Assembly (NCBI GenBank): GCA_002723155.1
Contig: PBNO01000002.1
Span: 403,774 to 439,025 of the forward strand
Reading direction: 5' to 3'
Length of the DNA stretch: 35,252 nucleotides
DNA from: Ponticaulis sp.
GTDB lineage: Bacteria > Pseudomonadota > Alphaproteobacteria > Caulobacterales > Hyphomonadaceae
In this document: piece after piece, positions 1-35,252 of the stretch
How positions within the stretch are numbered: position 1 is the stretch's first letter
Layout of the letters: the number at the start of each line of letters is the position of its first letter
The notes under the pieces: model-generated
Told to the model about the DNA's origin: nothing
The model's database searches: none
The model's input: the letters and a program-made list of their open reading frames with translations, nothing else
Made by a program: the position numbers and the translations under genes

Positions 1-432
1 CCCGCCACCGCCAACTACCACCCGACCGATCCCCAGATCGCCTTCCACCTCGCGCGCTTCATCGAGAACGTCCGCCAGGTTCCCGCCGATCCGATTGTTC
101 TGCGGCAGAATTGGCTGCGTGCTTACGATTTCACCACCGACCGCGGGTCCGTCGCGCTCAACGACTTCGCCCGTGAGAACGATCCCTTCGCCCGCGTCGG
201 CGAGATCCAGGTCACCGCCGAGATTTCCAGCGTGATCCGGGCCTCTGACAACAGCTTCCGTGTCGCCTGGACCGAGCGCCGCTACGTGAATGGACAGCTC
301 GCCGGGACCGAGCGCTGGACCGGCATTTTGAGCGTCGTCGTCCAGCCACCCCGCGATGCCGACCGCCTCCGCAAGAATCCCCTCGGCGTCTTCGTCCACG
401 CCATCAACTGGTCAAGGGAGAACGCCCAATGA
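1..432 (+). CDS. trbF: Conjugal transfer protein TrbF (VirB8-like), C-terminal part, 5' end outside window
   Basis: An open frame runs from the first base of the window to TGA at 430-432, giving about 143 residues of a periplasmic domain with no start in view. The residues (IAFHLARFIENVR, LRQNWLRAYDFTT, a sheet-like TGILSVVVQPP near the end) fit the VirB8/TrbF C-terminal domain, which is an inner-membrane-anchored assembly factor of the mating-pair type IV secretion channel. The stop overlaps the next start (ATGA at 429-432), as expected for translational coupling in a trb operon. The identity rests on the fold-like pattern plus the trbG-trbI-DUF2274 order that follows, which is the usual order in Tn4371-like and related ICEs. 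An internal GTG at 232 is in frame but is not the true start. Confidence 0.85.
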   Translation, partial: PATANYHPTDPQIAFHLARFIENVRQVPADPIVLRQNWLRAYDFTTDRGSVALNDFARENDPFARVGEIQVTAEISSVIRASDNSFRVAWTERRYVNGQLAGTERWTGILSVVVQPPRDADRLRKNPLGVFVHAINWSRENAQ

Positions 433-1469
433 GACACTGCGTTTCCGCCAAACTTTCCATCACAACCCTTCTCGCCGGCTCGATGCTGGCCGGCTGCGCG
501 ACCTTCAAACCGCCCGAGATCAGCTATGACGATCCGGTCGCCGCGACACTGGTCGCGGAACCTGCGCCACCAGTTCGGATCGTGGAAACACCCGAGCCTT
601 TGCCGCTGCCGGGCCAGCTCATGCGGGTCGATGGCGACGATCGTCCGGCCGAGGCGGCGGAACCGACCGAGCGGGTGACCAACGCCAACGCGGCCGCCCG
701 GATCGAACCCGTGCGCGACGGCTTCATCAATGCGGTCCAACTCTATCCCTACAGCTCGGGCGCGCTCTATCAGGTCTACACCTCGCCCGGACAGGTGACC
801 GATATCGCGTTGCAACCCGGTGAAAGCCTCGTGGGGAGCGGTCCGATAGCAGCGGGCGATACCGCGCGCTGGATCATCGGCGACACCGAGAGCGGGTCCG
901 GCGAGAACCGCCGCATCCATGTGCTAGTGAAGCCGACCCGGCCCGATCTCGTTACCAACCTCGTTATCAACACCGACCGGCGCACCTATCATCTCGAACT
1001 CCGTGCGACGCCGCAGGCCTATATGGCGTCGGTCTCCTGGCAATATCCCGAGGACGAGTTGATCGCCTTGCGCCGCCAGAACGATCGCGCCGAGGCCAGC
1101 CTGCCCATCGGACGCAATGTCGATCTCGACGATCTCAATTTCCGCTACCGGATCACCGGCGACCGCGCGCCCTGGCGGCCGCGCCGGGCCTTCGATGACG
1201 GGCGGCAGGTCTTCATCGAATTCCCGCGCGGGATCGGCCAGGGCGAGATGCCACCGCTCTTCGTGATCGGACCGGAAGGGGACGGTCAGCTCGTCAATTA
1301 CCGGATCCGCCGCAACTACATGATCGTCGACCGGCTCTTCGCCGCCGCCGAGTTGCGGCTTGGCGACCGCCAGCGGGTGGTGCGGATCGTGCGGACCGAT
1401 GGGGTTCGGCGCAGCGAGCAGAGCGCGGAACGCGTGGCGTCGGCGCGGCGTACCGATGAGGACCGTTGA
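429..1469 (+). CDS. trbG: P-type conjugative transfer protein TrbG (VirB9-like)
   Basis: The 346-residue product starts with a lipoprotein signal (hydrophobic run ending LAGC, Cys at about 23) and belongs to the TrbG/VirB9/CagX family, outer-membrane-associated components of the conjugative type IV channel. The N-terminal VirB9 domain is recognisable from the SGALYQVYTSPGQVTDIALQPGE segment, and the C-terminal beta domain from FIEFP and NYRIRRNYMIVDRLF. The length is typical for TrbG. The start is set by AGGGAG seven to eight bases upstream and by the ATGA overlap with trbF. trbI follows after three bases, so the genes are clearly cotranscribed. The tail is rich in Arg and Glu and looks disordered. 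Confidence 0.92.
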   Translation: MRHCVSAKLSITTLLAGSMLAGCATFKPPEISYDDPVAATLVAEPAPPVRIVETPEPLPLPGQLMRVDGDDRPAEAAEPTERVTNANAAARIEPVRDGFINAVQLYPYSSGALYQVYTSPGQVTDIALQPGESLVGSGPIAAGDTARWIIGDTESGSGENRRIHVLVKPTRPDLVTNLVINTDRRTYHLELRATPQAYMASVSWQYPEDELIALRRQNDRAEASLPIGRNVDLDDLNFRYRITGDRAPWRPRRAFDDGRQVFIEFPRGIGQGEMPPLFVIGPEGDGQLVNYRIRRNYMIVDRLFAAAELRLGDRQRVVRIVRTDGVRRSEQSAERVASARRTDEDR

Positions 1470-1472
1470 GCC

Positions 1473-2696
1473 ATGTCCGGGATTGAAGATCAGCAACAAG
1501 ACGACCGTCCCGAAGAGCCGCTGCGCACCGAACAGGACATCGCGAAGGAACTGCGCCTGCGGTCCGATCCGCCGCGGGTCATGCGGCTCTCGCGCAAAGC
1601 CATCACTGTTCTGGTCGTCGCCGGCGGCCTTGGTATCGGCGCGATCCTGATCGTCGCCTTGCAAGGTTCCGATCCAGGCGATGGGCCGTCCGAGCTCTTC
1701 TCGACGGAACGGATACAGGAGGCCGAGGGGCTTTTGGGTCTGCCGCGCGACTACGCGTCGATCCCGCAGCTTGGGCCACCTCTACCGGGCGAACTTGGGC
1801 GTCCGGTTCTGTCCGCGCAGCGGCGGGGTGAGCCCGTGCCTGTCGTAACTGCGACTGGCCCCGCCGTCGATCCAGAAGAGCAACTGCGCTTGCAGGAGGC
1901 AGAGGCCGCGCGGCTCGCGACACTCTTTACCGACGTGAGGTCGAGTAGCGCAGGTGCTGCGCGCCCACAGGCAGTGACCTCAACATCCCCAGTGCCCGGG
2001 CTACAGAGTTTGTTCCCGGCATCTGCCGAGCAGACACGGCAACCAGACACGACAGAACGACAGGAAGCGTTTTTGGATCGCCAGGTCGACCGAAGGACCG
2101 CCGCCGCGGACCAGCTGCAAAGCCTGCTAAGCCCATATGTCCTGCAAGCGGGATCGGTCATCGAAGCGGCCCTTCTGACCGGTCTGCGCTCCGATCTTCC
2201 GGGGCAGATCACCGCGCAGGTCACTGCCAACGTCTACGACAGCCCGACCGGGCAATTCCTGCTCATCCCGCAAGGTTCGCGCCTGATCGGCGAGTATGAC
2301 AGCCGCGTCGAAACCGGTCAGAGGCGCGTCCTTTTGGCGTGGACCCGGCTCATCTTGCCCGACGGTCGCTCCATCGTCCTCGAACGCCAGCCCGGCACCG
2401 ATCAGGCAGGGTATGCAGGGCTCGAAGACGGCGTCGACAATCACTGGGGCCAGTTTTTCCGGGCCGCAGGTCTCGCCACGATCCTCAATATCGGCCTCGA
2501 GACCGGCGAGGATGCCGGCGACGAGATAGCCGAAGCGATCCGCGACGGCACCCAAGACACGATCGGTCGTGTCGGCGAGGCCATCGTCCAGCGCCAGCTC
2601 AACATCCCGCCGACTTTGACGATCCGACCGGGCTTCCCGGTACGCGTGATGGTGACGCGCGACCTTATTCTCGAACCACAAGGAGATGCGCGATGA
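1473..2696 (+). CDS. trbI: TrbI/VirB10 family conjugation channel protein
   Basis: The 407-residue product has a short acidic cytoplasmic N-terminus, one transmembrane helix at about residues 43-63 (AITVLVVAGGLGIGAILIVAL), a Pro/Ala/Gln-rich linker, and the conserved VirB10/TrbI C-terminal beta-barrel domain from about residue 220. Recognisable family motifs are AGSVIEAALLTGLRSDLPG, LIPQGSRLIGEYDS, ILPDGRS and a final region with GFPVRVMVTRDL. VirB10-type proteins span both membranes and couple energy to the outer-membrane channel. The start follows trbG by three bases, and its stop overlaps the DUF2274 start (ATGA at 2693). Confidence 0.93.
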   Translation: MSGIEDQQQDDRPEEPLRTEQDIAKELRLRSDPPRVMRLSRKAITVLVVAGGLGIGAILIVALQGSDPGDGPSELFSTERIQEAEGLLGLPRDYASIPQLGPPLPGELGRPVLSAQRRGEPVPVVTATGPAVDPEEQLRLQEAEAARLATLFTDVRSSSAGAARPQAVTSTSPVPGLQSLFPASAEQTRQPDTTERQEAFLDRQVDRRTAAADQLQSLLSPYVLQAGSVIEAALLTGLRSDLPGQITAQVTANVYDSPTGQFLLIPQGSRLIGEYDSRVETGQRRVLLAWTRLILPDGRSIVLERQPGTDQAGYAGLEDGVDNHWGQFFRAAGLATILNIGLETGEDAGDEIAEAIRDGTQDTIGRVGEAIVQRQLNIPPTLTIRPGFPVRVMVTRDLILEPQGDAR

Positions 2697-2938
2697 GCAA
2701 GCTGAAGCTGGGCAACATCCGAGACGACAAGCCGGTCAAGCTTACCGTAGAACTACCGGCGCAGGTGCATCGCGATTTGACAGCCTATGCGGAAATCCTT
2801 GGGGCCGAGAGCGGGGAGATATTTGAGCCCACCAAGCTCATCGCGCCTATGCTGGAGCGATTCATGAAGACCGATCGGGGCTTCGCGAAACTCAGGAAAG
2901 AGCGCCGTTCCGCCTCGCCTCAATCCGCGCCAAGCTGA
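2693..2938 (+). CDS. DUF2274 domain-containing protein at the end of the trb operon
   Basis: This small protein of 81 residues starts MSKLKLGNIRDDKPVKLTVELP and matches the DUF2274 family, which is habitually encoded directly after trbI in Trb-type ICEs. Its function is not known. The short strand followed by helices (LTVELPAQVHRDLTAYAEIL) resembles a ribbon-helix-helix DNA-binding protein, so a regulatory role is a reasonable inference. The start is supported by AAGGAG and by the ATGA overlap with trbI. A longer in-frame reading starting at 2339 would run through trbI and is not real. The last 47 bases overlap the 3' end of the convergent LysR gene. Confidence 0.85.
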   Translation: MSKLKLGNIRDDKPVKLTVELPAQVHRDLTAYAEILGAESGEIFEPTKLIAPMLERFMKTDRGFAKLRKERRSASPQSAPS

Positions 2939-3803
2939 TGAACCGGCGCAATGCGGGATTGTCGTTTTCTGGCTTCCAAGTAATCGAAAACGGAACCGTC
3001 TCGTCTTCGCCTCCGACTGGCACGAAAGTCACGTTTGGATAGTGAACGCCACGCCAATGATCCGCTACGAGGCTGACACCGAGTCCCAAACCGACAAGGT
3101 TCATGATACCTTCTCGGCATAACCTGTGTCGACGCACCGCGACCGACCGGCCCAGATCACTTACACTGCGGATCACGTAGTCATGAATTTCTGGGCCAGG
3201 TTCGGAAGAACTCACCACAAATGTGGCTTCTACGACATCTCTCCAACGCAGGCGAGACTGCTTCGACCAACGATGATCTGCAGCGACAGCCAAGAAGATG
3301 CTTTCTCTAGAAAGCGTCAAGCCATCACCGATCTCACCATTGACCTCACCAGCGGCAAATACCGCATCCAATGTTCGATGATTTAGGCAAGTCATTAAAT
3401 CATTGCGATCGGATTCATTTATATCCAATTTTATTTGGTTATGGTTATTTAGGAATGCTTTTAGGACCTGACGAAGCGCGCCGTTCGAGAGTGAAGCAAT
3501 AATGCCTAGCCGCAGTTGCCCTGATGCCGCACTACCGTGCGATTGAGCAGCTTCTACCGCATTGTCCAAATCAGAAGTTATACTCCTCATGCGAGTTGTA
3601 AAATCCGCGCCAGCGACGGTTAATCTTACGCCCTGAGATCGTCGCTCAAACATCGAAACGCCGAGATTGTCTTCCAATTTTTGGATTCGCCTACTGACGG
3701 CTGATTGCCCAATTTTCAACTCCTTTGCCGCTTTACGAAAGCTTCCAACCTCGGCGACCGAAAGCAACGCTGATATGTTGCGCAAGTCTACAAGATTATT
3801 CAT
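2892..3803 (-). CDS. LysR-family transcriptional regulator
   Basis: The 303-residue product has an N-terminal winged helix-turn-helix (about residues 8-65: ISALLSVAEVGSFRKAAKEL, then GQSAVSRRIQKLEDNLGVSMFERR) and a C-terminal LysR substrate-binding domain beginning near residue 90 (GQLRLGIIASLSNGALRQVL). It is convergent with and overlaps the DUF2274 gene. LysR regulators next to trb operons are common in Tn4371-like ICEs and some control transfer, but the effector here cannot be read from sequence. The upstream half is noticeably more AT-rich than the trb genes and the copper cassette, which suggests a different origin. No strong ribosome binding site is visible before the ATG at 3803. Confidence 0.88.
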   Translation of the reverse strand: MNNLVDLRNISALLSVAEVGSFRKAAKELKIGQSAVSRRIQKLEDNLGVSMFERRSQGVRLTVAGADFTTRMRSITSDLDNAVEAAQSHGSAASGQLRLGIIASLSNGALRQVLKAFLNNHNQIKLDINESDRNDLMTCLNHRTLDAVFAAGEVNGEIGDGLTLSRESIFLAVAADHRWSKQSRLRWRDVVEATFVVSSSEPGPEIHDYVIRSVSDLGRSVAVRRHRLCREGIMNLVGLGLGVSLVADHWRGVHYPNVTFVPVGGEDETVPFSITWKPENDNPALRRFISLARIEARRNGALS

Positions 3804-4009
3804 TGTTTCGGATTCGTCTGCATAATTTCGATATTCGAGTTATTGCGCCTCACCTTTGTCTCTTGTCTTGCATCGCACGTTAGAATCTTCTCCTCCAGCT
3901 TGGGTGTATGTCATCGATAATGAAATCATGCGTATGACGTCGATGACCGGTGAGTTGTGGGTGACCGGTGGGAAGGTTAGGGTGTTCGTGCGCCAACTGC
4001 TGGTGATCG
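3804..4009. other. Junction sequence between LysR gene and copper cassette
   Basis: About 200 bases separate the LysR start from the MFS breakpoint. The stretch is relatively AT-rich near 3804-3845 and should hold the LysR promoter. It contains two direct copies of TGACCGGTG at 3944-3952 and 3962-3970 (18-bp period) and an inverted repeat ending at 4016. These could be the worn end of an insertion sequence or a regulator site, but I do not recognise either. Confidence 0.35.
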
Positions 4010-4112
4010 TCAGCAGTCCCAGCGCCACGGTCGCGAGGCCGGTGCCCAGCAGTGCCACGGTCTGCGCGAGAAAAAGATGAAAGTAAGTTCGATCCGTGAG
4101 GAGGCCGAGCAT
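3840..4112 (-). pseudogene. Truncated MFS transporter, first ~34 codons only
   Basis: The minus strand from the ATG at 4112 reads MLGLLTDRTYFHLFLAQTVALLG, then TGLATVALGLL. This is the first transmembrane helix and start of an MFS permease. After about 4010 the frame stays open to 3840, but the sequence (TITSSWRTNTLTF onward) no longer resembles a permease. The gene lies 34 bases downstream of the cupredoxin gene in the same direction, where a transporter would be a natural third member of the copZ-cupredoxin operon. The break at about 4009 coincides with an inverted repeat (CTGCTG at 3997-4002, CAGCAG at 4011-4016). The fragment is read as the remnant of a gene cut by recombination when the cassette joined the LysR side. 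A short functional protein is possible but unlikely. Confidence 0.65.
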
Positions 4113-4146
4113 CACAAGTCTCGCTTTCGACGTGGATGATTTGAAG

Positions 4147-4689
4147 TCAGCCTCTGACCATGAGGGGGCCAAACATGCCAGCTTCGTAGTGGCCCGGAAT
4201 TAGGCAGGCGAACTCGAAGGTCCCGGCGTTCGTGAACGTCCAGGCAAGTTCGCCAGTCTCGCCGGGTTCGAGCGTCATCGATTTAGGGCTGTTATGCTTG
4301 TGCATTTTGCTCATCGCTTCCATCTCAGCTTTGTGCTTGGCATTGTCCTCTTCAGTACCAAGAACGAACTCGTGAGCGATCTGGCCGTCATTGACGAGCG
4401 CGAAGCGGATGGTCTCGCCCTCGGTTACCTCAATCGAGCCAGGTACGAAAATCATGCGACCATTTTCGGTCTCACGCATGGACACCTCGATGGTGCGCGT
4501 AGCCTCACCCGGCTCGGCAGGAACGCCAAGTGCGGTGGCGGTTGCACCGAGCTGGCCGGCAACAGGCATCGTCTCGCTGTGGTCTACGCCGTGCATCGCG
4601 TGATCGTCGCCAGCCTCGCCCTCACCGCAGGCGGCCAGCAGGCCGATTGCCGCAGTGGCAAGAAGAAGTCGTTTCGGGAATTTCGTCAT
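4147..4689 (-). CDS. Cupredoxin-domain copper-binding lipoprotein
   Basis: The 180-residue product has a lipoprotein signal (LLAAC, Cys21), a His/Met-rich linker ([14 protein letters not shown]) and a C-terminal plastocyanin-like domain. Type 1 copper ligands are visible as H106 (QIAHEF), C162 and H167 (FACLIPGHY) and M172 (AGM), so it should bind copper outside the inner membrane. A second His/Met-rich insert ([15 protein letters not shown]) may add sites. The start is 10 bases after the copZ-like stop, with GAGGA overlapping that stop, so the two genes are one operon. The likely role is periplasmic copper sequestration or hand-off. Some relatives are annotated as CopI-like or simply as cupredoxin family proteins. 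Confidence 0.88.
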
Positions 4690-4699
4690 CTGATGGTCC

Positions 4700-4894
4700 T
4701 CAGGCGGCGGACACAGGGAAACCAGCGTCCTTCAGGGCTGCGAGAAACGCCTCACGCGGCTTGTCCGAACTGACAGCGACCTGCCGAGCCTCGGGATCGG
4801 CCTGGACTTTCGCGCCGACGTCGACCGAATGGATTGCCTTGGTGACGCTGCGGGCACAGCCGCCACACTTCATGTTCTCGATTTGGAATTGCAT
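4700..4894 (-). CDS. copZ: Heavy-metal-associated (HMA) domain copper chaperone, CopZ-like
   Basis: This is a single 64-residue HMA (ferredoxin-like) domain with the metal-binding motif MKCGGC (Cys10 and Cys13). The CGGC spacing is characteristic of proteobacterial CopZ-like chaperones, which shuttle Cu(I) in the cytoplasm to P-type ATPases. It is the first gene of the leftward operon and is transcribed away from a MerR-type operator at 4937-4958. It lies head to head with copA, its expected delivery partner. Confidence 0.85.
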
Positions 4895-4936
4895 CGTTTC
4901 GCTCCGTGCTGTGGTTCGATGCGCAACAAGTTGCGG

Positions 4937-4958
4937 CTTCCCATCGCTGGAAGGTCAA
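4937..4958 (-). promoter_or_regulatory. MerR-family (CueR/HmrR-type) promoter-operator for copZ
   Basis: Read on the minus strand this is TTGACCTTCC, then AGCGAT, then GGGAAG: a -35 hexamer followed by the TTCC-N-GGAA dyad typical of MerR-family operators. Those sites sit in an overlong 19-20 bp spacer. It closely resembles the three plus-strand copies at 4987, 9140 and 10042. No clean -10 hexamer is visible. Confidence 0.75.
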
Positions 4959-4986
4959 GCGGCAAATACGAATTTCGCAAAAAGCC

Positions 4987-5009
4987 TTGACCTTCCCATC
5001 ATTGGAACC
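4987..5009 (+). promoter_or_regulatory. MerR-family promoter-operator for copA
   Basis: TTGACC at 4987-4992 overlaps a dyad TTCCCATCATTGGAA in the expected position for CueR/HmrR, which activates by untwisting a long spacer. It lies about 46 bases before the copA start and back to back with the copZ site, so one short region can switch on both operons. Confidence 0.78.
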
Positions 5010-5054
5010 CCCATCCTTCTTGGTATGCGAATAGAACAAGCAGGAACGAGCGCC

Positions 5055-7589
5055 ATGAATGCTCCCCCGATTTTATCATCGCCCATCACCTTGCCTATAG
5101 AGGGCATGACCTGCGCCTCCTGCGTCGGACGTGTCGAACGAGCCCTGCGCGCCGTGCCGGGTGTGATGGAGGCAAATGTCAATCTTGCCACGGAGCGGGC
5201 CGACGTGCGTTTCGAAGGTGCGCCCGACCGGGCGGCGCTCGTCAAGGCAATCGAGGATGTCGGCTACGATGTGCCTTCGGGCAGCGTGGAACTGGCAATC
5301 GAGGGAATGACCTGTGCCTCGTGCGTCGGCCGAGTCGAACGCGCGCTAAAGGCCTTGCCCGGTGTGACCGAGGCAAATGTCAATCTTGCCACGGAGCGGG
5401 CGACCGTCAAAGGCACCGCCGATGCGGCTACTCTGATCGCCGCCATCGACGATGTGGGCTACGAGGCGCGAGAGATCGCGGATCGCTCGGCGGCGGATGA
5501 CACCGCGTCCGACAAGCGCGACGCCGAAGCCCGCAGGCTGCGTCGGAGCGTGTTGATCGCCGGTCTCCTGACGCTCCCCGTCTTCATCCTGGAGATGGGC
5601 AGCCACCTGGTTCCCGCATTCCACCACTTCATAATGTCGACCATCGGCACCCAGACGAGCTGGACGATCCAGTTCATCTTGACCACGTTGGTCCTCGCGG
5701 GTCCGGGGCGGCGGTTCTACACGATAGGAGTTCCCGCTCTCCTGAAGGGCGCGCCCGACATGAACAGCCTCGTCGCGGTCGGCACCTCGGCGGCCTATCT
5801 CTTCTCGGTGGTCGCGCTTCTCGCGCCCGGGCTTCTCCCCGAGGGCACGGTCAATGTCTATTTCGAGGCCGCGGCGGTCATCGCCACGCTGATCCTCGTT
5901 GGCCGCTGGATGGAGGCGCGCGCCAAGGGTCGCACCTCCGAAGCGATCAAGCGCCTCGTCGGGCTTCAGGCCAAGACGGCGCGGGTCCGCCGGAACGGCG
6001 AGACCGTCGAGATCGCCATCGCCGAGGTCGCGCCCGGCGACGTGATCGAGGTGCGCCCCGGCGAGCGCGTGCCCGTCGACGGCGAGGTGATCGAGGGCAA
6101 GAGTTATATCGACGAGTCGATGATCACCGGCGAACCGGTCCCGGTCGCCAAGGAGAACGGCGCGACAATCGTCGGTGGCACGGTCAACCAGACCGGCAGC
6201 CTCGCCTTCCGCGCGACCGCGGTGGGCGGCGACACGATGCTCGCCCAGATCATCCGTATGGTCGAGGAGGCGCAGGGCTCCAAGTTGCCGATCCAGGCGC
6301 TGGTCGACAAGGTGACGATGTACTTCGTGCCGGCGGTCATCACGCTCGCGCTCCTGACCTTCGGCGTCTGGTTCGTCTTCGGGCCGGAGCCCGCGCTGAC
6401 CTTCGGCCTCGTGAACGCCGTCGCCGTTCTCATCATCGCCTGCCCCTGCGCAATGGGCCTCGCCACCCCGACCTCGATCATGGTCGGCACGGGCCGCGGC
6501 GCCGAGATGGGCGTTCTCTTCCGCAAAGGTGAGGCGCTGCAGCTTCTCAAGGAGGCCCGGGTCGTCGCGCTCGACAAAACCGGCACTCTGACCGAGGGCG
6601 CGCCGCGGATGACCGATCTGACCGTTGCGTCCGAGTTCGTGCGGGACGACGTGCTCGCCCACATTGCGGCAGTCGAGGCGAAGTCGGAGCATCCGATCGC
6701 CCGCGCCATCGTCGCGGCGGCCAAGGACCAGAACCTGGACCTGCCCGAGGTCGCGGACTTCGACAGCGTCACGGGCATGGGTGTCGCGGCAGCCGCAGGC
6801 GGCAGAAAGGTCGAGATCGGCGCGGACCGCTACATGGCCTCGCTCGGCCATGACGTGTCGACTTTCGCTGAGACCGCCGCGCGCCTCGCGGACGAGGGCA
6901 AGTCGCCGCTCTATGCCGCCGTGGACGGCAAGCTCGCCGCCATCGTCGCCGTGGCCGATCCGATCAAGGAGACCACGCCCGAGGCAATCCGCGCGCTGCA
7001 CGATCTCGGCCTGAAGGTCGCGATGATCACCGGCGACAACCGTCGCACGGCCGAGGCCATAGCTCGCAAGCTCGGCATCGACGAGGTGGTCGCTGAAGTC
7101 CTGCCCGACGGCAAGGTTGACGCCGTGAAGGCGCTGAAGGCCGAACATGGCTGCACGGCCTTTGTTGGCGACGGGATCAACGACGCGCCCGCGCTCGCAG
7201 AGGCGGATGTGGGCCTCGCCATCGGCACAGGCACGGATGTGGCCATCGAGGCGGCGGATGTGGTGCTGATGTCGGGCTCGCTCAAGGGCGTACCGAACGC
7301 CATCGCGCTGTCGAAGGCGACGATCCGCAATATCAAGCAGAACCTGTTCTGGGCTTTCGCCTATAACGCGGCTCTTGTTCCGGTCGCCGCGGGCGCACTC
7401 TATCCGGCTTTCGGGCTCCTGCTCTCGCCGATCTTCGCCGCCGGCGCGATGGCGCTGTCGTCGGTCTTTGTGCTCGGCAACGCGCTGCGCCTAAGTCACT
7501 GGGAACCGCCGATGCGGGAGGCGGCCGCATCGATTAAGGGAGCCGTGACATCCCAACCACACCCAAAAGCTCAAGGAGCTGTTCAATGA
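5055..7589 (+). CDS. copA: Copper-translocating P1B-1-type ATPase CopA
   Basis: The 844-residue product begins with two HMA domains (GMTCASC with Cys20/23 and Cys87/90), followed by the membrane ATPase core. Visible motifs are the actuator TGE (ITGEPVPV), the transmembrane metal site CPC (Cys463 and Cys465 in IIACPCAMG), the phosphorylated Asp507 in [13 protein letters not shown] in the nucleotide-binding domain and [16 protein letters not shown]. These define a Cu(I)-exporting P1B-1 ATPase of the inner membrane. The ATG at 5055 is chosen because it sits after the MerR-type promoter and gives a normal N-terminus. The frame is open upstream to 4530 but would cross copZ on the other strand. The two HMA domains repeat near-identical coding sequence (shared run CGGAGCGGGC with [10 protein letters not shown]), suggesting recent internal duplication. 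Confidence 0.96.
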
Positions 7590-8041
7590 ATATTGGCGAA
7601 GCCGCACGGCGCTCTGGCGTAACCGCGAAGATGATCCGCTATTATGAGCAGTCCGGGCTCATTCCCGAAGTCGCGCGGACTGATGCGGGATACCGCTCCT
7701 ATGGCGACGACGACGTCCACCGCCTGAGGTTCGTGCGCCGTGCCCGCGACCTCGGCTTCACCGTCGAGGAGATCGGCGAGCTGCTCGCGCTGTGGCAGGA
7801 CGATAGTAGGCGCAGCGCCGAGGTCAAGTCGCTCGCGCTCGGACATATCGAAACGCTTCGCGAGAAGATCGCCGAACTCGAAGCGATGGCCGACACGCTC
7901 CAGGCGCTGGCCGATGGGTGTTCGGGTGATGACCGGCCCGACTGCCCGATCCTCGCCGATCTCGAGACCGGCAAGGCGAGCGCGGCGCGTCCAGGTCCCA
8001 GACGGTTCGGCGTCACGAATCCCAAGTCCCAGGAACACTGA
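7586..8041 (+). CDS. cueR: Cu(I)-responsive MerR-family regulator (CueR/HmrR type)
   Basis: The 151-residue product has an N-terminal MerR helix-turn-helix ([21 protein letters not shown]), a long dimerisation helix and a C-terminal metal loop with C112 and C120 ([10 protein letters not shown]-x7-C). Residue 77 is Ser. In E. coli CueR the ligands are C112 and C120, and S77 marks the monovalent-ion class, so this is predicted to sense Cu(I) or Ag(I). The start overlaps the copA stop (ATGA) and has AAGGAG seven bases upstream. It probably acts on the four TTGACC-dyad operators in this cassette, including the one that drives its own operon. An extended C-terminal tail after about residue 130 is unremarkable. 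Confidence 0.92.
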
Positions 8042-8042
8042 C

Positions 8043-9017
8043 ATGACGTCCACCAAGTGCACGGCGGACATCGCCGACCATCGCCATACCCACGATTTTC
8101 GCGGGCCGACTGACGCGGCCAGCGCCCGGCGTATCTGGATTGTCATCGTCCTCACCGCTGTGACGATGGTGGCCGAGATCGCGGCCGGATCCATCTTTGG
8201 ATCCATGGCGCTCCTCGCCGATGGCTGGCATATGGGAACGCATCTCGCAGCGCTATCGATCGCCGCTCTCGGCTATTGGGTCGCGCAGCGGCTATCGGGC
8301 GATCAACGCTTCGCCTTCGGGACCGGAAAGGTCGGCGACCTCGCCGCCTTCGCTAGCGCGATCGGACTTGGTCTTTCGGCAGCGTTCATCGCCTGGGAAG
8401 CGTTCGAACGCTTGGTCTCGCCTGTAGCGATCCGCTTCGAGGAGGCGATGCTGGTCGCGGCCATCGGTCTGGTCGTCAATCTGGCGAGCGCGTGGATCCT
8501 GGGGGGCGAACACCATCACCATCCACATGGTTCGGGTGGTGAGCACGGACACCATCGCTCCCATAGCGACCACCCTCAGTCGCATGATGGCCACGAGGAC
8601 CACAATCTCAAGGCCGCCCACATGCATGTGCTGGCGGATGCGCTGACTTCGATCCTGGCGATCGTAGCGCTGCTCACTGGACGCTTCGCCGGATGGATAT
8701 GGATGGACGCAGCGGTCGCGCTTCTCGGCGCGGGGGTGATCGCGTGGTGGGCCTGGGGCCTCCTGCGTCGCACTTCGCTGAGCCTGCTCGGCGCGGACGC
8801 GCCCGACGGCCTCGAGCAAGCCGTGCAGGATGAACTGGCGTCGAGCGGGCGCGAGGTCGCCGATCTCCATCTCTGGAGCGTCGGTCCGGGGCACTTCGCG
8901 GTCTCGGCCTGCGTGGTGTGTCACGAACCCGCCGATCCGGTCTCGCTCAACGAGAAGATCCGCGCCATCCCAGGTGTATCGCATGCGACGATCGAGGTCC
9001 GGCGCTGCTGTCTTTGA
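8043..9017 (+). CDS. dmeF: Cation diffusion facilitator, DmeF-like Co/Ni/(Zn) efflux protein
   Basis: The 324-residue product has a His-bearing N-terminus (DHRHTHDF, typical of DmeF), about six transmembrane helices and the CDF metal-site motifs LLADGWHM (Asp60, His63) and MHVLADALTS. A very His-rich cytoplasmic loop lies near residues 155-195 (GGEHHHHPHGSGGEHGHHR). A short C-terminal cytoplasmic domain ends in two Cys (RRCCL). DmeF proteins export divalent Co or Ni in exchange for protons. The ATG at 8043 follows the cueR stop by one base, so the gene is in the copA operon although its expected metals are divalent. A zinc role is possible. Confidence 0.85.
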   Translation: MTSTKCTADIADHRHTHDFRGPTDAASARRIWIVIVLTAVTMVAEIAAGSIFGSMALLADGWHMGTHLAALSIAALGYWVAQRLSGDQRFAFGTGKVGDLAAFASAIGLGLSAAFIAWEAFERLVSPVAIRFEEAMLVAAIGLVVNLASAWILGGEHHHHPHGSGGEHGHHRSHSDHPQSHDGHEDHNLKAAHMHVLADALTSILAIVALLTGRFAGWIWMDAAVALLGAGVIAWWAWGLLRRTSLSLLGADAPDGLEQAVQDELASSGREVADLHLWSVGPGHFAVSACVVCHEPADPVSLNEKIRAIPGVSHATIEVRRCCL

Positions 9018-9233
9018 AGCAAGAGGCGGAAGACACCCTACCTCAGATCTGCGACCCAGGCCGCAGGTCTTGAGGTCTGTAAGGCCTCGCACCCATCACC
9101 TCGGTGAGCCAGAACCAGTTTGTAAGGCGTGTTGGTAGGTTGACCTTCCAACGCTTGGAACCGGCAAAAATCTGAGATTGAGTTTCTGCGGCGGCGAAGT
9201 GCGTCGCGAATTCTGAAATCGTTAGGAGGGGAA
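9018..9233. other. Intergenic region with the third MerR-type operator
   Basis: This gap holds the operator at 9140-9162 and a strong AGGAGG ribosome binding site just before 9234. No other gene is evident. The operator implies a separate promoter for the glutaredoxin-MauE gene instead of simple read-through from dmeF. Confidence 0.6.
9140..9162 (+). promoter_or_regulatory. MerR-family promoter-operator for the glutaredoxin-MauE gene
   Basis: TTGACC at 9140-9145 is followed by the perfect palindrome TTCCAACGCTTGGAA. The layout and sequence match the copA and copZ sites, so the same regulator is expected to act here. The start codon lies about 70 bases downstream. Confidence 0.78.
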
Positions 9234-9986
9234 ATGCTCTTTCGAAAGAAAAAGGTAGCCATCATTTATCGTATGGTGATGAAAGACCATACCTGCCCTT
9301 ACGGAATAAAGTCGAAATGGTTGCTTCGAAAAAGCGGCTTTCGGGTGGACGACCGGAAACTCAGAACCCGCGAAGAAACCGATGCTTTCAAGCAAGAACA
9401 TGACGTAGAGACGACACCTCAGACATTCATAGATGGTCGAAGAATAGGCGGTTATGACGATCTGCGCATATATTTAGGTCGTCGCATTCGGAAAGATGAA
9501 GATACAAGTTATACGCCTGTCTTAGCAGTCTTCGTCGTCGCCGCACTTATGGCGCTTGGTGCAAGCTTCGTAGCAACCGGTTCGCCGGTCTCCGTTCGAG
9601 GCGCAGAATGGTTCATCGCTTTCGCCATGTGCCTGCTAGCGATGCTAAAGCTGCAGGACGTCGAGAGTTTCTCCTCGATGTTTCTGAATTACGATCTCCT
9701 CGCGCGACGTTTCGTACCCTACTCCTACGCCTATCCTTTCTTCGAACTACTCGCGGGCGTGCTGATGATCGCCGGGATCGCCATGTGGCTGTCGGTCCCG
9801 GTCGCGCTCTTCATCGGTGGGATTGGCGCGGTATCGGTATTCAAGGCGGTCTATGTTGATCGCCGCGAAATCAAATGTGCCTGTGTCGGCGGATCGAGCA
9901 AGGTGCCGCTCGGCTTTGTCTCGCTCACCGAGAACTTGATGATGATCGCCATGGCCATATGGATGCTGGTCAGTCCGTTCCATTGA
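9234..9986 (+). CDS. Glutaredoxin-like domain fused to MauE/DoxX-like membrane domain
   Basis: The 250-residue product has an N-terminal thioredoxin-fold glutaredoxin domain (residues about 8-85) with active site CPYG (Cys21, no second Cys), the cis-Pro motif TTPQTFIDG and GGYDDL. It continues into four transmembrane helices (about 95-245) of the MauE/DoxX redox-associated type. These include a conserved-looking CACVGG near the end (KCACVGGSSKVPLGFVSLTEN). MauE-like proteins supply or relay reducing equivalents across the membrane. In metal-resistance clusters such fusions probably protect or reduce thiols damaged by copper, but the exact role is not established. The start is fixed by AGGAGG five bases before ATG 9234. 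It has its own MerR-type operator upstream. Confidence 0.82.
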   Translation: MLFRKKKVAIIYRMVMKDHTCPYGIKSKWLLRKSGFRVDDRKLRTREETDAFKQEHDVETTPQTFIDGRRIGGYDDLRIYLGRRIRKDEDTSYTPVLAVFVVAALMALGASFVATGSPVSVRGAEWFIAFAMCLLAMLKLQDVESFSSMFLNYDLLARRFVPYSYAYPFFELLAGVLMIAGIAMWLSVPVALFIGGIGAVSVFKAVYVDRREIKCACVGGSSKVPLGFVSLTENLMMIAMAIWMLVSPFH

Positions 9987-10041
9987 CCGGCGAAGTACAG
10001 AACTCGCCATCGGACCTCCGAAATAAATCTGCGATCCATCC

Positions 10042-10063
10042 TTGACCTTCCTATCATTGGAAG
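10042..10063 (+). promoter_or_regulatory. MerR-family promoter-operator for the RND efflux operon
   Basis: TTGACC at 10042-10047 is followed by TTCCTATCATTGGAAG, nearly identical to the copA operator. It lies about 78 bases before the adaptor gene and places a multidrug-type RND system under the cassette's metal regulator. Confidence 0.78.
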
Positions 10064-10140
10064 CCGCAAACCTCTGTCTTTCATGCGTCGCAGCGGCATT
10101 GCGCGGCTATGCGAGGATGTGAGTAGCAGAGGTAGTTGAA

Positions 10141-11292
10141 GTGCAGGACCGGGATAGGACATTAGGCAAAACACCGATTATCGCCGCGATAGTCGTCATC
10201 TCCGCAATCGCTCTTTTTGCCTGGTTGCTGTTCTTCCGCAGCACAGATAACGGCGTGGCTGCAGCCCCGCCACCGCCGCAGGTTCCCATCCTGTCTGTCG
10301 AAGCGCAGGAACTGCCGAGAGTGAAGCAATTTGAGGGTTTCATTGAAGCGGGCGAGGAAGTCTTCTTGCGTGCACGAACCTCAGGACAGATTGCCGAAGT
10401 GCTGGTCCGCGAAGGGGCGCAGGTAGAGCGCGGAGATCCACTCTTCCGTTTGGATGTCTCGCTGCAACGTGCCCGGGCCGATGAACTAGCCGCACAGATC
10501 GAGCGCACGCGTGTCGCACTTGTCGATGCCGAGCGCGATGCCGAGCGCGCTGCGCGGCTTTTACCGTCTGGCGCAATCTCCGTGCGCGAGGCCGAGGATG
10601 CGCAAAGCGAGGTTGCGCTGCTTCTAGCCGACCTTGCCGCGGGACAAGCATCGGAACGTGCCGCCCGCCTCGAACTTTCCTATGGGACGGTGCGTGCACC
10701 GATCTCGGCCCGCGCCAACGAAGTTCTGGTCGATAGGGGTAGCCTTGTCCGTGCCGGCGAGGGCGGTACGCCGCTTGTGCGCCTCGTCGCCACAGACCGG
10801 CTAGAGGTGGTCATCGACATGCCCGAGGAAGACTATCTCGCGCTCTCGATGCGCGGCTCCCGCCCCACGGCGACCATCGCGCTTGCGACAAATCCGGAGC
10901 TGGAGATCGCCGCACCGATAGACTTCAGCGCGCCCGAGATCGACCGGGCGAGCGGCACGGTGCGGGTAAAGGCCCGGATTGAACGCGCTCCGCCCGCCTT
11001 TTTGCCGGGGGCCTTTGTGCGCGTCGCCGTCCCGCTGGAGGAACCCCGCCCGACCATCCTCGTGCCCGAGATCGCGATAGGCAACGATCAGGACCTGCGC
11101 TTCGTGCTCGTCATCGACGAAGAGAACATCGCGCAGTTCCGCCCGGTCCGGCTTGGCGGGAGGATCGGCGAGCAGCGCATCGTAGAAGAAGGCCTCGCTG
11201 CTGGCGAACGCGTGCTCGTAAAAGGGCTGATCAGACCCGGAATGACCGTGGCTCCTGTCGCCTGGAACCCAGGGGCCGATGCCGCGCCATGA
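10141..11292 (+). CDS. RND efflux periplasmic adaptor (membrane fusion protein)
   Basis: The 383-residue protein has one N-terminal membrane anchor (IIAAIVVISAIALFAWLLFF), a lipoyl/biotinyl-like half-motif (FEGFIEAGEEVFLRARTSGQI), a coiled-coil hairpin from about 100 to 180 and the HlyD/AcrA-type beta-barrel domain (FLPGAFVRVAVPLEEPRPTILVP). It links the inner-membrane pump to the outer-membrane channel. The start is taken as GTG 10141, which is the first position giving a normal anchor; a weak AGAGG lies upstream and no in-frame ATG fits. The stop overlaps the pump start (ATGA). Confidence 0.9.
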   Translation: MQDRDRTLGKTPIIAAIVVISAIALFAWLLFFRSTDNGVAAAPPPPQVPILSVEAQELPRVKQFEGFIEAGEEVFLRARTSGQIAEVLVREGAQVERGDPLFRLDVSLQRARADELAAQIERTRVALVDAERDAERAARLLPSGAISVREAEDAQSEVALLLADLAAGQASERAARLELSYGTVRAPISARANEVLVDRGSLVRAGEGGTPLVRLVATDRLEVVIDMPEEDYLALSMRGSRPTATIALATNPELEIAAPIDFSAPEIDRASGTVRVKARIERAPPAFLPGAFVRVAVPLEEPRPTILVPEIAIGNDQDLRFVLVIDEENIAQFRPVRLGGRIGEQRIVEEGLAAGERVLVKGLIRPGMTVAPVAWNPGADAAP

Positions 11293-14200
11293 GGTTTCCG
11301 CAATTCTTCATCGCGCGCCCGATCGCTGCGATCGTCCTCTCCTTGGCCTTCGTCATCGCTGGAGCACTCGCCTTCTTCCGCTTTCCCCTGAGCGAATATC
11401 CCGCAGTGACTCCGCCCACGGTGCAGGTCACCGCCAGCTATCCCGGCGCGAGCCCGCAGGTCCTCGCCGACACGGTGGCGACCCCGCTAGAGCAGGCGCT
11501 CGTCGGAACGCCCGATATGATGTATCTGACCGGACAGAGCGCGACCGACGGCCGCGTCCAGCTGACCGCGACGTTCCGACAGGGCACCGATCCCGATCTC
11601 GCACGGATCGCGGTGCAAAACCGCGTCGACCGGGCCGAGCCGCGCTTGCCCGAAGAAGTTCGTCGTCTCGGGCTCGTGACGCAGAGCGTCGCCCCCGACA
11701 TCCTGATGGTGGTGCATCTGGTCGGCACCGCCGATACCTACGATCCGCTCTACATCTCCAACTATGCGCTGCTCAACGTACGCGACGAGTTGTCCGCGAT
11801 ACCCGGCATCGCCGACACGGTCGTGTGGGGCGCGGGCGAATACGCTATGCGCATCTGGTTCGACCCAGCAAAGCTGACCGCGCGCGGATTGACCGCTGGC
11901 GACTTGATCGCGGCGCTGCGCTCGCAAAACATAGAGGCCGCGTCGGGTGCTCTCGGCTCCTCGCCTGGGAGCGGCTCGCGCCCGCTCACCATCGTGGAGG
12001 CCGAGGGCAGGCTCCAAAGTACCGAGGAGTTCGAGCGGGTCGTCCTTCGGGCGGGGGAGGACGGCCGTATCGTTCGCCTCGGCGATGTCGCGCGCGTCGA
12101 GATGGGTGCTGATTCCTATTCGCTGCGCGCCCGCCTCGACGACCAGCGCGCAGTCGCGATCCAAATCCTGCAGGACCCTGGAGCTAATGCGCTAGAAGTG
12201 TCGAGCTCGGTTCGCGAAACGATGGCGAGGTTGTCGCAGGACTTCCCGCAAGGCGTCGAATATCGGATCGCCTATGATCCGACCCTCTTCGTGCGTGCCT
12301 CGCTCGAAGCGGTCTCGCAAACGCTGATCGAGGCCGTCCTACTGGTGATCCTCGTCGTGATCGTGTTCCTCCGGGTCTGGCGCGCCGCGCTCATCCCTGT
12401 ACTCGCCGTGCCGGTCTCAATCGTCGGGACGCTCGCCGTGCTCCACCTGCTCGGCTACTCGCTTAACACGCTTTCTTTGTTTGGGTTGGTCCTCTCGATC
12501 GGGATCGTGGTCGACGACGCGATTGTGGTGGTCGAGAACGTCCAGCGCCATCTCGCGATGGGTAAAAGGAGGCTGGAAGCTGCGCGCCACGCGATGACGG
12601 AGGTCACCAAGCCGATCCTCGCCACTACGCTGGTGCTGGCGACAGTGTTCGTGCCCACCGCCTTCCTGTCGGGACTGCAAGGCGCCTTCTACCAGCAGTT
12701 CGCGGTCACCATCGCAGCGTCTACCATCATCTCGTCGATCTGCTCCTTGACCTTGTCTCCAGCGCTCGCTGCCATGCTCCTGCGCGAGCGAGATGCGCCG
12801 GAAGATCGGGTCCAGCAAAGGTTAGACCGCTGGTTTGGGCGCTTCTTCGACCAGTTCGAGCGTTTCTGGAGCGGTTTAACCGACCGCTACCGTTCCGGCT
12901 TGCGCACCTTCCTGGACAGGCCTGCGATAGGGCTCGTGATGGCAGCCGTGCTCGTCGGGATCACCGTGATCGGACTGGCAAGAACACCAACCGGCTTTGT
13001 TCCCTCCCAGGACAAATACTACCTCGTTGGCGTCGCGCAGTTGCCCGCCGGTGCCAGTCTGGAACGGACCGACGCGGTGGTCGCGCGAATGAGCGAAATC
13101 ATGCTGGAGGAACCTGGCGTCGCCAACGTCGTCGCCTTTCCCGGCGTTTCGGTGAACGGCTTCGCCAACCTGCCTAACACGGCAGTTGTGTTTGCCATCC
13201 TCGATCCATTCGAGGAACGCGGTGATGCCGCGCTCTCCGCCGAAGCGATCGCCGGGAGCCTCACCATGAAGTTCGCCACCATCCCGGACGGCTTCGCAGG
13301 CGTCTTCCCGCCGCCGCCCGTTCCGGGGCTCGGCAATACTGGCGGCTTCAAGCTCTACATCGAGGCGCCGGGTGAGACCACGCCGCAGGAGCTTGCCACT
13401 ACCACCGGCGCGGTGCTCGCAGCGGCGGCGGAGCGGACCGACCTGGCCGGCGTGATGACCAGCTTCGAGACAGGCGCGCCGCAGATCGCTCTCGAACTCG
13501 ACCGTGAGCGTGCGCTCGTTGCAGGCGTTTCCCCCGAGGCGATCTTTCAGGCGCTGCGAGCGACGCTCGGCTCGGCCTATGTCAACGATTTCACCCGCTT
13601 CGGTCGGACCTACCGCGTGTTCGTGCAGGCGGACGCGCCCGCTCGCCTAGCTGCCGAAGACATCGAGCGCCTGCGCGTGCGCGGTGCCGACGGACGCCTG
13701 CTGCCGCTCGCGAGCTTCCTGGACATTACCGAGACCGCAGGTCCCGATCGGATCATGAGCTATGACGGCAGCTTCGCCGCCGACGTTACAGGAAGCCCTG
13801 CGCCCGGTGTGAGCTCGGGCCAAGCGATCGCCGCCATGGCCGAGGTGATGGAGGCAAGCCTTCCGCCGGGATATTCATGGTCGTGGACCGACCTCACCTA
13901 TCAGCAAGAAGAGGCCGGTGGATCCTCGGCGCTCGTCTTTGCGCTCGTTTTCGTATTCGCCTTCCTCGTCCTGGCGGCATTCTACGGAAACTGGACTTTG
14001 CCTGCGGCGATCATGCCGCTCGCGCCGATCGCCATCCTCGGAGCGCTGGTCGGCGTGTGGCTGTATGGCGGCGACAACAACCTCTTCACCCAGATCGCCA
14101 TGTTGGTGCTGGTCGGACTCGCGGCCAAGAACGCGATCCTGATCGTCGAGTTCGCGCGCGACCGCGAAGCTGGTGGCGAAGCGCCACTTGATGCCGTGGT

Positions 14201-14468
14201 GGAGGCGGCCTCGATCCGCTTGCGCCCGATTGTCATGACCTCGCTCGCCTTCATCGTGGGCGTGCTGCCGCTTGTGCTCGCGGGCGGTGCGGGTCAGGAG
14301 ATGCGCCAGGCGATGGGCGTGTCGGTGTTCTGGGGCATGATTGTCGTACTGCTGGCGGGCGCGTTTCTCACGCCATCCTTCTATCTCGCGATCCGACGCT
14401 GGCAGGATGGCCGGTATGAACGAGGAAACGTCACCTCGCGGGCGGATGAGAAAGGAGCGCTGGAATGA
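11289..14468 (+). CDS. HAE-1-type RND efflux pump, inner-membrane permease
   Basis: At 1059 residues this is full length for an AcrB/MexF-class pump: 12 transmembrane helices and two large periplasmic loops. The TM4 proton-relay motif reads GIVVDDAIVVVENVQRH, with the two adjacent Asp residues of HAE-1 pumps, and the N-terminus MRFPQFFIARPIAAIVLSLAFV is characteristic. The heavy-metal CusA/CzcA signature is not seen at TM4, so the substrate class is hydrophobic compounds or drugs, although the operon sits under a MerR-type metal operator. ATGA overlaps couple it to the adaptor before it and the channel after it. Confidence 0.95.
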   Translation: MRFPQFFIARPIAAIVLSLAFVIAGALAFFRFPLSEYPAVTPPTVQVTASYPGASPQVLADTVATPLEQALVGTPDMMYLTGQSATDGRVQLTATFRQGTDPDLARIAVQNRVDRAEPRLPEEVRRLGLVTQSVAPDILMVVHLVGTADTYDPLYISNYALLNVRDELSAIPGIADTVVWGAGEYAMRIWFDPAKLTARGLTAGDLIAALRSQNIEAASGALGSSPGSGSRPLTIVEAEGRLQSTEEFERVVLRAGEDGRIVRLGDVARVEMGADSYSLRARLDDQRAVAIQILQDPGANALEVSSSVRETMARLSQDFPQGVEYRIAYDPTLFVRASLEAVSQTLIEAVLLVILVVIVFLRVWRAALIPVLAVPVSIVGTLAVLHLLGYSLNTLSLFGLVLSIGIVVDDAIVVVENVQRHLAMGKRRLEAARHAMTEVTKPILATTLVLATVFVPTAFLSGLQGAFYQQFAVTIAASTIISSICSLTLSPALAAMLLRERDAPEDRVQQRLDRWFGRFFDQFERFWSGLTDRYRSGLRTFLDRPAIGLVMAAVLVGITVIGLARTPTGFVPSQDKYYLVGVAQLPAGASLERTDAVVARMSEIMLEEPGVANVVAFPGVSVNGFANLPNTAVVFAILDPFEERGDAALSAEAIAGSLTMKFATIPDGFAGVFPPPPVPGLGNTGGFKLYIEAPGETTPQELATTTGAVLAAAAERTDLAGVMTSFETGAPQIALELDRERALVAGVSPEAIFQALRATLGSAYVNDFTRFGRTYRVFVQADAPARLAAEDIERLRVRGADGRLLPLASFLDITETAGPDRIMSYDGSFAADVTGSPAPGVSSGQAIAAMAEVMEASLPPGYSWSWTDLTYQQEEAGGSSALVFALVFVFAFLVLAAFYGNWTLPAAIMPLAPIAILGALVGVWLYGGDNNLFTQIAMLVLVGLAAKNAILIVEFARDREAGGEAPLDAVVEAASIRLRPIVMTSLAFIVGVLPLVLAGGAGQEMRQAMGVSVFWGMIVVLLAGAFLTPSFYLAIRRWQDGRYERGNVTSRADEKGALE

Positions 14469-15889
14469 GATACCGCTCGACGCGTTTGTTGACCTTGACG
14501 CTCGCGATGAGCGTCGGCGCCTGCACTACCGTCGGCCCGGACTATGAGCGTCCCGAAGTGGAGACGGGTTCTGGATGGATCGACCGCGAGGTGGGCGAAG
14601 CTAGCTTCGTAGACATGGAGACTTGGTGGACATCGTTGCAGGACGAGGAGTTGTCGCGCCTCATGGACGAAGCCATGACCGCAGCTCCCGAAGTGCGCAT
14701 CGCCGAGGCGCGGAGAACCCGCGCGGCAGCGCTCGTCCGCAGGGCAGGCGCGAACCTTCGTCCGTCCGCCCAAGTGTCCGCCGACGCGACGGCGGAACGC
14801 CAGAGCCTCGACGCCAACCCGGCGATCGGCGCGTTCGAAGGGCTGGAACGCGATCAGGCGACGTTCGCGATCGGCGCCGCCGCATCGTGGGAACTCGACC
14901 TGTTCGGTGGCGGCAGGCGCTCACGAGAAGCCGCGTTCTACCGCTACCAGGCAGCCGACGAGCTGGTTCGCGACGCCAACGTGTCGGTTGCGCTCGAACT
15001 CGCGCGGCTCTACTTCGCCATGCGCGCGAGCCAGCAGGTCAAGACACATCGCGAAGCCATCGTCACCCTGCGAACCGAAGCGCTATTCCTGACGCAGCTG
15101 CGTTTCGCCGAAGGCTACTCGTCGAGGGTCGAACTCGAAACGGCGCGCGAGGCCCTGGCGGATGCCGAGGCCGAGCTTGCCGCCGTCTCCAACGATCCGC
15201 GGACCGCCGCCATGGCTATCGCCACCCTGCTCGGAAAGCCGCCGGAGGCCGAGCTCGCGCTGCTGGAGGACGCGCCAGACTTGCCCGACATAGCGCCCCC
15301 TCCGCGTTATCCGCAGGCCGACCTCGTTCGACGACGCCCGGATGTCCGCGCGGCCGAACGCGAGCTCGCTGCTAATGTCGCAGGGATCGGCGTCGTGACC
15401 GCCGAACTCTTTCCGGAAGTCTCCCTGACAGGGGGTGCAGGTTTCCGCTCACTTGACCTTGGAAACCTCATGAGCGAGCCGAGCACCTTCCTGTCGCTAG
15501 GCGGACTATTCAGTTGGCGTCTTTTCGATAGCGGCAGGATCAGGGCCGAGATCGACGTCGCAGAAGCGGACGCCGAAATCGCGCTTCTCGCTTACGAGGC
15601 TGCGGTCGTTGCAGCGCTCGGCGAAGCAGAAACTTCCTTCGCGCTCTTTCAAACGACATCCTTACAACGCAACGCGCGTGAGCGTTCACTTCATTCCGTC
15701 ATTGCACGGAGAGAGATGGCAGAAGAACGCTACAATCAGGGTGACACAGACCGTTTGAATTATCTTGAATTACGCTCGGCTGAAATAGAAAGCCGAGTCG
15801 ATTTGATCGAAGCGCGAGAAGCTCTCTGGAAGGCCGCAGTGTCGCTGTACTCCACACTTGGTGGAGGCTGGATGCAGAATGATTTGTAG
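14465..15889 (+). CDS. Outer-membrane efflux lipoprotein, NodT/OprM family
   Basis: The 474-residue product has a lipoprotein signal (MSVGACTTVGPDYERP, lipid-modified Cys) and two OEP repeats rich in coiled-coil helices (for example LSRLMDEAMTAAPEVRIAEARRTRA and LVRRRPDVRAAERELAANVAGIGVVTAELFP). It forms the trimeric outer-membrane channel of the tripartite pump. It is coupled to the pump gene by ATGA. It is the last gene of the accessory cassette. Confidence 0.93.
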   Translation: MRYRSTRLLTLTLAMSVGACTTVGPDYERPEVETGSGWIDREVGEASFVDMETWWTSLQDEELSRLMDEAMTAAPEVRIAEARRTRAAALVRRAGANLRPSAQVSADATAERQSLDANPAIGAFEGLERDQATFAIGAAASWELDLFGGGRRSREAAFYRYQAADELVRDANVSVALELARLYFAMRASQQVKTHREAIVTLRTEALFLTQLRFAEGYSSRVELETAREALADAEAELAAVSNDPRTAAMAIATLLGKPPEAELALLEDAPDLPDIAPPPRYPQADLVRRRPDVRAAERELAANVAGIGVVTAELFPEVSLTGGAGFRSLDLGNLMSEPSTFLSLGGLFSWRLFDSGRIRAEIDVAEADAEIALLAYEAAVVAALGEAETSFALFQTTSLQRNARERSLHSVIARREMAEERYNQGDTDRLNYLELRSAEIESRVDLIEAREALWKAAVSLYSTLGGGWMQNDL

Positions 15890-16275
15890 AGGACTCGATG
15901 TGACCTGACACCGATCTGTTTTTCGTCCATAGTTTCGTGATCTACTGTCTCGCAAGAAAAGTCTTTTCTTCATCGTAGTGAGATAGCAAAGAAATATTTC
16001 GCATTTTCGTCACGCGTGGCCCGCCGGGTGGTACTCGAACCTTCGGCGGTCGTGTGGCGCCCCTGCGCACTCGGTCGCGTTGAGGCGAAGGATTTCGCAG
16101 TCGGCGGGGCATGTGAGATTCGAACCGACAAGCATAGCGTGACAGAACGGGTCAAAGGACGTTTGAGCGTGCCCGAGTGGGCCAGTTGTTTCCGAAAAAT
16201 GGCCGCGTAAGCACCGCGTAAGCACTATTTCCCGATGAGCGGAAATTTCTAACACATTGATTTTATGGAGAAAAT
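15890..16275. other. Gene-free right end of the accessory region
   Basis: No supported gene is present. The stretch holds a perfect 8-bp-arm inverted repeat at 15954-15970 (AAGAAAAG and CTTTTCTT), which may be a weak terminator after the efflux operon. It also holds a GC hairpin at about 16020-16049 and the tandem 11-bp repeat at 16204-16225. Short readings such as 16016-16210 have no family resemblance. This is where the right boundary of the ICE is expected, against the 3' end of the tRNA. Confidence 0.5.
16204..16225 (+). repeat. Paired integrase arm-like sites (GCGTAAGCA x2), left of tRNA
   Basis: CGCGTAAGCAC is repeated twice exactly in tandem (16204-16214 and 16215-16225), an 11-bp period or about one helical turn. 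The same 9-mer pair, inverted, lies at 16368-16387 on the other side of the tRNA. Paired 9-bp sites one turn apart near an attachment core are typical of tyrosine-integrase arm binding sites. Confidence 0.6.
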
Positions 16276-16352
16276 TGGCGCACCCGAGAGGATTCGAACC
16301 TCTGGCCTCCGCCTTCGGAGGGCGGCGCTCTATCCAGCTGAGCTACGGGTGC
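16276..16352 (-). tRNA. tRNA-Arg (anticodon CCG), copy 1
   Basis: On the minus strand the acceptor GCACCCG pairs with CGGGTGC, followed by discriminator G and an encoded CCA (16276-16278). The D-arm is GCTC/GAGC. The anticodon stem CCGCC/GGCGG encloses the loop CTCCGAA with anticodon CCG. The T-arm is AGAGG-TTCGAAT-CCTCT. All stems pair, so the gene looks functional. It differs from copy 2 at compensated stem positions. It sits between the metal-resistance region and the small integrative element and is a likely attachment site. Confidence 0.95.
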
Positions 16353-16367
16353 ATACCGTTCGCGAAC

Positions 16368-16388
16368 TGCTTACGCCATGCTTACGCG
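16368..16388 (-). repeat. Paired integrase arm-like sites (inverted GCGTAAGCA x2), right of tRNA
   Basis: TGCTTACGC occurs at 16368-16376 and 16379-16387, the reverse complement of the pair at 16204-16225 with the same 11-bp period. This pair is 15 bases from the 5' end of the tRNA. Confidence 0.6.
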
Positions 16389-16486
16389 AGATTTTCGTCG
16401 GCCTAAAGAGCGAACCCGACATCCGCTCAAGCCGTTGTTTAATCAATTCTTTCTTCCGGCACCTTTCGCAATCGCCAGACTTGACA

Positions 16487-16504
16487 TCCGCCTTCGGAGG
16501 GCAG
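16487..16504. repeat. Candidate left attachment core: hybrid tRNA-Arg anticodon-arm fragment
   Basis: Eighteen bases reproduce the anticodon arm of tRNA-Arg(CCG). On the tRNA strand they read CTGCC-CTCCGAA-GGCGG-A. The 5' stem matches copy 2 (21396-21472) and the 3' stem matches copy 1 (16276-16352). Fifteen bases (16490-16504) are repeated exactly at 21431-21445 inside copy 2. This is the expected product of recombination in the 7-base anticodon loop. A single inverted arm-like TGCCCCACG follows at 16514-16522. Confidence 0.6.
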
Positions 16505-16630
16505 TTAAACTCCTGCCCCACGCGTCGATGATCACCTGTTTTTATCGAACATAACTCTGTTTTTTCAGTTATTTATTTCTATGACCATTGCCCTACGGTG
16601 CTATCTAATGCTATCGGAATCTAAACAATC

Positions 16631-16651
16631 TGTGGGGCATGTGTGGGGCAA
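16631..16651 (+). repeat. 21-bp direct repeat (paired TGTGGGGCA), integrase side
   Basis: Two TGTGGGGCA units 11 bp apart are followed by A. The block is identical to 21311-21331 at the other end of the element. It ends four bases before the integrase ATG, so integrase binding here could also repress its own gene. It is read as a pair of arm-type sites. Confidence 0.75.
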
Positions 16652-16654
16652 AGT

Positions 16655-17962
16655 ATGACGAGACGCATAAAACTGACCAACAAAGCAGTGAACGACCTGC
16701 AGCCCGAGGACAAGCGCTATCGGGTCAACGACACCAAGCAGACAGGCCTGTGTGTGGTGGTCCAGACAAGTGGCTCTAAGACGTTCAGCGTCCGCTATAG
16801 GACGGCAGAGGGTAAGAACAGCGACAAGACGCTAGGGCGCTTCCCAGAGGTCTCAGTGGAACAAGCTCGTGATCTGGCCTCAGAGACTCTCACAGCGGTC
16901 ACCACTAAGAAGATCGACCCAGCAGAGGAAGCCCGCAAGGCACGCTCAGAGGGCACTACGAAGCGACAGAGGACGCTATCAGCACTCATAGAGGAATTCC
17001 TCAAGCGCGAGGAGGTGCGCGGGAACGTGGGCGCGGGAACGCTCTCAAAGAAACGCCATCACCTGCTGAACAACGTAGTCCCACTTGCAGGCAAATGGCA
17101 GGTCCAAGACATTCGCTATGCTGACGTCGACGGACTCATGCCCGAGCTAACCAAGCGTATCAGCAAGAACCCGCAGGCTAAGAACGGCAGCGCGGGAGCC
17201 AATGACTGCCTCAAGTATCTGAAACAGGTCTTCTCCTTCGGTGTCCGTATCGAGTGGCTAGACAGGAACCCTGCAGCAGAAGTCGAACGACTCCCTGAGA
17301 TACCAAACAACCGCACAGCCACCGACGCTGAACTCAAGGCACTCTGGAACCTCTGGGACAAGCGTATGAGCGAGGGAAGGCCGCAGGACTGGGTAGCCAG
17401 CGCCGCCCTTCAATTCCTCACCCTGACGCTTCAGAGAGGCAACGAGGTTGCTCTAGCGAAGTGGGTGAACATTAATGTTGAAAGTAGGACTTGGGCTATC
17501 CCGCGAGAAGACAAGAAGGAACGCAGAGAAAGCCTAGTGCCTCTTGCTCAGGCTGCACTGAATATCCTCGCTGAGGCCAAGGAGCGCTTTCCAGAGAAGC
17601 CTAACGTCTTCATAGGGCGCACTGGAAACGCCATCAGACGCGACTCACTCACACAGGCATTTAGTCGAGACTGTGAGGCGCTAGGCATTCAGGGACTCAC
17701 TATGCACGACCTGAGGCGCACCGGAAGGACTGCCATCACTAACCCTGAGAGGCTTGGCTTCCCACCCCATGTGGGTGAGGCGGTGTTGAACCACGCCACC
17801 GGCGACAAGCTCACACGGACGTATGACCGTAACGACTATCTACCAGACAAGCGCCGCGCTCTCGATGCGTGGGCCACAGAGATTCTTCGAGTAGCCGGAA
17901 AGCTGCCGGAGGATAACACCGAGGGAACCAACGTGGTCCCTTTTGCAACAACTCAGCCGTGA
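16655..17962 (+). CDS. P4-type tyrosine integrase (DUF4102 N-terminus)
   Basis: The 435-residue product has an N-terminal DUF4102-like arm-binding domain (LTNKAVNDLQPEDKRYRVND, then FSVRYRTAEGKNSDKTLGRFPEVSVEQAR), a SAM-like core-binding domain (about 105-205) and a C-terminal catalytic domain. Catalytic residues visible are R261 (LQRGNE), H351 and R354 (HDLRRTGRT), H380 (VLNH) and Y390 (TRTYDRN). It should carry out site-specific integration and excision at tRNA-Arg. ATG 16655 is preferred over the in-frame GTG at 16643, because the GTG lies inside the repeated arm site; neither has a strong ribosome binding site. The first arginine box reads LQRGNE, not the commoner R-x-GE form, but the overall set is complete. 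Confidence 0.93.
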   Translation: MTRRIKLTNKAVNDLQPEDKRYRVNDTKQTGLCVVVQTSGSKTFSVRYRTAEGKNSDKTLGRFPEVSVEQARDLASETLTAVTTKKIDPAEEARKARSEGTTKRQRTLSALIEEFLKREEVRGNVGAGTLSKKRHHLLNNVVPLAGKWQVQDIRYADVDGLMPELTKRISKNPQAKNGSAGANDCLKYLKQVFSFGVRIEWLDRNPAAEVERLPEIPNNRTATDAELKALWNLWDKRMSEGRPQDWVASAALQFLTLTLQRGNEVALAKWVNINVESRTWAIPREDKKERRESLVPLAQAALNILAEAKERFPEKPNVFIGRTGNAIRRDSLTQAFSRDCEALGIQGLTMHDLRRTGRTAITNPERLGFPPHVGEAVLNHATGDKLTRTYDRNDYLPDKRRALDAWATEILRVAGKLPEDNTEGTNVVPFATTQP

Positions 17963-18048
17963 AGCCGCGCACTCAAAGAGAATCGGCGAAAGGCGCAACA
18001 AACCTAAAGGAAGCCCTCCAATAGCCGCCCAAACAGCCACGACTATTC

Positions 18049-19032
18049 CTAAAACTTTCTGAAGGCGGCAAAACTGAAGTTGTGATCACCTTCGGCAAGA
18101 GCGCTTATATCCGCATAAGATTGCAGCGCGAGATACTGCTCTCCGTCAAAGTCCCTCCAAGTCATTCGAACCAATGCGAACAGGGCCTTTGGCGAACGTC
18201 CTTCGCTACCAGTAAATAAATCCGAGTACGGATAGACGAAACTCCTGCGCACTTTAAACGGTTGCTGTGGAAGAATATCAAATCGAGAATCTTCACCGAA
18301 GGTACGAACCAACTCTACTCCAGCGTCTTCCCCAAAACCCCACCTAGCCTCAATATCAATCTGATAGCTGAAGTCCTTGGCAGCCGTCTCTCCAGCATTG
18401 CCAAAGACTATCGCAACATGCACCACGGCTTCCCCAAAGGCCTCAAAGGCCCCAAAGGCCTTAAAGCCCTCAACCCTCTCATGAGGAACAACCTGAAGGC
18501 TAGCATCTTGTATATGAAGCAAGGGACGAAGTTGGTCGCGAGTCGCGTCGTAGCTTTTCGTGACAAACCTAGCAGTTTGGTTAGTCTCCAGTAGCGTGAA
18601 GAAAATAGCCACAAGACCAACTGCGGTGAACACGGCAATCCAGATGGTCCAATGAGCCATCCTCTGCTGCGCCAACAGATCACTCAACTCCACGGACAAC
18701 GGAGTCAAGTAAGCTTGCTCACCATCCGTACGGCCCCCCTCTTCGTCGCCAGGCTCTGAGTCGATGCATTCCACAGCTCTAGACACAACAGGAGGAAACA
18801 ACCGAACGATGCGATAGCGCTCCTGCGAACTCTCGCAGACTACCCCCACACTTTGACCCGCGTATTCACGACGCATACCTGCCTCTGAAGGGGCCGTGCG
18901 GTACGCGATGAATAGAAGAATAAACATCAGCAAGAACACTAAAAATGCACCGCCATAGCGCTTACGAGCAGCGACGAAGAAGCTCTTGAAGCCGCCAGCC
19001 TTTCGTCCTTGAGCCTCCTCTTCTCCATGCAT
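18049..19032 (-). CDS. Unknown two-helix membrane protein, cargo of the element
   Basis: I do not recognise the family. The 327-residue product has two transmembrane helices (about 28-44 and 127-148), a roughly 80-residue extracytoplasmic loop with Cys66 and Cys89, and a C-terminal cytoplasmic domain of about 175 residues. The C-terminal domain is rich in beta-type segments and aromatic residues (for example RSFVYPYSDLF, VRMTWRDFDGEQYLALQSYADI). ATG 19032 is chosen because GGGAGAG precedes it by about seven bases; an ATG pair at 19068 has no ribosome binding site. A stretch FKAFGAFEAFGEA comes from tandem 9-bp coding repeats at about 18437-18470. It is convergent with the integrase and divergent from the repeat array. 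It could be a defence, exclusion or immunity protein, but nothing in the sequence proves that. Confidence 0.7.
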   Translation of the reverse strand: MHGEEEAQGRKAGGFKSFFVAARKRYGGAFLVFLLMFILLFIAYRTAPSEAGMRREYAGQSVGVVCESSQERYRIVRLFPPVVSRAVECIDSEPGDEEGGRTDGEQAYLTPLSVELSDLLAQQRMAHWTIWIAVFTAVGLVAIFFTLLETNQTARFVTKSYDATRDQLRPLLHIQDASLQVVPHERVEGFKAFGAFEAFGEAVVHVAIVFGNAGETAAKDFSYQIDIEARWGFGEDAGVELVRTFGEDSRFDILPQQPFKVRRSFVYPYSDLFTGSEGRSPKALFALVRMTWRDFDGEQYLALQSYADISALAEGDHNFSFAAFRKF

Positions 19033-19630
19033 TCGATATCTCTCCCAGCTTCCAGATAGCAACATCATAGGCGATTCTTATAGATTTCAATTGAACATTG
19101 AGACCGCAAGACAACCTACCTTGGGAGCGAGGCAGACCATGCAGCTCGAAAGAAACACCAACAACATGGTCAGCTGCCCGAGCAGCAGACACACTGGCCG
19201 CCCTTACAGAAAGTCCCCGACAGAGCGCTGAAAACGTACGATTCACGCTCCAAGTTAACTCACTGTTTTTTATATATTTTCTCAAAACCCTTCATATAGG
19301 AGATACGAGTCGTCCTTTGGGCCAGCCGAAAGCACGCGCTCAAAACCCCACATATAGGAACTATCCCCGTGAGATTTTCACAACACGGATAGCTCTAAGA
19401 GCGGGAATCTTGACGCCCTGAACACGCCTTCGGCTCAAGACCCAGCGTATAGGAATTCTTCGTGCTTCCATCCGGCTCTGAAACACCCGTTCGCCCATAA
19501 CCCCGCGTATAGGAACTGCCAGTCGCTTTTAGCCCTATGAGACTACCCAGTGCGACAGGTCCAGAGCCACCCCAGAGAGAGCCTCAAGGCCTCTCACCAC
19601 TACCCCAATCTAACAATTGAAGGAACCGAC
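19033..19630. other. Long intergenic region with iteron-like repeats
   Basis: About 600 bases lie between the divergent membrane-protein gene and the ParB-like gene. The stretch contains the four repeats at 19281-19516 and an AT-rich patch at 19263-19280 (run of T and TATATATT). No convincing coding sequence is present; a GTG-initiated upstream extension at 19550 has no ribosome binding site. The combination of repeats, an AT-rich tract and an adjacent DNA-binding protein gene resembles an origin, centromere-like or operator region. Confidence 0.55.
19281..19516 (+). repeat. Four iteron-like 23-bp direct repeats
   Basis: Copies lie at 19281-19303, 19339-19361, 19434-19456 and 19494-19516. 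Each has a CTCAAAACCC-like left half (CTCAAGACCC in copy 3, CCCATAACCC in copy 4), four or so variable bases and TATAGGA at the right. All are on the same strand. Start-to-start distances are 58, 95 and 60 bases. Copies 3 and 4 share similarity further upstream (CTGAA, then CAC, then TTCG). The spacing is too irregular and the units too diverged for CRISPR. They precede the ParB-like gene by about 115 bases. Confidence 0.75.
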
Positions 19631-20404
19631 ATGATCGGAACACCTACGCCTGACCGCTTGGCGATCCTCAGGGACGCTGAGCGCATCACCGTGGCAGTGG
19701 ACTGTCTCTCCGTCGAAGAGAGCCTCTGCTGCAGAAACAAACTAGAAGAAGCACGTATCGTGTTGATTAGCCGCGCCATCAATGCAGGCAGCGACATTGG
19801 CGAACTAGTGGTCGCAAACGTAGAGGGCATCCTGACCCTCATAGACGGGTTTCACCGCTATCATGCGTTACTGCGGTCCAGCCGAGGAATGGCGAAAGCC
19901 TTTCTTCTCCGAGGAGACCTCACACGAGAGGAGGCCCGATGGTTGGCCTTCGCGCTTCACTGGAAGGCTGAGAAGCCACTCACGAACAGTGAACGCAAAG
20001 AGGGCTTCAAGGCCTACGTTAGAGCCGGTGGCCACGTGAGGGCGAAGACGGCGAAAGGCCACCGCGACAGATACAAGACGTATCGTGAGATTGGCGAAGA
20101 ACTCGGTATCGCTCACCAGACCCTGCACGGCTGGATGAGGAGCATGTTTCCACGCATCGCAGATGACATGGGTAATGATGCACCAGTGGCCGAAGCGCCT
20201 AAGCTTTGCCGCAAGGAGAAAGCTAAGCGGGAACGGATGCGCAGGATGAGCCACTATGCGAGCCAGATCGCCACCCTAGGCACTGGCGACGACGACCTCA
20301 AAGAACACGCTGAGGAACTGCTGGCCACCGCGTTTTCTCGGATAACCGGCAAGCGGAGTCGAGAGGCCATCATCGAGAGAACCGACAGTCTCTATGACTT
20401 CTAA
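19631..20404 (+). CDS. ParB/Srx-like DNA-binding protein
   Basis: The 257-residue product has a ParB/sulfiredoxin-like N-terminal domain. The sequence GILTLIDGFHRYHALLRSS corresponds to the conserved 'hydrophobic-DGxHR' segment, followed by LTREEARWLAFALHW, which replaces the usual A-x-x-x-N helix. A KorB-like helix-turn-helix follows at about 150-175 (TYREIGEELGIAHQTLHGWM), and a basic, helical C-terminal part contains KRERMRRM. ATG 19631 has AAGGAA six bases upstream. No ParA is encoded nearby, so chromosome-type partitioning is doubtful; it may act as a transcription or replication regulator. The iteron-like repeats directly upstream are its most likely binding sites (inference). Confidence 0.78.
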   Translation: MIGTPTPDRLAILRDAERITVAVDCLSVEESLCCRNKLEEARIVLISRAINAGSDIGELVVANVEGILTLIDGFHRYHALLRSSRGMAKAFLLRGDLTREEARWLAFALHWKAEKPLTNSERKEGFKAYVRAGGHVRAKTAKGHRDRYKTYREIGEELGIAHQTLHGWMRSMFPRIADDMGNDAPVAEAPKLCRKEKAKRERMRRMSHYASQIATLGTGDDDLKEHAEELLATAFSRITGKRSREAIIERTDSLYDF

Positions 20405-20586
20405 CCAATTGAAACTAATAGGCTTTCTTTACGATCTGTCCGAGATGGACAAGTTCATCTGACAGCACACCCCCGAAAGCCCCCGTGAACACGAGAAGTT
20501 CGCGTCAAACAAGCCCGCTTTAGAATTCAACGAACAGGCCCGCCCAGTGAAAGCTGCGGCGGGCTTTCTGTTATGCAGGAAAAAAC
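20405..20586. other. Leader between ParB-like and HNH-like genes
   Basis: This gap of 182 bases contains a rho-independent terminator at 20538-20569 and no gene. The terminator lies only about 20 bases before the next ATG, so it may act as an attenuator for the HNH-like gene or simply end the ParB-like transcript. Confidence 0.5.
20538..20569 (+). terminator. Rho-independent terminator after the ParB-like gene
   Basis: GCCCGCC (20538-20544) pairs with GGCGGGC (20558-20564) across a 13-base loop and is followed by TTTCT. The stem is perfect and GC-rich; the T-run is short. A nearby AAGCCCGCTTT at about 20511-20521 could compete for the same arm. Confidence 0.7.
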
Positions 20587-21003
20587 ATGAACGTTCAAAA
20601 CATCCAGACTTTCATCGACAGCAAAGGCATCGAAGTCGCCCTAGTACCCCTTAAAGGCAAACACGCAAAAGACACACCGTACGCCCAGATCGACATGGAA
20701 GACCTCCAAGCACTCGCAGAACGAGGCATAGGCCTGAACTGGTGCATGAACCACAACGGTAACGGTTTGCTGTACGTGTCGGGCAGCAACCCAGAAATGG
20801 CTTCTCCGCGCGTTAACATCGCCCGAGAAATCATGCAGCCCCGCGTGGGCCAAGTGGTCACCTACCGCAGCACCGACCGGAGCAACCTAAGACGCTCAAA
20901 CCTACTACTGACTGACGGCCCTCAACGGGCGCGGACTCTGAAACAGATTCCCGAACCAGAGGCCGTGAGCAGCTCAGCGTGTCCAAACATGAAATCAGCG
21001 TAA
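20587..21003 (+). CDS. Degenerate HNH-fold small protein
   Basis: The 138-residue product resembles phage and island HNH proteins in its second half. The segment VNIAREIMQPRVGQVVTYR, then STDRSNLRRSNLLLTD, aligns by eye with the usual 'hREIM-x-P-x-G-x-VVDHxNGnxlDNRrxNL' motif. The catalytic DH is replaced by TY, and the central Asn-Gly and final Asp are also changed, so nuclease activity is unlikely. A DNA-binding role is plausible. The N-terminal half (IDSKGIEVALVPLKGKHAKDTPYAQIDMEDLQALAERGIGLNW) is of unknown type. AGGA precedes the ATG, and 16 bases separate its stop from the next gene, so the two are probably cotranscribed. The family assignment is by pattern only. Confidence 0.6.
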   Translation: MNVQNIQTFIDSKGIEVALVPLKGKHAKDTPYAQIDMEDLQALAERGIGLNWCMNHNGNGLLYVSGSNPEMASPRVNIAREIMQPRVGQVVTYRSTDRSNLRRSNLLLTDGPQRARTLKQIPEPEAVSSSACPNMKSA

Positions 21004-21019
21004 AATTCTGAGAGGCCTT

Positions 21020-21286
21020 ATGACTAGACAACTCCACTCAGATTCCCCCCATACCCTCACCGACAATGCAGCTCGAGACGATAGACTTCTCTCCCTGAAA
21101 GAGACCGCAGCCATGCTCGGAGTATCCCAAGCGACACTCAGGAAGTGGCGTGAGAAAGGCACAATGCCCTTCCCCACCTACTTCGCAGGCACTCTGCTGC
21201 GGTTCAGAGCGAGTGAGGTTTGGGCCTCAGTGATCGCCACAAGGCATCACAACTTAGCCGAGGCGCTGACCATCAGAACCGCTTAG
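21020..21286 (+). CDS. AlpA/MerR-like excisionase or small HTH regulator
   Basis: The 88-residue product has a winged helix-turn-helix of the HTH_17/AlpA/excisionase type: LLSLKETAAMLGVSQATLRKWREKGTMPFP, then a wing (LLRFRASEVWASV). Such proteins next to tyrosine integrases commonly act as recombination directionality factors or regulators of the integrase. Its position 25 bases from the right-hand arm repeat and attachment site supports an excisionase role. GAGAGG precedes the ATG at 21020. Confidence 0.78.
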   Translation: MTRQLHSDSPHTLTDNAARDDRLLSLKETAAMLGVSQATLRKWREKGTMPFPTYFAGTLLRFRASEVWASVIATRHHNLAEALTIRTA

Positions 21287-21310
21287 CCTGCAGGCAAACC
21301 CCACGCCCGT

Positions 21311-21331
21311 TGTGGGGCATGTGTGGGGCAA
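21311..21331 (+). repeat. 21-bp direct repeat (paired TGTGGGGCA), right end of element
   Basis: This is an exact copy of 16631-16651, in the same orientation and 100 bases from the anticodon core in tRNA copy 2. An upstream CCCCAC at about 21299 makes a short hairpin with the first unit. It is read as an arm-type integrase site. Confidence 0.75.
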
Positions 21332-21395
21332 GCTGAGAGAAAGCTAACAACGAAACGCTCAGCTGGAAATTTATCTTATACTTTCAACGAGGTAA

Positions 21396-21472
21396 TGGCG
21401 CACCCATCAGGATTCGAACCTGAGACCTCTGCCTTCGGAGGGCAGCGCTCTATCCAGCTGAGCTATGGGTGC
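21396..21472 (-). tRNA. tRNA-Arg (anticodon CCG), copy 2
   Basis: On the minus strand the acceptor GCACCCA pairs with TGGGTGC, then discriminator G and an encoded CCA (21396-21398). The D-arm is GCTC/GAGC. The anticodon stem CTGCC/GGCAG encloses CTCCGAA (anticodon CCG). The T-arm is TCAGG-TTCGAAT-CCTGA. All stems pair. It borders the chromosomal backbone and contains the right-hand core repeat of the integrated element at 21431-21445. Confidence 0.95.
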
Positions 21473-21512
21473 TAAAATCAGCCATGATGTGCTGATATAA
21501 CCGGCTCTGATT

Positions 21513-22469
21513 ATGGCGGAAGAAGGTAAAACGCAAGTGACCAGCTGGACTTTTAGAGAAATTAGAAACGCCGTTTCAGCCTGTGTCGCAGCGCTTACGG
21601 TCTCGCTGACTTTCTCACCTGCGCAGGCTGAGCCAGCCGAATTTCTGGGTGATACCCGTTTTGAGATGAGCGGCCCCGCGATGTGGCTGATCGAGGACGA
21701 AGACACAGAGCTGTATCTGTTCGGCTCAGTCCATGCGCTGCCACCGGAACTGGACTGGCAACGCGATGAACTGATCGATGTGATGAACACCGCTGACATC
21801 ATTTTCTTCGAAACCACGACACGCGATTCCAGCGACGACTTTCTGGCCTTTTTTCGTATGGGGATCGCAGGGCCCGGCGAGTCCCTTCATGACGTGCTGA
21901 ACACAGAACAGCTTGACCTTCTGGCAGACGTTCTCGCTGACGTCGGTCTCGATCTGGAGAGCTTTCGCGGTCAGAAGCCGTGGTTTGCATCGCTCATGAT
22001 CAGCTTTGCTGTCATGGACATGCAGGGCGCCGCTGCCGAGGACGGCGTTGAGGCGTGGATGGAACGCCAGCTGGCGATGGACCGCGATGTACGGTCTCTC
22101 GAGAACGCGCTGGTCGTGGCCGAATCGTTTTCAGAGCTGACGACCGAAGAGCAGATCGACATGCTGATGGATGGGCTCTCCGATGAAGAGCTTAGCGCAC
22201 CGGTGGGCGAGAACATGCTCCGCGCCTGGATGAAGGGCAATCCGGACGGGCTATATCGCGGCTCGTTCCGGGAAATGAGCGAGGAGCAGCCCGGCGTTTA
22301 TGAGATCATGATTACGCGCCGGAATACCCAATGGGCGGAGACGCTTGATACGCTCATGGACGAACAGCCCGGCCGTATTCTGGTCGTTGTCGGCGCGGGC
22401 CATCTGGCTGGCCCGGAAAGTGTTATTCTGATGATGGAAGAGCTCGGCTGGGAGGCCGAGCAATTCTAA
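21513..22469 (+). CDS. TraB/GumN family protein
   Basis: The 318-residue product has an N-terminal signal sequence (ACVAALTVSLTFSPAQA, cleavage near residue 40) and the TraB/GumN fold. The two GxxH-type motifs are visible as LFGSVHALPPEL and VVVGAGHLAGPESV, and an FFETT segment lies between. Members are proposed metalloproteases or related hydrolases of the envelope, but the bacterial proteins are poorly characterised. The ATG at 21513 places the gene 40 bases past the tRNA. The first 20 residues before the hydrophobic segment are polar, so a later start is possible though none is obvious. It is the first backbone gene to the right of the island. Confidence 0.85.
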   Translation: MAEEGKTQVTSWTFREIRNAVSACVAALTVSLTFSPAQAEPAEFLGDTRFEMSGPAMWLIEDEDTELYLFGSVHALPPELDWQRDELIDVMNTADIIFFETTTRDSSDDFLAFFRMGIAGPGESLHDVLNTEQLDLLADVLADVGLDLESFRGQKPWFASLMISFAVMDMQGAAAEDGVEAWMERQLAMDRDVRSLENALVVAESFSELTTEEQIDMLMDGLSDEELSAPVGENMLRAWMKGNPDGLYRGSFREMSEEQPGVYEIMITRRNTQWAETLDTLMDEQPGRILVVVGAGHLAGPESVILMMEELGWEAEQF

Positions 22470-22478
22470 AAATGACGC

Positions 22479-23441
22479 CTATGCAGCAGCGTTAGCGCTG
22501 CTTGTCATGGAGACGAACACGTCTTCAAGATCCGGCTCTTCTGTTGCGAGATCCGCAATAGAAATACCTGCCGCGCGTACAGTTTCCATAACACGGCCAA
22601 AGCCAGTCTCGCTGGAGCGGAAGGTGATTGCCAGCGTGCCATCAGGGCGCAGCTTGCACTCGTAATCCTTCAGCGCTTCCGGAATGACAGTGACCGCCTC
22701 GGCCGGCTCGATAACCAGCGTTTTGTGATCAAGGCGCTTCAGAAGCTGAGCCGTTGGCTCACATGCGATGACTTCGCCATTATTGATAATACCAATCTCG
22801 TCGCACAGCTCTTGTGCCTCTTCCAGATAGTGCGTGGTGAGGATGATTGTTGTACCGGCCTTGTTGAGCTCGAGCACATATTCCCAGAGTGAACGGCGCA
22901 GCTCTACGTCCACGCCCGCAGTCGGTTCGTCGAGGATAAGTACTGGCGGCGCATGAACGAGCGCCTTCGCGACCATGAGACGGCGCTTCATGCCGCCAGA
23001 GAGTTGGCGCACATAGGCATCGCGCTTATCGGCAAGCCCCACCGCAGCCAGAATCTCGTCCGTACGGCGCTCAGATTTCGGCACCCCGTAAAAACCAGAT
23101 TGCAGCTCCACAGACTCAAACGGCGTGAAGAACGGGTCCATATTGATTTCCTGCGGCACTACACCGATGGAAGACCGCGCGGCGCGGCCTTCGGTATCGA
23201 TATCATGTCCCCAGATGCGAGCTGTGCCGCCAGACTTTGTCACGAGCCCGGATAGAATGTTGATAAATGTCGATTTTCCGGCGCCATTCGGACCGAGCAG
23301 ACCAAAGATCGAGCCCGTGCGGATTTTCAGATCAATCCCGTTCAGCGCCCGTTTAGCAGGCAGTTTTCCGGAAGCCCGATAGGTCTTTTCAAGGCCTATA
23401 GCTTCAATTGCGTATTCAGGTTTTGAGGAAACTGAAGTCAT
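22479..23441 (-). CDS. ABC transporter ATP-binding protein (ABC-2/drug-export type)
   Basis: The product of about 320 residues has a full nucleotide-binding domain: Walker A GPNGAGKST, Q-loop VVPQEINMD, signature LSGGMKRRL, Walker B LILDEPTAGVD and the H-switch TTHYLEEA. A C-terminal extension of about 80 residues contains the DLEDVFVSMT motif common in CcmA/DrrA-like exporters. No permease gene is adjacent, so the partner must be encoded elsewhere. ATG 23441 is preferred because GAAAG lies upstream; an in-frame ATG at 23483 would add 14 residues. It is convergent with the TraB gene, and its last codons form a GC palindrome. Confidence 0.9.
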   Translation of the reverse strand: MTSVSSKPEYAIEAIGLEKTYRASGKLPAKRALNGIDLKIRTGSIFGLLGPNGAGKSTFINILSGLVTKSGGTARIWGHDIDTEGRAARSSIGVVPQEINMDPFFTPFESVELQSGFYGVPKSERRTDEILAAVGLADKRDAYVRQLSGGMKRRLMVAKALVHAPPVLILDEPTAGVDVELRRSLWEYVLELNKAGTTIILTTHYLEEAQELCDEIGIINNGEVIACEPTAQLLKRLDHKTLVIEPAEAVTVIPEALKDYECKLRPDGTLAITFRSSETGFGRVMETVRAAGISIADLATEEPDLEDVFVSMTSSANAAA

Positions 23442-23530
23442 TAGAGCTTCTTTCAAGATTGACGTAGTGAGCGCGCTCAACATACCTAGTGTGCAATATC
23501 CATTTCACAAACGCCACAGGGGCTAAAATT

Positions 23531-23728
23531 ATGGTGAGTGAAGCAGAACTAAAGTCAGCGCCGGAAGTCCTGATCGTCGAGGACCATAAAGTGTCATGCG
23601 ATGGCGGTGGTGGCGCACTCGGTCACCCGAAGGTCTGGTACGAAATGGGCGACGAGGACTATGTGACCTGCCGCTATTGCGACCGCCTGTTTATTCTGAA
23701 AGGGTCGAAGCACGATCCTAACGCGTAA
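23531..23728 (+). CDS. Zinc-finger (zf-CHCC) protein, Ndufs6-like
   Basis: The 65-residue product carries the zf-CHCC signature: VSCDGGGGALGHPKVWYE then VTCRYCDRLF. This gives Cys, His, Cys and Cys ligands for one zinc ion. The family is homologous to the mitochondrial complex I accessory subunit NDUFS6 and is widespread in Alphaproteobacteria. ATG 23531 is chosen over an upstream in-frame start at 23489, which would add residues unlike the family. It lies divergent from the ABC ATPase. Confidence 0.85.
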   Translation: MVSEAELKSAPEVLIVEDHKVSCDGGGGALGHPKVWYEMGDEDYVTCRYCDRLFILKGSKHDPNA

Positions 23729-23751
23729 AGCCAATCTGTCGGGGGGACAAT

Positions 23752-25209
23752 TTGGAGGAAACTCAAGGTCGCAGTAAAGCGCAGACGATAGGGCTGATTC
23801 TCGGCCCTGTTCTGGCGCTGCTCATCGGCTTGATACCACCGCCTGACGGCCTGTCGGTTGAAGGTCTGCGCGTCGGCGCCCTTCTGGTATGGATGGCCGT
23901 CTGGTGGTCTACCGAAGCCATTCCAATCCCGGCGACCTCGCTCCTCCCCCTCGTTGTCATTCCCATTATCGGAGCTGGCACTGCCGGTCAGGCTGCGGCT
24001 GGATACTCCAGTACAATCGTTCTTCTTCTGCTTGGCGGCTTTGTTGTCGCCATGGGTATTGAACGCTGGAATTTGCACACGCGCATTGCGCTGAACATTG
24101 TGTCTCGCGCCGGCAGCAGACGTCGCTTTATCATTGCGGGTTTCATGATCGCGACCGCGCTGATCTCCGCATGGATTTCCAATACAGCCACGACAATCAT
24201 GATGGTACCAATTGCCATCTCCGTTGCCGCCGAAACCGGTGATGAGGAAGGCCATTTTGCAAAGGCGGTCCTGCTCGGCATTTGCTATTCCGCAAGCATT
24301 GGCGGCGTTGCGACACCGATGGGCACGCCGACTAACCTGATCGCGATTGACTGGCTACGTACCAATACCGGCGACGATATCGGCTATTTCCAGTGGATGA
24401 TGTTTGGCGTGCCAGCCATGCTGCTACTCATCCCGCTTGCCTGGTATGTCGTGACCCGCGGCCTGCCAAAACGAGCACCGGGTTCGACGGCGAATGATGG
24501 GCAAGCCGAAGTCAAAAAGCACCTTGATGCGCTAGGCGGCGTAACAGCGCCCGAAGCCCGGGTCGCGATTGTGTTCGGCATTGTCGCGACACTCTGGGTA
24601 CTGCGCGTGCCGATGCAGAAATATCTGGCGCCCGTTCCGGGACTTGGCTGGATTTCTGGTCTTAGCGATATGGGCATTGCCGCCTTTGGCGCTGTCATGA
24701 TGTTCCTCATGCCTGCAGGCGGCGGAGAAAAGCGCACGCTGCTGACATGGGATGAAGCCGTTCAGCTGCCCTGGGGCGTTATCCTGCTCTTCGGGGGAGG
24801 CATTTCTCTCGGGCAAGCGGTCAGCCGGACAGGGCTTTCAGAGTGGCTGGGTAATCTGCTCACCGTGCTTGAGGGCGCACCTGCCCTCGCCGTTGTGTTC
24901 GTCGTCGTGGCACTTGTGGTCTATCTGACCGAGCTGACGAGCAATGTCGCCACCATGACAACGCTTGCGCCGATTCTTGGTGCATTCGCGGTAGGTGTCG
25001 GGATTGCGCCCGAAAGCCTGCTGGGCCCTGCTGCTGTGGCTGCAAGCTGCGCCTTCATGCTACCTGTCGCGACGGCGCCGAACGCTATTGTTTATGCGTC
25101 CGGCCATATGCACGTGAAAGACATGATACGGGCCGGTTTCTGGATAAATATCGGTGCGGTTATCATCATCGCGCTGATAGGGACCTATCTGGCACCGCTC
25201 GCGCTTTAG
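23752..25209 (+). CDS. SLC13/DASS family anion symporter
   Basis: The 485-residue protein has about 11-12 transmembrane helices with the paired SNT-type motifs of divalent anion:Na+ symporters: WISNTATTIMMVPIA, and in the second half TELTSNVATMTTLAP. GGVATPMGTPTNLIAI also fits the family. Substrates are dicarboxylates or sulfate-like anions. The start must be TTG 23752, because no ATG or GTG lies upstream of the first helix; GGGGGGA five bases before supports it. Its stop overlaps the convergent gene's stop by four bases. Confidence 0.88.
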   Translation: MEETQGRSKAQTIGLILGPVLALLIGLIPPPDGLSVEGLRVGALLVWMAVWWSTEAIPIPATSLLPLVVIPIIGAGTAGQAAAGYSSTIVLLLLGGFVVAMGIERWNLHTRIALNIVSRAGSRRRFIIAGFMIATALISAWISNTATTIMMVPIAISVAAETGDEEGHFAKAVLLGICYSASIGGVATPMGTPTNLIAIDWLRTNTGDDIGYFQWMMFGVPAMLLLIPLAWYVVTRGLPKRAPGSTANDGQAEVKKHLDALGGVTAPEARVAIVFGIVATLWVLRVPMQKYLAPVPGLGWISGLSDMGIAAFGAVMMFLMPAGGGEKRTLLTWDEAVQLPWGVILLFGGGISLGQAVSRTGLSEWLGNLLTVLEGAPALAVVFVVVALVVYLTELTSNVATMTTLAPILGAFAVGVGIAPESLLGPAAVAASCAFMLPVATAPNAIVYASGHMHVKDMIRAGFWINIGAVIIIALIGTYLAPLAL

Positions 25210-25616
25210 CGCAGCACGCGTCGTACCGCGAGCGCATTTGAGTAGATCATTGCGAAGGTACAGATCACCAGCACGCCCAGAAGCAGCGCCAGCTCGTTGA
25301 GCTCAATTTCAGGCGCACGTCGCAAGCAGGCCGCATAATAAACATAAGCACTGCTACCGACCAGCGAGGCAACAAAACCCAGAAGCGCCATACGGCTGCC
25401 GAGAATTAAGAGGACTGCACCAGCAAAGCCCGTCCAGACGCCGAGCGCCTGTCCCGAAGACGCCCAGTGCGGCGTTATCGATACCAGAATAGCCTCATGG
25501 GAATTAGGCGGCGCAGAACGCAAAGCCACAAATTCGAGCGCGACATATCCAAACCAGACCAGCAGCAAGAAGCTGATCATCCAATCCTGAAACCGTGTTT
25601 CTGCGCGCGAGAGCAT
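25206..25616 (-). CDS. Small polytopic membrane protein of unknown function
   Basis: The 136-residue product has four predicted transmembrane helices (starting about residues 13, 58, 78 and 108) and no family I recognise. The fourth segment ELALLLGVLVICTFAMIYSNAL is strongly hydrophobic. It is convergent with the SLC13 gene, with a four-base overlap of stop codons. The codon choice matches the surrounding backbone, so it is probably a resident gene. Confidence 0.7.
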   Translation of the reverse strand: MLSRAETRFQDWMISFLLLVWFGYVALEFVALRSAPPNSHEAILVSITPHWASSGQALGVWTGFAGAVLLILGSRMALLGFVASLVGSSAYVYYAACLRRAPEIELNELALLLGVLVICTFAMIYSNALAVRRVLR

Positions 25617-25754
25617 ATCATCACACCCAAAATATGAAGCAATCGAAGGGTGAAATTATCCGCCACAGAGTTTGCGCGCGAGTTTCCGGAATCGTTAAAA
25701 TCTGTGAACGAAGATTTCGAGGAGGTTAAGTATGAGGGCCCAATCAATCAGACC

Positions 25755-26084
25755 TCAACCGAGCACATCTTCCAGCTTGTCGCCGACGTAAGAATAGATG
25801 TTCTCAATCTGCTTAGTGGACACCAGACCACCAGCCACTGAGGAGGCGCCTGCAAACATGGCGACAAAGATATAGGCCAGCGCGCCCCAGATATGGTGGC
25901 CGAACCATGTCTTCTTTTCCTTCACCTCAGCCGGCTTGGGCTTTTCAGGTTCCGGCCAAAGCTGCGCCCGCAGGTCCTGCCCGCTGGCAGACCACCCTCT
26001 TAGCATTTCATTTCGATTGAGTTGGCGCATGGGCATCACCGATAGCAGCGCAAAGTTAAGGCCGGTAAAATCCACCCCATCCAA
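25755..26084 (-). CDS. Small single-helix membrane protein of unknown function
   Basis: The 109-residue product has a Pro/Lys/Glu-rich cytoplasmic stretch (PEPEKPKPAEVKEKKTW), one transmembrane helix (IWGALAYIFVAMFAGASSVAGG) and a short tail. No family is recognised. ATGs at residues 1 (26084), 17 and 27 are all possible starts; the family-like content begins by residue 17. It is divergent from polA, with about 105 bases between them. Confidence 0.55.
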   Translation of the reverse strand: MDGVDFTGLNFALLSVMPMRQLNRNEMLRGWSASGQDLRAQLWPEPEKPKPAEVKEKKTWFGHHIWGALAYIFVAMFAGASSVAGGLVSTKQIENIYSYVGDKLEDVLG

Positions 26085-26189
26085 TTCGCTACTTCAGAAA
26101 AAATCGACAAGCGGCAATTTCAGCCGGAAGCCGGAATGGACCTTGGCGCAATTGTCGTTAATTGTGGGCGCTCGAAGGAATCACTCTGC

Positions 26190-28982
26190 ATGACCGACAA
26201 TTCTGCTCCTATCACCGAAGACAGCCACCTCTATCTGATCGATGCGTCCGGTTACATCTTCCGGGCCTTCCACGCTCTGCCGCCTCTCACCCGCCCGTCA
26301 GACGGCCTGCCGGTGGGTGCGATTCAGGGCTTTTGCAATATGCTGTGGAAGCTGCTGGAAGACCTGAAGGGCGATGAGCGGCCAACCCATTTCGCATGCG
26401 TGTTTGATAAGGGCAGCTACACTTTCCGGAATGACATGTATCCGGACTATAAAGCCCAGCGTCCGCCTGCACCGGAAGATCTCGTTCCCCAATTTCCGCT
26501 GATGCGCGATGCAGCACGCGCCTTCGGCACGCCAGCCATTGAGATGGAAGGCTATGAGGCGGACGATCTGATCGCGACCTACGCCAAACAGGCTGAAGCG
26601 GCTGGCGCGCGCGTCACAATCGTCTCGTCAGACAAAGACCTGATGCAGCTCGTCTCGGACAAGGTCTCTCTCCTCGACACGATGAAAAACAAGCGCATCA
26701 GCTTTGAAGAAGTGATGGATAAATTCGGCGTCACACCGGACAAGGTGATCGACGTGCAATCGCTCGCTGGCGATAGCGTGGATAACGTTCCTGGTGCACC
26801 TGGCATTGGCGTCAAAACAGCCGCACAGCTCATCAATGAGTATGGCGACGTGCTGACCCTGCTCGAGCGCGCTGAGGAAATCAAACAACCTAAGCGCCGT
26901 CAGACGCTGATCGACCATGCCGAGAAAATCAAAATCTCCAGAGATCTCGTCACGCTGAAAACAGATGTGCCGGTAGAAACGCCAGTTGAAGCGCTGAAGG
27001 TCAATGATCCCGACCCAAAAACGCTGATCGATTTTCTGGAGACGATGGAATTTCGCACCATCACACGCCGTGTGAAGGAGCAATTCGAAGCGGACGGCGA
27101 GATTGAAACAGCCGCTGAACGCGAAGGTATAGATACCTCGAACTATGATACGGTCATCACTGAAGAGGCACTTCAGGGCTGGATCGAGAAAGCCTTCAAA
27201 GCAGGCGTTATCGCAGTCGATACCGAAACAGACGCCTTGAACGCCGTCTCGGCCAATCTCGTCGGCATTTCACTCGCAACCGGGCCCAATGAGGCCTGCT
27301 ATATCCCTGTTGGCCATGTGAGTGTGCCTGAAGGCCAGCTCGATTTTGGCGATACAGAGCGCCCGGAACAGCTCAAGCTTGAGCGGGCGATTGAGCTGTT
27401 GAAGCCATTGCTCGAGGCGCCTGAAATCCTCAAAGTCGGTCAGAACTTCAAGTATGATCTGGCTGTCCTGAGCCGGTATGGCGTTACCGTTGCCCCATAT
27501 GACGACACCATGCTCCAGTCATTTGTGCTGCATGCAGGCATGCATGGGCACGGCATGGACGAACTTTCAGAGCGTTTCCTCGGTCACACGCCAATCACCT
27601 TCAAAGACGTTTGCGGCACGGGCAAAAAGCAGATCAGCTTCGATCAGGTGCCGTTGGATAAAGCGACGCCTTACGCCGCCGAAGATGCGGACGTCACACT
27701 GCGTCTCTGGCAGATATTCCGCCCACTGATCACTCAGCGTCAGGTAACGCGCGTTTACCAGCGCATCGAACGCTCACTACCCGCCGTCATCTCCCGCATG
27801 GAGCTTGAAGGCGTAAAAGTCGACCGGGATGCGCTTTCCCGCATGTCATCTGATTTCTCCCAACGTATGGCTGGGCTAGAAGCCGAAGCGCATGAGGCTG
27901 CAGGCCGTGAGTTCAATCTCGGCTCTCCGAAGCAGCTTGGTGAAATCCTGTTCGACGAAATGGGGCTTCCCGGCGGCAAGAAAACAAAGTCTGGCGGCTG
28001 GTCTACTGATGCAGACAAGCTGGAAGAACTGGCCGCCGCAGGCCATGAACTGCCGACGACCCTGCTAAAATGGCGCACGCTCTCTAAGCTCAAGAGCACC
28101 TATGCCGACGCCCTGCAGCAGGCGATCAACCCGAAGACTGGCCGCGTTCATACGTCATTCTCTCTTGCCGTCGCGCAAACCGGGCGCCTGTCTTCTACAG
28201 ACCCGAACCTTCAGAACATCCCAATCCGGACTGAAGAAGGTCGCAAAATCCGCGAAGCCTTTATTCCGGAAGACGGCAATGTGCTGGTTGCCGCAGACTA
28301 CTCACAGATCGAGCTGCGCCTGCTTGCGCACATCGCCGATATCGACGCGCTGAAAACAGCCTTCCGCGATGGCCTCGACATTCACGCCATGACTGCGAGC
28401 GAGATGTTCGATGTGCCGATCGAAGGCATGGACCCGATGGTGCGCCGTCAGGCTAAGGCGATCAATTTCGGCATCATTTATGGTATCTCCGCATACGGAT
28501 TGTCTAACCAGTTAGGCATCCCGCAGGGCGAAGCGCGCGACTATATTAAGGCCTATTTTGAGAAGTTTCCGGGCATCCGCAGATACATGGATGCGATGAA
28601 GGAATTCGCAAAAGACAACAACTTCGTCCAGACGGTTTACGGTCGCAAATGCTGGGTGCAGGGTATCAATGCCAAAAATCCGGCGCAGCGCGGCTTTGCA
28701 GAACGTCAGGCGATCAATGCGCCAATTCAGGGTTCAGCCGCTGACATTATCAAACGTGCTATGATCGCTATGCCGTCCGCTCTTGAAAAAGCAGGACTGA
28801 AAGGCCGGATGCTGCTGCAGGTACATGACGAACTGCTGTTCGAATGTCCGGAAGCAGAAGCTGACAAGCTGATTGAGACAGCGGTAAAAGTGATGGAGAA
28901 TGCAACATTCCCATCTCTGCAATTGTCTGTCCCGCTTGAGGTCGAAGCACGTGCAGCCGGCAACTGGGCGGCAGCGCACTAA
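26190..28982 (+). CDS. polA: DNA polymerase I
   Basis: The 930-residue product is full length. It has a 5'-3' exonuclease domain (about 10-300: YLIDASGYIFRAFHALPP, FDKGSYTFR, GYEADDLIATY, AGDSVDNVPGAPGIG), an intact 3'-5' exonuclease domain (VDTETDAL with the catalytic Asp near 344) and a family A polymerase domain with motif A DYSQIELRLLAHI, motif B RRQAKAINFGIIYG and motif C QVHDELLFE. It fills gaps and removes RNA primers during replication and repair. ATG 26190 is chosen because AAGGA lies upstream and the N-terminus then matches the family; an in-frame ATG at 26136 would add 18 unrelated residues. Confidence 0.97.
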   Translation: MTDNSAPITEDSHLYLIDASGYIFRAFHALPPLTRPSDGLPVGAIQGFCNMLWKLLEDLKGDERPTHFACVFDKGSYTFRNDMYPDYKAQRPPAPEDLVPQFPLMRDAARAFGTPAIEMEGYEADDLIATYAKQAEAAGARVTIVSSDKDLMQLVSDKVSLLDTMKNKRISFEEVMDKFGVTPDKVIDVQSLAGDSVDNVPGAPGIGVKTAAQLINEYGDVLTLLERAEEIKQPKRRQTLIDHAEKIKISRDLVTLKTDVPVETPVEALKVNDPDPKTLIDFLETMEFRTITRRVKEQFEADGEIETAAEREGIDTSNYDTVITEEALQGWIEKAFKAGVIAVDTETDALNAVSANLVGISLATGPNEACYIPVGHVSVPEGQLDFGDTERPEQLKLERAIELLKPLLEAPEILKVGQNFKYDLAVLSRYGVTVAPYDDTMLQSFVLHAGMHGHGMDELSERFLGHTPITFKDVCGTGKKQISFDQVPLDKATPYAAEDADVTLRLWQIFRPLITQRQVTRVYQRIERSLPAVISRMELEGVKVDRDALSRMSSDFSQRMAGLEAEAHEAAGREFNLGSPKQLGEILFDEMGLPGGKKTKSGGWSTDADKLEELAAAGHELPTTLLKWRTLSKLKSTYADALQQAINPKTGRVHTSFSLAVAQTGRLSSTDPNLQNIPIRTEEGRKIREAFIPEDGNVLVAADYSQIELRLLAHIADIDALKTAFRDGLDIHAMTASEMFDVPIEGMDPMVRRQAKAINFGIIYGISAYGLSNQLGIPQGEARDYIKAYFEKFPGIRRYMDAMKEFAKDNNFVQTVYGRKCWVQGINAKNPAQRGFAERQAINAPIQGSAADIIKRAMIAMPSALEKAGLKGRMLLQVHDELLFECPEAEADKLIETAVKVMENATFPSLQLSVPLEVEARAAGNWAAAH

Positions 28983-29072
28983 TTTTTTTGGGAACTCTAG
29001 AGATTTTCAAGCGTTACAGCCCTAAGGGCTGCATCACATGGTGTCTCAGCCGAGTGCCGTGTTGGGTAAGAT

Positions 29073-30503
29073 ATGGATAAAAAGATTCGCTTTCCAGGCG
29101 CCGATGGTCTGTTCAGTTTTCTGACAGCCGGCGCGCACAATGCCTGGCTCGCAGCTATTATCCGCTCTTCAAATGACGCAATCATTTCCAAGAAACTGGA
29201 CGGCTCCATCACTAGCTGGAATCCGGCAGCCGAGCGCATGCTTGGCTACACTGAAGATGAAATGCTGGGCGAATCCATTCGCATTATCATTCCCGATCAT
29301 CTTCAACAGGAAGAAGACGCCATTATCGCCTCCATCAAGGAAGGAAAACCCGTCGAACAATTCGAAACCGAGCGCATCCACAAAAGCGGAAGACTGATCG
29401 CGATCTCGGCGCATGTCTCTCCCATTCTGGACGAGCATGGAAAGGTTGTCGGCGCTTCGAAAATCGCACGCGATCTTTCAAAAGAGATCGAAAACCGACG
29501 CCGTATCGAAGAAAGCGAATTTCGATTTCGGATGCTGGCAGACAATATTTCCCAGTTCTGCTGGGTTGCCGACAGTACCGGACATATTTTCTGGTACAAT
29601 AAGCGTTGGTTCGATTACACCGGCACAACGCTGGAAGACATGGAAGGCTGGGGCTGGAAATCGGTCCACCATCCCGACCATGTCGACCGCGTTGTAGAAA
29701 AAATTCAACACAGCTGGGATACGGGCGAAGACTGGGAAGACACATTTCCGCTGCGCCGGAAGGATGGCGAATATCGCTGGTTCCTGTCCCGCGCAAAGCC
29801 GATTTACGATTCAGATGGCAAGATTGTTCGCTGGTTCGGCACGAATACAGACATTACCGACGAACGCGAACGGCAGGAGCAAATCCGCTTCCTGATGCGT
29901 GAGGTCAACCACCGTTCCAAGAACATGCTCGCGCTTATTCAGGGCATTGCACGCCAGACCGGCAAAAAAGAACACCCTGAATTCATCCGCAAATTCGAAC
30001 AAAGACTGCAGGCCCTTGCAGCCAGTCAGGACCTTCTGACCAATATGGGCTGGCGGGGGATGACAATTGACGACCTTTTAAACTCGCAGCTTGGGCATCT
30101 GGCCGATTTGAAAGACATCCAGATTTTCTCTGAGGGTGCGGATATCCGTATCAATTCGCATTGCGCCCAGAACCTCGGCATGGCGCTACACGAATTGTCG
30201 ACCAACGCCTCCAAATACGGCGCACTGTCTACGGATGAAGGCAAGGTGTATGTAAACTGGTCGCTGGAACATCGTGAAGGCGAAGACGCGCCGCGGCTTC
30301 GTATCAAATGGCGTGAAGAAGGCGGCCCGCCCGTGACCGAGCCTGACCATAAAGGCTTTGGCACTACAGTGATAAACCAGATGTGCCGGAGCGCCTTTTC
30401 AGGTGAGGTAACGCTGGACTATCGCCCTGAAGGGCTGTTCTGGGAGTTAGTTGGCTCACCGGGGCGCGGGCTTGATCTGACCTATGAGGAAGATCAGGCC
30501 TAA
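29073..30503 (+). CDS. PAS-PAS sensor histidine kinase, HWE family
   Basis: The 476-residue product has two PAS/PAC modules (about 28-145: IIRSSNDAIISKKLDGSITSWN; about 150-270: MLADNISQFCWVADSTGHIFWYN). They are followed by an HWE-type kinase domain with the phospho-acceptor His280 (REVNHRSKNMLALI) and an ATPase domain (ALHELSTNASKYGAL, then GFGTTVINQM). No transmembrane helix is present, so it is cytosolic. HWE kinases are common in Alphaproteobacteria and often sense light or redox state or act in general stress signalling. No LOV-type NCRFLQ cysteine motif is visible, so light sensing is not supported. No response regulator is adjacent. The stop overlaps the convergent gene by four bases. 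Confidence 0.92.
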   Translation: MDKKIRFPGADGLFSFLTAGAHNAWLAAIIRSSNDAIISKKLDGSITSWNPAAERMLGYTEDEMLGESIRIIIPDHLQQEEDAIIASIKEGKPVEQFETERIHKSGRLIAISAHVSPILDEHGKVVGASKIARDLSKEIENRRRIEESEFRFRMLADNISQFCWVADSTGHIFWYNKRWFDYTGTTLEDMEGWGWKSVHHPDHVDRVVEKIQHSWDTGEDWEDTFPLRRKDGEYRWFLSRAKPIYDSDGKIVRWFGTNTDITDERERQEQIRFLMREVNHRSKNMLALIQGIARQTGKKEHPEFIRKFEQRLQALAASQDLLTNMGWRGMTIDDLLNSQLGHLADLKDIQIFSEGADIRINSHCAQNLGMALHELSTNASKYGALSTDEGKVYVNWSLEHREGEDAPRLRIKWREEGGPPVTEPDHKGFGTTVINQMCRSAFSGEVTLDYRPEGLFWELVGSPGRGLDLTYEEDQA

Positions 30504-30973
30504 AGCACGACGTACATGCCAAGGCGTTGGTAAAACTGCAAAGCTCCGTTCGGATTATCCTTGCGCGCGCGCAGATCGACTTTCGGAATTTTGCGGCGTT
30601 CGAATTCGTGGAAAATGCGCTCCATCAGACACCGGCCAATCCCTAGCCTTCGGTGCTCCGGATGAACGGCCAAGTCTTTTACAAAGCCCGTCACCCAGCA
30701 TTGAGCAAAGGCGATGACTTCGCCGGATTCAATCATTTCGATAACGAAACAAAGTTCAGGATCATACTCATCATCTTCAATCAGCATGTCCCACCATTCT
30801 TCGAAGGCAAGCACTTCGCCGCCACCATCACGGAATGACACATTGAGAAGCTCTCGCCCCGCTCGTGCATGACGGGAAGGATTGAAGGGCGCAAACTGCA
30901 TGCCGTCAGGCAGAGGCAATATCGTGTTCGCGCGTTCGTTAATCAGCATACGGAAGTGCACTGCATCGCTCAT
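30500..30973 (-). CDS. GNAT family N-acetyltransferase
   Basis: The 157-residue product has a GNAT fold with the acetyl-CoA-binding motif A (FVKDLAVHPEHRRLGIGRCLM, an R-x-x-G-x-G loop) and the motif B helix and strand (NGALQFYQRLGMYVVL). The substrate cannot be predicted. Its start overlaps the stop of the short-chain dehydrogenase gene by four bases, so the two form a leftward operon. It is convergent with the HWE kinase. Confidence 0.88.
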   Translation of the reverse strand: MSDAVHFRMLINERANTILPLPDGMQFAPFNPSRHARAGRELLNVSFRDGGGEVLAFEEWWDMLIEDDEYDPELCFVIEMIESGEVIAFAQCWVTGFVKDLAVHPEHRRLGIGRCLMERIFHEFERRKIPKVDLRARKDNPNGALQFYQRLGMYVVL

Positions 30974-31773
30974 GCATCACCCTCCCCTTTATTGTCCGCT
31001 GATTGCGCCTTCATCAGGCTGCGGGCAATGCCTCCCGGCAAAACCTGTCCGAGAACCGCAAGGCACTTGTTTACAAAGCCGGTCACAATCACGGCGCGGT
31101 TATTTTCAACTGCTCGCACGCCGAGCTCCACGACGCGGTCAGCTGTCTGCCACATTATGCCCGGTGTTTTAGATACCCGCGCCCGCTGCCCGTTTACGTC
31201 GTGAAACTCGCTGAACGTCAGACCCGGGCACAAGGCAGTCACATGAACACCGGTCCCTTCGGTTTCAGCGTTCAGAGATTCTGAGAACCGCATCAAACCG
31301 GACTTCACCGGCCCATACAGCGTGTGCCCGACACCGCCCGGCAGAAAGCTCACCAGTGACGCAACATTGATAATCCGGCCATATCTGCGCTCGATCATGC
31401 CCGGCAGCAAGCGATGGCATAACTCCAACGGCGCGGTGAACATAAGCTGGATGAAATTGCGCTGATCTTCCCAGCGGGTTTCGGCGAAAACGCCGGGCAA
31501 ACCGAACCCGGCATTATTGATGAGGACATCAACATGTCGTCCTGCGCCTGACACCTCTTCGAGAATACGTTCGGGCGCGTCCGGGGCAGACAGATCGCTC
31601 ACAACGATCAAAGTCTCGATATTAAACCGGGATTTCAAATCCGCGGAAATCTCAGCGAGACGGTCACCCCGACGCGCAACAAGCGCCACGTCAAAGCCTT
31701 GTGCTGCATAGTGTTCCGCGAATGCATGGCCAATGCCCGCCGAAGCACCTGTAATCAATGCAAGTTTACGCAA
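30970..31773 (-). CDS. Short-chain dehydrogenase/reductase
   Basis: The product of about 267 residues is a classical SDR with the NAD(P)-binding glycine motif TGASAGIGHA (about residue 8), NNAG at about 87-90, a Ser-bearing strand (NVASLVSF) and the catalytic Y153-x-x-x-K157 (YGPVKSG). The Arg pair in VARRGDR after the second strand suggests NADP preference. The TTG at 31773 is taken as the start because AGGGGGGGA lies eight bases upstream and the protein then begins just before the first strand. An in-frame ATG at 31806 would add 11 residues. It is divergent from the Fe-S scaffold gene. Confidence 0.87.
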   Translation of the reverse strand: MRKLALITGASAGIGHAFAEHYAAQGFDVALVARRGDRLAEISADLKSRFNIETLIVVSDLSAPDAPERILEEVSGAGRHVDVLINNAGFGLPGVFAETRWEDQRNFIQLMFTAPLELCHRLLPGMIERRYGRIINVASLVSFLPGGVGHTLYGPVKSGLMRFSESLNAETEGTGVHVTALCPGLTFSEFHDVNGQRARVSKTPGIMWQTADRVVELGVRAVENNRAVIVTGFVNKCLAVLGQVLPGGIARSLMKAQSADNKGEGDA

Positions 31774-31856
31774 GCCGCTCGTCCCCCCCTGCCAGCGTGT
31801 TCGCATGTGCGCACAAAACACTTGTCGAACGCGATTTGCAATGCCAACTGAAGGGT

Positions 31857-32303
31857 ATGTCTGGTGATCTGTATCACAATCGCGTTCTTGAGCTTGCCGC
31901 CGATATTCCAAATATCGGCGAACTTCATGCGCCTGATGGTAAGGCGCATAAGGTGAGCCGCGTTTGTGGGTCAGAAATCTGGATCGAGCTTGATCTCTCT
32001 GAAGACGGCGAAACGATCACAGGCATTGCCGTTAAATCGAAGGCCTGCGCCCTTGGCGCAGCAACACTCAGCGTGCTTTCTGAACATGCTGTCGGCGCAT
32101 CCGTCGAAGAAGTCTACGAAGCGCGCGATAAAATGCGCGCCATGCTGAAAGAAGGCGGGCCACCGCCTGAAGGGCGTTTCTGGGAGCTCCGCCATCTGGA
32201 AGGCGTGCGCGATTACCCGCAGCGTCATATGTCGACGCTTCTGGCCCTTGATGCAGCGGTTGCCGCTATCGAAGACGCAAAAGCAAACCGTGAAGCGGCC
32301 TGA
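31857..32303 (+). CDS. Iron-sulfur cluster assembly scaffold protein (SufU/IscU-like)
   Basis: The 148-residue product shows the NifU-N/SufU-like fold, with Cys in SRVCGSEI and in KSKACALGAATLSVL. The third ligand position near the end reads RHMSTLLALDA, Ser where SufU and IscU have Cys. This Ser form is seen in a subgroup of alphaproteobacterial proteins annotated as Fe-S scaffolds. ATG 31857 with GAAGGG upstream gives the family N-terminus (LYHNRVLELAADIPNIGEL). It precedes yidD and thrS, a usual order in the group. Confidence 0.85.
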   Translation: MSGDLYHNRVLELAADIPNIGELHAPDGKAHKVSRVCGSEIWIELDLSEDGETITGIAVKSKACALGAATLSVLSEHAVGASVEEVYEARDKMRAMLKEGGPPPEGRFWELRHLEGVRDYPQRHMSTLLALDAAVAAIEDAKANREAA

Positions 32304-32356
32304 TACAGTATAACTATCGCGATGACAGTCGCGCGCCTTTCTGCTAAACCCGCTCC

Positions 32357-32650
32357 ATGGCTCACAAATACGCCCATATCGCCCCGGCGCCGCGCGCGCT
32401 TCTGGTCGGCTATAAAGCAACGCTCTCTGCAGCTTTGTTTGCCTTTGGCGTCCGGTGTCGTCACGAGCCAACCTGTTCGGAATATGCGGCCGAAGCCTGG
32501 ACAAAACACGGCTTCCTTCAGGGCGCACGTCTTGGTGCAGGACGCCTTCTGCGCTGCCGCCCGGGCGGCACAAGCGGCTATGATCCGGTACCGGACGAAC
32601 TGCCTGCTTTCGGCACGACACCAACAACCACCACAACAACGCGAACTTAA
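32357..32650 (+). CDS. yidD: Membrane protein insertion efficiency factor YidD
   Basis: The 97-residue product has the YidD signature [19 protein letters not shown], then [17 protein letters not shown]. The protein is small and amphipathic and is thought to help YidC insert proteins into the inner membrane. A low-complexity Thr-rich tail ([10 protein letters not shown]) extends beyond the usual end. It lies 53 bases after the Fe-S scaffold gene, in the same direction. Confidence 0.93.
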
Positions 32651-32788
32651 CGCGCGTCCCGGTGCCATGTCTGCTGCACGCCGGGGCGCGTTAACCCCTG
32701 CTATGTAGCCGAAAAATACCGGTCTTAGGGGGTGGTTTTGCAGCCAAGTTCAGTTAAACAGCCTTCATACTAATCAGAGAGCAAACTC

Positions 32789-34717
32789 ATGCTTGAAGTT
32801 ACGCTGCCAGATGGCGCGAAAAAAGAATTCGAAGACGGCGCATCCCCAATGGATGTGGCTGAGTCCATTTCCAAATCCCTTGCTAAAAAGGCGCTTGCTG
32901 CCAAGGTGAATGGCGAGCTGTGGGATTTGAAGCGCCCTCTGCCGGGCAATGCGGAAGTGGCAATCGTCACAGACCGTGATCCTGAAGCACTGGAGCTGGT
33001 GCGCCACGATGCGGCACACGTTCTGGCACAAGCCGTTCAGGAGCTTTATCCCGGCACTCAGGTCACCATCGGCCCGGTGATCGAAGACGGCTTCTATTAC
33101 GACTTTGCGCGCGACGAACCGTTCTCGACGGATGATTTTGAAAAGATCGAAGCCAAAATGGCAGAGATCGTTGATCGTAACCTGCCGATCGAACGTGAAG
33201 TCTGGCAGAAAGAAGACGCGATCAAGCACTTCAACGAGATCGGCGAGAAATACAAAGCGCAGATCATCGACGACATCATTCCACCGGGCGAAGAGATCAC
33301 GCTCTACGGACATGCTGATCAGTGGTCTGACCTTTGCCGTGGCCCGCACCTGCCTTCCACGGGCAAACTGCCAAAAGCCTTCAAGCTGATGAAGCTTGCT
33401 GGTGCTTACTGGCGCGGCGACAGCAATAACGAGATGCTTCAGCGCGTTTACGGCACGGCGTGGACAAACGAGAAAGAGCTGAAAGCCTATCTCACACGCC
33501 TTGAAGAAGCGGAAAAACGTGACCACCGAAAACTCGGCCGCGAACTCGATCTCTTCCACATGCAGGAAGAAGGTCGCGGCATGGTCTTCTGGCACAAGAA
33601 AGGCCTGACGCTATGGCATGAGGTCGAGAACTATGTCCGCCGTCGCCTTGACGCAGCAGATTATGAAGAAGTGCGCACACCGCAGGTTCTGGATCGTAAG
33701 TTCTGGGAACAGTCGGGCCACTGGGACAAATACCGCGAGAACATGTTCGTTGCGGAAACAGCCGAAGAAGAAGTGCTGTCTCTGAAGCCGATGAACTGCC
33801 CGGGCCACGTACAGATCTTCAAACAGGGCCAGAAATCCTATCGCGACCTGCCGCTTCGTATGGCTGAGTTCGGCGCATGTCACCGCTATGAGCCATCAGG
33901 TGCGCTGCACGGCCTGATGCGCGTTCGCGCTTTCACTCAGGATGACGCGCACATTTTCTGCCGCGAAGACCAGATTGAAGACGAGACAGCGAAATTCATC
34001 ACGCTGGCCAAGTCCATTCACTCCGACTTCGGTCTCGAAACGCACCACATCAATCTGGCGACACGTCCTGAGACACGCGCCGGGTCTGACGAGTTCTGGG
34101 ATAAGGCTGAAACACAAATGCTGAACGCTGCGCGTAAAGCAGGTGTTGAACCGGTGATCGCAGAAGGTGACGGCGCGTTTTATGCACCGAAGCTCGACTT
34201 CATCGTCAAAGACGCAATCGGCCGCGAATGGACATGCGGCACGATCCAGCTGGACTATGTTCTGCCAGATCGTCTGAATGCGGAGTATGTCGGTGAGGAC
34301 GGCGCCAAGCACAAGCCGGTCATGCTGCACCGCGCGATCCTTGGTTCGCTCGAACGCTTCATCGGCATTCTGATCGAGAACTGCGCGGGTGCGTTCCCGA
34401 TGTGGCTCGCGCCGACACATGTGGTTGTTGCAACGATTTCCGAAGAGTCCAACGACTACGCGGAAGAGGTTGCTGAAGAGTTCCGTAAAGCGGGGCTTCG
34501 CGTCGAGACAGACATGCGGAACGAGAAGATCAACTACAAGATCCGCGAGCATTCTCACCAAAAAATCCCTTACATCGCCGTGGTCGGCCGCAAGGAAGCA
34601 GAAGAGCGCAAAGTGGCCCTTCGTCAGTTTGGCACCAAGAACCAGGAAGTTCTGAGCCTTGATGAAGCATTGGTCAGATTGCCTGCTGAAGCGACCCCGC
34701 CCGACCTGCGCGAATAA
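32789..34717 (+). CDS. thrS: Threonine--tRNA ligase
   Basis: The 642-residue product is full length with the domains expected of bacterial ThrRS: a TGS domain ([25 protein letters not shown]), the editing domain with [11 protein letters not shown] and a class II catalytic core with motif 2 ([30 protein letters not shown]). The zinc ligands Cys in MNCPGHV, His in QDDAHIFC and His in [13 protein letters not shown] are visible. The anticodon-binding domain ([17 protein letters not shown]) is at the C-terminus. It charges tRNA-Thr. ATG 32789 is the obvious start, with GAGAG upstream. No T-box or other leader is visible. Confidence 0.97.
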
Positions 34718-34795
34718 AATACATAATAAAACCTGAAATCTGTTGGTCGCGGTGCGCCGCGGCCATACAGTTTCAGAAGTGTAGGGAGTAAAGGC

Positions 34796-35252
34796 ATGCT
34801 GGTAGCTGTCTGGTTCTGGCTATTTGCCTGGGTGATGTGGTGGGTCAACGTGGCGCTCGGCGTGCAAGGCGCCTCCCCGATACTCGCCATTATCGCAATC
34901 CTTTCACTGCCCGTCCTACTCAGAAAACGCCCTGCGTTGTCTCGCGATGTTATCGCCTTTGGCGTTTTCATTATCTGGTGCGTTGCTTCCACGTTCTGGT
35001 CGCCGGGCGCTTCCAGCGGACTATTCGTCTTTGATCCTGAAAATTCCAATTATGCGATCTCTTCGCCGGGGCTTCGTATTGCACTTACAAGCCTGATTTG
35101 CGCCTTTGCTTACTGGGCGCTTCACCTGCTCAGTGACAAACAATTTCAGCATGGCGCGCGCGCTGTGCGTATCGGGCTCGGTATTCAAGTCGTTCTCACG
35201 GCACTTTTGGCGACAACTTTCCAGCTCGTTTTTCAAGTCGCCGGCGAAATGA
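34796..35252 (+). CDS. Polytopic membrane protein, N-terminal part (possible O-antigen ligase family)
   Basis: The window ends inside this gene after about 152 codons. The visible part has at least four hydrophobic helices (VAVWFWLFAWVMWWVNVALG, ILAIIAILSLPVLL, VIAFGVFIIWCVASTFWSPG, and a fourth near 100). The run IIWCVASTFWSPG resembles the 'WS-x-x-P' turn of O-antigen ligase/Wzy-type proteins, which build or attach surface polysaccharide, but this is a tentative match. AGGGAG and AAAGG upstream of ATG 34796 support the start. Confidence 0.5.
   Translation, partial: MLVAVWFWLFAWVMWWVNVALGVQGASPILAIIAILSLPVLLRKRPALSRDVIAFGVFIIWCVASTFWSPGASSGLFVFDPENSNYAISSPGLRIALTSLICAFAYWALHLLSDKQFQHGARAVRIGLGIQVVLTALLATTFQLVFQVAGEM

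Follow-up and report, generated by a model that had tools for sequence, protein, structure and literature searches.

The 35,252-nt stretch of the Ponticaulis sp. genome analysed here (the window) carries a 4.94-kb island that extends from attL to attR, the latter lying within a tRNA-Arg(CCG) gene (Table 1). BLASTN comparison with sister genomes revealed the vacant site in three of them (G081, G083 and G084), where the sequence ending at window position 16504 abuts that starting at 21424 and the 22-bp core is present once; this core is identical to attL and differs from attR at two positions. The att repeats and the vacant site identify a tRNA-integrated island and bear out the preliminary description of this DNA, which had placed the repeats discussed below in a mobile element. 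In the stretches compared, two of the three remaining genomes of the genus (G080 and G082) have in common with the window only the right side and the tRNA gene, and in the third (G085) the shared part is limited to about 50 bp in the tRNA region. There is also a second complete tRNA-Arg(CCG) gene at 16276–16352, 130 bp outside the island, and the empty site in the three sister genomes carries a relic of the 5' half of a tRNA gene; because of these two features, the insertion spot looks like the scar of an older insertion.

Table 1. Features of the island and its integration site (positions in the window; L and G numbers designate related loci and genomes).
Feature	Position	Strand	Evidence
attL, 22-bp direct repeat, two differences from attR	16483–16504		single copy at the empty site in G081, G083, G084
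Tyrosine integrase	16643–17962	+	Pfam Phage_integrase 2e-13, Arm-DNA-bind_3 2e-16
Membrane-type ORF (by eye), presumed cargo	18049–19068	-	no PADLOC match; no family at curated cut-off
AT-rich patch, touches repeat 1	19262–19284		17% GC
Repeat 1	19281–19301	+	pattern and matrix scans
Repeat 2	19339–19359	+	pattern and matrix scans
Repeat 3	19434–19454	+	pattern and matrix scans
Repeat 4	19494–19514	+	pattern and matrix scans
Orphan ParB-like protein, 257 aa: ParB N domain, HTH, helical tail	19631–20404	+	phrog_1033 3e-5; AlphaFold mean pLDDT 79.5; Foldseek Noc/ParB/KorB
GC-rich hairpin, then TTTC	20538–20566	+	position by eye; also before the next gene in L012, L013
138-aa protein, possibly a degenerate HNH relative	20587–21003	+	no Pfam match of its own; homologues in L013, L048
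AlpA/excisionase-like HTH_17 protein	21020–21286	+	Pfam HTH_17 2e-8; TIGR01764 excise above cut-off
tRNA-Arg(CCG), integration target	21396–21472	-	tRNA gene
attR, inside the tRNA gene	21424–21445		empty-site comparison with G081, G083, G084

Related loci cited repeatedly are L014 (genome G055), L044 (G139), L047 (G250) and L048 (G289); G000 is the window's own genome. The homologue of the 138-aa protein in L013 shows a weak match to HNH_3 (20.2 bits, under the cut-off), and the GC-rich hairpin followed by TTTC is present in three of the four elements compared. Kinship between the membrane-type ORFs of the window and L044 was rejected, as BLASTP revealed none. As a small island with an integrase and AlpA, the element resembles PICMI phage satellites, whose criteria comprise integrase, AlpA and primase (PMC10803314); Pfam searches found no primase among the five main genes, one of which encodes the ParB-like protein instead, and the island falls outside that class as so defined.

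The ParB-like protein had no match to Pfam ParB_N. Foldseek searches with its AlphaFold model indicated Noc, ParB and KorB as the nearest structures (E 3e-6 to 8e-4, probability 1.00 at E 3e-6); the query TM-scores of the 22 best matches were just 0.27–0.43, with rmsd of 12–19, which we read as a different placement of the domains. A profile search related the protein to Noc (1e-6), with sulfiredoxin/SerK-like relatives also among the matches. The model thus assigns the protein to the ParB/Noc/KorB fold superfamily, with a predicted ParB N domain and HTH, and at this fold level the earlier designation of the 257-residue product as an orphan ParB/KorB-like protein holds. The GERRxR CTP box is replaced by DGxHR in all 15 of the 15 aligned ParB-like proteins, as in sulfiredoxin/SerK-like relatives; L049 contains one GERR string, elsewhere in the protein than the CTP-box position. 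In agreement with the ParA-less arrangement described previously, no ParA ATPase was found among the five main island genes (Pfam, NCBIfam), nor a KGG-type Walker A motif in ORFs of at least 60 aa of six bounded elements; no Rep-family initiator was found at the curated cut-off among the island proteins.

The gap between the start of the membrane-type ORF and the ATG of the ParB-like gene is 562 bp long and contains only mechanical ORFs. The unit CYCAWRACCC-NN-CRTATAGGA occurs in it four times, always on the plus strand, with copy-to-copy spacings of 58, 95 and 60 bp. The preliminary description had reported four same-strand 23-bp repeats at these intervals in a gene-free region beside an AT-rich patch, and all of this was recovered except the length of the unit: a repeated two-part unit is present, but its conserved length is closer to 21–22 bp. 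Both halves are near-unchanged across the four copies, while the flanking sequence differs. At up to three mismatches the window contains four matches, against a chance expectation of about 0.01, and none of 100 shuffles reached four. In the complete 3.84-Mb genome, the degenerate pattern found the four window copies at zero mismatches and two scattered sites at three mismatches; the reversed-pattern control likewise gave four matches at up to three mismatches. Counting 8-mers upstream of the gene gave nothing remarkable (the top 8-mer occurring three times, against a shuffle maximum of three), and the signal is that of the long two-part unit, not of short k-mers. The spacings match no helical phase.

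Scans for known sites gave no DnaA box within one mismatch in 18901–19700, no host-type parS within three mismatches in the window and, in a weak test, no sigma-70-like promoter in 18950–21400 compared with 1.0 expected from shuffles; host-parS mimicry and a promoter array were rejected on the second and third of these scans, respectively. Sites for the excisionase are unlikely, since the array lies 1.9–2.8 kb away from the att ends. A structured leader RNA was rejected for the window (z -0.63); a strongly folded leader 5' of the ParB-like gene was observed in L049 (10090–10230, z -6.0), and z was -3.0 in L044.

A matrix built from the four window copies alone was scanned, with a flexible gap and a cut-off of 14.5 bits, over the 1.5 kb preceding each of 14 other ParB-like genes. 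Four matches were found in L014 and two each in L044 and L048, eight in sense and none in antisense orientation, all within 1.3 kb upstream; the shuffle means were 0.005–0.055 per locus and 0.41 summed over the 14 loci, the gap range and cut-off having been fixed after the sequences of these three loci were known and the shuffles having been scanned identically. Absence of the repeats beside homologues in other islands had been named in advance as the outcome that would speak against the proposal; they recur at three of the 14 loci (in G055, G139 and G289). Since the other 11 loci, including the closest homologues L012 and L013, have no array above the threshold, the link between the array and the ParB-like gene is not obligatory. 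The initial proposal is thus supported in part: the repeats, the mobile island and the recurrence stand, and the 11 loci speak against a tight pairing. The array of L044 is absent from L045–L047 and L049, whose ParB-like proteins are 52–55% identical to that of L044, which leaves four of the five L044-type proteins without one. Upstream of seven ParB-like genes without the array, no clear array of another kind was apparent; in L043 and L046 the gene is preceded by short GC-rich repeats.

The arrays differ in layout. That of L044 comprises seven units 31–35 bp apart, in which Tandem Repeats Finder saw no array. In L014, 16 right-half units are gene-oriented and 2 opposite within 1.5 kb, against 3 and 6 in the remaining 12.5 kb; the 16 units span 1.1 kb and both halves are present in three of them. 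Three pairs of right-half units (L014 3082–3884) form doublets 13 bp apart. A first reciprocal matrix of seven sites ranked the window repeats 1–4 (22.6–24.9; next non-overlapping site 12.9); because its sites had been chosen for likeness, second matrices were built from all units. The matrix of all seven L044 units ranked the window repeats 1–4 (14.3–18.3; next 11.1) and the three L048 sites 1–3 (17.4–27.0; next 11.7), and in L014 two sites came barely first (11.8 and 11.5; next 11.1). With the 16-unit L014 matrix, an unrelated site was top in the window (13.9), the repeats being ranked 2, 4 and 13 and the fourth copy falling outside the best 14; the L048 sites were ranked 1, 2 and 4, and two L044 units were ranked 1 and 2 with low scores (10.4 and 9.4). 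Judged by these sequence comparisons, the kinship of the arrays of the window, L044 and L048 is firm, and that of L014 to the others looser. In the protein tree, where some nodes are weak, the array-bearing proteins fall into three clades (the window; L044 with L048; L014), and because of this spread an ancestral array lost in relatives would be the simpler reading.

Searches of larger sets placed these arrays against the background. In 388 genomes of the order, one fixed pattern at up to two mismatches gave 72 matches in 62 genomes, compared with about 52 for the reversed control (both totals hand-counted), so single matches are mostly background; two matches within 2 kb were found only in G000 and G289, both upstream of ParB-like genes, with a pattern partly shaped by G289 that misses the G055 and G139 arrays. 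In 11 chosen genomes at three mismatches, the pattern and its control each gave 11 matches; five of the pattern matches lie within arrays (two of four in G000, one of two in G139 and two of two in G289, with none of the single matches in G055, G069 and G350). Whole-locus scans of distant ParB-like loci from 29 sources (L005 serving as control) yielded nothing judged array-like, with scattered matches of at least 14.5 in six loci (L026, L027, L034, L036, L058 and L064). Isolated matches of at least 15 outside arrays are located at window position 1558, L013 14410 (17.1, outside its island), L048 13141 and L026 2184; a look-alike at L013 5143 scored 14.5 in an earlier scan and was below the cut-off with the window-only matrix. 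The array DNA had no match in phage or plasmid records, and the exact motif, in two patterns, was absent from viral contigs.

ParB-like homologues are present in 4 of 105 genomes of the family, 8 of 398 of the order and 7 of 398 of the phylum, the window's genome included each time, and in 1 of 385 of the class, which is the window's own; these counts were obtained with differing cut-offs on overlapping genome sets of no more than 398 genomes each. The family of G139 has homologues in 6 of 137 genomes. The window protein had no match in phage records and one in plasmid records, a 3.45-kb Roseomonas record. Searched in its turn, the protein of that record gave matches in 44 plasmid records including its own, mostly short stretches in Streptomyces, and in two Aeromonas phages. 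Pairs of att sites were found for L013 (10.5 kb), L014 (12.5 kb), L044 (6.7 kb) and L045 and L046 (4.2–4.3 kb), and the cargo of L013, L014 and L066 includes restriction genes of type III, type II and type IIG. In the 4.2–4.3 kb relatives (G154 and G170), ORFs of at least 130 aa encode only the integrase, the ParB-like protein and a serine resolvase, ORFs largely overlapping a longer one being left out of this count. An RNase HI gene, recognised by Pfam in L044 (9248–9796) and as a 60% identical homologue in L047 (8777–9268), lies immediately 5' of the ParB-like gene with a 4-bp overlap. The plasmid p1318-9 (L043) carries a ParB-like homologue and a separate HTH protein (1298–1834). Relatives of the latter occur in a further 24 plasmid records, of which 17 measure 1.2–5.5 kb, and are annotated, if at all, as hypothetical or helix-turn-helix; this protein is a candidate for an unnamed plasmid initiator. 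On account of its relatives, p1318-9 was rejected as evidence of a Rep function for the ParB-like protein.

The occurrence of the array before the ParB-like gene in four islands suggests that they have a site for maintenance or control in common. The reading that we favour, with rather less than even confidence, is that binding of the ParB-like protein to the iteron-like array serves the maintenance or replication of the island after excision. The integrase and AlpA-like factor would release the island in circular form; its own ParB-like protein, encoded just downstream and the likeliest reader of the array, would load on the direct repeats, which would then be iteron-like cis-acting sites of a small integrative island family; the loaded protein would support maintenance of the circle, most probably through replication start or copy control, and would occupy the slot filled by the primase in phage satellites such as PICMIs. 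Replication iterons are typically asymmetric direct repeats located 5' of a DNA-binding gene, and iteron plasmid origins employ Rep/WH initiators; the island resembles such origins in its ~21-bp repeats 5' of a DNA-binding gene and the adjoining AT-rich patch, but its protein has a ParB fold and not a Rep winged helix, the spacing in the window is irregular and a DnaA box was not found. Maintenance is preferred because the sites are asymmetric, multiple and on the same strand, because the small relatives have no clear maintenance gene besides those for the ParB-like protein and the resolvase, and because of the RNase HI gene in G139 and G250. Counted against it are the window spacings, which match no helical phase, the missing DnaA box, the 11 array-less loci, the poorer fit of G055, the negative Tandem Repeats Finder result for L044 and the fact that ParB-fold proteins with an HTH also act as activators, e.g., StrR (PMC10886168). 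The more specific proposal, in which replication of small integrative islands is initiated by a ParB-fold protein that has no ParA partner and binds a conserved two-part iteron array, seems unlikely; if true, it would represent a replicon type overlooked by plasmid typing schemes. The plasmid p1318-9, where another protein is the likelier initiator, argues against a general role of this kind.

A strong rival to maintenance, though in itself rather unlikely, is an operator array, where a StrR- or KorB-like regulator would bind the repeats and control its own operon (the ParB-like, HNH-like and AlpA-like genes), perhaps together with the membrane-type gene that diverges from it, and would in this way time excision. 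This agrees with the position of the array between divergent genes and 5' of the operon, with KorB among the fold matches and with a domain order resembling that described for StrR (PMC10886168). StrR-type activators share the ParB-like N domain, HTH and helical tail, but control antibiotic clusters, whereas the island gene belongs to a mobile island with a direct-repeat array. Usual operators for dimers are unlike such asymmetric sites in one direction, the 16 units of G055 would be many for an operator, and the empty promoter scan also speaks, weakly, against control of this type. It appears improbable that an orphan ParB and a parS-like array form a segregation site that relies on a ParA supplied by host, plasmid or phage: the window sites are not palindromic, unlike the ParB-HTH sites known to us, host-type parS was not detected and DGxHR stands in place of GERR. 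Such a site would nevertheless suit the ParB N domain and HTH, shared with parABS/Noc/KorB proteins by model and fold match, and has a precedent in SGI1, which is reported to hijack an IncC parABS system (PMC10954446). A simple ParB/parS pair was rejected, since neither ParA nor a palindrome was found.

It is quite improbable that the array is read by something other than the ParB-like protein, for instance by a helper phage, by the AlpA-like protein or by a host factor, and stands beside the ParB-like gene by module order. In favour of this, the presence of the array in L044 and its absence from L045–L047 and L049 does not track ParB-like identity, but phage, plasmid and viral records gave no matches and the tree fits loss from an ancestral array. 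That the array is left over from an earlier replicon and now plays no role is very improbable, as both halves of the unit are nearly constant among the four copies while the flanks differ, even if the copies are few and irregularly spaced and many relatives have none.

Among the matches listed, judged by title and abstract start, no described counterpart of the array and ParB-like pair was recognised in the open-access literature, in line with the earlier remark that no named system with this motif is known. Small integrase/AlpA islands, often with defence genes, can be without a recognised replication gene, and a recurring array beside an orphan ParB-like gene would give a concrete cis/trans module for island persistence or switching-on. 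Sequences of the form CCCCTAGAAG / CTTCTAGGGG lie by the ParB-like genes of resolvase-bearing elements (L046 8779–8869, L044 about 8687 and L043 2074–2118); they form an inverted pair in L046 and are possible resolution or ParB sites.
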